A stretch of 64,000 bases of DNA from Candidatus Stoquefichus sp. SB1 (GTDB lineage: Bacteria > Bacillota_I > Bacilli_A > Erysipelotrichales > Coprobacillaceae). Where the stretch lies: NCBI RefSeq assembly GCF_001244545.1, contig NZ_LN852692.1, positions 62,001 through 126,000 of the forward strand, written 5' to 3'. Positions 1 through 64,000 of the stretch are shown in pieces (the first letter of the stretch is position 1; each line of letters starts with the position of its first letter). Made by a program: the position numbers and the translations under genes. The notes under the pieces were generated by a model. That model saw nothing but the letters and a program-made list of their open reading frames with translations. It was not told where the DNA came from and did no database searches.

Positions 1-1
1 G

Positions 2-517
2 ATTATTATGGATGGATTTATGGGTGTAAGTGCATTAGCAATTGGAGGATCAATCTTTATGTTAATTCGCTCTTTACCATTAGGAGATTGGTATACCAAT
101 TTTTTAACAAGTACAGGTTTAGTAGATATCTTAAATTTTCCTGTAATGATTACAAGTGATTTGATTTCACTATATTTGGTTATTGCTTTAGGTTATTTTA
201 CTGCAAAGTCGTTTGGCAAAAATCCTTTTTCAGGTGCAATGATTGGTTTGGGGGCATTATTGTTACTGACTCCATTTGAGACAACGGCGATATTAACAGA
301 TGCAACTGGTGCAGAAGTATCTGGCATTGTAAGTAGTGTATTACCTGTTTCATCATTTGGAGCAACAGGATTGTTTTTAGCCATGATTGCAGGAATTTCT
401 GGAGCGAGAATTTATGTTTGGTGTTTAGATAAAAATATCAAGATTAAAATGCCAGAGTCAGTTCCACCAAAAGATATAAAAAGAAATCTTTTGATTGGTA
501 TCGAAAAGTTATTTTAA
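2..517 (+). pseudogene. Truncated cellobiose/lichenan-type PTS EIIC (5' end outside window)
   Basis: The frame is open back to the window edge, so the true start lies upstream. About 170 residues remain, with several hydrophobic segments and a cytoplasmic stretch (IKIKMPESVPP) that matches the middle of EIICs of the lactose/cellobiose PTS family. The complete paralogue at 27974-29287 has KIKLPEQVPEG at the same place and continues for more than 200 residues with the conserved substrate-binding half. Here the protein ends about 15 residues later, so the C-terminal half is missing. I see no continuation in another frame downstream. It is probably a deletion remnant that cannot transport, although a short product may still be made. 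Confidence 0.7.
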
Positions 518-566
518 GTAATGGAGAAGATTTATAAAAGTGTGATATTCTGCTCTTTATTTGTAT

Positions 567-580
567 AGAAAGCGTTTTAA
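567..580 (+). promoter_or_regulatory. Weak cre-like site in an orphan leader
   Basis: AGAAAGCGTTTTAA matches the catabolite-control cre consensus TGWAANCGNTNWCA at 12 of 14 positions. It is followed by AAGGAGTGAGTG, which looks like a ribosome binding site, but no gene follows. This may be the leftover control region of a gene lost together with the end of the neighbouring EIIC. Confidence 0.3.
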
Positions 581-653
581 TTTTTAAGGAGTGAGTGAAG
601 TCATAAATATAGATTGATTTCTGTAGTTTATAAGGGATAGTCCCTTATTTGTT

Positions 654-696
654 AAAAAGCATATATCATTATGTATTTCAATGATATATGCTTTTT
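654..696. terminator. Bidirectional intrinsic terminator
   Basis: A perfect 17-bp inverted repeat (arms 654-670 and 680-696, 9-nt loop) starts with AAAAAGC and ends with GCTTTTT, so it can stop transcripts from both sides. It lies between the EIIC remnant and the end of the leftward beta-glucoside PTS gene. A smaller hairpin, TAAGGGA-TAG-TCCCTTA, sits just upstream at 631-647. Confidence 0.85.
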
Positions 697-737
697 CATT
701 ATGATTTATAATTTGTCATATAAATGATAGTCTTTGT

Positions 738-2522
738 TTATATTTGAATTAATTGTGTTTTAGCTGAAATAGAATGTTGTTTTAAATTATCTATATTATG
801 ATTTCCTACAAAAATAATAGGTGTAGTTAAATCAATATTTTTAGACTTCATGAGAGCTTCATCAAATTCAAGTAGGAGTTGACCACTTTTTACTTGATCA
901 CCTTGAGCAACATGTAAAACAAATCCCTCACCTTGTAAAAGAACAGTATCAATACCGATATGAATAAGAACTTCATTATTATTTTTATCCTTTAATCCAA
1001 TGGCATGTTTTGTAGGATATAATGAAATGATTTCTCCATCAAAAGGTGAATATACTTTATTATCAGTTGGAATAATAGCAAATCCACCACCTAGTGTTTC
1101 TTGGGCAAATACGGAATCATTGACATTACTAAGTGGGATAATACTTCCAGTCATAGGGGCCAAAAAGGATACTGCTTTGGATTGACCAACAAAAATCTTT
1201 GTGCAAATAACACCAACAACAATTTGACTAGCAAAAACAAAACAAGATGTTATAAAACTGCCATTCATTTCTACACAAGAAACTGTAAAAATAGTTGCCA
1301 TTGAAAAAGCAGTTGCCTTTGTACCAAGAATACCTGCCAAGGCGCCACCTAACGCACCAGAAATAGCCATTGGAATAGCATATTTTTTATTTCTAAGTAA
1401 ATAAGAATATAATGTAGGTTCAGATACACCACCAAATAAAGCAACTATACTGCATGAGATTGCTAAACTACGTTCTTTTTTATTTTTGGCAACCCATATT
1501 GCACCTAATGCTATTGCAATGTAGGAAATACAAGCACACCACCAATATCCAAACAATGTTGAGTATCCATTTAATGCAAATTCATTAATACAAATTGCAG
1601 TAATTACCCAGTGAACACCAGAAATAACTAAGTAGTTCATTGTAACTCCAATAAAGATGCCTGCAATGATAGGGCTGATACCATTTATACTGTTAAATAA
1701 ATCTCCGACAAAATTTCCAATATAATAAGCAATTGGTCCAAATAAAATAGCAGTTAAAGGAACAAATACAAATAAGCATATTGCAGGATTAAAGACACCA
1801 GCAATAGAACTTGGCATTTTCTTTTCTAGGAACTTCCATAAAAAAGAGTAGAGCCATGTAGAAAGCAAAGCTGGAATAAGGGAAGATGCATAATTAAACA
1901 TCATGACAGGAATACCGAAGAAATCAACGATATCACCTGTATTTTGCATTAACCCAGAAAAGTTAGGTTCCATTAATGCAGCTGAAATACACGCTGCAAT
2001 ATAAGGATTCACATTTAATTTTTTCGCTGCTGAAAATGACGCTAAAATTGGCAAAAAGTAGAAAATACCATTGGATGCTGCATTCAAAATAGCATATGTT
2101 GGACTCTCAGCATTCATCAATCCAAATTGGCTTAATAAGATGAGAAGCCCACGAATCATTGAACAACCAATCAAAGCAGGAATTAATGGAGTCATTGTCC
2201 CTGAAACAAAATCAAGAAAGGCAAAACCATAATCTTTCAATGAGTTTTTCTTTTTTGAAACTGTTATGTTTTCTGTTTTATCAATTTTGGATTGGATGAT
2301 TGGGTAATATTTAATAACATCGCCACCAACGATAATTTGACACTCATTTCCAATGATATGAACACCAAAGATACCTTCCAAATTTTCAATTATATCTTTT
2401 TTAATTAAATCTTTATTTTTGACTTGAAAACGTAATCTTGTAGCACAGTGTGAAACCTGATTAACATTCTCTTTACCACCAATATTTTCTAAAATATAAA
2501 TAGCATTTTTTTCTATATTCAT
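738..2522 (-). CDS. bglP: Beta-glucoside-type PTS permease, EIIBCA
   Basis: A membrane permease that imports and phosphorylates a beta-glucoside-like sugar. Domains run in the order EIIB (about 1-85, phospho-acceptor Cys26 in HCATRLR), EIIC (about 105-450, many hydrophobic segments) and EIIA of the glucose type (about 465-594, active His near 521 in LIHIGID). The 594-residue length is close to that of BglP/BglF. It starts 11 bp after the antiterminator gene with AGAGG before its ATG, so it is the last gene of a leftward unit: ene-reductase, antiterminator, permease. That gene order fits LicT/RAT control. The substrate cannot be read from sequence. This transcript has no GH1 gene, so hydrolysis would need another enzyme. 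Confidence 0.92.
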   Translation of the reverse strand: MNIEKNAIYILENIGGKENVNQVSHCATRLRFQVKNKDLIKKDIIENLEGIFGVHIIGNECQIIVGGDVIKYYPIIQSKIDKTENITVSKKKNSLKDYGFAFLDFVSGTMTPLIPALIGCSMIRGLLILLSQFGLMNAESPTYAILNAASNGIFYFLPILASFSAAKKLNVNPYIAACISAALMEPNFSGLMQNTGDIVDFFGIPVMMFNYASSLIPALLSTWLYSFLWKFLEKKMPSSIAGVFNPAICLFVFVPLTAILFGPIAYYIGNFVGDLFNSINGISPIIAGIFIGVTMNYLVISGVHWVITAICINEFALNGYSTLFGYWWCACISYIAIALGAIWVAKNKKERSLAISCSIVALFGGVSEPTLYSYLLRNKKYAIPMAISGALGGALAGILGTKATAFSMATIFTVSCVEMNGSFITSCFVFASQIVVGVICTKIFVGQSKAVSFLAPMTGSIIPLSNVNDSVFAQETLGGGFAIIPTDNKVYSPFDGEIISLYPTKHAIGLKDKNNNEVLIHIGIDTVLLQGEGFVLHVAQGDQVKSGQLLLEFDEALMKSKNIDLTTPIIFVGNHNIDNLKQHSISAKTQLIQI

Positions 2523-2533
2523 AATTTAACCTC

Positions 2534-3376
2534 TTATTTTTCTTTTTCTAAATTTTTCAAATGAATTGTGAGATATATGACTTCATCGTTATCAATCGCA
2601 TAATTGTATTTACTCATGATATAACGTTTTATTGCTATTGCACATGAATAAGGGAGTTTATAATTTTCTTGTACAAATTGAGCAAGTTTTTCATCATAAG
2701 GAGAATCAATTTTTTGATTATTTAAAATACGTAATGAAAAATATTTTAAATGAGTAATAAATCTTGTATATGTATATGAATTGACTTTTAACTCAATATT
2801 CATCATACGACGAATAATGTTGACAAGATCATCAACAATTTGAATAGATGTCAAAGTTTCATTCATGTTATTAGAGTTAAGATTTATTAAATGTGTCGCA
2901 ATGAAAGCAATCTCATCATCATTAAGGATCACTTCATATTTTTCAAGAATTTTTTCTTTTGCTATCATACTGATATCAAACTCACTTTGATAAAACATTT
3001 TAATTTCATTAGTGAGTGCATTTCTAAGATATAATCCTTTTTGTAATCGACTTACTGTTTCATGGATATGATCTGCTAATAGCATGACAGCGTTGAATGT
3101 GATAAGACAATTTAAATCTTTATGTTTCTTTTCTTTTTCTAATAATGTACTTGATAATTCAATCATATCTTGAGGAATTCTTTTATAAATATTACGAATT
3201 TCGTCAAATTCAGCTTTATCTAATACATATTTCTTAAGATCATCATAATCATTCTCATCAATGGTAGAATGATTTTTATTTTTAAAACCAATGCCTTTTG
3301 CAACAGCAATGATTTCGTTTTGAGAATTATCTAAAGCAATAATAACATTGTTATTTAAGATTTGTTTAATGTACAT
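2534..3376 (-). CDS. licT: BglG/LicT-family transcription antiterminator
   Basis: An RNA-binding antiterminator of 280 residues, the normal size for LicT/BglG. The N-terminal CAT RNA-binding domain (about 1-55, MYIKQILNNNVIIALD) is followed by two PRD domains (about 65-170 and 172-280). These hold the expected regulatory histidines, in DHIHETVSRL, ATHLINL, FITHLKYF and TIHLKNL. It lies directly before the EIIBCA gene that would phosphorylate and inhibit it when substrate is absent. A RAT element and overlapping terminator occur in the leader of the first gene of the unit (5431-5486). A second, shorter RAT-like sequence lies just upstream of this gene (3411-3434). Confidence 0.93.
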   Translation of the reverse strand: MYIKQILNNNVIIALDNSQNEIIAVAKGIGFKNKNHSTIDENDYDDLKKYVLDKAEFDEIRNIYKRIPQDMIELSSTLLEKEKKHKDLNCLITFNAVMLLADHIHETVSRLQKGLYLRNALTNEIKMFYQSEFDISMIAKEKILEKYEVILNDDEIAFIATHLINLNSNNMNETLTSIQIVDDLVNIIRRMMNIELKVNSYTYTRFITHLKYFSLRILNNQKIDSPYDEKLAQFVQENYKLPYSCAIAIKRYIMSKYNYAIDNDEVIYLTIHLKNLEKEK

Positions 3377-3410
3377 CGTATTTCCCTACTTTCATTATGA
3401 AATTGAATAT

Positions 3411-3434
3411 GGTTTTGCTAAAATATGACAAGCC
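3411..3434 (-). promoter_or_regulatory. Second RAT-like element before the antiterminator gene
   Basis: On the minus strand this reads GGCTTGTCATAT, then TTTAGCAAAACC. It shares both ends with the leader RAT at 5457-5486 but has a shorter middle. It lies in the loop of a larger imperfect hairpin (TTTCCTACTT paired with AAGTAGGGAAA). There is no poly-U tract, so a terminator here is not clear. It could allow autoregulation between the ene-reductase and licT. Confidence 0.4.
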
Positions 3435-3455
3435 ATGTAAGTAGGAAAGTGTTTT

Positions 3456-5396
3456 TTAGAGACTTGCTCCTAAAAAGTATCCTTCTGTTACAGCTTCAGT
3501 TACAGAAGCAACTCTTTTACAATCTCCTACATAATATGTTTCTGGAATAAGACCGAAATATGGAAATATACTTTTTATATCTTGTTGAAATCCAACAGAT
3601 ATAATCATTTCATCATGAGGAATGTTAAAAACATTATTTTCATTTTGAACAAGGCATTCTTTTTCTCTGATTTCTATACATTGACTATTTAACATAATTT
3701 GAATATTTGGATGGGAAAGTATATGTTGAAGTAAGCTGACACGATAGAGTTCATTTCCATTTTTTGCTAATGTATCACTCATTTCAATAAGATTTACTTT
3801 TTTTCCAAAATTGGCTATTTCTAAAGCTATTTCACAACCAATACTTCCAGCTCCTAAAATGGTTGTTGTCTGAGCAGCCTTTTCAAATCCACGTTCAAGA
3901 AAATCAGTTGCCTTATAAACATTAGTATGTTGAATACCTTTGATAGGGGGAATAACGGCTTTTGCTCCAGTCGCAATAATTAAAACATCAGGATTTTCTG
4001 ACTCAATAAATTCTTTTGATGCAGTTGTATTTAATATAAGTTTTATTTGACTTTTTTTGATTTGTACTCTTAGATAATGTAAATATGCTAATAGATCTTG
4101 CTTTAAATCACCTTTTGTGGCTTGAATCAAAGCACCTCCAATAACATTATTCTTTTCAATAATTGTGACATCGTGCCCTTTTTCATATGCAGTTAATGCT
4201 GTTTTTAAACCAGCAGGTCCGCCACCGATGATAAGAACTTTTTTTGGATGAAGTGTTTTTTGAAGGTGAAGAGGGACTCTGTTTTCACGATAGATTCTAG
4301 GATTGACACTACAGCAAGTATTCCAATGTTCAGTTGCAATATGATAACAGTTATTACATCTAATACATGGGACTACATCCTCTTCTTTTCCAGCTAGAAT
4401 TTTTTTAGGCATATAAGGATCAGCAACAATAGAACGCCCAATTAGGATTAAATCAGCAACCCCATCAGCAAGGATTTTTTCTGCTTCTTCAAGATTCATA
4501 ATAGCACCACTTATATTCACAATAACATGGCACGTTTCTTTGATCCTTTTAGCAACCTCATAATTTAACATATGTTTTTCGAAGATAGGTGGGCAAAGTT
4601 TGACATTTCCATCATGATACTCATCCATCCCTGTAACAATATTGACAATATCAATCTGATTTTCAACAGATTTTAAGAATGCTAACATTTCTTCAAATGA
4701 ATAAGATTCTTTTACACCTAAAGTGGCACTCACTCTCAGTTCTAAAACAAAATCATTACCAATAGCTTCTCTTATTTTTTTTACAATAAGATGAGCCAGT
4801 CGAAAACGATTTTCATAATTACCACCCCATTGATCAGTTCTTTGGTTAAAGCCAGGAGCCATAAAATGTCCAACAATATTATCATTGCTAATATCTAAAA
4901 TTAATAAATCAAAACCAAATTGTCTTGCTTTCTTGGCTTTTTTAATAACTGTTTCAAGCAGTGATTGTATAATATCTTCAGTTATCACTCTTGTCTCTCT
5001 GGAATAGGGTCTTGCAAAAGGTAATCCTGAAGGAGTGTAAATTTCTCCTTTATAAGTATTTCCCATACCAACTGCAAATCCTGCTAAAGCACCACCTTGT
5101 TTCACAACAGATAGTGACTCACGTAAAACATCAAGATTATACTTACTAAATGGGTCTGCACCATTTGCTTCGTATAATGATGATCCAGCCGTTCCATGAT
5201 ACATCATTCCAATCATTGCAACACCACCTTTTGCTTTATCATAAATTCCTATTCCGCCATAATTGGTTGTAGATAAATGGGTATGAGTAGGAACTGTAGA
5301 CATTGTGGTAGAACATAGACGATTGGTATAAATAATATTTTTAACTTGTAAAGGCAAAAAGACATGACCATATTTTTCTAAAACTTTATTTTTCAA
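3456..5396 (-). CDS. Ene-reductase (old yellow enzyme/2,4-dienoyl-CoA reductase type), FMN-FeS-FAD
   Basis: A 646-residue flavoenzyme of the FadH/BaiCD/enoate-reductase group that reduces activated C=C bonds with NAD(P)H. It has an N-terminal FMN TIM barrel (about 1-340), an iron-sulfur motif CIRCNNC followed by CC (C-x2-C-x2-C spacing, where FadH has C-x2-C-x3-C), and a C-terminal FAD/NAD part with GGGPAG and GAGSIG dinucleotide motifs. An in-frame ATG at 5456 would put the start inside the leader terminator. I use TTG at 5396, ten bases after GGAGG, which gives LKNKVLEKYG as the N-terminus. It is the first gene of the LicT-controlled unit, suggesting it acts on the aglycone of an imported plant glycoside. 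A bile-acid or fatty-acid substrate cannot be excluded. Confidence 0.85.
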   Translation of the reverse strand: MKNKVLEKYGHVFLPLQVKNIIYTNRLCSTTMSTVPTHTHLSTTNYGGIGIYDKAKGGVAMIGMMYHGTAGSSLYEANGADPFSKYNLDVLRESLSVVKQGGALAGFAVGMGNTYKGEIYTPSGLPFARPYSRETRVITEDIIQSLLETVIKKAKKARQFGFDLLILDISNDNIVGHFMAPGFNQRTDQWGGNYENRFRLAHLIVKKIREAIGNDFVLELRVSATLGVKESYSFEEMLAFLKSVENQIDIVNIVTGMDEYHDGNVKLCPPIFEKHMLNYEVAKRIKETCHVIVNISGAIMNLEEAEKILADGVADLILIGRSIVADPYMPKKILAGKEEDVVPCIRCNNCYHIATEHWNTCCSVNPRIYRENRVPLHLQKTLHPKKVLIIGGGPAGLKTALTAYEKGHDVTIIEKNNVIGGALIQATKGDLKQDLLAYLHYLRVQIKKSQIKLILNTTASKEFIESENPDVLIIATGAKAVIPPIKGIQHTNVYKATDFLERGFEKAAQTTTILGAGSIGCEIALEIANFGKKVNLIEMSDTLAKNGNELYRVSLLQHILSHPNIQIMLNSQCIEIREKECLVQNENNVFNIPHDEMIISVGFQQDIKSIFPYFGLIPETYYVGDCKRVASVTEAVTEGYFLGASL

Positions 5397-5430
5397 AATA
5401 ATAACACCTCCATTTTTTCTTGAGATAATA

Positions 5431-5458
5431 AAAAGCCCTGCACTATAAAAGAGCAAGG
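5431..5458 (-). terminator. Leader terminator overlapping the RAT
   Basis: On the minus strand CCTTGC pairs with GCAGGG and is followed by CTTTTTATT. The 5' arm shares its first bases with the 3' end of the RAT (GCAAAACC), so the two RNA folds exclude each other. This is the classic layout for LicT/BglG antitermination. Confidence 0.82.
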
Positions 5459-5486
5459 TTTTGCTAACGAGATGTTATAACAAGCC
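5457..5486 (-). promoter_or_regulatory. RAT (ribonucleic antiterminator) for the LicT-type protein
   Basis: A 30-nt element on the minus strand begins GGCTTGTTATAAC and ends GTTAGCAAAACC, matching the conserved ends of LicT/SacT/BglG RATs (GGATTGTTA ... GCAAAACC). It lies between the promoter at 5512-5540 and the terminator at 5431-5458. Confidence 0.85.
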
Positions 5487-5511
5487 TTTAATGACTATTT
5501 ATTATACTTAT

Positions 5512-5540
5512 ATGATATATAAAGCGCTTTCATTTGTCAA
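5512..5540 (-). promoter_or_regulatory. Promoter of the ene-reductase/licT/bglP unit with internal cre-like site
   Basis: On the minus strand TTGACA (5540-5535), a 17-bp spacer and TATCAT (5517-5512). The spacer holds TGAAAGCGCTTTAT (5519-5532), 12 of 14 to the cre consensus. A bound CcpA would occlude the promoter, so catabolite repression is likely on top of LicT antitermination. Confidence 0.8.
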
Positions 5541-5625
5541 GGGATTATAAATTTTATTTTTTATAACTTTGTCATAAGACAACTTATTCCATATAAAATC
5601 AATATAACTTCTTTTTATATTGTCT

Positions 5626-6483
5626 CTAATAATCATAATAAGTATCAATTTTGCAAATAAGATCATCATATTTCTTTTTATCTTCTTTTAACATAACAAG
5701 AAAAAATGTTACATGAGCTTCCTCATCACTGAAAGGAATAATTATTCGATTATTTGGTTTTCCTTCTCTTTTAATAGATAAATTTGATGTAAATGAAGGT
5801 AATGTCGAAGTTTTCACGATTTCATTAAAAGTTGTTCTATCCGTTTGCATAAGAAAATTTGTATTTGGCATAGTTTTCATATGTAATTCATGCCAAAACC
5901 CTATATTTGAATATAATAACATTGTTTCTCCATCCATATCATGAAAACTGATTTCTTTTTTATTTTGAAAAGGATGATCCATTGGAATAGACAAAAATAA
6001 ATCTTCCTCAATATAAGGATAGCAGACGAGTTCTTTGTCATTGACTTCAAAAGGTGTAATGACCATTGAATATTTTTGTTCCTTTAATTCTTTAATGAGA
6101 TTATCTTTATCGATAACTTGTGTTGTGATTTTCATTTGAGGATAAATATCTTTGATAAGAGGTTCAATATCCCATAATGGTGCAGGTGTACATGATGCAA
6201 TCGATATGAAACGATGTGATATATCAAATAATTGCGTTTCTTGTATCATTTTATCTCGACTTTGAATCAGTTGTTTTGCATATTGAACAAATAGCTCTCC
6301 ATTTGCATTTAAAATGACTTTGTTTTTATAATGATCAAATAATGAAACATTTATATCATCTTCTAATCTTTGCATGGAACGACTTAAAGCGGGTTGGGAA
6401 AGATTGAGTTTTTCAGCTGCTTTAGAGATTGTTCCATTTTCAGCAATACATATAAGTTGTTCTAATTGGTTAAATTCAAGCAT
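5626..6483 (-). CDS. LysR-family transcriptional regulator
   Basis: A 285-residue protein of normal LysR length. The N-terminal winged helix-turn-helix (about 1-60) contains the typical NGTISKAAEKLNLSQPALSR pattern. The rest is a periplasmic-binding-like effector domain (about 90-285). It is transcribed leftward, away from the SDR-FMN reductase-AKR genes at 7510-9765, with 1 kb between. The ten bases GCATTGTACA occur upstream of this gene (6531-6540) and again upstream of the SDR gene (7441-7450), which suggests both promoters share an operator. The effector is unknown. The next gene leftward (ene-reductase) has its own promoter. Confidence 0.88.
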   Translation of the reverse strand: MLEFNQLEQLICIAENGTISKAAEKLNLSQPALSRSMQRLEDDINVSLFDHYKNKVILNANGELFVQYAKQLIQSRDKMIQETQLFDISHRFISIASCTPAPLWDIEPLIKDIYPQMKITTQVIDKDNLIKELKEQKYSMVITPFEVNDKELVCYPYIEEDLFLSIPMDHPFQNKKEISFHDMDGETMLLYSNIGFWHELHMKTMPNTNFLMQTDRTTFNEIVKTSTLPSFTSNLSIKREGKPNNRIIIPFSDEEAHVTFFLVMLKEDKKKYDDLICKIDTYYDY

Positions 6484-6530
6484 ATGGTTACCTCCACTAT
6501 GTGTTTATATTATAGCACATTTCATGAATG

Positions 6531-6540
6531 GCATTGTACA
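6531..6540. promoter_or_regulatory. Repeated GCATTGTACA box upstream of lysR
   Basis: The ten-mer contains the palindrome TGTACA and recurs exactly at 7441-7450 before the SDR gene. Possible LysR binding site; no other evidence. Confidence 0.35.
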
Positions 6541-6677
6541 GTTTTTCTATCCCGTTTTAAAATAATGTGTGGAAAAGAAAGAATGAGGGGATAAAGAATA
6601 GAAGCATTGTTATAAAGATAAACTTCATAAGGTCAAAGAAAGCAATGAAACAAATAAGTTAAAAATATAGAATTTAG

Positions 6678-6917
6678 ATTGTTCTATCTATTCTATATGA
6701 TATTGAAATAATATTTGATTCCTTTAATAAGAAAGATTTTGAGGATAAAATCATTCCTTTCATTGGAATAAATGAAAATGTTATTTCTATTCAGTACAGA
6801 AATTTCTTTGATGAGGCAGAGATACAGTTTGTTGATAATTTATGCAGTGTTATAAGACAATCTTTTTCAGATGATAAAAATGAGTTTTATCTTCTCATAA
6901 AAAACAATGTTAAATAA
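6678..6917 (+). pseudogene. ORF remnant without a start codon
   Basis: An open frame of about 79 codons after an in-frame TAG, ending in TAA. It has no ATG, GTG or TTG start near its beginning and no ribosome binding site. The translation (for example KIIPFIGINENVISIQYRNF, then DEAEIQFVDNLCSVIRQSF) has normal amino-acid composition, so it looks like the decayed end of a real gene. I do not recognise the family. Confidence 0.35.
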
Positions 6918-6927
6918 AGATAAATAT

Positions 6928-6956
6928 TTGTATTTTAAAATTGAATATGGTATATT
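6928..6956 (+). promoter_or_regulatory. Promoter of the candidate small RNA
   Basis: TTGTAT, a 17-bp spacer and TATATT, with an extended -10 (TGG just before TATATT). Transcription would start near 6963. There is no protein-coding start downstream before the terminator at 7070-7101. Confidence 0.65.
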
Positions 6957-6962
6957 ATGGAT

Positions 6963-7101
6963 AGAAAGAGAGTATACTCTCTATGGATATAGGTTTCTGA
7001 CCACTTGAGGTTGGATGTGCAGATTGATGTGGGCCTATATCTTTTCTATATCTGAAATACAATATTTGAGGCACAATAACTAACTTTATTGTGTCTTTTT
7101 T
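6963..7101 (+). ncRNA. Candidate free-standing structured small RNA
   Basis: A stretch of about 139 nt bounded by its own promoter and intrinsic terminator. It opens with a perfect hairpin, AGAGAG-TATA-CTCTCT (6967-6982). A domain closed by GATATAGG (6986-6993) and CCTATATC (7034-7041) follows. A second CTATATC at 7046-7052 could pair with the same 5' strand instead, giving a possible structural switch. Inside the domain, ACC-N6-GGT and CCAC/GTGG pairings are possible. It does not match riboswitch cores I know (TPP, FMN, SAM, purine, glycine, preQ1, T-box, SRP, 6S). It could be a trans-acting sRNA or an attenuator whose downstream gene was lost. Confidence 0.5.
7070..7101 (+). terminator. Intrinsic terminator of the candidate small RNA
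   Basis: GGCACAATAA (7070-7079) pairs with TTATTGTGTC (7086-7095), with one G-U pair and a 6-nt loop, followed by six T. Confidence 0.8.
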
Positions 7102-7509
7102 CGTTTGGATAGGATTTAAAGCAAAAGTGTGTAAATCAATGAACATAGGCAGAGAAACAGCAATCAGTTAGCTGCATTTAAAGGATTTCTTAAATATGTA
7201 TTTCTATCCAGTCATCTTGTAAGATGTATCCATATAGATTTATTTCTTATGCAACAAGTTCTTCCATAAAAAATATTCATCGTTACCATACGTTGCTTTA
7301 TTAAAGAGTTGGAAAAGTCTAATGACTCATTTACAGGTTATTCAAAAATGCAAATGTTTGATGAATAAAATTGTGATAAAGTTATTCATTACTTTCATCA
7401 TCAGTGCTATGCGTTCAAGTTATAGTTGATTGATAAAATAGCATTGTACAAAATAAGCAAAACTTAATAAAATGGCATTAGGAAATAGGAAGAAAGAAGG
7501 AACGAAAAT
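7102..7509. other. Gene-free stretch before the SDR operon
   Basis: No intact gene. Two short plus-strand frames (about 7165-7265, ending near LMQQVLP, and about 7271-7430, with YSSLPYVALLKSWKSL) look like pieces of decayed coding sequence. I cannot assign them; a transposase remnant is possible. The right end holds the GCATTGTACA box (7441-7450) and a weak promoter (TTGTAC, 18 bp, TAAAAT) for the SDR gene. Confidence 0.4.
7441..7450. promoter_or_regulatory. Repeated GCATTGTACA box upstream of the SDR gene
   Basis: Exact second copy of the box at 6531-6540 near lysR. It overlaps the likely -35 region (TTGTAC) of the SDR-FMN reductase-AKR unit. Confidence 0.35.
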
Positions 7510-8340
7510 ATGAAAACATGGTTAATTACAGGATGTAGTAGTGGAATTGGTGCAGGAATTGCAAAGGCAGTTTTAAAGAGCGGCGATCAAGCTGTTGTGA
7601 CTGCTAGAAATAAGGAGAAAGTGCAAGATATTGTCAATCAATATCCTAAAAGAGCGTTAGCAGTTTCTTTAGATGTGACAGATAATGAAAGCATCCAAAA
7701 TGCAGTGAAAGAAGCCAATGAAAAATTTGGAACAATTGATGTATTGGTTAATAATGCCGGTTATGGATATCGTAGTGCAGTAGAAGAAGGTGAAGTAGAA
7801 GCAGTTCAAACATTATTTCAAACAAATTTATTTGGACCAATTGAATTGATAAAAGCAGTCTTACCAGCAATGAGAGCACAAAAATCTGGTGCCATCTTAA
7901 ATGTGACATCCATTGCAGCTGCAAGAAGTGCAATTGGGTCAGGATATTATGCCTCTTCAAAAGCCGCTTTAGAATTACTTACTAACGGACTTGCAAAAGA
8001 AGTAGAACCTTTAGGAATTAAAGTCATGGTTGTACAACCTGGAGCTTTTAGAACAAGATTCTATGATGCTGAATCTTTAAAAGGAACGAAAGATGAAATT
8101 GGTGATTATGCACAGACAGTCGGAAAAACAAGAGTTGGCAAATTTGAAAACAAACGTCAACAACCTGGTGACCCTGATAGAGCAGGAGAGGTTATTGTCA
8201 AAGTTGTTAATAGTGATGAATATCCACAAATCTTAACATTAGGTGCAGATGCAGTCACAGCAGTCAAATCAACTTTAGAAGCAAAGATTGCAGAATTAGA
8301 CAAATGGGCAGAAGTGTCAGCAGAAGCGGATTATCAGTAA
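7510..8340 (+). CDS. Short-chain dehydrogenase/reductase
   Basis: A 276-residue classical SDR, probably an NADP(H)-dependent carbonyl reductase in the cytoplasm. The Rossmann cofactor motif TGCSSGIG lies at residues 7-14, NNAG follows beta-4 (about 82-85), and the catalytic Ser (NVTS) and Y-x3-K (YYASSK) are present. The start has GAAGGA upstream. It begins an operon with an FMN reductase 11 bp downstream and an aldo/keto reductase, facing away from the LysR gene. The substrate is not evident; relatives are often annotated as oxidoreductases of unknown specificity. Confidence 0.9.
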   Translation: MKTWLITGCSSGIGAGIAKAVLKSGDQAVVTARNKEKVQDIVNQYPKRALAVSLDVTDNESIQNAVKEANEKFGTIDVLVNNAGYGYRSAVEEGEVEAVQTLFQTNLFGPIELIKAVLPAMRAQKSGAILNVTSIAAARSAIGSGYYASSKAALELLTNGLAKEVEPLGIKVMVVQPGAFRTRFYDAESLKGTKDEIGDYAQTVGKTRVGKFENKRQQPGDPDRAGEVIVKVVNSDEYPQILTLGADAVTAVKSTLEAKIAELDKWAEVSAEADYQ

Positions 8341-8351
8341 AGGAGTTCTAT

Positions 8352-8768
8352 ATGACAACATTATTTATAAATGGTAGCCCTCATAAAGATGGAAATACAG
8401 TGACACTTGCGCATGAATTTTTAAAAGATCAAGAATATGCAACATTGCATTTGGTTGATTATAAAATATATAGTTATGGTCAAAACTTTGCTGATGATCA
8501 ATTTGATGAAGTCGTTAAAGAGATGACAAAAGCTGATACTATCATTATTGGTTCACCGTTATATTGGCATAGTATGTCAGGAGCAATCAGAAATTTATTG
8601 GATCGTTTTTATGGTAATGTGAGTGAAGATTTGTTAAAAGGAAAAGACCTGTATTTCGTATTTCAAGGATATGCTCCAACAGTGCAACAAATGGAAGCAG
8701 GAGAATATACCATGAAACGTTTTGCAAGTCTATATGGTCTTAACTATAAAGGAACAATAACAAAATAA
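8352..8768 (+). CDS. NAD(P)H-dependent FMN reductase/flavodoxin-fold protein, short
   Basis: The N-terminal FMN phosphate loop GSPHKDGNT and the later GSPLYWHSMSG loop identify a flavodoxin-like NAD(P)H oxidoreductase. I place the start at ATG 8352, eight bases after AAAGGAG. An earlier in-frame ATG at 8304 lies inside the SDR gene. The product is 138 residues, shorter than the usual 170-190, and lacks the CxxC insert seen in the paralogues at 43222 and 62139. It probably supplies reduced flavin or reduces small quinone-like or aromatic substrates, and is co-transcribed with the SDR and AKR genes. Confidence 0.78.
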   Translation: MTTLFINGSPHKDGNTVTLAHEFLKDQEYATLHLVDYKIYSYGQNFADDQFDEVVKEMTKADTIIIGSPLYWHSMSGAIRNLLDRFYGNVSEDLLKGKDLYFVFQGYAPTVQQMEAGEYTMKRFASLYGLNYKGTITK

Positions 8769-8784
8769 ATGAAGGAGTAAGAAT

Positions 8785-9765
8785 ATGAAACAAACAAGAT
8801 TAGGGAAAACAGATATGTATGTTAATCCTGTCGGATTAGGATGTATGGGATTTTCTCATGCCAGTGGTACACCTATGCCTAAAGATGAAGCCATTGCTGT
8901 TTTAAGAGAAGCTTATCAAATAGGGTATAATTTTTATGATACAGCACAATGTTATACGGGTATCAATCCAGATGGATCGATAAATTATAATGAAGAATTA
9001 GTAGGTGAAGCAATCAAACCATTTAGAAATCAAATTATTTTATGTACAAAATTTGGTGTTACTCATAAAGGTGATCATTTAGAATTCGATAGTTCACCAG
9101 AAAAAATTAGACAAAGTGTTGAAGAATCATTGCAAAAGTTAGATACAGATTATATTGATTTATATTATCAGCATCGTATTGATCCAAAAGTTGAACCAGA
9201 AGTTGTTGCTGGTGTGATGAAAGAATTAATTGAAGAAGGAAAAATTAAAGCTTGGGGAATCTCTGAAACAACTGAAGAGTATTTAAGAAGAGCACATGCA
9301 GTATGTCCAGTCACTGCTATTGAAAATAGATATTCGATGATGGCAAGATGGCATGAACCTATTTTTAAAGTATGTGAAGAGTTAGGAATAACTTATGTTG
9401 CCTTTTCACCTATGGCAAACGGTGCTTTAACAGGTGCTTATCAATCAAAAGCAGATTTTGGTAATGGAGATCAGGATTTTAGACCAGATATGCCTCAATA
9501 TAGTGAAGAAGGAATGAAAAAAACACGAAAATTACTGGACATTATTGAAAAATATGCAAAAGAAAAAAATGCAACGAATGCACAAATTTCTCTGGCTTGG
9601 ATGATGTGTAAAAAAGATTATATTATTCCGATTCCAGGATCTAGAAAAGTATCTAGACTCAAAGAAAACTTTGATGCTGGTCAAGTCATATTAACCAAAG
9701 AAGAGGTGAAAGCATTGGATGATCAATTAGATACAATGGATTTCTTAGTATTTGGTGGTCATTAA
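8785..9765 (+). CDS. Aldo/keto reductase
   Basis: A 326-residue AKR of the Tas/YajO-like group (TIM barrel, NADPH). The catalytic Asp and Tyr are in NFYDTAQCYTG, the Lys in LCTKFG and the His in YYQHRID. A C-terminal cofactor site IPGSRKVSRLKEN is also visible. It is last in the SDR-FMN reductase-AKR operon and is followed by a terminator at 9799. It would reduce an aldehyde or ketone; the substrate is unknown. Five other AKRs lie in this window. Confidence 0.9.
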   Translation: MKQTRLGKTDMYVNPVGLGCMGFSHASGTPMPKDEAIAVLREAYQIGYNFYDTAQCYTGINPDGSINYNEELVGEAIKPFRNQIILCTKFGVTHKGDHLEFDSSPEKIRQSVEESLQKLDTDYIDLYYQHRIDPKVEPEVVAGVMKELIEEGKIKAWGISETTEEYLRRAHAVCPVTAIENRYSMMARWHEPIFKVCEELGITYVAFSPMANGALTGAYQSKADFGNGDQDFRPDMPQYSEEGMKKTRKLLDIIEKYAKEKNATNAQISLAWMMCKKDYIIPIPGSRKVSRLKENFDAGQVILTKEEVKALDDQLDTMDFLVFGGH

Positions 9766-9798
9766 AAATATAATTATATTTTAGAAAATTTATCAAGA

Positions 9799-9828
9799 AG
9801 CATTAGCCAAAAGGTTAGTGCTTTTTTT
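9799..9828 (+). terminator. Terminator after the SDR-FMN reductase-AKR operon
   Basis: AGCATTAGCC pairs with GGTTAGTGCT (two G-U pairs, AAAA loop) and is followed by seven T. Confidence 0.85.
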
Positions 9829-9932
9829 ATAAAATCTTATTTACAAAATATATCAAGTTTTAATTATAAATTGTAAATGACATTTGAATTCACTACGCAA
9901 GTATTTTTAATCAATCCTAAATTCAATAAAAT
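9828..9932 (+). promoter_or_regulatory. Tandem operators and promoter, copy A
   Basis: Site 1 at 9828-9846 (TATAAAAT-CTT-ATTTACAA) and site 2 at 9871-9889 (TTGTAAAT-GAC-ATTTGAAT) start 43 bp apart. The -35 TTTTTA (9904) starts 33 bp after site 2 and the -10 TAAAAT (9927) follows a 17-bp spacer. The same geometry occurs at six other promoters in this window. Operators upstream of weak -35 boxes suggest activation, probably by an RpiR-type protein. Confidence 0.75.
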
Positions 9933-9963
9933 AGATTTATAAAAATGAAAGAGGTGTTGATAA

Positions 9964-10380
9964 ATGGATGATAAACATCAGCATAGTGCAAAACATTTAC
10001 ATCAAAATGGCTATAACTGTGCTCAAGCGTTTTTATGTAGTTATAAAGATGAACTTTTCATAGATGAAAAGACATTATTTCGATTAGCTGAAGGAATCGG
10101 TAGAGGCGTTGCTGGATTAGAAGAAATGTGTTGTATACCAATTTTAATGGCAATGATAACATCTTATTTAGAAACAAGTGATGGCAATTTAAAAGTACCA
10201 CAATCTAAACTCAGGAGTTATGCATGTGCAAAATGTTTAGCAATGGATTTTAAAGAAAAAATCGGTTCATTAAAATGTCAGGATATACTAGAAGAAAATA
10301 AAAAAAGAAATAATCGCTGTTGTACTGATGTCATTCAAATTGGAACTAAGATTTTAGATGAATGTTTAAAAGGAGAATAA
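9964..10380 (+). CDS. C_GCAxxG_C_C-family cysteine-rich protein (degenerate core)
   Basis: A 138-residue cysteine-rich protein. The N-terminal helix with YNCAQA and the later cysteines (CCIP, CAKC, LKCQDIL, RCCTDVI) fit the C_GCAxxG_C_C putative redox protein family. The usual glycine-rich core (GGMG-type followed by GCG) is replaced by GRGVAGLEEMCC, so a cofactor site may be altered. Function is unknown; redox or metal binding is likely. It is followed 2 bp later by a MATE gene and is driven by tandem-operator promoter A. AGAGGTG precedes the ATG. Confidence 0.65.
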   Translation: MDDKHQHSAKHLHQNGYNCAQAFLCSYKDELFIDEKTLFRLAEGIGRGVAGLEEMCCIPILMAMITSYLETSDGNLKVPQSKLRSYACAKCLAMDFKEKIGSLKCQDILEENKKRNNRCCTDVIQIGTKILDECLKGE

Positions 10381-10382
10381 CG

Positions 10383-11735
10383 ATGACAGAAAAATTAGCA
10401 AATCAAAAAATATCAAAATTATTATATACTTTAGCTTTGCCAGCTATTTGTGCTCAAATTGTTTCACTTTTATACAATATGGTTGATCGTATTTATATTG
10501 GACGATTACCAGATGGAAATTTAGCAATGGCAGCCATAGGCATATGTGTGCCATTAACAACAATCATTAATGCTTTTAATGGTTTATTTGGACGAGGTGG
10601 AGCACCACTGAGCTCTATTCGTTTAGGAGAAGAAAACTATGAAGAAGCAGATCATATCTTGTCAAATAGTTTTATGTCATTAATGATTTCATCAATAGTC
10701 ATTACATTGATTGTTCTTATTTTTCAAGAACCTATTCTTTATTTGTTTGGAGCAAGTGAGGAAACTTTATCTTATGCTCAAAATTATATAATGATATATG
10801 CTTTAGGAACGATTTTTATCCAACTGACAGTTGGACTCAATTACTTTATCAATACTCAAGGCTTTACTAAATATGGTATGGCGACAATTCTTTTAGGAGC
10901 TGGATTGAATATTATTTTAGATCCTATCTTTATTTTCTATTTTGATATGGGTGTAAAGGGTGCAGCATTGGCAACTGTTCTTGCTCAAAGTGCTTCATGT
11001 TTTTGGGTCCTTTATTTTTTCTTTGGTCAAAAAACGATTTTACATATTCGTAAAAAGTATTTAAAACCCAAATGGCGAATTATGAAACAAATTCTATCTC
11101 TAGGGGCTTCACCATGCTTTATGTCAGCAACTGAAGGATTACTGACGATATCATTTAATCAGCAGCTTTTAAGATTTGGTGGCAACCTTGCAATTAGTTC
11201 AATGACAATTATGACATCCATGTTCCAGTTTATTCTTTTACCAGTAGAGGGAATTGCACAAGGCAGCCAACCCATTATTTCATTTAATTATGGAGCAAAA
11301 AATTATGATCGTGTCAAACATACAATATCACTCGCCATGAAAGTGGCTTTAACATATACATTGATTGCTACAATGATGATGGAATTTTTTCCTCAATGTT
11401 TTGTCGGACTTTTTACATCATCTCCAGAATTATTAGATCTAGGTTCACAAATGTTAAGAATTTACATATTTGGAGCATGTGTGTTAGGAGTGAATTCCAC
11501 CTGTCAACAAACTTATAATTCTATGGGAGAAGGGAAGATGTCATTTTTCTTTGCCTTTTATCGAAAAATAATTTTATTGATTCCTTTAATCTTTATCTTA
11601 CCGATGTTTATGAAGAATCAAATGATGGCTGTTGTCCTAGCAGAACCTATTTCTGATTTGATCACAACATCTACAAACTTTATCTATTTTAGAAAATTCA
11701 TTCATCATAAATTAGAAGTCCCTCATGATTTGTAA
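10383..11735 (+). CDS. MATE-family efflux transporter
   Basis: A 450-residue inner-membrane antiporter with about 12 hydrophobic segments and the MATE N-terminal pattern (ALPAICAQIVSLLYNMVDRIYIG). It likely exports a small organic cation or metabolite using Na+ or H+. Start ATG 10383 follows GGAGAA; an in-frame ATG at 10362 lies within the upstream gene. The stop codon (11733-11735) lies inside operator site 1 of promoter B, so the operator overlaps the 3' end of the gene. Confidence 0.9.
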   Translation: MTEKLANQKISKLLYTLALPAICAQIVSLLYNMVDRIYIGRLPDGNLAMAAIGICVPLTTIINAFNGLFGRGGAPLSSIRLGEENYEEADHILSNSFMSLMISSIVITLIVLIFQEPILYLFGASEETLSYAQNYIMIYALGTIFIQLTVGLNYFINTQGFTKYGMATILLGAGLNIILDPIFIFYFDMGVKGAALATVLAQSASCFWVLYFFFGQKTILHIRKKYLKPKWRIMKQILSLGASPCFMSATEGLLTISFNQQLLRFGGNLAISSMTIMTSMFQFILLPVEGIAQGSQPIISFNYGAKNYDRVKHTISLAMKVALTYTLIATMMMEFFPQCFVGLFTSSPELLDLGSQMLRIYIFGACVLGVNSTCQQTYNSMGEGKMSFFFAFYRKIILLIPLIFILPMFMKNQMMAVVLAEPISDLITTSTNFIYFRKFIHHKLEVPHDL

Positions 11736-11834
11736 ATAACATTTACAAATTATATGAGAAATTATAAATCAATTGTAAATGATATATGAACTGTTCTTTC
11801 GTTTATTGAATCGTTTGTATAATTTATGTAATTT
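11730..11834 (+). promoter_or_regulatory. Tandem operators and promoter, copy B
   Basis: Site 1 (11730-11748) is a perfect palindrome, TTGTAAAT-AAC-ATTTACAA, extended to 10-bp arms over 11728-11750. Site 2 at 11773 (TTGTAAAT-GAT-ATATGAAC) starts 43 bp later. The -35 TTGAAT (11806) starts 33 bp after site 2, and -10 TAATTT (11829) follows a 17-bp spacer. Confidence 0.82.
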
Positions 11835-11854
11835 ATCAAGTGGAGGTGGCAGTT

Positions 11855-13075
11855 ATGGAAAAAGAAATGCCTATAAAATTGAATAAGCAAGGTGTGTTGA
11901 CACAATTGCTTAACAGATTTAAAAATAGTTATCTTAGTTATTTTTTAATGTATAACTTTTATTATTTATCTTGGGCTTTATTCTCATCTTTTATATCCGT
12001 TTATTTACTTGATAAAGGATTTAGACCAAGTGATGTCTCATTGGTTGTTTCAACATCATTTTTAGCCTCAATGATTTTTCAACCACTCATTGGTGTCTTA
12101 AGTGATAAATATAGCTTAAAACTTGTGAATGCGATTTTGTTTGCTTTGGCAGGGCTTGGTGGTATTTATTTTGTCAATGCAAAAAGTTTGATTGAATTGA
12201 TCATTGGATATAGTTTTGTTTTAACACTTATTAATGGAACCAATCCAATTATGGAAAGAATTGCAACAACCAGTCCTTATCCATATGGACGTATTAGAAT
12301 ATGGGGAACGATTGGTTATGCATTAGGTTCACAGTTAGCAGGATTCATTTATGATTTTGTTTCTCCTTCAGCCATATTTATAACATTTGTATTGACAATG
12401 GTGATTTCTATTATTGGATTACTTGGAACAAGTGCTCATACAGAAAAAGTCGAAAAAGCAGAAACTGAAAATCAGAGTCAAGGTTTCTTCAAAGCAATAC
12501 TCACAAATAAAAAGTATTTATATTATTTACTTATTTCAGCAATCTTTTTTGGAGTTACCAATATGGGACATACATTTACACCAGCTTATTTTCAATCAAT
12601 GGGGCTAAATATTTCTACCGTTTCTCTGATTGTCTCATTAGCAGTTATTTGTGAGGCACCAATTGTTTTATTCTCATATAAGTTTATGGATAAAATTGCC
12701 AATAAAATATTATTAATGATTGCTTTTTGTATGGTTATAGGATTATATTCTATTTACGCTTTTCAACTTTGGCTACCATTACAAATCATCGCGACTTTTA
12801 TTGTCAAACATCCAGCAGGTATGTTATTTATCATGATTAACTTAAAAGTTGTGAATACATTGGTTGATGCAAAATATCAAATTACAGCTTTAGCATTGGT
12901 CCAAACTTGTCGTAATCTTTCATCGGTTATTTTTCAAAACATTGGTGGTCAGATTCTTAATGTTACATCATATCAAAATATGTTTTTATGTGCATTAGGA
13001 GTCATTCTGATTGGCTTTGTAATGACACTGTTATTTAAAGTTCCAGCAGGTAATGATCAGGAGTTATTTCATTAA
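11855..13075 (+). CDS. MFS transporter (MFS_1-like/LacY-type)
   Basis: A 406-residue, 12-segment major facilitator with the oligosaccharide/H+ symporter look (YFLMYNFYYLSWALFSSFISVYLLDKGF). It may move a sugar or a glycoside/aglycone product. I use ATG 11855, eight bases after GGAGG; a GTG at 11840 is in frame but overlaps the ribosome binding site region. It is a close paralogue of the MFS at 32360-33517, and both are followed by a convergent RpiR gene. Promoter B lies immediately upstream. Confidence 0.85.
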   Translation: MEKEMPIKLNKQGVLTQLLNRFKNSYLSYFLMYNFYYLSWALFSSFISVYLLDKGFRPSDVSLVVSTSFLASMIFQPLIGVLSDKYSLKLVNAILFALAGLGGIYFVNAKSLIELIIGYSFVLTLINGTNPIMERIATTSPYPYGRIRIWGTIGYALGSQLAGFIYDFVSPSAIFITFVLTMVISIIGLLGTSAHTEKVEKAETENQSQGFFKAILTNKKYLYYLLISAIFFGVTNMGHTFTPAYFQSMGLNISTVSLIVSLAVICEAPIVLFSYKFMDKIANKILLMIAFCMVIGLYSIYAFQLWLPLQIIATFIVKHPAGMLFIMINLKVVNTLVDAKYQITALALVQTCRNLSSVIFQNIGGQILNVTSYQNMFLCALGVILIGFVMTLLFKVPAGNDQELFH

Positions 13076-13504
13076 ATGTTATTGATTTATCGCATATCTC
13101 ATTTGATTTGGCATTTGCATCTTTATACACTTGCTAGATTGATTAGTAATCTTAATCGTTTTCTTTTTAAAATTGATATTCATCCTGAAGCAAAAATAGC
13201 AAACACTGTGAAGTTTCCTTCTAAATATGGTATTGTGATAGGAAGTAGTGCAGTTATTAAAGATCATTGTGTCATTCATCAAAACGTAACATTAGGGAAT
13301 AATGGGAAAGATTTAGGGAGCAAGCGACATCCAACTGTTGAAGAAAATGTGATTATTTATCCAAATGCGAAACTGCTTGGTCCCATTGTTGTTGGACATC
13401 ATACGATTGTTGAAGCAGGCTGTGTTTATAACCGAAATATAGAAAGTTATAGTTATGTCAAAAATATAAAAGAAATCTATCATTTCAATAAAAATTCATA
13501 TTGA
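13076..13504 (+). CDS. Serine-acetyltransferase-like hexapeptide transferase
   Basis: A 142-residue left-handed beta-helix acyltransferase: a short helical N-terminus (LLIYRISHLIWHLHLYTLARL), then hexapeptide repeats with the CysE-like core HPEAKI, VIGSSAVI, IHQNVTLG and GPIVVGHHT. It is shorter than full serine O-acetyltransferases. Its ATG follows the MFS stop directly (TAAATG), so the two are translationally coupled. It could acetylate serine or a sugar/thiogalactoside-like compound handled by the MFS; a detoxifying acetyltransferase role is my inference. Confidence 0.75.
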   Translation: MLLIYRISHLIWHLHLYTLARLISNLNRFLFKIDIHPEAKIANTVKFPSKYGIVIGSSAVIKDHCVIHQNVTLGNNGKDLGSKRHPTVEENVIIYPNAKLLGPIVVGHHTIVEAGCVYNRNIESYSYVKNIKEIYHFNKNSY

Positions 13505-13513
13505 TTATTCAAA

Positions 13514-13543
13514 AAAGGTTCAAGTGAAATAACTTGAACCTTT
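13514..13543. terminator. Bidirectional terminator between the acetyltransferase and rpiR genes
   Basis: AAAGGTTCAAGT (13514-13525) pairs perfectly with ACTTGAACCTTT (13532-13543). It overlaps the stop codon of the convergent RpiR gene. Confidence 0.85.
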
Positions 13544-14432
13544 AATCTTCTTTGATATCTTCTGCAATAATTTCATTATTTATTGAACGTGTAATTTCAA
13601 TACGTTTTGACATTTTTAATTTATAATCTAGATTTGCCTGATAATTCAATGAAAATAAACAAGAATAAAGAGTATCTAGAATAATTGATATTGATTCTAG
13701 AGAGACAAAACCAGCAATCTTAGAAAAAGACTTTTCTCTTGTAGAAATATGTAATGTCACATGTGCCATGTCAGATAAATGATTATTCCCAACACTTGTG
13801 ATCGCAATAATCGGTACGTGATTTTCTTTTAAAGTATTTGCAACTTGTAAGATATGTGGTGTTTCTCCTGAATACGAAATACAAATAGCACATTCGTCAT
13901 CTTCCATCATAGCAGCATCATGGAACATAAGATCTTGGACAAGAGAAATACTAGCTTTTTTTTGAATACGATTTAATTTAAAAACGAATTCTTCACCAAC
14001 ATAATTTAAATTTGATATAGCAAAAATTCTTACTTCTTGAGAGCGTCTTAAAATTTGAACTGCTTTTTGTAAAGCATCATGATGTATAAGTGATAAAGTA
14101 TCTTTTGCACTTTCAGCATGTAAATTAGCAATTTTACTTGCAATATTCATAATTGTATCTTGGTTTGTAAAAGGAAAATTAGGATCAATATCCTGAAAGT
14201 GTTTATTCAAATAATCAACTTCATTAAGATAAGCATCTTTAAAATCATTCCACCCCTGAAAACCTAATTTTTTTGATATTCTAATAAGGGTAGATGGCGA
14301 AGTATAAGTTTCATCAGCTATCATTTTTGTTGAATAATCTTTGATTTCATTTTGTTTATCTAATATGTAATCAACAATAATCCTTTCACTATGAGAAAAA
14401 GGATAATTATTCATCCTATCTTTTAACAACAT
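13542..14432 (-). CDS. RpiR-family transcriptional regulator (HTH + SIS), paralogue 1
   Basis: A 296-residue regulator with an N-terminal HTH_6 (about 1-77, including SPSTLIRISKKLGFQGWNDFK) and a C-terminal SIS sugar-phosphate-binding domain (about 110-250, ISYSGETPHILQVANTLKE). It diverges from the AKR gene at 14644 across tandem-operator promoter C, and is the best candidate to bind that promoter. It closely resembles the RpiR at 33528-34424 (both have HSERIIVDYIL- or NSERIIIDYIL-type N-termini and YTSPSTLIRI). The effector is probably a phosphosugar. Confidence 0.9.
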   Translation of the reverse strand: MLLKDRMNNYPFSHSERIIVDYILDKQNEIKDYSTKMIADETYTSPSTLIRISKKLGFQGWNDFKDAYLNEVDYLNKHFQDIDPNFPFTNQDTIMNIASKIANLHAESAKDTLSLIHHDALQKAVQILRRSQEVRIFAISNLNYVGEEFVFKLNRIQKKASISLVQDLMFHDAAMMEDDECAICISYSGETPHILQVANTLKENHVPIIAITSVGNNHLSDMAHVTLHISTREKSFSKIAGFVSLESISIILDTLYSCLFSLNYQANLDYKLKMSKRIEITRSINNEIIAEDIKED

Positions 14433-14514
14433 GGTCTGTCACCTCGTTTTCATTATATAAAATCTTAATACGATTTACAAATTAAAAATTGGAAAGAGAT
14501 TTGTTGATTAAAGT

Positions 14515-14619
14515 TTGTAAATCTTATTTACAATGAAATGCTGAAAATAAAAAGAAAGTGTAAACATGATTTCATTCATTTCTATCAATATTATACTGAC
14601 GATTTTTTTATGATAATCT
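14515..14619 (+). promoter_or_regulatory. Tandem operators and promoter, copy C
   Basis: Site 1 (14515-14533) is a perfect palindrome, TTGTAAAT-CTT-ATTTACAA. Site 2 at 14558 (GTGTAAAC-ATG-ATTTCATT) starts 43 bp later. The -35-like TTATAC (14591) starts 33 bp after site 2, with -10 TAATCT (14614). An extra half-site, ATTTACAA at 14473-14480, lies nearer the divergent RpiR gene. Confidence 0.8.
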
Positions 14620-14643
14620 TATCAATGTAAGGGAGGTTATAAA

Positions 14644-15663
14644 ATGGAATATATTCAATTAGGAAAGAGTGACTTATATGTATCTAGGATATGTTTAGGC
14701 TGTATGGGGTTTGGAAATGCAAGTCAAAATGATGGGAAAACAGTTGCTGGGAGGCATTCATGGACTCTCGATGAAGAAGCATCTCGTAAGATTATCAAGC
14801 ATGCACTTGATGTAGGTGTTAATTTTTTTGATACAGCTGCTATTTATCAAGAAGGATCTAGTGAACAGTTTATTGGCAGAGCACTCAACGATTTTGCAAA
14901 AAGAGAAGAAATAGTTGTTGCGACAAAATTTATGCCAAGAACAAAGATAGAAAAAGAAGCAGGATTAAGTGGGAAAGATTTTGTTTTAAAACGTATAAAT
15001 GAAAGTTTAGAAAATTTACAGATGGACTACATTGATTTATATATTATGCATATGTGGGATGAAGAAACGCCATTTGAAGAGATTATGGAAGGATTAAATG
15101 AAGCGCATCGTTTAGGTAAGATTCGTTATATTGGAATGTCTAACTGTTATGCTTATCAATTGGCTAAAATCAATACTTATGCTAAAAGTAAGGGATATCC
15201 ACAATTTATTTCAATGCAAAATCACTACAATTTACTTTATAGAGAAGATGAAAGAGAAATCAATCGTTATTGTCAGGAAGAAAATATTGCATTAACACCT
15301 TATAGTTCCTTAGCATCTGGCAGATTATCTAAGCGTCCTGGAGAAATCAGTAAACGTTTGAAAGAAGATCAATTTGCCAAAAGTAAGTATGATGATACAA
15401 AAGATATTGATCAAGACATTATCAATAGAGTCATTCATTTAGCAGATCAATACAATGTAGAAATGACACAGATTTCACTTGCATGGCTGTTGACAAAAGT
15501 GAGTGCTCCTATTATTGGAGCGACAAAGTTATATCATATAGATGAAGCAATCAAGGCATTAGATGTCAAGTTAACACAAGATGATATTGATTATTTAGAA
15601 GAATTATATGTTCCTCATAAATTAAATGGAACAATGTTAATGATTAAACAAAAACAAAGTTAA
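14644..15663 (+). CDS. Aldo/keto reductase
   Basis: A 339-residue AKR with FFDTAAIYQEGSSE (catalytic Asp and Tyr), VATKFMP (Lys) and YIMHMWD (His), and the C-terminal NADP site IIGATKLYHIDEA. It is likely an NADPH-dependent carbonyl reductase. The ATG follows GGGAGG at good spacing. It is the first gene after promoter C and is followed by a DMT-type exporter 46 bp later, an enzyme-plus-exporter arrangement suggesting modification and export of one compound. The substrate cannot be inferred. Confidence 0.9.
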   Translation: MEYIQLGKSDLYVSRICLGCMGFGNASQNDGKTVAGRHSWTLDEEASRKIIKHALDVGVNFFDTAAIYQEGSSEQFIGRALNDFAKREEIVVATKFMPRTKIEKEAGLSGKDFVLKRINESLENLQMDYIDLYIMHMWDEETPFEEIMEGLNEAHRLGKIRYIGMSNCYAYQLAKINTYAKSKGYPQFISMQNHYNLLYREDEREINRYCQEENIALTPYSSLASGRLSKRPGEISKRLKEDQFAKSKYDDTKDIDQDIINRVIHLADQYNVEMTQISLAWLLTKVSAPIIGATKLYHIDEAIKALDVKLTQDDIDYLEELYVPHKLNGTMLMIKQKQS

Positions 15664-15709
15664 AAATATGGTTTTGTCTTTTTAAAGATGAGTATATAAG
15701 GAGAAAAAG

Positions 15710-16591
15710 ATGAAGAAAGGATATATTTATTTGGTGTTGACTGCTTTATTTTGGAGTTTTGCAGGCATTTGTATTCGATTTAATAATCAGTCAGCATTAT
15801 TCATTAGTGTTATCAATGCGATGATTGGAGTATGCTTTAATCTCATATTTAATCATCAGAAAATCAAACTGAATAAAACAATATTATTTGCTGGATTCTG
15901 TCAGTTTATGATGGGAGTAACATTTATTTTAGCTAATCAACTGACAACAGTTGGAAATGCAATTATTTTACAGTATACTTCAATGATTTTTGTTTTAATC
16001 TATCAATGTATTGATAAAAGACAATTGCCAAAACTTAAACAGATTCTCATTATATTTGTTGTTATTGTTGGAATGATTTTATTTTTCCTTGATTCTATTT
16101 CTTTTCAAGGTTTATTGGGTAATATCATTGCAATTATATCAGGAGCATTTTATGGTTTACAATTCTATATCAATACAAAAGAAAATGCTGATCCTTATTC
16201 TTCAATGATTGTCAATTTCCTTTTTTCAATAGCTTTGATTGGTTTTGTAATCAAGGATTTTGGAAATGTAACAATTGTTGAATGGAGTGCTATGGCAACC
16301 AGTGGACTGATTTGTGCCGGTTTAGGAAGTCTATGTTTTGCGAAAGGGATAAGCAAGGTTAATGCTTTGACTGCCAATATTATATGTATGCTAGAAATTA
16401 TTTTTGCGCCTATCTGGGCATATCTTATTTTTCATGAAACGATTGGACAGATGTCATTGATTGGAGCAGCTATTATGTTATCGGGAATGCTATATCATTT
16501 ATATTTGGAAAATCCAATCAATAAGAAGTGTGTCAGTAATTATCATGTCTCTTCAAATGAAAATAATAATATTGAAGTTATAAAACACTAA
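15710..16591 (+). CDS. EamA/DMT-superfamily transporter
   Basis: A 293-residue membrane protein with about 10 hydrophobic segments and the EamA repeat layout (LVLTALFWSFAGICIRF near the start, and a second repeat from about 140). Members export metabolites or drugs. It lies downstream of the AKR in the same direction, with AAGGAG before the ATG and no terminator between, so it is probably co-regulated by promoter C. It ends 36 bp before the convergent TetR gene; I see no clear terminator there. Confidence 0.85.
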   Translation: MKKGYIYLVLTALFWSFAGICIRFNNQSALFISVINAMIGVCFNLIFNHQKIKLNKTILFAGFCQFMMGVTFILANQLTTVGNAIILQYTSMIFVLIYQCIDKRQLPKLKQILIIFVVIVGMILFFLDSISFQGLLGNIIAIISGAFYGLQFYINTKENADPYSSMIVNFLFSIALIGFVIKDFGNVTIVEWSAMATSGLICAGLGSLCFAKGISKVNALTANIICMLEIIFAPIWAYLIFHETIGQMSLIGAAIMLSGMLYHLYLENPINKKCVSNYHVSSNENNNIEVIKH

Positions 16592-16626
16592 TGATATGGA
16601 TAAATGAAGTCTAAGATTGTGGTACT

Positions 16627-17172
16627 CTATTTTTTAAAATTTTTAGAAACACCAGTATTCACGATACGTAAAAATTCTTCGGCCATATCCTCTGGACTTT
16701 CCTTTGCACCATCTTCTAACCAACAGATGACCATGTTGTAGAAAGCACCAGAATAGTAGTATAGCTCATATTTTGAAATGGAACTATATGGCATATCCCC
16801 ACAAGCATCTATAACAAAATCATTAATGACAGATAATAAACTTTGAGATGTTTGGGTATGGTGAAAGGTTAATAAAAGATCTGCATGTTTTTTATAAAAT
16901 TCAAATTTAAAATGCATTAAATTTTTATCATGGAAATTTTCGTAAGGTGTTGGTCTTTCATGCTGATATTTTTTATGCATTTGCATGATTCCATAATCAA
17001 CAATATCCTCAATCGATGAAAAATTACGATAATAAGATGACCTTGCTACATGAGCTTTCTCAATTAATGCTGTTACTGTTATATTTGACCAATTTTCATT
17101 TTTGGCTAATTCTATAAGAGCTGCTAATAAATTATCTTTTACTTTTTGATTTGCTATTTTTCTTTTATCCAT
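16627..17172 (-). CDS. TetR-family transcriptional regulator
   Basis: A 181-residue protein with an N-terminal TetR-like HTH (about 8-55: NLLAALIELAKNEN, TVTALIEKAHVARSSYYRNF) and a C-terminal ligand/dimerisation region of the TetR_C type found in DhaS-like regulators. It is divergent from the uncharacterised gene at 17340. A perfect 8-3-8 palindrome (ATGATACA-ATT-TGTATCAT, 17227-17245) lies between the two starts and is a strong operator candidate. AAAGGAG precedes its ATG. Confidence 0.88.
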   Translation of the reverse strand: MDKRKIANQKVKDNLLAALIELAKNENWSNITVTALIEKAHVARSSYYRNFSSIEDIVDYGIMQMHKKYQHERPTPYENFHDKNLMHFKFEFYKKHADLLLTFHHTQTSQSLLSVINDFVIDACGDMPYSSISKYELYYYSGAFYNMVICWLEDGAKESPEDMAEEFLRIVNTGVSKNFKK

Positions 17173-17226
17173 GGGACATTTCTCCTTTTTTTGTCTCAGG
17201 TTACCAACTTGAGTTTATCATAAAAC

Positions 17227-17245
17227 ATGATACAATTTGTATCAT
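17227..17245. promoter_or_regulatory. Palindromic operator in the TetR/17340 divergent promoter
   Basis: ATGATACA-ATT-TGTATCAT is perfectly symmetric. It lies about 55 bp from the TetR start and 95 bp from the divergent gene, where a TetR repressor would control both. Confidence 0.72.
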
Positions 17246-17339
17246 ATCATAAACAATTGGTTGTTTCAATTGTGTCGAACTTCAACCAGCATTTATAAAA
17301 AAATGATGGAGAAGCATAAAACAGAAAGGAATGAAAAAT

Positions 17340-18086
17340 ATGAAAGAAATGAATGTAAAAGCTTTTATTGATGGAAAAGAATTTTCTGCAAAGGAATTAG
17401 AATTATGGAATGTCAAAAGATTAAGGAAAGCTTGCCGTACCTTAAAAATAAAAACCAGCAATAGTCAAGATGTATTAGACATTTATCAAGAAGTGATGAA
17501 TAAAAAAGAAAAACTAACACATGATGAAATGCTGAAACTTTTGCATAAGAAACTTTATGTCAGTAGATTGATTATGAAATTTGCGAGTGTTCTTTCTGGT
17601 CGTCATCGCAGGGCATCTCAAACAACTGTATTTGCTGAGGGAATCACAGCAACAAAATTTAGTCAAATGCTTGATGATTTAATGCTTAAACCATCAAAAG
17701 AAAATCGTAGTGTCAATTTATCAGCCAACTTAGAACATTATATTTTAAATCCTGTTGATGGAGTTCTAGAAGTTGTTGAGACAACAGGCAATTCACCACT
17801 TCCAACACAATTTTTTATCACATTTCATGATGAGCGAGGCATTGTTGAACCAGTTAATAAACAGTTTACTCACCAATCAGTAGGTGTTGCAAAATTAAAT
17901 GATGGGACTATTATTGGAGGAGTCAGGCATCAATTTAGAGATACATCATCAGGTATTGAATGTCGTCTTTTGGTTGAGTTTCCTGCTTTATGTCCAAAAT
18001 TCTTAATCAAAGCTCACCAAAAACATTTGGCAGTAGAATTTACAAATTGGGCAAAATGGATTATTGCCAATCAAGATAATCATTAA
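17340..18086 (+). CDS. Uncharacterised protein divergent from TetR
   Basis: A 248-residue soluble protein I do not recognise. I use ATG 17340, nine bases after AAGGA; an ATG at 17331 abuts that site and is unlikely. The N-terminal third is helical and lysine-rich (NVKRLRKACRTLKIKT and MLKLLHKKLYVSRLIMKF). The C-terminal part looks like a mixed alpha/beta domain (FFITFHDERGIVEPVNKQF, then IGGVRHQFRDTSSGIECRLL). There is no signal peptide or membrane segment. The pairing with a TetR regulator and shared operator suggests an inducible stress, lipid or xenobiotic function, but this is only context. Confidence 0.6.
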   Translation: MKEMNVKAFIDGKEFSAKELELWNVKRLRKACRTLKIKTSNSQDVLDIYQEVMNKKEKLTHDEMLKLLHKKLYVSRLIMKFASVLSGRHRRASQTTVFAEGITATKFSQMLDDLMLKPSKENRSVNLSANLEHYILNPVDGVLEVVETTGNSPLPTQFFITFHDERGIVEPVNKQFTHQSVGVAKLNDGTIIGGVRHQFRDTSSGIECRLLVEFPALCPKFLIKAHQKHLAVEFTNWAKWIIANQDNH

Positions 18087-18106
18087 AATTATACTTTGTT
18101 TTTAGG

Positions 18107-18180
18107 AAGTTAAACTGTTAAACACAAGATTAAAGATTTTGGAACATTTTTTTCAAGGTGTTTATGGTTTGACTTTTTTT
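18107..18180. terminator. Long hairpin between convergent genes
   Basis: AAGTTAAAC plus AAACAC (18107-18125) pair with GTGTTT plus GTTTGACTT (18158-18175), followed by T-rich sequence. It serves the 17340 gene and probably also the convergent AraC gene. Confidence 0.6.
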
Positions 18181-18182
18181 AA

Positions 18183-18932
18183 TTATTCTTTTTCAGAAAG
18201 TTCATTACGATAATGTGTATCTCGATATTGTTTAGGTGTCATATGTTTTTTCTTTTTGAAGATTTGAACAAAATGACTTTGTGATGAAAAAGCAAGAATA
18301 GAAGCAATTTCAGAAGATGAATATTGCGAATATTTTAACATATTGCAGGCTGTTTCAATTCGTTTATTGGTTATATATTCTAAAATTGTATAGCCTGTTT
18401 CTTTTTTGAACAATTCAGAAAGATAATTATGATTTAGTCCAACATAATCACTCAGTTTTTTGATAGTGATTTTTTCATTTAAATGATAATTAATATAATC
18501 AATACACATGACAATATGTTTTGAAAATATTTTTTCTTTTTGAATTGATCCCATGTAATGAGTAAAGAAAGAAAACATATCTTTATGTAATGCCTGCACT
18601 GCTTCAATATCAGTTAATGTATCCATTTTTTGAATATAAAGATCACTTGCATTATAAGCTGTTTCTTCATCCATACCACCAGTTATTGCAAAACGTGTTG
18701 CTAAAGTGATTGATGCAACGAATAAGTATTTCATATTTCTCAGGGAATCATGAGAAACATGTCCCATTAGATTTGAGTGAAACATTTCAATTGATTTTTC
18801 AATTGCTTTTGGATTACCTACTTTCAAATAGTCATATTGTGCCATTTCTTCATCATAGCGATGATGACGAATATCATTTTCACGATGTAAATATTCTAAA
18901 TATAATAATTTCTTTTTATTGACATATTCCAT
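18183..18932 (-). CDS. AraC-family transcriptional regulator
   Basis: A 249-residue regulator. The C-terminal double HTH (about 150-245) shows KITIKKLSDYVGLNHNYLSELFKKETGYT and the second helix region SEIASILAFSSQSHFVQIFKKKKHMTPKQYR. The N-terminal 140 residues are an uncharacterised sensor. I set the start at ATG 18932 after GAGGTG; an in-frame ATG at 18965 lacks a ribosome binding site. It diverges from the iron-dependent alcohol dehydrogenase at 19045 across 112 bp and is its probable regulator. Confidence 0.88.
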   Translation of the reverse strand: MEYVNKKKLLYLEYLHRENDIRHHRYDEEMAQYDYLKVGNPKAIEKSIEMFHSNLMGHVSHDSLRNMKYLFVASITLATRFAITGGMDEETAYNASDLYIQKMDTLTDIEAVQALHKDMFSFFTHYMGSIQKEKIFSKHIVMCIDYINYHLNEKITIKKLSDYVGLNHNYLSELFKKETGYTILEYITNKRIETACNMLKYSQYSSSEIASILAFSSQSHFVQIFKKKKHMTPKQYRDTHYRNELSEKE

Positions 18933-19044
18933 TTTTATCACCTCTTTATATGATAAATATAACAAAAATATGAGAAAAATGATATCAATAGATATAAGAA
19001 ATAAATATAATACTTACAAAATTAAAGAAAAGGAGAAATAAAAG

Positions 19045-20208
19045 ATGGATCAATTTCAATTTTATATGCCTACAAAGGTATTATTTGGTGCTGGACAATT
19101 ACAACACTTACATGAAGAACAACTTCCAGGTAAGAAAGCATTAATTACAACATCAAATGGAAAATCAGTGAAAAAGTATGGATACTTAGATCAATTAAAA
19201 CACGAGTTAGATTTACTTAATATTGAATATGTTTTGTTTGATCAGATACGCCCAAATCCAACAAGACAAAATGTAATGGATGGAGCTCAAATGGCAAAAG
19301 AGAACCACTGTGATTTGGTTATTGCATTAGGTGGAGGATCAGTAATGGATTGTGCGAAATGCATTGCCTTAATGGCAACGAATCCTGGTGACATTTGGGA
19401 TTATAGTTTATCACAGGCTGGTGGAAAGAAAAATGCAGATTTTGATGCTTTACCAATTGTTGCGATTACAACATCTGCTGGTACAGGAAGTGAAGTTGAT
19501 ATTGCAGCTGTTATATCAGATGACGAACTTAATGAAAAAACAGGTATTTTCTTTCCTTCAATGTTCCCAACTCTATCAGTAGTTGACTCAAATTTGATGA
19601 TGAGTGTACCACCACAATTGACTGCTTACCAAGGAATGGATACATTCTTCCATGCAGCTGAAAGTATGATGAATAAAAATCAGCATCCAATGGGTGAAAT
19701 GTTTGCTTTAAAAGCAATCGAATTAGTGGCTAAATACTTACCGATTGCTTATCAAGATGGTTCTCATAAAGAGGCAAGAGCGAACATGGCATTGGCCAAT
19801 ACATTGGCTGCCTACTACATGTTATGTACTTCAGCACATACAATTGAACATGTCATGGGAAGTTATCATAAAGATCTAATTCATGGAGCAGGATTGATTA
19901 TGACCGCACATGCTTATTATGATTTCTTTGCTCAACGAAAAGCTGTTGAAGAACCAATGATAAAAATGGCAAAAGCAATGGGTGTTTCAAATCCAGTATC
20001 AGGGAAGGATTTTATCAAAGCATTAGATGATTTAATTACAGCAGTTGGATGTGCTGATTTAAAAATGAGTGATGAAGGTATTACTTTTGAAGAACTAGAA
20101 AAATATCCACAACGTATGCATGAAGTATTGGGTGGTGATATCACAGCTGACCCACTTCCTTTATCAGATAAAGATTATCTGGAGATTTTCCAAAAATCAT
20201 ATAAATAG
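19045..20208 (+). CDS. Iron-dependent alcohol dehydrogenase (butanol dehydrogenase type)
   Basis: A 387-residue group III ADH. The NAD(P) motif GGGSVMDCAK is present, and all four expected metal ligands can be traced: Asp and His in GMDTFFHAAE, and His in SAHTIEH and DLIHGAG. It should interconvert aldehydes and alcohols in fermentation. It has its own promoter region shared with a divergent AraC gene and is followed by a strong terminator, so it is monocistronic. Two further family members lie at 34592 (ligands lost) and 39874 (ligands kept). Confidence 0.9.
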   Translation: MDQFQFYMPTKVLFGAGQLQHLHEEQLPGKKALITTSNGKSVKKYGYLDQLKHELDLLNIEYVLFDQIRPNPTRQNVMDGAQMAKENHCDLVIALGGGSVMDCAKCIALMATNPGDIWDYSLSQAGGKKNADFDALPIVAITTSAGTGSEVDIAAVISDDELNEKTGIFFPSMFPTLSVVDSNLMMSVPPQLTAYQGMDTFFHAAESMMNKNQHPMGEMFALKAIELVAKYLPIAYQDGSHKEARANMALANTLAAYYMLCTSAHTIEHVMGSYHKDLIHGAGLIMTAHAYYDFFAQRKAVEEPMIKMAKAMGVSNPVSGKDFIKALDDLITAVGCADLKMSDEGITFEELEKYPQRMHEVLGGDITADPLPLSDKDYLEIFQKSYK

Positions 20209-20215
20209 ATTTTGA

Positions 20216-20263
20216 AGAGAATATCATTTGTTGATTGTATACAAATGATTCATTCTCTTTTTT
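20216..20263 (+). terminator. Terminator after the iron ADH
   Basis: AGAGAAT-AT-CATTTG pairs with CAAATGAT-TC-ATTCTCT, followed by TTTTT. Confidence 0.85.
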
Positions 20264-20282
20264 CACAAATGAATCAATAAAA

Positions 20283-20387
20283 TTGTAAATATCATTTGAA
20301 AAAATGAAAGATTTTTTCATTGAATTTGTGAACGGAATTACAAAACAGGAAAAGGTAATTTACATTTTCTATCAAGCAAGTTATCAT
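20283..20387 (+). promoter_or_regulatory. Tandem operators and promoter, copy D
   Basis: Site 1 at 20283 (TTGTAAAT-ATC-ATTTGAAA) and site 2 at 20326 (TTGTGAAC-GGA-ATTACAAA) start 43 bp apart. The -35 TTTACA (20359) starts 33 bp after site 2, and the -10 TATCAT (20382) follows a 17-bp spacer. It drives the SemiSWEET-SemiSWEET-GH1 operon. Confidence 0.82.
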
Positions 20388-20418
20388 CATGTCAAGTTAA
20401 TAAAGGAGGTGGAACTAT

Positions 20419-20658
20419 ATGATTGGAACAATTGCAGCAGTCTTAACAACATTGTCTTTTTTACCTCAAGCTTATCAAGTGATTAAAACCAAAGATACTT
20501 CTGGTATCTCACTTGGAATGTATACAATGTTTGTCATTGGTGTTTTTTTATGGATTATCCATGGATGGAATATTCAAGACTATAACTTAATTGGGGCAAA
20601 TACTATTACTTTCATTTTTGCATCAATTATTTTAACTTATAAAATCAAATATAAATAA
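20419..20658 (+). CDS. SemiSWEET-family sugar transporter
   Basis: A 79-residue, three-helix (PQ-loop/MtN3) protein. The PQ motif is in FLPQAYQVIKTKDTSGISL, followed by WIIHG and a C-terminal helix. SemiSWEETs form dimers that let sugars move down their gradient across the membrane. It is nearly identical to the copy at 30042. An excellent GGAGG site precedes its ATG. It is the first gene after promoter D, ahead of another SemiSWEET and a GH1 phospho-glycosidase, so it may pass or release a mono- or disaccharide. Confidence 0.9.
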   Translation: MIGTIAAVLTTLSFLPQAYQVIKTKDTSGISLGMYTMFVIGVFLWIIHGWNIQDYNLIGANTITFIFASIILTYKIKYK

Positions 20659-20746
20659 TTCAAGTCAATATAAAACATGAAATGACTTCTCTCTATTATT
20701 ATCAACAAATCAATATAGAAGACATTTCAAAAGGAGGTCTTGAGAG

Positions 20747-20986
20747 ATGATTGGAATGATTGCAGCTGTTATAGGAACATGTTCATTTGTTCCTCAAGTT
20801 ATTCAAATTGTAAAAACAAAAGATACATCTTCGATTTCACTTGGAATGTATATGATGTTTGTAGCAGGGATTGCACTGTGGCTTATTCATGGTATCCGTA
20901 TTCAGGATATGGCATTAATACTTGCTAATGGGGTGACATTCATACTTGCTTCAACAATTCTTACTTATAAAGTGAAATATAAGTAA
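20747..20986 (+). CDS. SemiSWEET-family sugar transporter, divergent second copy
   Basis: A 79-residue PQ-loop protein (FVPQVIQIVKTKDTSSISL, LWLIHG) clearly paralogous to the gene 88 bp upstream but more diverged than the 20419/30042 pair. The two could form homo- or heterodimers with different pore selectivity. AAAGGAGG precedes the ATG. The intergenic gap holds an imperfect inverted repeat (GAAATGACTTCT with AGAAGACATTTC), possibly for mRNA stability. The GH1 gene follows 48 bp later. Confidence 0.88.
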   Translation: MIGMIAAVIGTCSFVPQVIQIVKTKDTSSISLGMYMMFVAGIALWLIHGIRIQDMALILANGVTFILASTILTYKVKYK

Positions 20987-20995
20987 ATGCTTTGA

Positions 20996-22471
<1,476 letters not shown>

Positions 22472-22477
22472 TGATAA

Positions 22478-22506
22478 AACTGAAGCATGATTTGTTTCAG
22501 TTTTTC
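22478..22506 (+). terminator. Weak terminator after GH1
   Basis: AACTGAA pairs with TTCAGTT (11-nt loop), followed by TTTTC. The short stem may only attenuate transcription into the methyltransferase gene. Confidence 0.55.
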
Positions 22507-22570
22507 GTTAAAGATTTCAGTTCCATGATGAAAAATCATTTTAAGATTTGTAAAAAAGAGGTGAAAAGAT

Positions 22571-23200
22571 ATGTCATATGATGGACTAAACATGTGGAAT
22601 AACTGGTCTAAAAGCAGAAAAGGGAAACCGGTCTATGATAAATGGTTAGATGAGTATGAAGATGTATTAAAAGAAAATAAAGAGAATGTGATTGTTGATT
22701 TAGGAGCAGGTATAGGGGCCAATACTTTGTATTTGATGGAAAGGGGATATAGAGTGTTATCTTGTGATTATGCGATTGAAGCATTAATGAATATTCATGA
22801 TCATATTAAAGATAGTTATATTCAGCATCTTGATATGAGATCTCCATTTCCTTTTGATGATCAAAGTCTGTCAGTGATGATTGCAGATATTTCATTACAT
22901 TATTTTGATGACTCTACAACTTTAAGAATTATGAAAGAAATCAAGCGTGTTTTAAAAGAAGATGGAGTTTTATTAGCACGTGTTTCAAGATATGATGATA
23001 TGTCATATCATGGTAAACAAATTGAAGAGAATTATTATGATATGGGGAGTTATGCACAAAGATATTTTACAGTTCATGATATCAAAAAGTATTTTGGTAT
23101 TATTGGTTCTATAAGTTATCAAGAAACTACAATGGTAAGAGATGAACCATTTTACTCATATCCTAAATATTTATACCAGATCAAAGTAAAAAAGGGGTGA
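22571..23200 (+). CDS. Class I SAM-dependent methyltransferase
   Basis: A 209-residue Rossmann methyltransferase: motif I VDLGAGIGANTLYL (about 42-55), the SCD acidic end of beta-2, then ADISLHYFDD, and RVLKEDGVLLARV, the post-motif typical of Methyltransf_11 proteins. It is probably a small-molecule methyltransferase. GTGA overlap couples it to the MATE gene, so a methylate-and-export or tolerance role (tellurite/xenobiotic-type) is plausible but unproven. GAGGTG precedes the ATG. Confidence 0.85.
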   Translation: MSYDGLNMWNNWSKSRKGKPVYDKWLDEYEDVLKENKENVIVDLGAGIGANTLYLMERGYRVLSCDYAIEALMNIHDHIKDSYIQHLDMRSPFPFDDQSLSVMIADISLHYFDDSTTLRIMKEIKRVLKEDGVLLARVSRYDDMSYHGKQIEENYYDMGSYAQRYFTVHDIKKYFGIIGSISYQETTMVRDEPFYSYPKYLYQIKVKKG

Positions 23201-24570
23201 TTAAAATATTTCATTTACAAGTTGATTTAACAAAAGATCATATTTTAAAATCAATACTTATATTTGCTATACCTATACTCATTTCAAATATCTTTCAACA
23301 ACTTTACAATACAGCAGATACAATGATTGTAGGAAATTATTTAGGAGATACATCATTAGCAGCAATCGGAGCAAGTAGTGCAATATATGACTTATTGGTA
23401 GGATTTTCATTAGGAGTAGGGAATGGTTTTAGTATAGTTGCTGCTAGACATTTTGGCGCCAAGAACGACGAACTTTTAAAACAATCAGTTGCTGGAGCAT
23501 TGCTTATAGGTGGACTCTTCACTGCTTTGATGATGATTTTAGGTTTTGTCGGTGTCTATCCATTACTTACTTTATTAAATACACCAGTACATATTATAGA
23601 AGAAGCCTATTCTTATATTTATATCATCATCCTCTTTATTGGGATTATGTTTGCATACAATTTATTTGCTGGACTCTTAAGAGCAATTGGAAATAGTTTT
23701 ATTCCACTTATATTCTTAATTCTTTCATCACTGATTAATATTCTTTTAGATTATCTATTTATTGCACAATTTCATAGTGGTATTCAAGGTGCTGCAATCG
23801 CAACTGTTATTGCTGAAGGAATATCATGTTTATTATGTCTTTTATATATATACTTTAAAGTTCCTCAACTAATTCCTGAAAGACAACATTTTCATTTCCA
23901 AAAGAATTTATATCAAGAATTATTGGGACAAGGTTTTTCAATGGGATTTATGATGGCTATTGTTTCATCTGGAACAGTTATTTTACAAAAGGCCATTAAT
24001 CACTTTGGCTTTTTGACAATCGCAGGGCATACAACTGCAAGAAAAATCAATGCCTTTTGTATGATGCCAGCAACCACTCTATCAACATCCTTAGCAACGT
24101 TTGTATCACAAAATAGAGGGGCAAATCAACGTCAGCGCATTAAAGATGGAGTGAAGATATGTTTTCAAATCCTATTTGTTTGGGCAATGCTCATAAGTAT
24201 AATCATGTATTTTGGTGCTAAACCACTGGTTGAAATCATATCGGGTTCATCACAACTTGAGGTAATCAATACAGGTTCAAAATATTTAATCTTGAATGCA
24301 CCATTCCATTTTATTTTAGGGGTTTTATTAATTTTAAGAAATGCTTTACAAGGATTAGGTATGAAAATTGTACCACTTATATCTAGTGTTATTGAGTTTG
24401 TAGGAAAAATTATTTTTGCAACATTCTTTATAGGATATTTGGGTTATTTTGGAGTCATTATATGTGAACCAGTTATTTGGTGTATGATGTGTATCCAACT
24501 TTTATATTCTTTTTATAATAATTCTTATATCAAGATGAGTCAGTCAGAAGATGATTTTGAAGTCGCATAG
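23197..24570 (+). CDS. MATE-family efflux transporter
   Basis: A 457-residue MATE antiporter with the N-terminal signature AIPILISNIFQQLYNTADTMIVGNYLG and about 12 hydrophobic segments. It starts at GTG 23197, overlapping the methyltransferase stop by four bases. It differs from the MATE at 10383 and belongs to the branch common in Clostridia. The AGTATATT/AATATACT hairpin after it (24569-24586) is a possible weak terminator before the RpiR gene. Confidence 0.9.
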   Translation: MIKIFHLQVDLTKDHILKSILIFAIPILISNIFQQLYNTADTMIVGNYLGDTSLAAIGASSAIYDLLVGFSLGVGNGFSIVAARHFGAKNDELLKQSVAGALLIGGLFTALMMILGFVGVYPLLTLLNTPVHIIEEAYSYIYIIILFIGIMFAYNLFAGLLRAIGNSFIPLIFLILSSLINILLDYLFIAQFHSGIQGAAIATVIAEGISCLLCLLYIYFKVPQLIPERQHFHFQKNLYQELLGQGFSMGFMMAIVSSGTVILQKAINHFGFLTIAGHTTARKINAFCMMPATTLSTSLATFVSQNRGANQRQRIKDGVKICFQILFVWAMLISIIMYFGAKPLVEIISGSSQLEVINTGSKYLILNAPFHFILGVLLILRNALQGLGMKIVPLISSVIEFVGKIIFATFFIGYLGYFGVIICEPVIWCMMCIQLLYSFYNNSYIKMSQSEDDFEVA

Positions 24571-24628
24571 TATATTGAAATATACTTTCTTATGATCATA
24601 TTAAAAGAGAATACAGAGGAAATACATA

Positions 24629-25438
24629 ATGACATGGATGAATTTATTTGAGCAAAGAGATCTATTTACTGATGTAGAATGGGAAGTAGTTCAGTATATC
24701 AAGGATAATATATATAAAATAACATTAATGAATATTGGTGAACTTGCAAAGGCAACCTATACTTCTAATGCAACGATTTTAAGAACTTGTCGTAAGCTGG
24801 AATGTGATGGTTTTAAAGAATTCAAGCAACGTTTAATCAAAGAAATAGAGTCACAAAAACATATGAAACAGACAGTTGATTTTACCATTCCGTTTTATTC
24901 TTCAGAAACTGTTTTAGAAATTATTAATAATATATCTAATCTTTATAAAGAAAGTATTGATATTATTAATTCAAGTATTGATCTAAACGTGATGGAACAA
25001 ATTGTAAAAACCATTTATTCAGCCAAAAGAATGTTTATCTACTCTATTGGTGATTCTAAAATAACAGCAAAGAGTTTTATTAATAAGTTAATCAAGATTA
25101 ATTATTATGCTATTTCTGCTACTGATAATCATGAAGAAACATCAATCAGTGCAAGTGTCAATTCACAGGATTGTGCTTTATTTATTAGCTATAGTGGTGA
25201 AACAGTTGATTATTCAAATTGCTTCTCTATCTTAAAAAGAAGTGGCTGTAAAATTATCACAATCACAGCAAATGAAAAGAGTATCATTGCTCAAAAAAGT
25301 GACCTTTGTATTTTATTACCTAATAAAGAAAATGATAATAAAATTGCTACGTTTTATTCCCAATTGGCCTTTCAATATGTCTTAAATATCATCTATTCTT
25401 TGTTATATGCCAAATTAAAAAAAGCCCATAAAGTCTGA
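24629..25438 (+). CDS. RpiR-family transcriptional regulator (HTH + SIS), third member
   Basis: A 269-residue protein with an HTH_6 domain (about 1-75: LAKATYTSNATILRTCRKLECDGFKEFK) and a SIS domain (about 115-240: LFISYSGETVDYSNCFSILKRSGCK). It is less similar to the other two RpiR proteins than they are to each other. It is last in the co-directional D cluster, so it may feed back on it. The stop codon lies within the terminator hairpin at 25431. It is a candidate activator or repressor at the tandem-operator promoters. Confidence 0.9.
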   Translation: MTWMNLFEQRDLFTDVEWEVVQYIKDNIYKITLMNIGELAKATYTSNATILRTCRKLECDGFKEFKQRLIKEIESQKHMKQTVDFTIPFYSSETVLEIINNISNLYKESIDIINSSIDLNVMEQIVKTIYSAKRMFIYSIGDSKITAKSFINKLIKINYYAISATDNHEETSISASVNSQDCALFISYSGETVDYSNCFSILKRSGCKIITITANEKSIIAQKSDLCILLPNKENDNKIATFYSQLAFQYVLNIIYSLLYAKLKKAHKV

Positions 25439-25463
25439 ACCTGAAGTTCGGACTTTTTGCTTT
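25429..25463 (+). terminator. Terminator after the third rpiR
   Basis: AAGTCTGAAC (25431-25440) pairs with GTTCGGACTT (25446-25455), followed by T-rich sequence. The gene's TGA is inside the stem. Confidence 0.85.
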
Positions 25464-25560
25464 TTCAAATCAAAAAAACGGACCTGAGTTTCTAAGTACG
25501 GGAGAAACCTTTATTGAGGTTTTGATGTATGGTAAAAAGAATATAGAAGGAGGGAAACTT

Positions 25561-25974
25561 ATGGAAGAAAGTCTATATTCATTTGAAAATTTTAGTCATG
25601 AGCAAGCATTGATTCTTGGTGTAAAAGCTCAACAAATTGTCAAAGAGGAAAACTTAAAAGCTGTTGGTATAAGAATTGTTTATAAAGATTTGCTGGTTTT
25701 CCAATATTTGATGGATGGTAAAAAGGAGGATAATTGGTTAAAGCGAAAAGCAAAAACAGTATTGGATAGTGGCCATAGTTCTTATTATGTTTACTGTCAT
25801 CAGGAAGATTATCAAACTTGGATGGATGATGAAAGTTATGCTATTTGTGGAGGAGGATATCCCATTATCGAAAATGGACAGTGTGTGGGTGCTATCTGTA
25901 TTTCGGGATTAAAGCATGGGGATGATCATGAGTTAATTGTAAGAATATTAAAGGAAATGGAGGACGCAAGATGA
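25561..25974 (+). CDS. UPF0303/HbpS-like (heme-degrading-domain) family protein
   Basis: A 137-residue protein of the GlcG/HbpS-like family (UPF0303): FSHEQALILGVKAQQIV, then ALIVF-type beta strands and the conserved CGGGYPI-ENGQCVGAICISG core. Members bind small cofactors or act as accessory proteins, and the biochemical role is not settled. I use ATG 25561, after AGGAGG; an ATG at 25522 is in frame but poorly placed. It overlaps the first Gfo/Idh gene by ATGA and heads a four-gene unit ending with a PTS EIIC. No tandem operator precedes it. The leader (25464-25560) shows GTTTCT/AGAAAC and AAACCT/AGGTTT hairpins. Confidence 0.72.
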   Translation: MEESLYSFENFSHEQALILGVKAQQIVKEENLKAVGIRIVYKDLLVFQYLMDGKKEDNWLKRKAKTVLDSGHSSYYVYCHQEDYQTWMDDESYAICGGGYPIIENGQCVGAICISGLKHGDDHELIVRILKEMEDAR

Positions 25975-26954
25975 AATTAGGAATTTTAGGGACAGGCATG
26001 ATTGTTAAAGATTTATTAACAACAATCCATGAATTTCACTTTGAAAAAATGGCAATTTTAGGGACTAGTCAAACACAAAAAGAAACTGAAAATCTTGCTA
26101 AAGAGTATCAGATTGATCGTGTTTTCTATGATTATGAAGAATTATTAAATAGTGATATTGATACAATCTATGTGGCTTTACCTAATCATTTACATTTTGC
26201 ATTTGCGAAAAAGGCACTCCTTTATAATAAGCATGTGATTATTGAAAAACCAATCACATCACATGCCTTGGAGTTAGAAGAGTTGATGGATATTGCTGCT
26301 CAACATCATGTGATGATATTTGAAGCAATGAATATTCATTATCTTCCAGCATTTCAATCATTAAAAGAAAATATTCATAAAGTGGGAAATATCAAGATTG
26401 TTAATTTTAATTATAGTCAATATTCATCTCGTTATGGTGCATTTTTAGAGGGGCATATTTTACCAGCCTTTGATTATCATAAATCTGGTGGTGCTCTGAT
26501 GGATTTAAATGTTTATAATCTCAATGCTATTATGGGATTGTTTGGCGATCCTCAAGATAATCGCTATTTTGCAAATGTTGAAAAAGGGATTGATACCAGT
26601 GGAATGATGGTTTTAGATTATGGAAAATTCAAAGCTGTTTCAATTGGTGCTAAAGATTGTAAAGCTCCAGTCATTTCGACAATTCAAGGTGATCAGGGTG
26701 TGATTGTTATTGAAAAACCTGTGAATCAGATGATTGCATATAAGTTTATTGATAATCAGGGGCAAGAGACTTTATATGAGGATAATACGAATAAACATCG
26801 TTTGTATTATGAGTTTAAAGAATTTATTAGAATGATTGAAGAAAATGATACGGTAAAACAACAAGAGATGTTGAATTTAAGTTTACAAATATCAAAAGTT
26901 ATGGAAAAAGGAAGAAAACAGGAAGGAGTTGTTTTTGATAATGATAGATCATAA
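25971..26954 (+). CDS. Gfo/Idh/MocA-family oxidoreductase
   Basis: A 327-residue NAD(P)-dependent sugar-type dehydrogenase. The N-terminal Rossmann GILGTGMI opens the chain and the diagnostic VIIEKPIT motif (about 94-101, catalytic Lys region) is present, followed by the C-terminal beta-sheet domain. It would oxidise or reduce a sugar or glycoside hydroxyl. It overlaps the UPF0303 gene by four bases and the next Gfo/Idh gene by 14, so the three are tightly coupled with the EIIC. The substrate is unknown; the PTS partner suggests a phosphorylated or intact glycoside. Confidence 0.9.
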   Translation: MKLGILGTGMIVKDLLTTIHEFHFEKMAILGTSQTQKETENLAKEYQIDRVFYDYEELLNSDIDTIYVALPNHLHFAFAKKALLYNKHVIIEKPITSHALELEELMDIAAQHHVMIFEAMNIHYLPAFQSLKENIHKVGNIKIVNFNYSQYSSRYGAFLEGHILPAFDYHKSGGALMDLNVYNLNAIMGLFGDPQDNRYFANVEKGIDTSGMMVLDYGKFKAVSIGAKDCKAPVISTIQGDQGVIVIEKPVNQMIAYKFIDNQGQETLYEDNTNKHRLYYEFKEFIRMIEENDTVKQQEMLNLSLQISKVMEKGRKQEGVVFDNDRS

Positions 26955-27972
26955 ATTAGTGATTGGATATATTGGTAATGGGAAAAGTGCAAATCGCTAT
27001 CATTTACCATTTGTTATGCAAAGAAAAGATAAGTTTATTGTGAAGACTATTTTTGATATTCAGGTTAGACATGATGTGTGGGATGAGATTGAAGGCGTTC
27101 ACTACACTGAAAATGTTGATGATATTTTAAATGATCCTGAAATTGATATGGTTGTTATTTGTACGACACATCATTTACATTATGAGTATGCTAAAAAGGT
27201 ATTAAATGCTCATAAACATTGTTTAGTAGAGAAACCATTTATGGAAACAAGTGAACAGGCAAAAGAAATCTTTGCTTTAGCTGATCAATTTGGCTTATAT
27301 TGTTCCGCATATCAAAATAGAAGATATGATAGTGATTTCTTGACTGTTCAAAAAGTGATTGAATCTGGGAAACTAGGAGATCTATTAGAAATAGAAATGC
27401 ATTATGATTATTATCGTCCTGAAGTCCCTGAAAGTATTGATTATTTTGATCCCGCATTTTCATATTTATATGGACATGGCTGTCATACATTAGATCAAGT
27501 CATTAGTTATTTTGGAAAACCAGATGATGTTCATTATGATGTTCGTCAATTATTAGGAACAGGAAGAATGAATGATTATTTTGATATTGATATGTATTAT
27601 GGAACATTAAAAATATCAGTGAAATCAAGTTATTTTAGAGTGAAAGAACGTCCAAGCTTTGTTGTTTATGGAAAGAAAGGGATGTTTGTCAAACAAACTA
27701 AAGATAGACAAGAAGAACATTTAAAGCTTTTCCATATGCCAACAAATGATGATTTTGGCTTAGATACACCTGATCATTTTGGTGTCTTAACATATTATGA
27801 TGAACAAAATGTCTATCATGAAGAAAAGATTCCAACGATCAAAGGTGATTATGCAAGAGTCTATGATGGGATTTATGACTGTATTGTTCATGGAAAAGAA
27901 CAAGTCATTAAACATGAACAAACTTTATTACAAATAGAAATGTTAGAAACAGGCGTAGGAGGATTAAAATAA
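26941..27972 (+). CDS. Gfo/Idh/MocA-family oxidoreductase, second
   Basis: A 343-residue member of the YhhX/YdgJ-like branch (IGYIGNGKSANRYHLPF, CLVEKPFMET as the EKP motif, YDSDFLTVQKVIESGKLGDL). ATG 26941 is preferred, though AAGGAG is 12 bases away and TTG 26935 would be better spaced, so the exact start is open by two codons. It is distinct in sequence from the preceding gene, so the two may catalyse successive or coupled redox steps on one substrate. The EIIC starts one base after its stop. Confidence 0.9.
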   Translation: MIDHKLVIGYIGNGKSANRYHLPFVMQRKDKFIVKTIFDIQVRHDVWDEIEGVHYTENVDDILNDPEIDMVVICTTHHLHYEYAKKVLNAHKHCLVEKPFMETSEQAKEIFALADQFGLYCSAYQNRRYDSDFLTVQKVIESGKLGDLLEIEMHYDYYRPEVPESIDYFDPAFSYLYGHGCHTLDQVISYFGKPDDVHYDVRQLLGTGRMNDYFDIDMYYGTLKISVKSSYFRVKERPSFVVYGKKGMFVKQTKDRQEEHLKLFHMPTNDDFGLDTPDHFGVLTYYDEQNVYHEEKIPTIKGDYARVYDGIYDCIVHGKEQVIKHEQTLLQIEMLETGVGGLK

Positions 27973-27973
27973 G

Positions 27974-29287
27974 ATGGAAAAGATGCAGAATCTTTTAAGC
28001 CGAATTGGTGAATGGAGTTCAAGAAATCGATATTTAGTTGCGATAAAAAATGCTTTTGAAATATATATGCCATTAATTATTATTGGTGCAATTGCAGTCT
28101 TATGGACAAATGTTATTGTCAATGATCAGACAGGATTGGGTGCAATTTGGCAACCAATCATGAATTTATCATTCTTAAATCCAGCTTTTAATGCGATTAA
28201 CTTTTGTACAATGGGGATTATTGCATTAGGAATTACTTTTCTGGTTGGAAATGAACTTTCAAAGAGTTATCAATTAAGTTCTTCTTTTTGTGGATTTTTA
28301 GCTGTTGTTGCATGGGTTTCAATGTTAAACACATCAACAAGTATGATTAATTTACAAAATGAAACAATTACCATTTCAGGATTATTTTCAAGTGTATTAG
28401 GGACAGATGGTCTGTTTACTGGAATGGTTGTTGCAATATTGACAATAGAATTGTTTAGACTCTTTTATAAGGTTGATTGGTTAAAAATCAAATTACCTGA
28501 ACAAGTTCCAGAAGGGGTATCTCGTTCTTTTGAATATTTATTACCAGCTTTTATAGTTTTGATTATAACATCTTTATTAAGTTTATTGATTCAAAAGACA
28601 ACAGGTGTTTATATCAATGAATTAATCTTTAACTTAATTCAAAAACCATTAACATATGTTGGTGGATCATTACCAGGTATTTTATGTTTAACTTTAATCA
28701 GTGGTCTGTTTTGGACTGTTGGATTACATGGTGATAATATGATTGCTGGTGTGATTCAACCTATTACGTTAACACTTATGTTAGAAAATACAAATGCTGT
28801 TGAAGCAGGAAAAGCAGCAACAAATATTGTCAACTGGTCATTTTATCGAACTTTTTTAGCAACCGGTGGAACAGGTATGATTATCGGATTAACATTAGCT
28901 ATCTTCCTTGTTTCTAAAAGAGCAGATAATCGTGCGATTGCAAAAGTTGCGATTATTCCAAACTTATTTAATATTGGTGAAATTAATATGTTTGGTGTTC
29001 CCGTTGTCTTAAATCCATTTTTAATTATTCCATTTATTTTATCACCACTCGTTGCAATGACATTTGGATATTTTATGACATATTTTGGATTGTGTCCTGT
29101 TATGTATGTTACAATGCCATGGACAATGCCACCATTTTTAATGGGATTCTTAGCTGCTGGGGGAAGTCTTATGGCAGGTATTACACAACTTCTAGCCATT
29201 GTATTATCAGTATTGATCTATATTCCATTTGTGAAGATGTATGAAAAAAATCAGAATAAAATGGATCAAGAAGTCCTTAATTCATAA
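27974..29287 (+). CDS. PTS EIIC, lactose/cellobiose family
   Basis: A complete 437-residue membrane EIIC: N-terminal RNRYLVAIKNAFEIYMPLIIIGAIAVL, about 10 hydrophobic segments, and the conserved HGDNMIAGVIQPI and NIGEINMFGVPVVLNPF substrate-site regions. EIIB is not adjacent on the same transcript, but an EIIB-like protein is encoded 135 bp downstream after promoter F. No EIIA of this family is in the window. It is linked tightly to two Gfo/Idh oxidoreductases, so the imported compound may be processed by a redox route. Confidence 0.92.
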   Translation: MEKMQNLLSRIGEWSSRNRYLVAIKNAFEIYMPLIIIGAIAVLWTNVIVNDQTGLGAIWQPIMNLSFLNPAFNAINFCTMGIIALGITFLVGNELSKSYQLSSSFCGFLAVVAWVSMLNTSTSMINLQNETITISGLFSSVLGTDGLFTGMVVAILTIELFRLFYKVDWLKIKLPEQVPEGVSRSFEYLLPAFIVLIITSLLSLLIQKTTGVYINELIFNLIQKPLTYVGGSLPGILCLTLISGLFWTVGLHGDNMIAGVIQPITLTLMLENTNAVEAGKAATNIVNWSFYRTFLATGGTGMIIGLTLAIFLVSKRADNRAIAKVAIIPNLFNIGEINMFGVPVVLNPFLIIPFILSPLVAMTFGYFMTYFGLCPVMYVTMPWTMPPFLMGFLAAGGSLMAGITQLLAIVLSVLIYIPFVKMYEKNQNKMDQEVLNS

Positions 29288-29290
29288 CAA

Positions 29291-29394
29291 TTGTAAAAAT
29301 CATTTACAATGATAAAGGATGAATTTTAGAAAATTGTAAACATAATTTCAATTGTGTTTAGCTGTCTTGAAAGAAATCAATTGATAGTTATAAT
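29291..29394 (+). promoter_or_regulatory. Tandem operators and promoter, copy F
   Basis: Site 1 at 29291 (TTGTAAAA-ATC-ATTTACAA) and site 2 at 29334 (TTGTAAAC-ATA-ATTTCAAT) start 43 bp apart. The -35 TTGAAA (29367) starts 33 bp after site 2, then 16 bp and a perfect -10 TATAAT (29389). This is the clearest promoter of the set and shows the operators lie upstream of, not over, the -35. Confidence 0.88.
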
Positions 29395-29421
29395 GAGAAT
29401 TGTCTAAAGGAGGAATTGACT

Positions 29422-30045
29422 ATGAATGAAGTTTATCAAAGTTTATTAACACCTATTATTTATCAATGGGCAGCCACTCATGGAAATGCTAAAAAAGGAA
29501 GAAGTTCTTGTTCTCTTTGTTTTTGCAATGATCATTATCATGCATCAATTGATTTTCATAAAGACAATATTATTGAATTAAGAATTATTGATAAAGAGAC
29601 ACAAGAGAGTTTATTCTATTTGCATTTTCAAATGAAAGATATGAAAATGGCAACAGAGAATATCAATGCATTTTTTAGTTTTTTACAGGATAATCATACA
29701 AATGAATCCAATGTTTTATCAAATGTAGCAACGATGAAAGATGACTTAAGAATTCTGCTCAGTTGTACATCTGGTATAACAACATCATATTTTGCTTACT
29801 TGTTAGAAAATGCAATCAACAAATGTAACCACAACGTGATTGTAGATGCAGTAAGTTATACTGATTTAGATAATGTTCAAAGTCGTTATGATTTTATATT
29901 CTTAGCACCACAGATTTCTTATCAATATGCACAAATGAGAGAAAAATATGGAAATAAAGTCTTTATGATTGATTCATATGATTTTGCTACTGGAAATGTG
30001 GAACATGTTATTCAAGAATTAATTGAGGAGGAGAATGAAAGATGA
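29422..30045 (+). CDS. PTS EIIB-like protein with an extra N-terminal domain
   Basis: A 207-residue protein. The last 95 or so residues (from ILLSCTSGITTSYFAYLL) fit an EIIB of the lactose/cellobiose family: the phospho-Cys is followed by a TS-rich loop, then LAPQISYQYAQMREKYGNKV and a C-terminal helix. The first 105 residues, with CSLCFC and several histidines (YHASIDFHKDN), are not part of any EIIB I know and could be a metal-binding or partner-docking domain. The start is ATG 29422 after AGGAGG. It overlaps the SemiSWEET gene by ATGA and probably serves the EIIC at 27974. Confidence 0.75.
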   Translation: MNEVYQSLLTPIIYQWAATHGNAKKGRSSCSLCFCNDHYHASIDFHKDNIIELRIIDKETQESLFYLHFQMKDMKMATENINAFFSFLQDNHTNESNVLSNVATMKDDLRILLSCTSGITTSYFAYLLENAINKCNHNVIVDAVSYTDLDNVQSRYDFIFLAPQISYQYAQMREKYGNKVFMIDSYDFATGNVEHVIQELIEEENER

Positions 30046-30281
30046 TAGGAACAATTGCAGCCGTTTTAACAACATTATCATTTGTGCCACAGGCATATCA
30101 AGTGATAAAAACAAAAGATACATCAGGAATTTCACTAGGAATGTATATAGCTTTTGTAGTAGGGGTATTTTTATGGATTATTCATGGCTGGAATATTCAG
30201 GATTATAACTTAATAGGAGCCAATGCCATTACATTTATCTTTGCTTCAATTATTTTAACTTATAAAATAAAGTATAAATAA
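30042..30281 (+). CDS. SemiSWEET-family sugar transporter
   Basis: A 79-residue PQ-loop protein differing from the 20419 copy at only a few residues (for example LSFVPQ for LSFLPQ and IAFVVG for TMFVIG). It overlaps the EIIB gene by four bases and is read from promoter F. Physical coupling of an EIIB and a SemiSWEET suggests the facilitator handles sugar released by, or alternative to, the PTS route. A phosphatase gene follows, so export of dephosphorylated sugar is a testable idea. Confidence 0.9.
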   Translation: MIGTIAAVLTTLSFVPQAYQVIKTKDTSGISLGMYIAFVVGVFLWIIHGWNIQDYNLIGANAITFIFASIILTYKIKYK

Positions 30282-30322
30282 TGAAAAATTTATGTAAAGA
30301 TGAATTTCGAGGAGAATCAGTT

Positions 30323-31111
30323 ATGAATTTAAAAAAGATTATCTTCTTTGATATTGATGGGACAATCTATTCGCCATCTTCAAAAATGGTTTCAAAACAT
30401 GTTAGGGATGCTATTCAAAAAACAATGCAGTTAGGACATCTTTGTTTTATCTCATCTGGTCGTCCGTATTCTTACCTTGATTCTACTATAAAAGAGATTG
30501 GCTTTGATGGCTATATCCTTGCAAGTGGGGCACATATTCAATATCAGAATAAAGATATTCAAATCAACGCTATTGAATCTGACATTGTTAATGAACTTTT
30601 GTTGCTACTTAAAAATAATCAAATAGAGTATGTTGTCCATACACCTTTTGCAAGTTATATGCATGAAACTTTTACTGCTCAATCAAATTTCTATAAAACA
30701 AATCAGGAATATCTTATGATCAGCAATGATATGATAGAAAAAGAGATTATGGATAAGGTTGTAAAACTTGAAGTTCATTATGATACAGCACAACATTTCC
30801 ATTTATTAAAATCTTATTGTCAAATATTATCTTATGAAGTTTATCATGAAATAGATAGCATTGATTTCTTTAAAAAAGGACATTCAAAAGCCTCTGCAAT
30901 TAAGAATCTTTTGAATGTTGTTGATGGACCTATAGAAAATACTTATTGTTTTGGCGATGGAGAAAATGATATAGAAATGTTTGATATCATTTCTTATCCT
31001 ATTGCTATGGAAAATGCTATAGAAGAATTAAAAAAGAAAGCCAAAGAGATATGTAAGAGTGTTGATGAAGATGGGGTTGCCTATAAACTACAAGAATTAT
31101 TTCAAATATGA
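30323..31111 (+). CDS. HAD-superfamily (Cof-type, IIB) phosphatase
   Basis: A 262-residue Cof-like hydrolase: motif I FFDIDGTIYS (nucleophile and acid Asp), motif II ISSGRP, a IIB cap, motif III Lys near FKKGHSKA, and motif IV FGDGENDIEMF. Likely a sugar-phosphate phosphatase. Start ATG 30323 after GAGGAG; an ATG at 30281 is in frame but overlaps the SemiSWEET stop without a site. Last gene of the promoter F transcript (EIIB, SemiSWEET, phosphatase). Confidence 0.9.
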   Translation: MNLKKIIFFDIDGTIYSPSSKMVSKHVRDAIQKTMQLGHLCFISSGRPYSYLDSTIKEIGFDGYILASGAHIQYQNKDIQINAIESDIVNELLLLLKNNQIEYVVHTPFASYMHETFTAQSNFYKTNQEYLMISNDMIEKEIMDKVVKLEVHYDTAQHFHLLKSYCQILSYEVYHEIDSIDFFKKGHSKASAIKNLLNVVDGPIENTYCFGDGENDIEMFDIISYPIAMENAIEELKKKAKEICKSVDEDGVAYKLQELFQI

Positions 31112-31150
31112 TTTTCAGGTATATTGATTGTTGAATTACAAAATATAAAT

Positions 31151-31190
31151 AATCTACGAAGTTTATATGAGACTTTTCGTAGATTTTTTT
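31151..31190 (+). terminator. Terminator after the HAD gene
   Basis: AATCTACGAA (31151-31160) pairs perfectly with TTCGTAGATT (31176-31185), followed by TTTTT. Confidence 0.88.
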
Positions 31191-31198
31191 ATTTCCTA

Positions 31199-31303
31199 GT
31201 AAAAATTTCATTTACAAAAAAATAAACAAAATACTATAAATTTGCGAACAGTATTTGAAATTGGGTTTATCATATTTTCTTTTTGATATAAAGAAGATAA
31301 ACT
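31199..31303 (+). promoter_or_regulatory. Tandem operators and promoter, copy H
   Basis: Site 1 at 31199 (GTAAAAAT-TTC-ATTTACAA) and site 2 at 31242 (TTGCGAAC-AGT-ATTTGAAA) start 43 bp apart. The -35 TTTTCT (31275) starts 33 bp after site 2, and -10 TAAACT (31298) follows a 17-bp spacer. Both promoter boxes are weak, as expected for an activated promoter. The transcript would have a leader of about 225 nt. Confidence 0.75.
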
Positions 31304-31368
31304 TGAGATGAAATAATAAAAGCAGATTATTTCAAAAAAGATATCTCAATATAAGAGCATGTCATAGG

Positions 31369-31481
31369 AAGAGAAATATGAAATGATGCATAGTGTTTAT
31401 TATTGCTTTTCTTTTGAAATAAGTTCATAAACATGTTTTCTCCCAAAAAATATCTTAAAATGAATATTTCATATTTCTCTT
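31369..31481. repeat. 16-bp perfect inverted repeat in the AKR leader
   Basis: AAGAGAAATATGAAAT (31369-31384) is the exact reverse complement of 31466-31481, with 81 bp between. A nested TGTTTAT/ATAAACA pair lies inside. As RNA this could fold into a long stem in the 5' leader of the AKR gene. As DNA it could be a small invertible element, but I see no good promoter within. Confidence 0.55.
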
Positions 31482-31535
31482 ATTCCATTCTTTTCTTATT
31501 GAGAATAAAACGAAAATAGACAAAGGAGTCATATT

Positions 31536-32351
31536 ATGGAAATGCGAACAAAAGTGAAATTAAATAATTCAAATCAAATGCCAATTCTTGCATTAGGTGT
31601 ATGGCAAAGTGGAAAACAAACAAAACAAGCTGTCCTTAGTGCTTTAAAGGCTGGATATCGTCATATTGATACAGCAGCAGCTTATGGCAATGAAGAAGCT
31701 GTTGGTGAAGCGATTAAAGAAAGTGGCATCGCCAGAGAGGAATTGTTTATTACAACAAAATTATGGAATGATGATGTACGTCTTGGTAAGACAAGAGAAG
31801 CATTGATGACAAGTTTAAACAAATTAGGTTTGGATTATGTCGATTTATATTTAATTCATTGGCCTGTAAATGGATATGTTGATGCTTACTTAGAAATGGA
31901 AAATCTAATGAAAGAGGGATATATTCGAAATATTGGTGTCTCTAACTTTAAGAAACATCATTTAGAAGACTTATTATCACAAGTTCATATTATCCCAGCA
32001 GTTGATCAAATGGAATTCAATCCACAAATGCAAGATCAAGAATTATATCAATTTTGTAAAGAAAACAGAATCATTTTAGAAGCCTGGTCACCATTAGGAA
32101 GTGGAGCTTGTCTACAAATTCCTGCGATTCAAATTATTGCTGAAAGATATCAGAAAACACCAGCGCAAATTATTTTAAGATGGTTATTACAAAAAGGAAT
32201 TGTTATTCTTCCTAAATCAGTCCATGAAGAGAGAATTATTGAAAATGCAAATCTTTTTGATTTTCAATTACAAGATGAAGATATATGCTTAATGGATGCT
32301 TTAAATCAAAATTTAAGAACTGGACCAGATCCTGATCATTTTGATTTTTAG
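31536..32351 (+). CDS. Aldo/keto reductase (2,5-diketo-D-gluconate reductase type)
   Basis: A 271-residue AKR5-like enzyme: GYRHIDTAAAYGNEEAVG (catalytic Asp and Tyr), ITTKLWND (Lys), LIHWPVN (His), and the C-terminal cofactor site LPKSVHEERIIEN. Likely NADPH-dependent reduction of a sugar-derived or small carbonyl. It follows promoter H after a long structured leader, and is followed by an MFS gene 8 bp later. AAAGGAG precedes the ATG. Confidence 0.92.
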   Translation: MEMRTKVKLNNSNQMPILALGVWQSGKQTKQAVLSALKAGYRHIDTAAAYGNEEAVGEAIKESGIAREELFITTKLWNDDVRLGKTREALMTSLNKLGLDYVDLYLIHWPVNGYVDAYLEMENLMKEGYIRNIGVSNFKKHHLEDLLSQVHIIPAVDQMEFNPQMQDQELYQFCKENRIILEAWSPLGSGACLQIPAIQIIAERYQKTPAQIILRWLLQKGIVILPKSVHEERIIENANLFDFQLQDEDICLMDALNQNLRTGPDPDHFDF

Positions 32352-32359
32352 AGGGTCCT

Positions 32360-33517
32360 ATGATGAAATTTAAAGACAGTTATTTGGCTTATTTGTTGAT
32401 GTATTTATGTTATTTTTTATCATTAGCTTTATTTTCTGGACTTATTTCTATTTATTTGATGGATAAAGGATATATGGCATCACAAGTGAGTTTTGTTGTT
32501 TCATGTTCGTTTGTATTATCAATGGTTTTTCAGCCATTCATCGGTTATCTCAATGATCATTTTGCAGTCAAAAAAGTCAATGGCTTTTGTTTGTTTCTTT
32601 CGGCAATCCTGGGGATAAGTTTTATATGGATGACAAACATTTATCTGATTGCTTTGGTTTATAGTTTAGCCCTGGCTTTATTTAATGGAACCAATCCTGT
32701 CATTGAAAGAATGGCTACTTTTTCACGATTTACATATGGACATATTAGAATTTGGGGAACCATTGGATATGCTTTAGGATCACAAATAGGTGGTTTGATT
32801 TATCAGTATATATCACCTGAAAGTATGTATGTTTGTTTTTCGATTTCTTTACTTCTTTGTATTTTAGGAATATATGGTACAAGTGATATCAAAAGAAGTG
32901 AGAATACTCAATCACAACATAAAGGTTCATTGAAAGATGTTTTCCTTAATCAGCAATTGATTATGTATTTACTTGTTGCATCATTATTTTATGGAATAAC
33001 AAATATCAATTCGACCTATTTACCAGCAATGTTTCAAAATGAAGGCATTGCGGTTGACAATGTTTCTACAATTATTTTCTTCATCACTTTATCTGAACTT
33101 CCAATCATATTTTTTTCACATAAATATATGGATCAACTGACAAATAAACAACTGATACTGGGTGTTATGAGTTTATTAATGATTCAATTTTTTACCTATA
33201 GTTTTGTTCATATTCAGACCATCCAGATTATCGTTGCAATATTGACCAAGGCTGTAGCAACAATGACATTTATTATGTTAAATATGAAAATTGTTGCATC
33301 ACTTGTTGATGAAACACATCAAATGACAGCTTTAGCAATTGTTTCTACATTTAAGAATCTTGCTTCTATTTTGTTTCAAAGTGTAGGTGGATTTATTCTT
33401 GATTGTAGCAGTTATCAAACATTATTTACATTTTTATTAATAAGTTCAATTGTTACATTTTTGATTTGTTGTTTGATGAAATTACCTAAAGGAAGTGAAA
33501 AACGTTTGTTCCATTAA
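32360..33517 (+). CDS. MFS transporter (LacY-type), paralogue of 11855
   Basis: A 385-residue 12-segment MFS protein matching the 11855-13075 product through nearly its whole length (shared YLAYLLMYLCYFLSLALFS-like start, NGTNPVIERMAT, YGHIRIWGTIGYALGSQ). It lacks the N-terminal extension of about 20 residues. Like its paralogue, it is followed by a bidirectional terminator and a convergent RpiR gene. It probably moves the substrate or product of the adjacent AKR. Confidence 0.87.
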   Translation: MMKFKDSYLAYLLMYLCYFLSLALFSGLISIYLMDKGYMASQVSFVVSCSFVLSMVFQPFIGYLNDHFAVKKVNGFCLFLSAILGISFIWMTNIYLIALVYSLALALFNGTNPVIERMATFSRFTYGHIRIWGTIGYALGSQIGGLIYQYISPESMYVCFSISLLLCILGIYGTSDIKRSENTQSQHKGSLKDVFLNQQLIMYLLVASLFYGITNINSTYLPAMFQNEGIAVDNVSTIIFFITLSELPIIFFSHKYMDQLTNKQLILGVMSLLMIQFFTYSFVHIQTIQIIVAILTKAVATMTFIMLNMKIVASLVDETHQMTALAIVSTFKNLASILFQSVGGFILDCSSYQTLFTFLLISSIVTFLICCLMKLPKGSEKRLFH

Positions 33518-33518
33518 A

Positions 33519-33543
33519 AAATCCGAGTTATCTCGGATTTTCA
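33519..33543. terminator. Bidirectional terminator between the MFS and rpiR genes
   Basis: AAATCCGAG pairs with CTCGGATTT (4-nt loop), flanked by A and T runs. The RpiR stop codon lies in it. Confidence 0.87.
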
Positions 33544-34424
33544 TTTTCATCTTCTTTAATGATATTCAGTGTTGAAAAACGACCATTTTCAATCATTCTA
33601 GAACTTTCTATTTTTAAATTTAAATTGTAATCATAGTTAAGCGCAAAAACACATGAGTAAATAACATTTAATAAATAGACAATGGCTGTATCAGTTGAAT
33701 ATGTAGAAATTTTTGAATACAGTTTTTCTCTTGTACATATCTTTAAGACACAATCTGATAAGCGTGCAGTTGTATTATCACCGATATTTGTAATGGCTAT
33801 GATGGGAACTGAATTGGCTTTTAAAGCGCGAATACAACGATTTAAAATATCTGTTTCACCAGAATAAGAAACAATTAAAGCACAAGATGTTGGTTCACTT
33901 AAACAAGCATTAAAAACAATTTCACTTTGTAATGCATGAATTTCAACTCTTTTTTTGATTCTTGACATTTGATGCTTGAATTCTTGAGTAATCAGTAAAT
34001 TATTACTTACTGCAAATAAATGAATACAATCAGATTTGCGAATGATTTGAATCGCTTTTTGTAGATCATCATGAGTAATAAGCGAAAGAGTATTATCAAT
34101 TGATTCTTTTTCTAAGACAGCAATTTTTTGAGCTATATTCATAATTGTTTCATTACGCTTGAATGGTATATTGGCATCTACATCTGAGACTTGTGATTCT
34201 AAATATTCTGTTTCTTTTAAATAGGCTTGCTTCAATTCATTCCAACCATCAAAATTCATTTTATGAGCAATTCTGATGAGGGTTGATGGAGACGTATAGG
34301 TTGCTTCTGCGATCGCTTTAGCAGTCATATTAGCAATCTCTAATTTCTTTTCAAGAATATAATCAATAATAATACGTTCACTATTAGAAAAATCGCAGCG
34401 TTCTAAACGTTCAGTAATGAGCAT
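33528..34424 (-). CDS. RpiR-family transcriptional regulator (HTH + SIS), paralogue 2
   Basis: A 298-residue RpiR protein: HTH_6 (about 1-77, with TYTSPSTLIRIAHKMNFDGWNELK) and SIS domain (about 115-250, with IVSYSGETDILNRCIRAL). It is close to the 13542-14432 regulator over its length. It diverges from the ADH-like gene at 34592 across tandem-operator promoter G, mirroring the arrangement at promoter C. AGGAGG lies ten bases before its ATG. It probably binds the tandem operators. Confidence 0.9.
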   Translation of the reverse strand: MLITERLERCDFSNSERIIIDYILEKKLEIANMTAKAIAEATYTSPSTLIRIAHKMNFDGWNELKQAYLKETEYLESQVSDVDANIPFKRNETIMNIAQKIAVLEKESIDNTLSLITHDDLQKAIQIIRKSDCIHLFAVSNNLLITQEFKHQMSRIKKRVEIHALQSEIVFNACLSEPTSCALIVSYSGETDILNRCIRALKANSVPIIAITNIGDNTTARLSDCVLKICTREKLYSKISTYSTDTAIVYLLNVIYSCVFALNYDYNLNLKIESSRMIENGRFSTLNIIKEDENENPR

Positions 34425-34464
34425 CTCATATGCACCTCCTATTGCCTATTATATCATATGCCAA

Positions 34465-34569
34465 ATGTAAATAACATTTGAAAAATGAATATTGAAAATG
34501 AAAAAAATTGTAAACGATATTTCAAATGGACTTATGAGTATTGTTGTTCTTTATTCATGGATATATATT
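34465..34569 (+). promoter_or_regulatory. Tandem operators and promoter, copy G
   Basis: Site 1 at 34465 (ATGTAAAT-AAC-ATTTGAAA) and site 2 at 34508 (TTGTAAAC-GAT-ATTTCAAA) start 43 bp apart. The -35 TTGTTG (34541) starts 33 bp after site 2, and -10 TATATT (34564) follows a 17-bp spacer. Site 1 also lies about 40 bp upstream of the divergent RpiR start. Confidence 0.85.
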
Positions 34570-34591
34570 GGATATATAAGGAGGAATCACT

Positions 34592-35761
34592 ATGATTAAT
34601 TTTGAATATCAAAATCCTACCAGAGTTGTTTTTGGAAAAGGATCAATTGATAAGTTAAGTAATGAAGTTTTAAATTTTGGGAATCGTGTTTTATTGGTTT
34701 ATGGTGGAAATAGTATTAAGGATAATGGAACATATGATTGTATCATGACCCAATTGAAAAAACATTGTATTTCTGTTTTTGAGTTAGGAGGCGTTAAAGC
34801 TGCGACTCTTGATCGCGTGTATGAGGGGATTGAAATCTGTCAACATAATCAAGTTGAAGTGGTTATTGGAATAGGAGGAGGAACGTGTATTGATGTTGCT
34901 AAATCTATTGCTTTAGGAGCTGTTAATGATGTTGATATTTGGGATGTTTTAACAAGAAAAATTCCTTGGGAAGATCTCAATGTTTTACCCATTGGTGCTG
35001 TCGTAACAGTCGCAGGAAGTGGTAGTGAAATGGATGGCAATAGTGAAATTGATAATCCTGATACAGGTGTTCATGGCAGTATTGGTTCATTTATGAAAAC
35101 ATATCCTTCATTTGCGATTTTAGATCCAGAGTTAACATATTCTATTCCGTTTCAAAAGACGGCTTATCATGGTGCAGAAATTATGATTCAAGCTTTAGAA
35201 CAGTATTTTTGTGAGACTCAAAATACTCCTATCCAAGATGGGTTTATTGAAGTCATTTGTAAAGTTGTGATGGAATCATTAAAAACATTGAAGAATGATT
35301 TAAAAGATTATAATGCCAGAAGTCAATTGATGTGGGCAAGTGCACTTGTGACCAATCGTATTTTAGGTCGTGGGAAAGGTGCGCCATGGATGGCAGGACC
35401 ACTCAGTGGTATCATTGATGAAAAAGCAGGATTGAATTATACAACTGCAATTGCTATAACATTTCCTAAATATATGATGGTTTGTTATAAAGATCATTTA
35501 TCATTATTTAAACAATTTGCAATTCAGGTTATGGGGGTTAGCCAAGAAGGAAAAACATGTTTGGAAGTTGCTTATGAAGGAGCGGCACAATTACAGGCAT
35601 TCTTTGATGACATGGGATTAGCTCATTGTTTAAGAGATATGGATATGCCTTTTGAAACTTATCACGAATTCCAAAATGAAATAGACGAAGTCGCTAAAAG
35701 AGAAGTCATTTCAAAAGACGATTTACAAAAAATTGTTCAATTATCAATAGGAGGACAGTAA
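34592..35761 (+). CDS. Iron-ADH-fold protein with the metal ligands replaced
   Basis: A 389-residue protein with the overall sequence of group III alcohol dehydrogenases (FEYQNPTRVVFGKGSI, NAD motif GGGTCIDVAK). The metal site is altered. The Asp and His of the usual D-x3-H region are Glu and Gln in GAEIMIQALEQ. The two histidines of the second region are absent from WMAGPLSGIIDEKAGLNY. The paralogues at 19045 and 39874 keep all four. It may bind another metal, use a metal-free reaction, or have a non-catalytic role. First gene after promoter G, followed 1 bp later by an AKR-ferredoxin protein. Confidence 0.78.
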   Translation: MINFEYQNPTRVVFGKGSIDKLSNEVLNFGNRVLLVYGGNSIKDNGTYDCIMTQLKKHCISVFELGGVKAATLDRVYEGIEICQHNQVEVVIGIGGGTCIDVAKSIALGAVNDVDIWDVLTRKIPWEDLNVLPIGAVVTVAGSGSEMDGNSEIDNPDTGVHGSIGSFMKTYPSFAILDPELTYSIPFQKTAYHGAEIMIQALEQYFCETQNTPIQDGFIEVICKVVMESLKTLKNDLKDYNARSQLMWASALVTNRILGRGKGAPWMAGPLSGIIDEKAGLNYTTAIAITFPKYMMVCYKDHLSLFKQFAIQVMGVSQEGKTCLEVAYEGAAQLQAFFDDMGLAHCLRDMDMPFETYHEFQNEIDEVAKREVISKDDLQKIVQLSIGGQ

Positions 35762-35762
35762 G

Positions 35763-36869
35763 ATGCTATCAGATTCAAAATTAGGTTTTGGACTCATGCG
35801 TTTACCAAAGGACGATGAAGGCCATATTAAGCAGGCAGAAGTCAATCGCATGGTAGATGCTTTTATGAAAAAAGGTTTTCATTATTTTGACACAGCATAT
35901 GCTTATGCTGGAAGTGAAGCAGCAATGAAAATTGCTCTGGTGGATCGTTATGAACGTACATCATTTACAATTGCTGATAAATTACCTGCCTGGAAATTAA
36001 AGAGTCAGGATGATGTTGAAAGAATATTTCAAGAATCATTATCATTATGTGGTGTTGATTATTTTGATTTCTATTTACTTCATAGTGTAGAAGAAAGTCA
36101 TTATCCAACTTATGAAAAATATCATTGTTTTGAATTTATTTCAGAGATGAAAAAACAAGGAAAAATTAAGCATATTGGTTTTTCATTCCATGATAGTGCT
36201 GAATTTTTAGATAAAGTATTAACAAAACATCCTGAAATAGACTTTGTACAACTCCAATTAAATTATTTAGATTGGGAAAATGGTGTGATTCAATCACGTA
36301 AGAATTATGAAGTTGCAAGAAAACATCATAAACCCATTGTTGTTATGGAACCTATTAAAGGTGGAACTTTAGCAGCCTTTCCAACAGAAGTAGAAGCTAT
36401 TTTAAAAGATTATCATCCTGACAATTCGATTGCTTCATGGGCATTACGATATATTGGCTCTCAAGATGGAATTATGACAATTCTTTCAGGCATGTCCAAT
36501 GAAGAACAAATGAATGATAATTTATCAACAATGTCAGACTTTAAACCTCTCAACACTGAAGAATATGAACGTATTGAAAAAGTAACAAAAAAGATATTAT
36601 CTTTCCCAACAATTCCTTGTACGGCTTGTCGCTATTGTGTTCCTGGATGTCCAATGAAGATCAATATTCCAGATTTATTTACAGCTTATAATAGTGCCAA
36701 AACATATGGAACAAACAGGAGATATGATACTTATTATCAGAATCATTCTTCTGGAGAGAATCAACCAGCAAGTGCATGTATTGAATGTGGACAATGTGAA
36801 GGTGTCTGTCCACAACATCTTTCTATTATTGATTATTTGAAAGAAGTATCAAAGGAGTTTGATCAATAA
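35763..36869 (+). CDS. Aldo/keto reductase with C-terminal 2x[4Fe-4S] ferredoxin domain
   Basis: A 368-residue AKR barrel (FDTAYAYAGSE with Asp and Tyr, ADKLPA with Lys, LLHSVEE with His). It carries a C-terminal ferredoxin-like domain with CTACRYCVPGCP (about 280-291) and a second cluster CIECGQCEGVCP (about 340-351). Such fusions may pass electrons between NADPH and ferredoxin-type partners in anaerobes. AGGAGG precedes the ATG, one base after the ADH-like gene's stop. Its relative at 60365 has lost the cysteines. Confidence 0.9.
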   Translation: MLSDSKLGFGLMRLPKDDEGHIKQAEVNRMVDAFMKKGFHYFDTAYAYAGSEAAMKIALVDRYERTSFTIADKLPAWKLKSQDDVERIFQESLSLCGVDYFDFYLLHSVEESHYPTYEKYHCFEFISEMKKQGKIKHIGFSFHDSAEFLDKVLTKHPEIDFVQLQLNYLDWENGVIQSRKNYEVARKHHKPIVVMEPIKGGTLAAFPTEVEAILKDYHPDNSIASWALRYIGSQDGIMTILSGMSNEEQMNDNLSTMSDFKPLNTEEYERIEKVTKKILSFPTIPCTACRYCVPGCPMKINIPDLFTAYNSAKTYGTNRRYDTYYQNHSSGENQPASACIECGQCEGVCPQHLSIIDYLKEVSKEFDQ

Positions 36870-37186
36870 TGAAGTTAATGATTGCTATTATTAATCATGA
36901 AGATACTGAAAATGTTGAAAAACATTTAAGAGAGGCTCATATTTATTTAACCAAAATTGCAAGTGTTGGTGGATTTTTAGAGAAAGGAAATACAACTTTA
37001 TTAATCGGAACTGATAGAGTTGATGAAGTTGTTGGTATCATTTCAAAATATTCTCAAAAAAGAAAAATAAAAAAACCAATAATTCCATTCAATGAATTTG
37101 CCTCATTAACTCCCCAATATATAGAAGTCGAAGTTGGTGGAGCAACACTATTTATATTAGAGTTGCAGGAATTTAGAAAAATTTAG
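36869..37186 (+). CDS. darA: Cyclic-di-AMP receptor, DarA/PstA family
   Basis: A 105-residue PII-like protein. MIAIINHEDTENVEKHL opens the fold and the nucleotide-binding stretch KIASVGGFLEKGNTTLLIG is the family hallmark; the C-terminal GGATLFILEL matches the last strand. DarA proteins bind c-di-AMP as trimers, with a downstream role still unclear. In most Firmicutes darA sits with tmk and holB. Here it overlaps the stop of the AKR-ferredoxin gene (TAATG) in a promoter G transcript, so it may be a second, specialised copy. Confidence 0.85.
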   Translation: MKLMIAIINHEDTENVEKHLREAHIYLTKIASVGGFLEKGNTTLLIGTDRVDEVVGIISKYSQKRKIKKPIIPFNEFASLTPQYIEVEVGGATLFILELQEFRKI

Positions 37187-37204
37187 TTTATGATATTGAA
37201 TTTG

Positions 37205-37230
37205 AAACTGGGATATCATTCCAGTTTTTC
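37205..37230 (+). terminator. Terminator after the darA-like gene
   Basis: AAACTGG pairs with CCAGTTT (9-nt loop) and is followed by TTTTC. Confidence 0.78.
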
Positions 37231-37278
37231 TTTGTGAAATGATATATTCATGTTTATAGTAAATAAGAGGAGGACATT

Positions 37279-39567
37279 ATGATAAATCAAGAAGATCGTA
37301 TTGATATAGTTGGTGCATCTGAAAATAATTTAAAACATATATCTTTATCTTTACCAAAAGAGAAACTGATTGTTTTTGCTGGCGTTTCTGGCTCAGGGAA
37401 AAGTTCTTTAGCGTTTGACACGATTGCAGTTGAAAGTCATCGTCAATGGCAAGCCTCCTATCCATTGTTTATTAGAAATAGGATGCCTCGTTATGAACGA
37501 CCAGCGATTGATTATATTCTTCATTTAACACCAACTATCGTTGTGAATCAAAAAGGAATTGGACATAATACACGTTCAACAGTGGGGACGGTCAGCGATA
37601 TTGCACCTTTGATGAGACTGTTGTTTTCAAGAGTCGGAGAACCAAGTGCAGGAGGTGCAACTGCCTATTCTTTTAATCATCCTTTAGGTATGTGTCCTCA
37701 CTGTTTAGGTTTGGGAGAAGAATTACAAATTGATGAAGAGAAGTTCTTTGATTTGAATCAATCTATTTTGAGTGGAGCAATTTTGTTTAGTCAATTTTCT
37801 GGTTCAAGCTGGCAAACAAGATTATATACAAATTGTCCATTGTTAGATCCAAATAAAAAATTAAAAGATTATAGTCATGAAGAATGGCATATTTTATGTT
37901 ATCAGGAAAAGGGGGCAACGCAAGTTCCTTTTTATAGTGAAAATACTGGTGATGTCACATATTCACAATATGAGGGAGTCATCACACGTTTTAAAAGATT
38001 ATACCTGAATCGTGATATTACCAAACTGAAAAAATCGCTTCAAGAAGAAATTATGACATTTGTCCATAAGACACCGTGTTCACATTGTCATGGGATAGGG
38101 TTGAATCCCAAGGCACTTGCATCAAAAATCAATGGTTATAATATTGCTGAATTTTATCAAATGCAAGTTTCAGATTTGGTTAAGATTCTTCAAGACATCA
38201 CAAACCCATTAGGAAAAGCAATTGCAAAACAGATTACGGATTCTTTAAAGCATATGGTTGCAGTGGGACTAGGCTATTTGTCTTTATCAAGGAGAACGGA
38301 TACTCTGTCAGGTGGAGAAACGCAAAGACTTAAAATGGTGAAACATTTAGGGAGTCAATTAAGTAATATCACTTATATATTTGATGAGCCAACAGCAGGA
38401 TTGCATCCAGAAGATGCAAGAAAAATTGGACAACTGTTATTAGAGTTAAGAGATAGATATAATACAGTGATTGTTGTTGAACATAATCGTGACATGATTG
38501 AACTGGCTGATCATATTGTTGAACTTGGTCCTCGTGCTGGCATTCATGGTGGAGAAGTTGTTTTCCAAGGCTCTTTGCAGGAATTGAAAAAGCAAAAAAC
38601 ATTAACTGCATTGTCTTTAAAAGAAACAATAAAAATAAAGACATCACCGCGAAAATGGCATGATGGATTTGAAATTAAAAATGCTTCTCTCCATAATTTA
38701 AAAAATGTAAGTGTGACGATTCCTAAAGCTATCATGACAGCTATAACTGGAGTTGCAGGTTCTGGCAAAAGTACTCTTATGACCAATGTGTTTTTACAAC
38801 AATATCCTGAGGCTATTGTTGTGAGTCAAAAAGCAATCAGTACATCTTCACGTTCCACCATTGCAACTTATACAGGAATTATGGATGAAATCAGAAAATT
38901 GTTTGCTAAAGAAAACAATGTCGGGCCCGAGTGGTTTAGTTTTAATTCTAAAGGTGCTTGTCCAATCTGTAAAGGAAAGGGAGAAATCACACCAGATGTA
39001 GCATTTGCTGATCCTGTTGCGATTTTGTGTGAAGAGTGTCAAGGTCAAAAATATAATCCAACAGCACTTCGTTATACATATCAGGATAAAAATATTGTTG
39101 AGGTTATGGAATTAACCGTTTTACAGGCTTTAGATTTTTTTACATCAACTAAAATCAAAAATGGATTAAAAAAACTTGTTGATGTTGGTTTGGGATATAT
39201 GACATTAGGACAAACAACCAATACTTTGTCCGGTGGCGAAAATCAGCGTTTAAAATTAGCAAATGAATTAAATAAAGAAGGAAATACTTATATTTTAGAT
39301 GAACCAGCAACTGGTTTGCATGAGCAAGATGTTCATCAATTATCTCGTTTACTAGATGATTTTGTAGAAAGAGGAAATACGGTTGTTATTATTGAACATC
39401 GTTTGGAATTAATCAGTCAGGCAGATTGGATTATTGATATGGGTCCAGCCGGTGGACATCATGGAGGACAAGTCTTATTTGAAGGAATACCAGAGGATTT
39501 ATTGAAAGTTCATAATTCTATGACAGCCAAACATTTATTAATGAATATTGAAAATGTGAGTGATTAG
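37279..39567 (+). CDS. UvrA-like ABC ATPase (short UvrA homologue)
   Basis: A 762-residue protein with two ABC modules: Walker A GVSGSGKSS (about 34-42) and GVAGSGKST, signatures LSGGETQRLK and LSGGENQRLK, and zinc-type cysteine pairs CPHCLG/CSHCHG and CPICKG/CEECQG. UvrA itself is about 940 residues, so parts of the UvrB-binding or insertion domains are probably missing. Such short UvrA-like proteins (UvrA2/DrrC-type) are linked to drug or DNA-damage tolerance rather than core repair. AGAGGAGG precedes the ATG. Monocistronic, with terminators on both sides. Confidence 0.87.
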   Translation: MINQEDRIDIVGASENNLKHISLSLPKEKLIVFAGVSGSGKSSLAFDTIAVESHRQWQASYPLFIRNRMPRYERPAIDYILHLTPTIVVNQKGIGHNTRSTVGTVSDIAPLMRLLFSRVGEPSAGGATAYSFNHPLGMCPHCLGLGEELQIDEEKFFDLNQSILSGAILFSQFSGSSWQTRLYTNCPLLDPNKKLKDYSHEEWHILCYQEKGATQVPFYSENTGDVTYSQYEGVITRFKRLYLNRDITKLKKSLQEEIMTFVHKTPCSHCHGIGLNPKALASKINGYNIAEFYQMQVSDLVKILQDITNPLGKAIAKQITDSLKHMVAVGLGYLSLSRRTDTLSGGETQRLKMVKHLGSQLSNITYIFDEPTAGLHPEDARKIGQLLLELRDRYNTVIVVEHNRDMIELADHIVELGPRAGIHGGEVVFQGSLQELKKQKTLTALSLKETIKIKTSPRKWHDGFEIKNASLHNLKNVSVTIPKAIMTAITGVAGSGKSTLMTNVFLQQYPEAIVVSQKAISTSSRSTIATYTGIMDEIRKLFAKENNVGPEWFSFNSKGACPICKGKGEITPDVAFADPVAILCEECQGQKYNPTALRYTYQDKNIVEVMELTVLQALDFFTSTKIKNGLKKLVDVGLGYMTLGQTTNTLSGGENQRLKLANELNKEGNTYILDEPATGLHEQDVHQLSRLLDDFVERGNTVVIIEHRLELISQADWIIDMGPAGGHHGGQVLFEGIPEDLLKVHNSMTAKHLLMNIENVSD

Positions 39568-39676
39568 AAGTTATTATAAGAATGATAAGAAAAATAAGGT
39601 TTACAGTAAAAGATGTTAATTCATTGTTTAGATAATATGAAGAATTCTCATGTCTTAAAAAATCAAATATTTTCTG

Positions 39677-39703
39677 AGTTGTAACATTGTTACAACTTTT
39701 TTT
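39677..39703 (+). terminator. Terminator after the uvrA-like gene
   Basis: AGTTGTAAC-ATT-GTTACAACT is perfectly symmetric and followed by TTTTTT. The rest of 39568-39812 shows no gene. Confidence 0.85.
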
Positions 39704-39812
39704 ATACAGATATATGTGAGTGTATAAAATATTATGAAACAATGATAAAAGAAGCTACTTATGAGATAGAGTTCAAATAAGTTTTACTTATGAATACCAT
39801 TAGTAACTCAAA

Positions 39813-39841
39813 TTGTTGAAAAAGAAAGGATTGTTTATAAT
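39813..39841 (+). promoter_or_regulatory. Promoter of the iron ADH-flavodoxin-CMD-SDR operon
   Basis: TTGTTG, a 17-bp spacer and a perfect TATAAT, 32 bp before the ADH start. No tandem operator is present, so this operon is outside the seven-promoter set. Confidence 0.65.
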
Positions 39842-39873
39842 AACATTAGAAAAGAACAAGGAGGATATAAAGT

Positions 39874-41055
39874 ATGAATGATTTTCAATTTCAAAACACA
39901 ACAAAAGTTTATTTTGGTAAAAATCAATTAAGTCACTTACATGAAGAAGTTTTAAAATATGGTGATAAGGTTTTGGTTGCGCATGGTGGGAATTTTATTA
40001 AGAATTCGCCATTATATCAAAAAGTTATTGATGAATTAGAATCAAATGGTGTACAAGTTTTTGAATTAGGAGCAGTTGAACCGAATCCACGACATACAAC
40101 AGTGAACAATGGTGTTGCGATATGTAAAGATAATGGTATTCAAACAACTTTAGCGATTGGAGGAGGTTCAACAATTGATTGCTGTAAAGCCATTGCAGCC
40201 ACAACTTTGTCAGAAAGTGATAATATTTGGGATTTGGTTGAAGGCAAAGTTACATGGGATAAAGCATTAGCTGTCATTGCGATGCCAACCATTGCATCGA
40301 CTGGAAGTGAAATGGATAAATCATGTGTGATTGCAAATGTGGAATTAGGAATAAAGAGTGGTATTAATGGAGAAGCGATACGTCCTAAAGCAGCTTTTCT
40401 AGATCCAACAAATACATTCACAGTTCCAGCAAGACAAACAGCTTGTGGTGGGTATGATATTATGGCTCATTTGTTCGATATGAATTATTTTGTCAACGCT
40501 CCAAAATATCCATTACAATTCAATGTTGTCGAAACATTGCTGAAAACCGTACGCAATCAGTTACCAATCGCAATCAAGGAACCAGAAAATTATGAAGCCA
40601 GAGCTACGATGCTTTGGGCAGCCAGTTGGGCATTAAATAGTTTCTGTACTTCTGGTTTCAAGACACAAGCTTCATTACATGCTTTAGAACAGTTCTCATC
40701 AACTTTAGATTTAACACATGGATTAGGGTTAGCAATCCTAACACCTAAATGGATGAAATATTTGTTGGATAGAGATGAAAGTGTGGCTGATGATTTTGCA
40801 AGATTTGCTGTTAATGTCATGGGTGTAGCTGATAATGAGGATAAAGTGAGTGTTGCTAATCTTGGAATAGAAGCATTGCAGACGTTTATTAAAGATGAAC
40901 TTGGTTTACCTGTTCATCTATCTGAAATGGGTATTAAGTCTTTACCAATTGATGAGATGGTTGAAAAAGCAACCCATGGTGCAGATTCATTGCCACATGC
41001 TTATCGTGTTTTAACAAAAGAAGATTGTGCACGTATTTATCATATGTGCTTATAA
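39874..41055 (+). CDS. Iron-dependent alcohol dehydrogenase
   Basis: A 393-residue group III ADH with NAD motif GGGSTIDCCK and the complete metal site: Asp and His in GYDIMAHLFD, His in SLHALEQ and LTHGLG. Catalyses aldehyde/alcohol interconversion. First gene of an operon with a flavodoxin, a CMD-family protein, an SDR and an FMN reductase, a set that could act on an aromatic or alicyclic substrate. AAGGAGG precedes the ATG. Confidence 0.92.
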   Translation: MNDFQFQNTTKVYFGKNQLSHLHEEVLKYGDKVLVAHGGNFIKNSPLYQKVIDELESNGVQVFELGAVEPNPRHTTVNNGVAICKDNGIQTTLAIGGGSTIDCCKAIAATTLSESDNIWDLVEGKVTWDKALAVIAMPTIASTGSEMDKSCVIANVELGIKSGINGEAIRPKAAFLDPTNTFTVPARQTACGGYDIMAHLFDMNYFVNAPKYPLQFNVVETLLKTVRNQLPIAIKEPENYEARATMLWAASWALNSFCTSGFKTQASLHALEQFSSTLDLTHGLGLAILTPKWMKYLLDRDESVADDFARFAVNVMGVADNEDKVSVANLGIEALQTFIKDELGLPVHLSEMGIKSLPIDEMVEKATHGADSLPHAYRVLTKEDCARIYHMCL

Positions 41056-41088
41056 AAAGAAAATGAGTCACAAAAGGAGGATCAGGTT

Positions 41089-41598
41089 ATGAAGAATTTA
41101 ATTGTATATTTTTCACATGATAAAGAGAATTATGTGAATGGTGATATCAAAGTTTTAGAGACAGGTAATACCAAAGTTGTTGCATTAAAGTTACAGGAAA
41201 TCATTGGTGGTGATTTATTTGAAATCAAACCATTACATGAGTATCCCTATGTTTATCGTGAATGTACTGATTTGGCACAAAAGGAACTTCGTGAAAATGC
41301 CAGACCAAAAATTCAAAATCTTGTTTCACATTTTGAAGATTATGACAATATTTATTTAGGATATCCCAATTGGTGGTCAACAATGCCAATGTGTGTATGG
41401 ACATTTTTAGAAAGTTATGATTTTAAGTCAAAAAATATTTATCCTTTCTGTACTCATGAAGGAAGCGGTATGGGAAAGAGTGAAAAGGATATTCAAAGGC
41501 TATGTCCAAAGAGTCATGTTTTTAAAGGATTAGCAATTCAAGGAAGTCAAGTGTTCAACAGTGATGAAAAAATCAAATCATGGGTAAAGGAGAAATAG
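41089..41598 (+). CDS. Flavodoxin-like protein
   Basis: A 169-residue flavodoxin-fold protein (LIVYFSHDKENY, GNTKVVA, YLGYPNWWSTMPM, HEGSGMG) of the flavodoxin_4 type, likely carrying FMN as a one-electron carrier. GNTK in place of the usual T/S-rich phosphate loop is typical of this branch. Closely related to the secreted lipoprotein version at 43893 at the other end of the cluster. AAAGGAGG precedes the ATG, and the CMD gene starts three bases after its stop. Confidence 0.88.
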   Translation: MKNLIVYFSHDKENYVNGDIKVLETGNTKVVALKLQEIIGGDLFEIKPLHEYPYVYRECTDLAQKELRENARPKIQNLVSHFEDYDNIYLGYPNWWSTMPMCVWTFLESYDFKSKNIYPFCTHEGSGMGKSEKDIQRLCPKSHVFKGLAIQGSQVFNSDEKIKSWVKEK

Positions 41599-41601
41599 TC
41601 T

Positions 41602-42360
41602 ATGAGTATCAGTCAAAAAGCCAAGGCGTATCATGAAAAGATGTTTCCTGGCTATGAATCACAATTATTAGAAACAGATCCAGAGTTTATTGAATTATTT
41701 GATAACTTTGCTTTTGATGAAGTTGTCAATCATGATGATTTAGATGATCAGACAAGATTTATGGCAATTTTAGCAGCCTTGCTTGGATGCCAGGGAATTA
41801 ATGAGTTTAAAGCGATGTTAACAGCTGCTTATCATTTTGGTGTCACACCCATTGAAATGAAAGAAATTGTTTATCAGGCAACAGCATATTTAGGCATTGG
41901 AAGAGTCTTTCCATTTTTACATGCAGTGAATGATTTTTGCATGAACAATAACATTGCATTGCCATTGGCTGGACAATCTACAACCAATCCTAACAATCGC
42001 TTAACAAAAGGAAATCAAGCTCAGGTTGATATTTTTGGAGAAAGCATGCGAGATTTTTATAAATCAGGTGATGAAGATTCAAAACATATCAATTACTGGT
42101 TAACGGATAATTGTTTTGGTGATTATTATACAAGAAATGGTTTAGATTATAAACAAAGAGAAATGATTACATTTTGTTTCCTGGCTGCCCAGGGTGGTTG
42201 TGAACCACAGTTGATTTCTCATGCTGCTGCCAATATGCGTTTAGGCAATGATCAACAATTTTTAATCAAGATTATTTCTCAATGTATCCCATTTATTGGT
42301 TATCCAAGAAGTTTAAATGCTTTACGCTGTGTAAAAGAAGCGGCAAATCAAGAAAAATAA
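41602..42360 (+). CDS. Carboxymuconolactone decarboxylase (CMD)-family protein, two domains
   Basis: A 252-residue all-helical protein with two CMD/AhpD-like repeats (about 30-120 and 145-245: QTRFMAILAALLGCQG, EMKEIVYQATAYLGIGRVF; YKQREMITFCFLAAQGGCEPQ). The CxxC pair of AhpD peroxidases is not present, so a peroxidase role is unlikely. Members act as decarboxylases or accessory proteins in aromatic and quinone metabolism. It lies between a flavodoxin and an SDR, consistent with a reductive pathway for a cyclic compound. Confidence 0.83.
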   Translation: MSISQKAKAYHEKMFPGYESQLLETDPEFIELFDNFAFDEVVNHDDLDDQTRFMAILAALLGCQGINEFKAMLTAAYHFGVTPIEMKEIVYQATAYLGIGRVFPFLHAVNDFCMNNNIALPLAGQSTTNPNNRLTKGNQAQVDIFGESMRDFYKSGDEDSKHINYWLTDNCFGDYYTRNGLDYKQREMITFCFLAAQGGCEPQLISHAAANMRLGNDQQFLIKIISQCIPFIGYPRSLNALRCVKEAANQEK

Positions 42361-42384
42361 ATAATATGAAAAGGAGCGATGAAA

Positions 42385-43218
42385 ATGAATAAAGACGTTA
42401 TGATTGTCACAGGTGCTGGTCAAATCAGTATGGCTATTGCCAGAAGAATGGGTTATGGTAAAAAGATTATTATGGGTGATAAAAACATTGATAATGCCAA
42501 TGCGATTGCAAAGGTAATGAATGATGCAGGCTTTGATGTTGAACCTATAGAAATGGATTTATCATCAAGAAAATCTATTTTAACAATGATTGAAAAGGCA
42601 AAAAGATATGGAAACATCACAATGCTAGTGAATGGGGCAGGGGTTTCACCAAGTCAGGCACCAATAGAAGCCATTTTAAAAGTGGATTTATATGGAACAG
42701 CTGTTTTATTAGAAGAAGTTGGGAAAGTCATTGCTGATGGCGGGGTAGGTGTTACCATTTCTAGTCAATCTGGACATCGTATGAAACAGTTAACACCATT
42801 AGAAGATGAACAGCTAGCCACAACTCCAACAGAAGAATTGTTATCATTGGATTTGTTACAAGTTGAAAATATTCAAGATACTTTACATGCTTATCAGCTT
42901 GCGAAACGCTGTAATGAAAAAAGAGTAATGGCTGAAGCTGTTAAATGGGGACAAAGAGGAGCCAGAGTCAATTCTATTTCACCAGGAATTGTTGTCACTC
43001 CTTTAGCAATTGATGAATTCAATGGACCAAGAGGCGATTTTTATAAAAATATGTTTGCTTCTTGTCCAGCGGGACGTCCTGGAACAGCCGATGAAATTGC
43101 GAATGTAGCAGAACTATTAATGAGTGATAAGGGGGCTTTTATCACAGGTACTGATTTCTTAATTGATGGTGGCGCAACTGCATCTTATTTCTATGGTCCA
43201 TTAAAACCAAAGGATTAA
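42385..43218 (+). CDS. Short-chain dehydrogenase/reductase, atypical
   Basis: A 277-residue SDR. The cofactor motif is TGAGQISMA rather than TGxxxGIG. NGAG replaces NNAG, and the Y-x3-K is in AYQLAK. A C-terminal extension of SDR type is present (FITGTDFLIDGGATASYF). Start ATG 42385 lies eight bases after AAGGAG; ATG 42379 is too close. Some SDRs with this motif variant act on hydroxysteroids or polyols, but the substrate is not determined. The FMN reductase gene begins directly after the stop. Confidence 0.87.
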   Translation: MNKDVMIVTGAGQISMAIARRMGYGKKIIMGDKNIDNANAIAKVMNDAGFDVEPIEMDLSSRKSILTMIEKAKRYGNITMLVNGAGVSPSQAPIEAILKVDLYGTAVLLEEVGKVIADGGVGVTISSQSGHRMKQLTPLEDEQLATTPTEELLSLDLLQVENIQDTLHAYQLAKRCNEKRVMAEAVKWGQRGARVNSISPGIVVTPLAIDEFNGPRGDFYKNMFASCPAGRPGTADEIANVAELLMSDKGAFITGTDFLIDGGATASYFYGPLKPKD

Positions 43219-43221
43219 ATG

Positions 43222-43779
43222 ATGAAGCAGAAAGTTATAATTATTTCTTCAAGTCCAAGAAGAAAAGGAAATAGTGAAATACTATGTGAACAATTTCAAA
43301 AAGGTGCATTAGAAAGTGGATGTGATGTTGAAAAAATTAATTTAAATGATTATATAATTCATCCATGTATTGCTTGTGATTATTGTCGAAAACATGATAG
43401 TATTTGTTTTCGTCAAGATGATGCCAATAAGATAATTCAAAAAATGATTGACGCTGATATTTGGGTTTTATCAACACCGGTGTATTTTTATAGTGTCTCT
43501 GCCCAAATGAAATTATTAATTGACCGTTTTTATGCCAGAGAATATACAATCAGAGAGAGTTTGAAACGCAAAAAAGTTTATTTTATTGTGACAAGTGGAG
43601 CACCAGACTTAAGTGAACATACAGCGACAATTGAATCGTTGCGTGGATTTATTCAAGTCTTAAAAACGGTTGATGAAGCTGGAATCATCAATGGGGCAGG
43701 AGCATTTGAATTAGGTGATGCCATTCATCATCCTGCCTATTTAGAAGCTTATCATATGGGGAAATCAATCAATGGATAA
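43222..43779 (+). CDS. NAD(P)H-dependent FMN oxidoreductase (iron-sulfur-flavoprotein-like)
   Basis: A 185-residue flavodoxin-fold oxidoreductase: SSPRRKGNSEIL loop, cysteine pair CIACDYC then C in SICF, and STPVYFYSVSAQMKLLIDRF. The CxxCxxC insert may bind an iron-sulfur cluster or act as a redox site. The start is ATG 43222, seven bases after AAAGGA; the ATG at 43219 is in frame but closer. It is the last tightly packed gene of the ADH operon. A related protein is at 62139. Confidence 0.86.
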   Translation: MKQKVIIISSSPRRKGNSEILCEQFQKGALESGCDVEKINLNDYIIHPCIACDYCRKHDSICFRQDDANKIIQKMIDADIWVLSTPVYFYSVSAQMKLLIDRFYAREYTIRESLKRKKVYFIVTSGAPDLSEHTATIESLRGFIQVLKTVDEAGIINGAGAFELGDAIHHPAYLEAYHMGKSING

Positions 43780-43892
43780 TGATGTCGAGACAGTTTTTCA
43801 ATGTTTATGAAAGTTGAAGAAAGATTAGTGGTTCACAAGCAGGTCATCAAAATATAATTGATATTTTTATAAAAATGAAATGGAGGATCTAT

Positions 43893-44537
43893 ATGAAAAA
43901 ATTATTTAATTTATCCGTATGTTTATTAATGTGTATATCACTAATTGGTTGTTCTTCTCAAAATCAGGAAGCTGATAATGCTCCACAACCTGTGCAAACA
44001 CAAGAACAAGGACAAACAGATCATTCTAAAAAAGCGTTGGTTGCCTTTTTTTCAAGAAATGGTGAAAATTATTCAGTTGGTTACGTAGAAAAAGGCAATA
44101 CGCAGATTGTAGCAGAAATGATTGCTGAACAGATAAATGGTGAGTTATTTCATATTCAGACAAAAGATGCTTATCCTCAAGAATATGAAGCCACAACAAA
44201 AGTTGCACAACAACAGTTAAGAGAAAAAGCACGACCAGAGCTTGCTGAGACATTAGAAAATATAGATGACTACAGTACAATTTATTTAGGATATCCTAAC
44301 TGGTGGGGAGATATGCCAATGGCTGTCTATACATTTTTAGAAACTTATGATTTTTCTGGAAAAACAATAATTCCATTTTGTACTCATGCTGGAAGTGGAT
44401 TGGCATCTACTGAAGCAAATATTAAGAAAACTTGCCCTCAAGCAACGGTTTTAAATGGTTTTTCTATTTTGGGAGCGACTGCTCAAAATTCACAGGATGA
44501 AACAAAAGATAAAGTGGAAGAATGGTTAAAAGATTGA
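43893..44537 (+). CDS. Flavodoxin-like lipoprotein
   Basis: A 214-residue exported protein: signal peptide with lipobox LIGC (about residues 17-20), an acidic/glutamine-rich linker (about 25-50), then a flavodoxin domain (ALVAFFSRNGENY, YLGYPNWWGDMPMA, HAGSGLAS). It would be anchored outside the membrane by a lipid and could donate electrons to extracellular acceptors. Start ATG 43893 after TGGAGG; the ATG at 43875 is in frame but lacks a site. It lies 113 bp after the FMN reductase with no terminator between. Confidence 0.87.
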   Translation: MKKLFNLSVCLLMCISLIGCSSQNQEADNAPQPVQTQEQGQTDHSKKALVAFFSRNGENYSVGYVEKGNTQIVAEMIAEQINGELFHIQTKDAYPQEYEATTKVAQQQLREKARPELAETLENIDDYSTIYLGYPNWWGDMPMAVYTFLETYDFSGKTIIPFCTHAGSGLASTEANIKKTCPQATVLNGFSILGATAQNSQDETKDKVEEWLKD

Positions 44538-44620
44538 AACATTGTTGCCTATAATGTTATACCAATTTCTTTTTAAGAAAATGATGATAATCAATGACAT
44601 AAGTGCAATGAAATTATGTA

Positions 44621-44667
44621 GAAAATGAAAGACTTTCGTCTATATACGTATGGTTTTTCATTTTTTG
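44621..44667 (+). terminator. Terminator after the lipoprotein flavodoxin
   Basis: AAAATGAAA (within 44621-44630) pairs with TTTCATTTT (44656-44664), followed by T-rich sequence. The loop contains a small CGT-rich hairpin. Confidence 0.65.
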
Positions 44668-44765
44668 TTTGATAAGGATATATCATCATTGCAAGAAATC
44701 AATGAGAATGAATATATTGTTTATATTCGATGAATCTAGTAGAATAGAAATAGTTAGGGTCTGTT

Positions 44766-44774
44766 TGCTATAAT
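44766..44774 (+). promoter_or_regulatory. Extended -10 promoter of the AraC-GH39 gene
   Basis: TTGCTATAAT contains TGC followed by a perfect TATAAT (44769-44774). No good -35 is visible at 17 bp, as is common for extended -10 promoters. Confidence 0.5.
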
Positions 44775-44835
44775 GAATCAAAATAATAGTGTATGACATT
44801 ATAGTACAAAACATAAATGAGGAAGGGTTAAAGGT

Positions 44836-47103
44836 ATGAGAGAAATAATTAAGTATGACATTGAATCTATAAGTGAAACATATAGAGGTTGTTCTAAAAA
44901 TATGATTATTTTATTATGTTTAGAAAATGAAATGAAAATCAGTGTAAAAGAAAATGTATCTTTATTAAATACGAATGATTTTATTTTAATCAACCCTAAG
45001 TATCATTATGAACTATCAAGTCAAAATGCTATTTATGCCCAATTTAATATCTCCATGAAAGATTTTCATAGTATTTTTCCACATAAACATTATCAATTTG
45101 AATGTAATTCTACTCATGGTGAAAATGATAATTATGAAATTTTAAGTAAATATCTAACAGATTTATTATTATTACAATATGAAGAACATGAATATAGAAT
45201 TGCAGAACAAAATAAACTTACTTATGAATTATTGTTATTTATTGTTAATAATTTTGTACTCATGGATTTTCATTTAGATAATGATTCACGTTGTGAAAAT
45301 ATTACAGAATATATTGATTTACATTATGAAGAAGAATTAAGCTTAAAAGAAATAAGTGAAGTATTTGGAATGAATTCTGAATACTTTTCAAGGTACTTTA
45401 AAAAAGAAATGGGAATTAATTATTATCAATATCTTAATAAGATTAGACTTGAACATGCTGTTGAAGATTTGATTTATACAGACAAAAACATGTTACATGT
45501 CGCACTTGATAATGGTTTTCCTAATGTTGAAGCTTTTTATCGTCAATTTTCAAAAGAGTTTCATATGCTTCCTAAAGAATTAAGACAAGAGAAGAAAAGT
45601 CAAAAGATTAATAAAGAAAAAAATTATAGAGAGGCTTTATCAAAAACCGTTTCACAATTGTATCAGTTACAAAAAAATACAATCGTTTCTACAGATATGA
45701 TTATTGATGTTTTACAGCAACAAACCTATTATCCTTTTTGGTCTGAAGTCATAAATCTTAATGAGGCTTCTATTTTAAGTGTATATGCTGGTAAAGAACA
45801 ATTTTCATTGTTACATGAAACTCTTCAATTTAGATATGTTAGAATTTATCTTCATTGGAAGAATTATCATGATAATAAACTTTATTCTTTTTATTCTGAA
45901 GAAAATGAATTTGATTTTCTTGTACAAAAAAAGATGAGAATATGGTTTGTGATTGATTATCGGCAAATTGATGATTTGGGTAAAATGATTGATTATCTTA
46001 ATAAATTACTTTCACATTTTGCAAATCGTTATAGTATATCAAATATAAAAAGTTGGCGTTTTGAATTGGTTTATAATACGATTTTTAATGAAGAAAAACT
46101 TGAAAAATATATGAAGACAAGTCAGGCTATTCAAAATATTTTAGATAAGTTTGAAGTTGATGAAAAAGTATTAGGGCCAGGAATTGTTTTGAGTGATCAT
46201 CAGAGTATGAAATGTTTTGAAACATTTGCCAATAAAATGCATTTAACACCTTTAGGTATGACATTTCAAGGTGAACCATACCTTATTAATCAAACTTATG
46301 ATGATATTACAATTCAAAGAAATACTGATAAATATTTTCTTAAAAATCAGTTATCATATATTTATAAACATACAAATGAAATGACTAAAAATAAAAGTCG
46401 TATCTTTATTACTAATAGTTCAGATACAATTATGCGTTTTAATATGATGAATGATTCTTTGTATCGTGGAGCTGAAATTATTAAGATTATTATTGATTGT
46501 TTTGGATATGTCAATGCTTTAGCACATAGTGTTCCTCTAGATATTGCCTATACGGATAAACTACAAGGAACAGTTTTATTTGGTGGGGATGGCTTGTTGA
46601 CCAAACATGGAATACCAAAACCATCTTATTATGCTTATCATTTTATGCGTCATGTGGGCGAATATTTTGTTCAAAAGAGTGAATATGGTATTGTTTTTAC
46701 TAATGGTCACCATAATTATCAAATTGTCTGTCATAATTGTAAAAGATTAAGTTATCATTATTATTTAGAAGAAGATAATCTCAAGTATGAGGCCTATGAT
46801 AATTATTTTGATGATACCGAAGAGGTCAAGTTAAATTTTCATTTGAAGAACATAAAGAATGGCCGTTATGTAGTCAAAACACGCTCAGTTAATCGCAATC
46901 ATGGCAGTGTACAGGATGAATTAAATAGAATGATGCCAAATGATCAAATGTATATTCATGAAAATGATATAGATTATCTACAGCAAGTTGCTGTTCCACA
47001 AGTGAGAATAAGAACCTATATTGTTAAAGATGGACAATTAGATTTAGATATTGTTCTTGAAGCAAATGAATTTGCTTATATGCATATCATTTATCAATAT
47101 TAA
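44836..47103 (+). CDS. AraC-family regulator fused to a GH39-like domain
   Basis: A 755-residue protein: an N-terminal cupin-like sensor (about 1-145), an AraC double HTH (about 155-255, LSLKEISEVFGMNSEYFSRYF and AVEDLIYTDKNMLHVALDNG), and a C-terminal GH39-like barrel (about 275-755). The acid/base position of GH39, normally NEP in FEVWNEP, reads FELVYNTIFNEE here, so the domain probably binds sugar without hydrolysing it. It lies upstream of an EIIBC, a GH1 and an EIIA gene and is their probable sugar-responsive activator. GAGGAAGG precedes the ATG. Confidence 0.85.
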   Translation: MREIIKYDIESISETYRGCSKNMIILLCLENEMKISVKENVSLLNTNDFILINPKYHYELSSQNAIYAQFNISMKDFHSIFPHKHYQFECNSTHGENDNYEILSKYLTDLLLLQYEEHEYRIAEQNKLTYELLLFIVNNFVLMDFHLDNDSRCENITEYIDLHYEEELSLKEISEVFGMNSEYFSRYFKKEMGINYYQYLNKIRLEHAVEDLIYTDKNMLHVALDNGFPNVEAFYRQFSKEFHMLPKELRQEKKSQKINKEKNYREALSKTVSQLYQLQKNTIVSTDMIIDVLQQQTYYPFWSEVINLNEASILSVYAGKEQFSLLHETLQFRYVRIYLHWKNYHDNKLYSFYSEENEFDFLVQKKMRIWFVIDYRQIDDLGKMIDYLNKLLSHFANRYSISNIKSWRFELVYNTIFNEEKLEKYMKTSQAIQNILDKFEVDEKVLGPGIVLSDHQSMKCFETFANKMHLTPLGMTFQGEPYLINQTYDDITIQRNTDKYFLKNQLSYIYKHTNEMTKNKSRIFITNSSDTIMRFNMMNDSLYRGAEIIKIIIDCFGYVNALAHSVPLDIAYTDKLQGTVLFGGDGLLTKHGIPKPSYYAYHFMRHVGEYFVQKSEYGIVFTNGHHNYQIVCHNCKRLSYHYYLEEDNLKYEAYDNYFDDTEEVKLNFHLKNIKNGRYVVKTRSVNRNHGSVQDELNRMMPNDQMYIHENDIDYLQQVAVPQVRIRTYIVKDGQLDLDIVLEANEFAYMHIIYQY

Positions 47104-47112
47104 AGAGATTAT

Positions 47113-47149
47113 GTCAATTATTCATAATGAATAATTGACTTTTCTTTTT
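47113..47149 (+). terminator. Terminator after the AraC-GH39 gene
   Basis: GTCAATTATTCA-TAA-TGAATAATTGAC is a perfect 12-bp stem followed by a T-rich run. Confidence 0.85.
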
Positions 47150-47284
47150 AAGATTCATCTTACTAAGAAAAAATAAATAAAAATAAGAAAAAAGATGTCA
47201 ATAATCTATGCGAAACATGTATTTGACAATTGCTATAATAGAAACTGTACTCATGAGTGATATGAAAATAAGAGGAGAATGAAT

Positions 47285-48649
47285 ATGAATTATAAAGAAA
47301 TGTCTGAGGCTATTATTAAAGAAATTGGTGGCAAAGAGAATGTAGGGAGTTTGACGCATTGTGTTACACGTTTAAGATTTGTTGTGGTAAGTGAAGAGAA
47401 AGTCAATATTGAAGGACTGAAGGCAATTGAGGGCGTTATTAATGTTATTATTTCAAGTGGACAGTATCAAGTGATATTAGGACCAATTGTTACTGATGTT
47501 TATAATGCAGTGATGCAGGTTATTGGTAAGGAAGTTGGTGAGGTTAAAAAGACAGAAGTTAAAGATAAATCGATAAAAGGATTAGCAAAACAGGCATTAG
47601 ATACGCTTATTGCATGTTTTGTACCAGCTATTTCCGCCATTGCTGGAGCTGGGATGATTAAAGTTTTAGCAACATTATTAACTTTTTCAGGGTTATTATC
47701 GGCTGATTCACAAACAATTGCTATATTGAATGTTATTGGTGATGGAATATTCTATTTCTTACCATTTATTGTTGCTATTAACGCTGCTAAAAAGATGAAT
47801 GTAGATTTATTTTTAGCAGTTTCATTGGCTGCCATTGTTATGCATCCTAATTTGAGTGCAATGGGTGAAACAGGAACAACTGTTAGTTTCTTTGGAGTAG
47901 GGTTAAAAATAATGAATTATTCAGCACAGGCTTTACCAATGATTTTTGGAATATGGTTATTAAAATATGTTGATCGATTTGCTGATAAAGTGAGTCCGGA
48001 TTTAGTCAAAGTTTTCTTAAAACCAATGATTTCTTTACTTATTGTTGCACCTATTGTTTTGATTGTGATTGGACCAGTGGCTATTTATTTAAGTGATTTA
48101 TTTTTTCAATTATGTCTCTTTATGCAATCTTGGGGTTGGTTAGCAGTTGGAATTAATGCAGTATTATTTCCTATAATGGTCTTGACTGGAACTCATAATG
48201 CAACAATTCCGTTGATTGTTCAAATGTTTGCATCACAAGGTTTTGATGCTATATTCTTACCAAGTGGAATGGCAGCTAATATTGCCCAAGCGGGTGCTGC
48301 TTGTGCAGTCGCTGTCAAAACAAAGAATAAAGAATTAAGAGGAACTGCTTATTCAGCAACATTATCGGCATTATTAGGAATTACTGAACCTGCTTTATAT
48401 GGTGTCAATTTACGTATGAAAAAACCTTTTATTTCAGTTTTGATTGGTGCCTTTTTAGGAGGAAGCATTATTGGTTTGGTAGGCTTAAGTGCACCTTCTT
48501 TTGTGACACCAAGTTTATTGACAATTGCAGTCTTTGCTGGTCATAGTCATTTTTTATTAGGGTTAATGACTGTTCCACTTACTTTCATTATTACATTTGT
48601 AGTGACATATATTATGGGATTTGACGATTTGCCAGCAACCAAAGCATAG
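47285..48649 (+). CDS. PTS permease EIIBC, beta-glucoside/sucrose type
   Basis: A 454-residue permease with EIIB (about 1-85, phospho-Cys in LTHCVTRLRF) and EIIC (about 105-450). It lacks the EIIA domain of BglP, which is encoded separately at 50092. Start ATG 47285 after GAGGAG; an ATG at 47279 is too close. A GTCAA-N-TTGAC inverted motif (47197-47228) lies upstream and could be an operator. With the GH1 and EIIA genes it makes a complete uptake and hydrolysis unit. Confidence 0.92.
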   Translation: MNYKEMSEAIIKEIGGKENVGSLTHCVTRLRFVVVSEEKVNIEGLKAIEGVINVIISSGQYQVILGPIVTDVYNAVMQVIGKEVGEVKKTEVKDKSIKGLAKQALDTLIACFVPAISAIAGAGMIKVLATLLTFSGLLSADSQTIAILNVIGDGIFYFLPFIVAINAAKKMNVDLFLAVSLAAIVMHPNLSAMGETGTTVSFFGVGLKIMNYSAQALPMIFGIWLLKYVDRFADKVSPDLVKVFLKPMISLLIVAPIVLIVIGPVAIYLSDLFFQLCLFMQSWGWLAVGINAVLFPIMVLTGTHNATIPLIVQMFASQGFDAIFLPSGMAANIAQAGAACAVAVKTKNKELRGTAYSATLSALLGITEPALYGVNLRMKKPFISVLIGAFLGGSIIGLVGLSAPSFVTPSLLTIAVFAGHSHFLLGLMTVPLTFIITFVVTYIMGFDDLPATKA

Positions 48650-50086
<1,437 letters not shown>

Positions 50087-50091
50087 TATTG

Positions 50092-50574
50092 ATGGGAATG
50101 TTTAAGTGTTTTAAAAATGATGTGTTAGATCAAAAAGTTTATGCACCTGTTAATGGAACTTATAGATTTTTAGAATCTTTAAATGATGGTATGTTTTCAG
50201 AGAAAATGTTAGGAGATGGCGTTGTTATTGAACCAACGGATGGTCATTTGATTGCACCCATAGATGGACAAATAACAGTTGTTTTTGAAACTGGTCATGC
50301 CTATGGTATTCAAGGTGAAAATGGTATAGAGTTATTAATTCATATTGGCATTGACACTGTTAATATGAATGGACTAGGCTTTCAACCATTGGTGAAAGTA
50401 GGACAAAAAGTGAAAATAGGTGATTCGTTGGCTGAGATTGATTTAAATGCTATTCAATCTGCCGGATATCAGGATAGTGTCATCATTATTTGTACAAATG
50501 GTAAGTCTATAAAATATTTATTACAAGAAGAAAGCCTTGTAAAAGTGAAAGAGGCAATTTGTGTATTAGAGTAA
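50092..50574 (+). CDS. PTS EIIA, glucose (Crr) type
   Basis: A 160-residue EIIA-Glc domain (VYAPVNGTYRFLESLNDGMFSEKM, GDGVVIEPTDG, active His in LIHIGIDT). It completes the EIIBC encoded two genes upstream. Start ATG 50092 after AGGAAGGA. It ends the AraC-EIIBC-GH1-EIIA cluster and is followed by a terminator. Confidence 0.93.
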   Translation: MGMFKCFKNDVLDQKVYAPVNGTYRFLESLNDGMFSEKMLGDGVVIEPTDGHLIAPIDGQITVVFETGHAYGIQGENGIELLIHIGIDTVNMNGLGFQPLVKVGQKVKIGDSLAEIDLNAIQSAGYQDSVIIICTNGKSIKYLLQEESLVKVKEAICVLE

Positions 50575-50603
50575 AATATCATTAATTAAAACTGATTATA
50601 TAG

Positions 50604-50650
50604 AAGAGAGAGTAAGTGAAATCAAAGTCACCATAACTTTCTCTTTTTTT
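50604..50650 (+). terminator. Terminator after the EIIA gene
   Basis: An interrupted stem (AGAGA, AAGTGA with GTCAC, TCTCT) is followed by seven T. A second small hairpin, AAGCAT-GTCA-ATGCTT with T6, follows at 50704-50725. Confidence 0.65.
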
Positions 50651-50738
50651 GTCAAAATTTGTTTATCTTCATGCAAAGATATAATATAATAAAAACAAAT
50701 TTTAAGCATGTCAATGCTTTTTTATAAGAAAAAATAAA

Positions 50739-50817
50739 TTGACAAAAGATGTCAAAAATGCTGAAAAAGTAACCCTGGTAAGACTCTTGAATTTTGTCCA
50801 TTTTGACAAGTGACAAA
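50739..50817. promoter_or_regulatory. Candidate MtlR-type operators
   Basis: TTGACA-N5-TGTCAA (50739-50755) and TTGTC-N6-GACAA (50794-50809, with a further TGACAAA to 50817) are palindromic. They sit upstream of the mtlA -35 box, where an activating MtlR would bind. Confidence 0.5.
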
Positions 50818-50833
50818 GTTCAAATTCAATAGA

Positions 50834-50862
50834 TTGAGAATTGGTGAAAGGGCTTGTATAGT
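50834..50862 (+). promoter_or_regulatory. Promoter of the mannitol-type PTS operon
   Basis: TTGAGA, a 17-bp spacer and TATAGT, 41 bp before the EIICB start. Confidence 0.65.
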
Positions 50863-50903
50863 AAGAGTTGTAAAGAGGAGATTTACAGAAAGGAAGCACA
50901 AAA

Positions 50904-52265
50904 ATGAAAGAAAAATTACAAAAGTTTGGTAGAACATTAAGTGCAATGGTCATGCCAAACATCGCCGTTTTTATTGCTTGGGGATTAATCACTTCATTCT
51001 TTATAGCTGATGGATGGTTCCCTAATGAAACTCTTGCAGCTCTTGTTGAGCCAATGAATAAATATTTATTACCAATCTTAATTGGTTATACTGGTGGTAA
51101 AAATGTTTATGGTCAACGTGGTGCAACTGTCGGAGCAATTATGACAATTGGTGTTTTAGTGGGAGCACCTATTCCCATGTTTATTGGGGCAATGATTGCT
51201 GGTCCGTTAGGAGCATACTTAATTAAAAAATTAGATGAACTTTTAAAAGATCATACCCCACAAGGATTTGAAATGTTAATCAATAATTTCTCAGCTGGAA
51301 TCTTAGGATTTGTCTTAGCAATTATTGGATGTTTAGCTATCAATCCAGCATGTCTATTCTTAAATGATATGTTAAATATTGGAGTCAGCTTCTTTGTAGA
51401 ACATGGCTTGTTACCATTCGTTTCAATCATTGTTGAACCAGCTAAAGTCTTGTTCTTAAATAATGCGATTAATCATGGAATATTCTCTCCAATCGGAATG
51501 CAGGAAGCATTAGATACAGGAAAATCAATCTTCTTCTTGTTAGAAGCCAATCCTGGTCCTGGTTTAGGAATTTTATTAGCCTACTGTTTCTTTGGGAAAG
51601 GTTCAGCCAAAGCTTCAGCACCAGCAGCTAGCATTATCCATTTCGTTGGTGGAATCCATGAAATCTATTTCCCTTATATCTTAATGAATCCATTATTATT
51701 ACTAGCTGTTATTGCTGGTGGAGCAAGTGGAATCTTAGTCAACGTTATCTTTGGATCAGGTTTAACTGCTCCAGCATCACCCGGCAGTATTATTGCTATT
51801 CTAGGAATGTGTAAAGCCTCTAGTTATCTGGGTGTTATTCTTAGTATTGTGGTTGCGACAGCAGTGACAATGTTTATAGCTTCAATTATCTTGAAGGCAT
51901 CTAAAGGAACAGAAGAAGATCTAGAAGAAGCACAAGAACAAATGAAAGATATGAAAAATACAAATCAAGAAGTCAAATCAGTTTCTTATCATGAATTAAG
52001 AAAGATTGTCTTTGCATGTGATGCAGGGATGGGATCAAGTGCAATGGGAGCTGCCTTATTAACCAAAAAATTAAAAGCAGCCGGTATTGATATTGAAGTT
52101 CCGCACTATGCAATCAATGATATACCAGAAGATTCTCAAGTGGTTGTTACACATGTTTCACTTGTAGCACGTGTACAGGAAAGACTTCCAAATGTCGTGA
52201 TTTTTCCAATTACTAACTTTATGGGTGGAACAGAATACGACGAAATCGTTAAAAAATTACAATAG
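50904..52265 (+). CDS. mtlA: PTS EIICB, mannitol/hexitol type
   Basis: A 453-residue permease with an EIIC of the fructose-mannitol type (KFGRTLSAMVMPNIAVFIAWGLIT, HGIFSPIGMQEA, FVGGIHEIYFPYI) and a C-terminal EIIB (about 365-453, phospho-Cys in ACDAGMGSSAMGA). EIIA is encoded in the third gene, as a fusion with a second EIIB. The operon also has MtlR, a PfkB kinase and a dehydrogenase. The substrate could be mannitol or a related hexitol or ketose rather than mannitol strictly. Confidence 0.9.
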   Translation: MKEKLQKFGRTLSAMVMPNIAVFIAWGLITSFFIADGWFPNETLAALVEPMNKYLLPILIGYTGGKNVYGQRGATVGAIMTIGVLVGAPIPMFIGAMIAGPLGAYLIKKLDELLKDHTPQGFEMLINNFSAGILGFVLAIIGCLAINPACLFLNDMLNIGVSFFVEHGLLPFVSIIVEPAKVLFLNNAINHGIFSPIGMQEALDTGKSIFFLLEANPGPGLGILLAYCFFGKGSAKASAPAASIIHFVGGIHEIYFPYILMNPLLLLAVIAGGASGILVNVIFGSGLTAPASPGSIIAILGMCKASSYLGVILSIVVATAVTMFIASIILKASKGTEEDLEEAQEQMKDMKNTNQEVKSVSYHELRKIVFACDAGMGSSAMGAALLTKKLKAAGIDIEVPHYAINDIPEDSQVVVTHVSLVARVQERLPNVVIFPITNFMGGTEYDEIVKKLQ

Positions 52266-52277
52266 GAGGATAAGCAT

Positions 52278-54293
52278 ATGTATTCATCTCGTCAGGCAAA
52301 AATATTATCATTATGTTTGTTAAGGGATGATTATATTACTTATCATGAAATATCTGAAGAATTACAAATCAGTTCACGAACAGTTATGCGTGAATTAAAT
52401 CAAATCAAAGACTCTTTACACAATTTACAAATCCTTTCCAAAAAAGGAAAAGGTATTCGCATTATAGGTCGTGATGAAGATAAACAAAATCTTATCATGG
52501 ACATCCAGGGATCAAAAATTGACTACATGGATAAAGAAGAAAGACAAGAATTACTATGTTTAGAACTACTGAGAACAAAAGATATTCAAAAACTCTTTTA
52601 TTATAGCAATAAATTTCAGGTTTCTGAAGCAACCATTTCACATGATTTAGATGACTTAGAAACTGATTTTAAAAATTTCCATATACAATTAATTAGACGA
52701 CCAGGATTTGGGGTCGGTATTGAAGCTGATGAAAATGTCATTAGACAAGCCATTTCATCAATTATCAATAAAACAATTCAACATCATATCTTAAATGTTG
52801 ATTTCAATCGATATAACATTCAAGATGTGATAGACCAAATGACAGCCAATCAAAATTCAAATATCAAAAATTTATTAGATATTCAAATATTAAAACAGAT
52901 TTTAGAAGTCTTTCAAACTCATCATCAAGAGTTAGATTTAGATTCAATAGCAAAATCTTCTTATATGGGACTCATCATTCATTTAATGATTGCTGTGAGT
53001 CGTATAAAAGAAGGAAAAGCAATGAGTGATAATCAGGAGATATTTAACTTAATTAATGATCGTCAAGCTTATCAGAAAGCCGAATTGATTGTTCATTATT
53101 TATCAGAAGAATTCGATATTTCTTTTGAAACTACAGAATGTGCATTTATTGCCATTCATCTTCAAAGTGCAAAATTAACAATTATTCATGATGATACATC
53201 AGTTGAAGAATATCATGATGTGATCATGAAAATGTTATCTGTATTTGAAGAAAAGGGTTATCACTTATTAGGAGATTATGAACTCTATCAAAGTTTAGCA
53301 GCTCATTTAAAACCTGCACTTGTTCGTTTAGAGTATCATCTTCCAATATATAATCCAATGTTATTACAAATTCAAGAAAACTTTGCCGATATTTTTCAAA
53401 TAACCAAGCTTGCATCTGATGCTTTTACAGATATTTATGGGTATGATATGAACGATGATGAAATCGGATATTTAGCACTGCATTTTGCAGCGGCCATAGA
53501 ACGTTATCAGAGTTCCCATCTTCGTCCTATACAAGTCGGTATTGTCTGTAGCAGTGGAATTGGGATTTCAGCACTGTTAACTGCAAGATTGAAAAGAATT
53601 GTCGATGCAAATGTCCAATTTATTCCTCTCTCTTTAACGGACATTGAACATCATCAATGTGAATTGCTTATTTCTACATTTGAAATTGACGGTGCACTCT
53701 ATGTAACACCACTCTTAAATCAAAATGATGTGACACGTGTTTTACAGGCTATTCATGAAAAAAGACAACAACCTTTTCTCCCATATCATACACAGTTGTC
53801 TTATGACTTGATTGAGTTGACTGAAATGATTAAACAATTTATAACACATATTCAACTCCATGTTATTTCACACTTTAAAAACAAACAGGAAGTTATTGAA
53901 ATTGCGTGTCAATATGTCACAGATAATCCTCAGCTAATTGAAGAAATTCAATCTCGAGAAGCCAAAGGCAGCAATGTTTATCCAACATTTGGATTTGCTT
54001 TACTGCATTGTACAACAGAACTTGTCAAAGAGTGCTGTGTGCATATTTTAAGAGCAGATACAGGGATTTTTACAGGAGCAGATATTGCTGACATCAAAGT
54101 TGTATTATTAATGTTGATGCCTCGCAACGCTTTAACATTAGAAAAAAGAATGATGTCATATATTTCATCACAGTTGATTGAAAACCAGGAATTTTTTAAC
54201 CAATTGTTAAGTGGTGATGAAGCAAAGATCATCGAAGCATTTAATCATATTTTACAAAATTGGATTATTAAAATCATTAAGGAGGAAGAATGA
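52278..54293 (+). CDS. mtlR: MtlR-type PRD-containing transcriptional activator
   Basis: A 671-residue regulator: N-terminal winged helix-turn-helix (about 1-60, EISEELQISSRTVMRELNQI), a second HTH (about 95-150), two PRD domains (about 185-300 and 305-405), an EIIB-like part (VGIVCSSGIGISALL, about 415-500) and an EIIA-like C-terminus (about 510-671). This is the normal MtlR layout, controlled by PTS phosphorylation. It starts after AGGAGG, 12 bp after mtlA, and would activate the promoter at 50834. Confidence 0.9.
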   Translation: MYSSRQAKILSLCLLRDDYITYHEISEELQISSRTVMRELNQIKDSLHNLQILSKKGKGIRIIGRDEDKQNLIMDIQGSKIDYMDKEERQELLCLELLRTKDIQKLFYYSNKFQVSEATISHDLDDLETDFKNFHIQLIRRPGFGVGIEADENVIRQAISSIINKTIQHHILNVDFNRYNIQDVIDQMTANQNSNIKNLLDIQILKQILEVFQTHHQELDLDSIAKSSYMGLIIHLMIAVSRIKEGKAMSDNQEIFNLINDRQAYQKAELIVHYLSEEFDISFETTECAFIAIHLQSAKLTIIHDDTSVEEYHDVIMKMLSVFEEKGYHLLGDYELYQSLAAHLKPALVRLEYHLPIYNPMLLQIQENFADIFQITKLASDAFTDIYGYDMNDDEIGYLALHFAAAIERYQSSHLRPIQVGIVCSSGIGISALLTARLKRIVDANVQFIPLSLTDIEHHQCELLISTFEIDGALYVTPLLNQNDVTRVLQAIHEKRQQPFLPYHTQLSYDLIELTEMIKQFITHIQLHVISHFKNKQEVIEIACQYVTDNPQLIEEIQSREAKGSNVYPTFGFALLHCTTELVKECCVHILRADTGIFTGADIADIKVVLLMLMPRNALTLEKRMMSYISSQLIENQEFFNQLLSGDEAKIIEAFNHILQNWIIKIIKEEE

Positions 54294-54294
54294 A

Positions 54295-55002
54295 ATGGCA
54301 CGTATAAATGTTTATTTTGCCTGTGATGCCGGAATGGGATCAAGTGCACTTGGGGCAAGTCTTTTCAAAAGATATGTTAGTTGTGATATAGCTGTTTCTA
54401 ATTGTTCTCTCTATGATATTCCACAAAGGTGTAATGTTGTGATTGTTCAAAGAGCGCTTTTGCCCTATGTTCAAAAACAATATCGTTTTCTCAAAGTTTA
54501 TACTATTGATAATTTCTTAGATGAAAAAAGACTCCAGACTATTTCAAAGGAGATGACAGCGATGATTGAAAATAGCAATATACTTGCAAAAGAATCAATT
54601 GTTTTAGATTGTCCATCTTGTAGCAGTGATGAAGCCATTGTTGCAGTTGGTCAGTTATTAATGGATAAAGGTTATATTGAAGAACCTTATATTCAGGGAA
54701 TGTTAAATCGTGATCATGATTTAACAACTTATATAGGTAATGATTTGGCAATTCCTCATGGGGAATATGATGTTAAAGATTATGTAAAAAAGACTGGGAT
54801 AGCAGTGATGATCTATCCGCAGGGAATTGATTGGAATGGAAATAAAACACGTATTGTGATTGGGATTGCTGCAAAAGGCAATGACCATATGGAAATCTTA
54901 ACAAATATTGCTTTAAAATTGAGTGATATGGAAACAGTAGAAAAAATAGTAAATGCTTGTGATATTGACTTTATCTATGAGGTCTTAACACAAGGAGAAT
55001 AA
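54295..55002 (+). CDS. mtlF: EIIB-EIIA fusion of the mannitol PTS
   Basis: A 235-residue protein. The N-terminal 95 residues repeat an EIIB of the mannitol type, with phospho-Cys in ACDAGMGSSALGA, closely like the EIIB tail of MtlA (ACDAGMGSSAMGA). The remainder is EIIA-Mtl (active His in NDLAIPHGEYD). MtlF is normally EIIA alone (about 145 residues). The start is ATG 54295 after GGAGG, overlapping the end of mtlR by none. It would be a soluble phospho-relay carrying a spare EIIB. Confidence 0.87.
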   Translation: MARINVYFACDAGMGSSALGASLFKRYVSCDIAVSNCSLYDIPQRCNVVIVQRALLPYVQKQYRFLKVYTIDNFLDEKRLQTISKEMTAMIENSNILAKESIVLDCPSCSSDEAIVAVGQLLMDKGYIEEPYIQGMLNRDHDLTTYIGNDLAIPHGEYDVKDYVKKTGIAVMIYPQGIDWNGNKTRIVIGIAAKGNDHMEILTNIALKLSDMETVEKIVNACDIDFIYEVLTQGE

Positions 55003-55006
55003 ATTT

Positions 55007-55936
55007 ATGATTATTACAGTGACTTTAAATCCAGCAATTGATAAAACAGCTCAAGTTGATAAGATGGTTTGTAATGGATTAAACCGTTTAGATCATGTTT
55101 TACTTGATGTGGGTGGTAAAGGTATCAATGTTTCTAAAGCAATTCAGCAATTAGGTGGTCAATCTATTTGTACTGGTTTCATTGCAGGTGAAAATGGGCA
55201 ATGGATTGAAAAGAAGTTAGACCAGATGGGCTTGGAATATAAATTCCAGCATGTTGATGGTAATACACGTATGAATTTAAAAGTTTTAGATAAGGATATG
55301 AACTTGACTGAACTTAATGAAGTGGGTCAGGAAATAAGTCAACAAGATGTTAAAGCATTGAGTGATGCTTTATTAGAAATGACGTTTGAAGGTGACATTG
55401 TTGTGTTAGCTGGAAGCGTTCCTAAAGGTGTTCCCAAAACGATTTATAATGAATTAATAACTTTATTAAAAGAAAAAGGTGCAAAAGTGATTCTTGATGC
55501 TGATGGTGATTTATTCACTAATGGTATTGAAGCAGGACCTTATTTAATTAAGCCGAATAAATATGAATTGTGTAAATATTTTGGTTTAAATGAGGATGTC
55601 AGTGATTTGGTGTTAATTGAAAATGCTCGTAAATTACTTTATAAAGGCATTGAACTGGTTGTGATTTCACTTGGCTCAGATGGTGCAATGTTCATTACTC
55701 ATGATGAAGTAGCACGTGTTCCAGGATTAAATATTGTTGCTCATTCTGCAGTTGGTGCAGGTGATTCAATGGTTGGCGCATTGGCTTATGGGATTGAACA
55801 GAATTATGAACTTATTCCATTGATTAAATGGGCAGTTGCGACATCAGCTGGAGCAGTTATGACTGAAGGAACCAAAGCACCAAGTCTTGCAATGGTTGAA
55901 AAATTAATTAATGAAGTGAACATTTATTTTAAATAA
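55007..55936 (+). CDS. fruK: PfkB-family sugar-phosphate kinase, 1-phosphofructokinase-like
   Basis: A 309-residue ribokinase-fold kinase: TLNPAIDKTAQVD, the GGKGINVSKAI substrate motif and C-terminal GAGDSMVGAL with the catalytic Asp. It belongs to the LacC/FruK group that adds the second phosphate to ketose-1-phosphates or tagatose-6-phosphate. In this operon it would make a bisphosphate from a PTS product, fitting a ketose-1-phosphate intermediate. Confidence 0.85.
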   Translation: MIITVTLNPAIDKTAQVDKMVCNGLNRLDHVLLDVGGKGINVSKAIQQLGGQSICTGFIAGENGQWIEKKLDQMGLEYKFQHVDGNTRMNLKVLDKDMNLTELNEVGQEISQQDVKALSDALLEMTFEGDIVVLAGSVPKGVPKTIYNELITLLKEKGAKVILDADGDLFTNGIEAGPYLIKPNKYELCKYFGLNEDVSDLVLIENARKLLYKGIELVVISLGSDGAMFITHDEVARVPGLNIVAHSAVGAGDSMVGALAYGIEQNYELIPLIKWAVATSAGAVMTEGTKAPSLAMVEKLINEVNIYFK

Positions 55937-55951
55937 GAGGAGAACATATAT

Positions 55952-57202
55952 ATGAAAACAAAAGCAGTCCGTCTTTATGGCGTTGATGATATAAGATTAG
56001 AAGAATTTGATTTACCAGAAATTAAAGATGATGAAATTTTAGTCAAAGTTGTTTCAGATAGTATTTGTATGTCAACATACAAAACAATTAAACAAGGTGC
56101 AAACCATAAACGTGTTCCTAATGATGTTTATGACAATCCAATTATTATTGGTCATGAGTTTGCTGGTGATATTGTGAAAGTTGGTAAAAAATGGCAAGAT
56201 CAATTTAAACCAGGTCAAAAATTTGCTCAACAGCCAGCTATCCCAGGTCAAATGGAATCACCAGGTTATTCATATCAATGGTGTGGTGGTGACAGCGAAT
56301 ACTGTATTTTTCCTAATGATATTATTGAAGCTGGATGTTTATGGACTTTTGAAGGAGATAGTTACTTTGCCGCTTCTGTAGCTGAACCAATGTGTTGTGT
56401 TATCTCTGGATTCCATACTCATTATCATACAGTCCCAGGAAGTTATGATCATGTTATGGGGACGAAAAAAGATGGAAATATCATTGTTTTAGGTGGTTGT
56501 GGTCCAATGGGACTAGGAGCAGTGAGTTATGCATTGACTTATGAAAACAAACCAAAAAGATTTGTTGTGACAGATATTGATGATGCAAGAATTGAACGTG
56601 CGAGAGAAGTGATTTCAGAAGCAGAAGCTGCTAAACATGGTGTTGAATTACATTATGTGAATACTGCTAAAATGAAAGATCCAGTGGCAGAATTAATGGC
56701 TCTCACTGATGGACATGGCTATGATGATGTCTTTGTCTATGTTCCTCTTGAAAGTGTTTCTGAAATGGCTGATCAGTTAATGGCATATGATGGAAATCTT
56801 AACTTATTTGCCGGACCAACAGATCCAGACTTCTCAGCTTCTATGAATTTATACAATTGTCATTATTCAAGACATCGTATCTTAGGAAGCACGGGTGGAA
56901 CTATTGATGATATGAAAGAAGCAATTGAAAAAGATGCTCAAGGTCAAATCAAAACAGCTGTTATGATTACTCATATTGGAGGTTTAGATGCAGTTGCTGA
57001 TACGACAAAGAATTTACCAAATATTCCAGGTGGAAAGAAATTAATCTATACACATATTCAAATGCCTTTAACAGCAATTGATGATTTTGAAGAATTAGGA
57101 AAAACAAATGAATTATTTAAAAAACTTGCTGATTCTACAAAGAAAACAAATGGTTTATGGAATAGTGAAGCAGAAAAGATTCTTTTAGAAAGTTTCCAAT
57201 AA
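55952..57202 (+). CDS. Sorbose-1-phosphate-reductase-like (zinc ADH superfamily)
   Basis: A 416-residue medium-chain dehydrogenase. Its N-terminus (KTKAVRLYGVDDIRLEEFDL, EILVKVVSDSICMSTYK, IIGHEFAGDIVKVGKKW) is characteristic of L-sorbose-1-phosphate reductase (SorE) and relatives, and VLGGCGPMGLGAV is the cofactor site. SorE reduces L-sorbose-1-phosphate to D-glucitol-6-phosphate. Combined with a mannitol-type PTS and a PfkB kinase, it suggests a hexitol or ketose pathway. The last 60 bp run toward a terminator at 57207. AAGAGGAG precedes the ATG. Confidence 0.82.
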   Translation: MKTKAVRLYGVDDIRLEEFDLPEIKDDEILVKVVSDSICMSTYKTIKQGANHKRVPNDVYDNPIIIGHEFAGDIVKVGKKWQDQFKPGQKFAQQPAIPGQMESPGYSYQWCGGDSEYCIFPNDIIEAGCLWTFEGDSYFAASVAEPMCCVISGFHTHYHTVPGSYDHVMGTKKDGNIIVLGGCGPMGLGAVSYALTYENKPKRFVVTDIDDARIERAREVISEAEAAKHGVELHYVNTAKMKDPVAELMALTDGHGYDDVFVYVPLESVSEMADQLMAYDGNLNLFAGPTDPDFSASMNLYNCHYSRHRILGSTGGTIDDMKEAIEKDAQGQIKTAVMITHIGGLDAVADTTKNLPNIPGGKKLIYTHIQMPLTAIDDFEELGKTNELFKKLADSTKKTNGLWNSEAEKILLESFQ

Positions 57203-57206
57203 ATGA

Positions 57207-57239
57207 AAAAGGCTTATGTTTTGCATAAGCCTCTTTTTA
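57207..57239 (+). terminator. Terminator after the mannitol-type operon
   Basis: AGGCTTATG-TTTTG-CATAAGCCT is a perfect stem followed by CTTTTTAT. An in-frame ATG at 57203 makes the fbp reading frame run through this hairpin, which is why that ATG is unlikely to be the real start. Confidence 0.9.
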
Positions 57240-57244
57240 TAAAG

Positions 57245-58984
57245 ATGAAAGATCATCAAAAGTATTTTCAGGAATTATCAAGAGAATATCCAACTATTCA
57301 ATCCATTTGTCAAGAAATTATTCACTTACAGTCACTTTTAAATTTACCTAAAGGAACAGAACATTATATATCAGATTTACATGGTGAATATAATGCCTTT
57401 GCTCATCTTATGAATAATTGTTCAGGGGTTATTAAAGAAAAAGCCATTGTTATTTTTGAAAATGAAATGTCTTTACAAGACATTAATGAACTTTGTTTTT
57501 TAATCTATTATCCCGATAAAGTTCTGACACAGAAGTATCCACAAGTCTGGTATCGAGATATGATTTTAAAACTGATACGCTTAACACGTTATGTGACATC
57601 TAAATATACTCGTTCACATGTAAGGGAAAATATTAAAAATGAATATGCATATATTATTGATGAACTGCTTCATGCACAGTTAGATGAACTTGATCAACAA
57701 TATGTTTATCATCTGCAAATTATTGACACCATTATTGAATTAGATGAAGCTGATCATTTTATAACAATTCTCACAGAAATGATTCGTTTTTTTGCCATTC
57801 ATCGTTTGCATATTCTAGGAGATATTTATGATCGAGGGGCATTTCCAGATAAAATTATAGATGATTTAATGAACTGTCAGCGTTTTGATTTACAATGGGG
57901 GAATCATGATATTTTATGGCTGGGAGCAAGTTTAGGACAGCCAGCATGCATCATGAGTGTTGTCAAAAACTGTGTTCATTATCGGCATATAGAACTTTTA
58001 GAAAAAAGTTATGGCATTCCATTACGCAAACTCATGATGACAGCAACCAATCAAACGGACCAAAAGAGTCATCATCAGGCAATGGAAGAATTTTGCTTAA
58101 ATATGTTATACAAATTAGAGTCGCAGCTCATCAACACTTATCCAGAGTGGCAAATGGACTATCGTTTATCGCAACATCATGATTCACAGTTAACTAATCA
58201 GGAACAGGCGATTTTAAATGATTTACAAAAAAGTTTTATGTCTAGTCAAAAACTTCAAAAACATATGCAATTTTTACTGAAACATTCATCATTATATTTA
58301 AAAACCAATCATCATCTTTTGTTTCATGGCTGTGTACCACTTAATGATGATGGAAAGTTTTATCATCATCATTGTTTTGGTCAGGAACTTTATGGAAAAG
58401 CTTATTTTGATGAAGTAAATCTGCATATTCAGGAAGCATATTATCAGCATGATCAGGAATCGATAGATTATTTATGGTATTTATGGTGTGGTGATTATTC
58501 TCCTTTATGTGGACGAAGAATTGTCTTAGATCAGCCTTGCGAAGAAGTGAAAAATGCTTATTATCAATATATTCAAAGTGAAGAAACATGTGTTATGCTT
58601 CTTAATGAATTTGGTTTGTATGATCATGAATGTATGATTATTAATGGGCATACACCAGTCCGTGTGAAAGAAGGAGAGAGTCCTTTAAAAGGGAATGGGA
58701 AACTGATTGTTATTGATGGGGGATTTTGTATGCAAAATCATAGAAAAACAGGAGTAGCAGGCTATACATTAATTAGTAATAGTCATGGTATGCGTTTAAA
58801 AACACATCATATTCATCTAGGTAGTTATGATATTCATCATGATATGCAATATGAATCAACAATTATTTATACACGTCAAAAGCAGGAAATGATTAAAGAT
58901 ACAAAAGATGGTTATCAATTATTAGAAAGAATTGAAGATCTTAAGACTTTATTATCATTAAAGCGACAAGGTTTTTATCAATAA
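57245..58984 (+). CDS. fbp: Class III fructose-1,6-bisphosphatase
   Basis: A 579-residue enzyme of the Bacillus-type (class III) FBPase family: NLPKGTEHYISDLHGEYNAF and HILGDIYDRGAFPD metal-binding motifs, WGNHDILWLG, and INGHTPVRVKEGESP near the C-terminus. It hydrolyses fructose-1,6-bisphosphate in gluconeogenesis. I place the start at M of MKDHQKYFQELS (57245) since family members begin there and the longer frame would read through the terminator. No clear ribosome binding site or promoter is visible just before it. Confidence 0.9.
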   Translation: MKDHQKYFQELSREYPTIQSICQEIIHLQSLLNLPKGTEHYISDLHGEYNAFAHLMNNCSGVIKEKAIVIFENEMSLQDINELCFLIYYPDKVLTQKYPQVWYRDMILKLIRLTRYVTSKYTRSHVRENIKNEYAYIIDELLHAQLDELDQQYVYHLQIIDTIIELDEADHFITILTEMIRFFAIHRLHILGDIYDRGAFPDKIIDDLMNCQRFDLQWGNHDILWLGASLGQPACIMSVVKNCVHYRHIELLEKSYGIPLRKLMMTATNQTDQKSHHQAMEEFCLNMLYKLESQLINTYPEWQMDYRLSQHHDSQLTNQEQAILNDLQKSFMSSQKLQKHMQFLLKHSSLYLKTNHHLLFHGCVPLNDDGKFYHHHCFGQELYGKAYFDEVNLHIQEAYYQHDQESIDYLWYLWCGDYSPLCGRRIVLDQPCEEVKNAYYQYIQSEETCVMLLNEFGLYDHECMIINGHTPVRVKEGESPLKGNGKLIVIDGGFCMQNHRKTGVAGYTLISNSHGMRLKTHHIHLGSYDIHHDMQYESTIIYTRQKQEMIKDTKDGYQLLERIEDLKTLLSLKRQGFYQ

Positions 58985-59004
58985 TAATAAAATCATCAGA
59001 AACC

Positions 59005-59406
59005 TTAATATTTCTTTTTAGCAGGATTCTTGTCATCTGGAATAAGATGTTCAAGAATCTTTTTTTCTCTTTCTACTTTATCCTGAAGATATTTAACTCT
59101 TTGTTGGGCTTGTTTTAAAGCTTCTTTTCCTTTGTTAAGTTGATTTGTTAAAATAGCTAATCTTTGAGAAAGGGCTTCATCACTATCTTGTTGACATAAA
59201 CTTTGAAATTCACGAATATCATCAATCGACATACCTAAACTTCTTAAATATTTTACACCACGTAACCAATCAAGTGTTTCATCATCGAAAAGCCTTCTAT
59301 TATTCTTATCTCTTTTGACATGAGGAACAATATTTTGATCGGTATAATAGCGAATTGTATGTTCACTCATATCTAACAATAAACAAACTTCTTTTAATGT
59401 ATACAT
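59005..59406 (-). CDS. MerR-family transcriptional regulator
   Basis: A 133-residue regulator with the N-terminal MerR winged HTH (LKEVCLLLDMSEHTIRYYTDQNIVPHVKRD, then RLFDDETLDWLRGVKYLRSLGMSIDDIREF) and a C-terminal coiled coil (about 80-125). It lacks metal-binding cysteines, so it probably senses a small organic or a redox signal. It diverges from the AKR gene at 59510 across an ideal MerR-type promoter with a 19-bp spacer. Confidence 0.92.
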   Translation of the reverse strand: MYTLKEVCLLLDMSEHTIRYYTDQNIVPHVKRDKNNRRLFDDETLDWLRGVKYLRSLGMSIDDIREFQSLCQQDSDEALSQRLAILTNQLNKGKEALKQAQQRVKYLQDKVEREKKILEHLIPDDKNPAKKKY

Positions 59407-59435
59407 TGTATTTTACTCCTTTTTTTAAAAAGTTC

Positions 59436-59466
59436 TTGACCTCGAGTGACTCGAGGATATTACAAT
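59436..59466 (+). promoter_or_regulatory. MerR-controlled promoter of the AKR pair
   Basis: TTGACC, then a 19-bp spacer and TACAAT. The perfect palindrome CCTCGAG-TGA-CTCGAGG lies in the spacer, starting within the -35. The long spacer and central operator are the hallmark of MerR-activated promoters. Confidence 0.88.
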
Positions 59467-59509
59467 GCTATTGTAACAAAAAGAAATAAAGGTGTAAAGG
59501 AGGGTTTGA

Positions 59510-60355
59510 ATGAAATATGTTCAATTAAATAATGGTATTATGATGCCTCAAATAGGATTTGGTGTTTGTGGATTTAAGGATTTAGAAGAATGTGAAAAGA
59601 TAGTTTTAAAGGCAATAGAGGTTGGTTATCGTTTGTTTGATACTGCAGCAATATATGAAAATGAAGAGGCTATTGGTAGTGCTATAAAGAAAAGTGGTAT
59701 TCCTAGAGATGAATTTTTTATTACTTCTAAATTATGGGTTACAGATAATAGCTATGAAGGAGCAAAAAAGGGGTTTAATGAATCGTTAGAAAAGTTACAG
59801 GTAGAATCTATTGATCTCTATTTGCTGCATCGTCCTTTGGGTGATTATTATGGGGCATGGAGAGCTTTAACGGAGTTATATCAGGAAGGAAAAATAAAGG
59901 CAATTGGCGTATCTAATTTCTTTAATGATCGTTTATATGATTTGGTTTATAACAATGAGATTAAGCCTGTTATCAATCAAATTCAATGTCATCCCTTTTT
60001 ACAAAGACAAGAGGAGATGACATTGCACCAGGAGTTAGATATTCAATTAGAAGCATGGTCACCATTTGCTGCGGGAATGAATCATTTATTTGAAAATGAA
60101 GTTTTAAAAGAACTTGCAAATAAATATCATAAAACTGTTGGACAAATTATTTTAAGATGGCATATCCAAAGAGGTTTTGTTGTCATTCCAAGATCAACAA
60201 AAGAAGCAAGAATGAAAGAAAATATTGAAGTTTTTGATTTTGCTTTAAGTGAAGAAGAAATGATAAAAATAAAGACATTGGATATAGAAAAAAGAGAAGA
60301 TAGTCAATATCGTTTAGAAAGTTTAAAAAGAGTCTATAAAACAAAAAGAATGTGA
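59510..60355 (+). CDS. Aldo/keto reductase (AKR5-like)
   Basis: A 281-residue AKR: YRLFDTAAIYENEEAIG (Asp and Tyr), ITSKLWVTD (Lys), LLHRPLGD (His) and the C-terminal site IPRSTKEARMKEN. Similar to the AKR at 31536 and to diketogluconate reductases. It is the first gene under the MerR promoter and is followed 9 bp later by a second AKR, so both probably respond to the same inducer. AAAGGAGG precedes the ATG. Confidence 0.92.
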   Translation: MKYVQLNNGIMMPQIGFGVCGFKDLEECEKIVLKAIEVGYRLFDTAAIYENEEAIGSAIKKSGIPRDEFFITSKLWVTDNSYEGAKKGFNESLEKLQVESIDLYLLHRPLGDYYGAWRALTELYQEGKIKAIGVSNFFNDRLYDLVYNNEIKPVINQIQCHPFLQRQEEMTLHQELDIQLEAWSPFAAGMNHLFENEVLKELANKYHKTVGQIILRWHIQRGFVVIPRSTKEARMKENIEVFDFALSEEEMIKIKTLDIEKREDSQYRLESLKRVYKTKRM

Positions 60356-60364
60356 GGTAAGAAA

Positions 60365-61513
60365 ATGAATAGTAGAAAATTAGGTTTTGGTTTAATGAGA
60401 TTGCCACTCAATAGTGACAATCCAACTGATATTGATCAGCAACAACTCAATCAAATGGTAGATTTGTTTATAAAAGAAGGTTTTACTTATTTTGATACAT
60501 CTTATGTTTATCATAATGGTGAATCAGAAATAGCAATTAAAAAAGCATTAGTTGAAAGACATGATAGAAATCATTATGTATTGGCATCTAAGTTTCCAAC
60601 TTTTCAAATGCCTGATGATCATCAGATTGAAGGTATTTTTCAAGAACAATTAGATAAATGTGGTGTTGAGTATTTTGATTATTATTTGTTGCATAATTTA
60701 AATCGTGTGTTATATGAAAGAGAAGTAGAAAAGTATCACTTATTTGATTATATGAAAAAATGGAAAAGAGAAGGGAAAATCAAGCATATTGGGTTTTCTT
60801 ATCATGATGACGCTTTTCATTTAGATAAAATATTAACAGAACATCCAGAAGTAGAATTTGTTCAGATTGTGATGAATTATTATGATGATGAGGAGCCGAT
60901 GATTCAAGGAAAGGCTTGTTATGATGTGATTCGTAAACATGGATGTCAAGTTGTTATTATGGAGCCAGTCAAAGGTGGAGCATTAATGAATGTCCCTTCA
61001 TCTGCTTTACAAAAAATGCAATCATTACATAAAGAGGCAAGCACAGCAAGTTATGCAATCCGCTATTGTGCGAGCTACGATGGTGTTTTGGCTGTTCTTT
61101 CTGGAATGTCATCATTAGAACAGGTTAAAGATAATACATCGTATATGAAAGATTTCCAGCCATTGAGTCATGAGGAATATGATATTTTAAGATATACAAA
61201 ACAAGAGATAATGAAAAAATGGAAATATCAATGTAATGATATGTCTGTATTAGATGATAATGTTTATCATGTGCCATTATCAGCTATTTTAAGAACTTAT
61301 AATAGTTTATTGATTCAACCTAATCCAACTTTTGGAGCTGAACTGAATTATTATAAATCATTTAGAACCGCTTATGATAGGGCTTTTGAAAAAGCTGATT
61401 ATTCATCTTTAAATGCAAAAATCAATGATGCATTTGATGTCAATATAGCAGTAAAAGAAGCAATTGCATTTTTAATTCAAAATAGTTTTCAGGGATATAT
61501 AGAGGACAATTAA
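60365..61513 (+). CDS. Aldo/keto reductase with a degenerate ferredoxin tail
   Basis: A 382-residue AKR (YFDTSYVYHNGESE, LASKFPTF, LLHNLNR) matching the AKR-ferredoxin protein at 35763 through the barrel. Its tail has kept the length and some helices of the ferredoxin domain (ILRTYNSLL, like DLFTAYNSA) but lost the iron-sulfur cysteines. Only one Cys remains in the first cluster region and none in CxxCxxC form. It is co-transcribed with the AKR at 59510. It probably uses NAD(P)H alone. Confidence 0.88.
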   Translation: MNSRKLGFGLMRLPLNSDNPTDIDQQQLNQMVDLFIKEGFTYFDTSYVYHNGESEIAIKKALVERHDRNHYVLASKFPTFQMPDDHQIEGIFQEQLDKCGVEYFDYYLLHNLNRVLYEREVEKYHLFDYMKKWKREGKIKHIGFSYHDDAFHLDKILTEHPEVEFVQIVMNYYDDEEPMIQGKACYDVIRKHGCQVVIMEPVKGGALMNVPSSALQKMQSLHKEASTASYAIRYCASYDGVLAVLSGMSSLEQVKDNTSYMKDFQPLSHEEYDILRYTKQEIMKKWKYQCNDMSVLDDNVYHVPLSAILRTYNSLLIQPNPTFGAELNYYKSFRTAYDRAFEKADYSSLNAKINDAFDVNIAVKEAIAFLIQNSFQGYIEDN

Positions 61514-61520
61514 AAGATTA

Positions 61521-61555
61521 AAAAAAGGAATCTAGTGAAATAGATTTCTTTTTTT
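61521..61555 (+). terminator. Terminator after the AKR pair
   Basis: An A-run and GGAATCTA (61528-61535) pair with TAGATTTC and a T-run. Confidence 0.82.
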
Positions 61556-61659
61556 GATGATAACTACATATACTCAAAAAGCATATTATCCTATTTGATA
61601 TAGGTATTTGATATTTAATATTAATACGATAAAATAATTTTAAAAAGGAGAAGAGATGT

Positions 61660-62142
61660 ATGAAAAAGATAATAGTCATGAGCTTAATTTGTTTATTGGG
61701 ATTATATGGATGTATACAAGATAAATATCAGCAAGTTTCAGAAGTTAACCAACCAGACAATAATGAATCTATTTTACAGGAGGAAAAACAAATGAAAATC
61801 AAAATCAGCAATAATGAATATACAATCACTTATTTGTTAAACGAGAGTTTAGCATCTCAATCACTATACCAGCAATTACCACTTGATATTCAGGTTGAAA
61901 ATTATGGAGATAATGAAAAAATATTCTATCCTCCAATACCTCTTGATACAACAAATACACCTCTATTGATCAATGGTCAAGTTGGAACATTGGGATATTT
62001 TGCACCATGGGGTGATGTTGTTATGTATTATGGAGAATGTGAGGCATATAGTGGTTTGTATATTTTAGGAGAGTCTATTGAGGGAAGTGAACAAATTGTA
62101 AATTTAAGGGGAAATTTACATATTGAGAGGGTAGAAGAATGA
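61660..62142 (+). CDS. Cyclophilin-like-fold lipoprotein
   Basis: A 160-residue exported protein with a signal peptide and lipobox LYGC (about residues 15-18), then a spacer and a cyclophilin-like-fold domain (KIKISNNEYTITYLLNESLASQSLYQQLP, LGYFAPWGDVVMYYG, LGESIEGSEQIV). Such domains occur with flavin reductase partners. It overlaps the FMN oxidoreductase by ATGA, implying a joint role. Its exact function is unknown. AAAAGGAG precedes the ATG. Confidence 0.82.
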   Translation: MKKIIVMSLICLLGLYGCIQDKYQQVSEVNQPDNNESILQEEKQMKIKISNNEYTITYLLNESLASQSLYQQLPLDIQVENYGDNEKIFYPPIPLDTTNTPLLINGQVGTLGYFAPWGDVVMYYGECEAYSGLYILGESIEGSEQIVNLRGNLHIERVEE

Positions 62143-62684
62143 TGAGAAAAATATTGGTTATTGTTGGTAGTGGAAAACTTCATGGAAATACAAATCAATT
62201 ATCAGATGAATTTATTCGGGGTGCTTTAGAGACAGGACATCAGGTGAAAAAAGTTAATTTAACTGAGAATATTCAAGGGTGTAAAGGATGTGGTGTATGT
62301 CAAAATAATGGACATCATTGTGTTATACGAGATATGATGAAGGATATTTACCCTTTGTTTGATGAAGCAGATACAATTGTTATGGCTTCACCATTGTATT
62401 TTTGGAGTCTATCAGCAAGATTGAAAAGTTTTATTGATAGGCTTTACGCAATATCAACAGATGATGAATATCCTCAAAAAGATACTGTATTATTAATGAC
62501 TTCTGGAAGTGATGAGTTTTATGCTTTTGAACAAGCTGTTTCATTTTATCGCTTTTTTATAAAAGCACTAGGTTGGAAGGATCAAGGAATGGTACTCGCT
62601 GGTAGTTGTATAACAAAACAAACAGAAACAGCAGTTAAGGAACATTTCTTAAATGAAGCCTATTGCTTAGGAAAGAGAATATAG
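62139..62684 (+). CDS. NAD(P)H-dependent FMN oxidoreductase (iron-sulfur-flavoprotein-like)
   Basis: A 181-residue flavodoxin-fold protein: VGSGKLHGNTNQLSDEF, cysteine-rich CKGCGVC plus C in HHCVIRD, and MASPLYFWSLSARLKSFIDRLY. It resembles the 43222 protein, keeping the extra cysteines. It overlaps the preceding lipoprotein gene by four bases (either ATG at 62139 or 62142 may be used). Likely a soluble reductase partner of the cyclophilin-like lipoprotein or of an electron-transfer chain. Confidence 0.88.
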   Translation: MMRKILVIVGSGKLHGNTNQLSDEFIRGALETGHQVKKVNLTENIQGCKGCGVCQNNGHHCVIRDMMKDIYPLFDEADTIVMASPLYFWSLSARLKSFIDRLYAISTDDEYPQKDTVLLMTSGSDEFYAFEQAVSFYRFFIKALGWKDQGMVLAGSCITKQTETAVKEHFLNEAYCLGKRI

Positions 62685-62727
62685 ATAAGATACGAAAACA
62701 TAATTTTATATAACACAGAGCAATAAG

Positions 62728-62765
62728 AAAGGACATCCATTATGAAAATGGATGTCCTTTAATGA
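62728..62765 (+). terminator. Terminator before the invertible region
   Basis: AAAGGACATCCATT pairs perfectly (14 bp) with AATGGATGTCCTTT after a 5-nt loop. It insulates the downstream switch region. Confidence 0.87.
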
Positions 62766-62770
62766 TGTTG

Positions 62771-62796
62771 TTTTCGTAGAATAATCTATTCTACGA
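62771..62796. repeat. Left inverted repeat of the candidate invertible promoter
   Basis: A 26-nt repeat whose core AGAATAATCTATTCTA is itself a near-perfect palindrome. It matches the reverse complement of 62930-62955 at 24 of 26 positions. Confidence 0.82.
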
Positions 62797-62801
62797 CATG
62801 A

Positions 62802-62830
62802 ATTATAGCATATATCATTTTTAAATGAAA
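62802..62830 (-). promoter_or_regulatory. Promoter inside the invertible segment, currently facing left
   Basis: On the minus strand TTTCAT, 17 bp and an extended -10 TGC-TATAAT (62807-62802). Transcription would start within the left repeat and run toward the terminator at 62728, away from the antiterminator genes. Confidence 0.68.
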
Positions 62831-62929
62831 GGTCAAATTTGTTTTCTCTTATTTTGCAAATATTTTATTTGCTATTAATAAATATATTTGCTAATAAGGA
62901 ATATTTTCTTCTTTTTTTCTTTATATTTT

Positions 62930-62955
62930 TCCTAGAATAGATTATTCTGCGAAAA
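62930..62955. repeat. Right inverted repeat of the candidate invertible promoter
   Basis: Inverted partner of 62771-62796, with the identical 16-nt core in opposite orientation. It lies 30 bp before the start of the first antiterminator gene. The segment between the repeats is 133 bp. Confidence 0.82.
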
Positions 62956-62984
62956 ATTGAACAGATGAAAAGGAGTTGATAACC

Positions 62985-63488
62985 ATGTATTGGTATATTG
63001 CTCATGTGAATGAGAATAAAAAAACTAAACTGGTGAAATTCTTTAATAGTCAGGAAAATACCAATGCTTTTATTCCTAAAATGGAAAAATGGTACAGTAT
63101 GAAGGGTATAAAGGATTATATCATTAAAGATTTGTATCCAGATTATGTGTTTATTAAGAGTCCATTAGATTTGGAAGAATTTAATAAATGTTTTAAAGAG
63201 TTTTTTGAGACTGTTGATGGATTTGCTCAATTACTAGGATATGATGATGTTTATCCATTAAGTGAGAGTGAACAATCTTTGATGGAAAAATTATTTGATA
63301 ATCAGGATGTCATTAAACATTCAGTAGGGAATATAGTCAATTCTCAATTGATTGTTGATGAAGGTCCATTAATGAATATGGAAGATAAAGTAATTAAGAT
63401 TAATCGTCATCATAGAATAGCAACTTTAAAAACTGAACTGTTCAATAATAGATTAATTGTTCCTTTAGAGGTTATAAGTAAAACATGA
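62985..63488 (+). CDS. NusG/LoaP-like transcription antiterminator, first
   Basis: A 167-residue protein with an N-terminal NGN domain (MYWYIAHVNENKKTKLVKFFN, AFIPKMEKWYSM, LYPDYVFIKSPLDLEEF) and a C-terminal KOW-like segment (DEGPLMNMEDKVIKINRHHRIATLKTE). Specialised NusG paralogues of this type (LoaP, UpxY) bind RNA polymerase to drive long polysaccharide or antibiotic operons. ATG 62985 follows AGGAG; the TTG at 62976 is too close. It would be read from the invertible promoter only in the flipped orientation. It overlaps the next gene by four bases. Confidence 0.85.
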   Translation: MYWYIAHVNENKKTKLVKFFNSQENTNAFIPKMEKWYSMKGIKDYIIKDLYPDYVFIKSPLDLEEFNKCFKEFFETVDGFAQLLGYDDVYPLSESEQSLMEKLFDNQDVIKHSVGNIVNSQLIVDEGPLMNMEDKVIKINRHHRIATLKTELFNNRLIVPLEVISKT

Positions 63489-63976
63489 ATTGGTATGTCT
63501 TATTTACATTAAGTCAAAAGACAAATCAAATTGTCTCTCATTTAAATAGAAGAGACAATATTGATGCATTTATACCAGAATATGAATTTTATTATAGAAA
63601 GACAAAGGAATATCTCATTAGACCTATGTTTCCTAACTATATATTTGTTAAGACAAATTATAATCAATTAGATTTTAATATTATGCTTAATAAGATGGGT
63701 GAAGAAAAGGATGGAGTCATTAGACAATTAAGTAAAGATGATGTATCAGCTTTAAGAAAAGAAGAAATAGAAATGTTTGAATTATTATTAGATGCTAATC
63801 ATGTTGTAAGGATGTCCCAAGCATATTTACAAGATGGCAGAGCTAAGGTTTATGAAGGACCGTTACAAGCATTTGAAAAACAGATTGTTAAAGTTGATGT
63901 TCATAATCAGTGTGCTTACCTTGATTTAATCTTTATGAAGAGAAGGATCAAAGTAGGACTCAAGATAGACAAGTAA
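63485..63976 (+). CDS. NusG/LoaP-like transcription antiterminator, second
   Basis: A 163-residue paralogue of the preceding protein: MNWYVLFTLSQKTNQIV, AFIPEYEFYYRKTKEYLIRPMFPNYIFVKT (NGN), then YEGPLQAFEKQIVKVDVHNQC (KOW). Two such genes overlapping in one transcript are unusual. They may act as a heterodimer-like pair, or one may be an antagonist. A ribosome binding site (GGGGAGAA) near the window end shows at least one further gene follows. Confidence 0.86.
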   Translation: MNWYVLFTLSQKTNQIVSHLNRRDNIDAFIPEYEFYYRKTKEYLIRPMFPNYIFVKTNYNQLDFNIMLNKMGEEKDGVIRQLSKDDVSALRKEEIEMFELLLDANHVVRMSQAYLQDGRAKVYEGPLQAFEKQIVKVDVHNQCAYLDLIFMKRRIKVGLKIDK

Positions 63977-64000
63977 AAATAAACTGGGGAGAATGGTATA

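Follow-up and report, generated by a model that had tools for sequence, protein, structure and literature searches.

A probable invertible promoter before tandem LoaP-like NusG genes in Candidatus Stoquefichus, one of seven such switches in the genome

The promoter segment and its tandem NusG genes

The window, meaning the whole 64-kb stretch of DNA analysed here, belongs to the 3.59-Mb genome of a Candidatus Stoquefichus species (Coprobacillaceae) and carries near its end two tandem plus-strand genes for LoaP-like NusG paralogues. The first-type gene (62985-63488) encodes a protein with an NGN and KOW-like fold, and the second-type gene (63485-63976), which overlaps the first by 4 nt, encodes the proposed leader-binding antiterminator. 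Downstream lie LegB, LegC, NeuB and NeuC (above cut-off) and a NeuD-family gene, together with an exopolysaccharide sugar transferase and a MurJ-like flippase, which make this a nonulosonic (legionaminic- or sialic-type) acid glycan cluster.

Upstream of the NusG genes are two inverted arms of 26 nt (62771-62796 and 62930-62955), complementary at 24 of 26 positions and spaced 133 nt apart, exactly as an earlier preliminary description had reported. No other inverted pair of such quality exists in the window at 50-400 nt spacing, and 15 dinucleotide shuffles of the full 64 kb produced none as good at that spacing. What had been described as a palindromic 16-nt core is not simply a palindrome, as each arm resolves into a 25-nt site in which two inverted 9-nt half-sites flank an asymmetric 7-nt core, TAATCTA. 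The left site, TTCGTAGAA-TAATCTA-TTCTACGAC, occupies 62773-62797 on the plus strand (core 62782-62788), and the right site, whose reverse complement reads TTCGCAGAA-TAATCTA-TTCTAGGAA, occupies 62929-62953 on the minus strand (core 62938-62944). The whole switch thus covers 62773-62953 (181 bp), and the invertible segment, delimited from site to site (62798-62928), rests on repeat geometry and on segment alignments.

Just within the left arm lies a minus-strand promoter (62802-62829) directed away from the NusG genes, which bears out the earlier assignment of the present orientation as OFF. The extended -10 element TGCTATAAT (62802-62810) was also correctly identified and points outward. The -35 element TTCATT (62824-62829; 3/6 matches, 16-nt spacer) is weak, most sister switches having TTGAAA or TTGATT at the same 16-nt spacing. 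Flipping the segment in silico would place the transcription start near 62931, within the right repeat as had been predicted and 54 nt upstream of the ATG at 62985, and the arm would then form the first hairpin of the transcript. On the OFF side of the switch, a perfect 14-bp hairpin (62728-62760) is inferred to terminate the outward transcript and would insulate the upstream gene.

For both NusG proteins, LoaP (NCBIfam NF033641) is the best family, at 101.6 and 99.6 bits, without its cut-off of 125 being met; UpxY (NCBIfam NF033644) scores 33.4 and 44.4 bits, its cut-off of 100 likewise not being met. Since both genes are nearest to LoaP, the comparison previously drawn with the UpxY capsule operons of Bacteroides holds as an analogy of layout and not as family membership. 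Structure models (pLDDT 88 and 91) best match the solved NusG-RNA complex 8f5g, with TM-scores of 0.69-0.82; this entry is presumably the LoaP-RNA structure mentioned in PMC12691694. On a tree, a deep branch (support 100/99) separates the first genes from the second genes, and at four leader-bearing loci with only one gene identified (L056, L306, L312 and L314) that gene is of the second type; one of these loci (L312) starts near a contig end, such that its first gene may be cut off. Elsewhere in the genome, a bona fide LoaP gene (187.7 bits at C4:592260; L055 4218-4769, C4:592218-592769) stands before polysaccharide genes without inverted repeats and perhaps represents a non-switching locus.

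Related sites across the genome and the linked recombinase

The search for other repeat copies and for a recombinase that had been suggested as a check was positive on both counts: these half-sites recur in six further pairs, one of which encloses a matching tyrosine recombinase gene, so that the two refuting conditions open to examination both failed. In all seven pairs, half-sites of the form TTCGYAGAA/TTCTRCGAA flank a 7-nt core. Allowing up to 3 mismatches, TTCGYAGAAYNNNNNATTCTRCGAA matches 13 positions in the 3.59-Mb genome, compared with 0 for the reversed control, and these comprise six pairs and one site with a more divergent partner 135 nt away; the initial appearance of this seventh site as an orphan was ruled out by that partner. 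The 16-nt core was uninformative as a search pattern, its 2-mismatch matches barely exceeding the control. Every pair lies upstream of NusG-like genes and faces polysaccharide genes, five of them being placed before tandem NusG pairs and two before single genes, namely one at C4:295010 and a divergent one at C2:213549. In the seventh pair the half-sites are more divergent, and no RNA leader is recognised there. Distinct glycan genes are also found at the C5 locus and at the seventh locus, the clusters of the other four switches being without detailed annotation.

The promoters follow the same plan. In the five short switches the promoter lies just within the left arm and points outward from the NusG genes, as it does in the C5 switch, and reading of the seventh switch gives a minus-strand, outward promoter of the form TTGCAA-17-TATAAT. 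Most switches share the arrangement TTGAAA/TTGATT-16-TGnTATAAT, which stops 2-4 nt short of the arm. In a relative from the same genus (G001), two single sites (L098 7473-7497 and L099 7511-7535) have outward promoters with neither a partner nor a recognised NusG gene nearby.

The most informative property of the sites is how they vary. Among 24 pairs from this genome and its relatives, within-pair mismatches number 0 of 168 core positions versus 53 of 432 half-site positions (p=1e-8, a generous value given that some relatives are near copies); in this genome alone the figures are 0 of 49 versus 18 of 126 (p=0.002). Between loci of this genome, in turn, cores differ at 52% of positions and half-sites at 16%, and the 24 pairs, each with the same core in both of its sites, include 21 distinct core sequences. 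Core identity within pairs combined with half-site drift points to a tyrosine recombinase requiring overlap identity, and this pattern, by inference, would explain how one enzyme could serve many loci without joining wrong partners.

Such an enzyme is encoded inside the C5 switch (C5:468690-469640). RecC5, a tyrosine recombinase of 316 aa with Pfam Phage_integrase (PF00589) and SAM-like domains, carries intact GLRIGE, HxLRH, LGHS and LYVH motifs corresponding to the expected R, HxxR, H and Y, and these catalytic residues are kept across the recombinase alignment. Homologues (39-81% identical) occur in Beduini, Thomasclavelia and a second Stoquefichus inside switches of about 1.1 kb, in the order site, promoter, recombinase, site, NusG, NusG; a recombinase gene is seen inside one switch in this genome and inside most switches of the relatives. 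Catalytic residues and a matching 7-nt overlap (6-8 bp expected) satisfy what is required of a tyrosine recombinase system, and the requirement of an inverton for a cognate recombinase is met by RecC5 and the switches of the relatives, with activity inferred. An Mpi-type system would require a serine recombinase linked to the sites, which is not the case for these tyrosine-type enzymes. RecC2, 36% identical to RecC5, adjoins the seventh switch. As the window switch contains no recombinase, RecC5 or RecC2 would need to act in trans, and which of them does so is a matter of inference. Viral contigs yielded only more distant integrase relatives, the plasmid search gave no match of at least 60% identity, and PADLOC returned no result.

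Several minor features accompany these enzymes. Within the C5 switch, 1666 nt are repeated exactly and in tandem on either side of a single N (L053 2565-5897, G000:C5), which looks like a scaffolding overlap artefact, the true segment being about 2.8 kb with one transposase copy; the transposase gene (L053 2412-3713) is inserted between the promoter and the recombinase gene. In genomes of the Thomasclavelia group, a second recombinase family, RecC2-like, is located next to or within variant sites close to NusG pairs (L308, L310 and L322), the variant at L308 being GTCGTAGAG...CTCTACGAC.

An RNA leader behind the NusG genes

In six of the seven switches, the last NusG gene is separated from the first polysaccharide gene by a conserved RNA leader. 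At the window locus it starts at 63976-64000 on the plus strand as a hairpin followed by a terminator and lies mostly beyond the window (C2:125976-126075). Its general anatomy is a variable-stem hairpin, followed either by a terminator hairpin with a T-run or by a related GGGGUAGGGG region with a later terminator; six of 15 leaders have their terminator in a distinct hairpin farther along.

Across these 15 sequences, 93% of alignment cells can pair, with changes on both sides at nine pairs, and the covariation score was matched by none of 500 shuffles and was lost when the structure was slid along the alignment. The structure was nevertheless set by hand from a few of the same sequences after realignment, so the slide control leans towards it, and RNAalifold missed it in the first leader alignment. 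No matching family was found in Rfam. A covariance model identifies exactly six copies in the genome, each directly behind a switch NusG gene, the window leader scoring best; all six were in the training set, and the genome gave no other match. Held-out hits in relatives lay directly behind a NusG-like gene at 10 of 14 inspected loci. Weak hits near tyrosine recombinases without a NusG gene were also seen in another genome (L317, L318 and L319 in G022), seven in that genome.

The hairpin sequence tracks the second protein (partial correlation 0.55, p<0.001) and not the first (0.08, p=0.22). This supports recognition of the hairpin by the second protein without proving it, as close linkage could give the same result. 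One locus (L096) is chimeric, its first NusG gene and core being C6b-like and its second NusG gene and hairpin C6a-like. Measured against a LoaP-type leader, in which a recruiting hairpin precedes an intrinsic terminator, the anatomy is met, a UNCG loop is not recognised, and protein binding remains inferred.

Orientation, proposed mechanism and known systems

Inverted repeats that enclose a promoter upstream of a gene satisfy the structural definition of an inverton, and the segment in the window is very probably an invertible promoter flipped by site-specific recombination. With six others it would make up a capsule/exopolysaccharide phase-variation system spread over the genome, in which LoaP-like antitermination is inferred to be switched. 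The observation made in the preliminary description is confirmed by this analysis, and its interpretation is supported as largely right but too small in scope, the locus being one of seven switches.

All seven switches are OFF in this single assembly. By promoter or recombinase direction, about 20 loci are OFF and four are ON: L095 (Beduini massiliensis), L104, L109 and L311. The inner segments of L095 and L311 match those of other loci on the minus strand, in mirrored order (L311 1-294 with L114 1118-823 at 75%, for instance), and homologous but inverted segments mean that orientation has changed during evolution. Two of the ON switches may be locked, the left arm of L109 being degenerate and the recombinase of L311 broken. 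Both orientations are observed, but between species and not within one strain; no reads are available for this strain, in which flipping is inferred.

The uniformly OFF state of the assembly, together with the weak -35 element and the lack of a recombinase in the segment, would also be compatible with a window locus that was once able to invert and has since become locked OFF. This is improbable, however, because the core is perfect with only 3 half-site mismatches, the NusG genes are intact, the leader is the best-scoring one in the genome, RecC5 is intact elsewhere, and a recombinase is likewise absent from the segments of the genome's remaining short switches. Operators can be near-palindromic sites flanking a promoter, and the arms are near-palindromic and do flank one, so they could in principle serve as paired sites for a repressor or looping regulator without any recombination. 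Such an explanation is more improbable still, since the core is constant within each pair yet varies from locus to locus at roughly half of its positions against shared half-sites, a pattern for which an operator would have no need, and it leaves unexplained both the recombinase gene inside many pairs and the inversion of homologous segments. Hardly credible is the proposal that these are recombination sites served by a serine invertase or an unrelated phage or transposon integrase, with an incidental promoter effect: the three resolvase-family genes and 16 tyrosine-recombinase matches of the genome offer candidates, but the entire 7-nt core is kept, beyond the 2 bp that serine invertases require, RecC5 is the sole close match to the switch-linked family (RecC2 following at 36%), and the conserved promoter is placed at the arm edge.

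Under the favoured reading of an invertible promoter, a tyrosine recombinase, most likely RecC5 in trans, would bind the inverted 9-nt half-sites and exchange strands in the 7-nt core, where partner cores must match, such that the locus-specific core would let each site pair solely with its own partner. In the OFF orientation, as here, the promoter is expected to fire outward into the hairpin terminator; in the ON orientation it would transcribe both LoaP-like genes. The second protein is then proposed to be recruited by the RNA hairpin 3' of its own gene and to carry polymerase past the terminator into the polysaccharide genes, an antitermination step that is inferred. The first protein may be an accessory factor, possibly a cross-locus modulator, and its role is likewise inferred; a trans-inhibitor of the UpxZ type, by comparison, acts against non-cognate antiterminators.

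Gut Bacteroidales are well known to phase-vary capsules at multiple loci by means of invertible promoters combined with NusG-type antiterminators. The present system looks like an independent Gram-positive version, working like the Bacteroides one but built of LoaP-like parts and a tyrosine recombinase. In Bacteroides fragilis, invertible capsule promoters operate with Mpi and UpxY/UpxZ (PMC12632263), and the resemblance extends to a genome with several capsule loci, to the placing of an invertible promoter at each of them ahead of two regulatory genes, one being a NusG-paralogue antiterminator, and to a single global recombinase for many loci. In contrast, here both genes are NusG paralogues and LoaP-like instead of UpxY, the recombinase is of the tyrosine type and is often encoded within the switch on which it acts, cores are particular to each locus, and a leader hairpin with terminator lies 3' of the NusG genes.

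LoaP antitermination is known from the dfn and mln leaders of Bacillus velezensis (PMC12691694), where a long biosynthetic operon is likewise preceded by a NusG paralogue and a small RNA hairpin with an intrinsic terminator behind it, and the fold is that of the NusG-RNA complex 8f5g; the present proteins differ in scoring below the curated LoaP cut-off, in forming a tandem pair under DNA-inversion control, and in the absence of a recognised UNCG hairpin. Megabase inversions at capsule clusters with LoaP occur in Eggerthella lenta (PMC13174815), which combines the same two elements through inversions of about 2 Mb over a 16-bp repeat, with no short promoter switch. Clostridioides difficile is a Firmicute with RecV-mediated site-specific recombination at several loci (cwpV, flg and pdc; PMC8890394, PMC9286219), but with other genes and sites, and the abstracts mention neither a NusG pair nor a capsule operon. 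In Clostridia, inverton group 139 is statistically linked to nearby tyrosine recombinases (group 35; PMC11892184), a comparable association, any identity of its motif with the present sites being conjectural; Bacillus-like Firmicutes have a median of 0 invertons (PMC11892184). No description of such a system was found in the open-access papers searched, which is weak evidence with subscription papers outside the search, and nothing relevant emerged there on inversion in Stoquefichus, Coprobacillaceae or Thomasclavelia.

A parallel design in the Coprobacillaceae (Candidatus Stoquefichus, Thomasclavelia and Beduini) suggests convergent bet-hedging logic in a second phylum, and cultured strains would allow phage escape and immune recognition of Firmicute capsules to be tested. 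The core pattern provides a testable rule for how one recombinase may serve many switches without wrong joins, and the leader family offers a set of candidate RNA-NusG cognate pairs. A more detailed scenario can be held only tentatively and is, on balance, doubtful: the system would have arisen independently of the Bacteroides network, cassettes carrying their own recombinase would have seeded recombinase-free daughter switches throughout the genome, private 7-nt cores would act as addresses against cross-talk, and the second NusG would read a locus-specific hairpin and the first enforce capsule choice.

Related recombinases within long inverted repeats of similar sequence were additionally observed at nine loci of Lachnospiraceae, Ruminococcus and other Clostridia (L116, L117, L138, L142, L162, L169, L180, L186 and L188), with neighbours including glycosyltransferase, Ser/Thr kinase, TadZ-like and radical SAM genes, which suggests a wide family of self-carried switches. 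At three further loci (L143, L159 and L174), the gene immediately behind a recombinase enclosed by an inverted repeat encodes a Cas12f1-like/TnpB-type nuclease domain.
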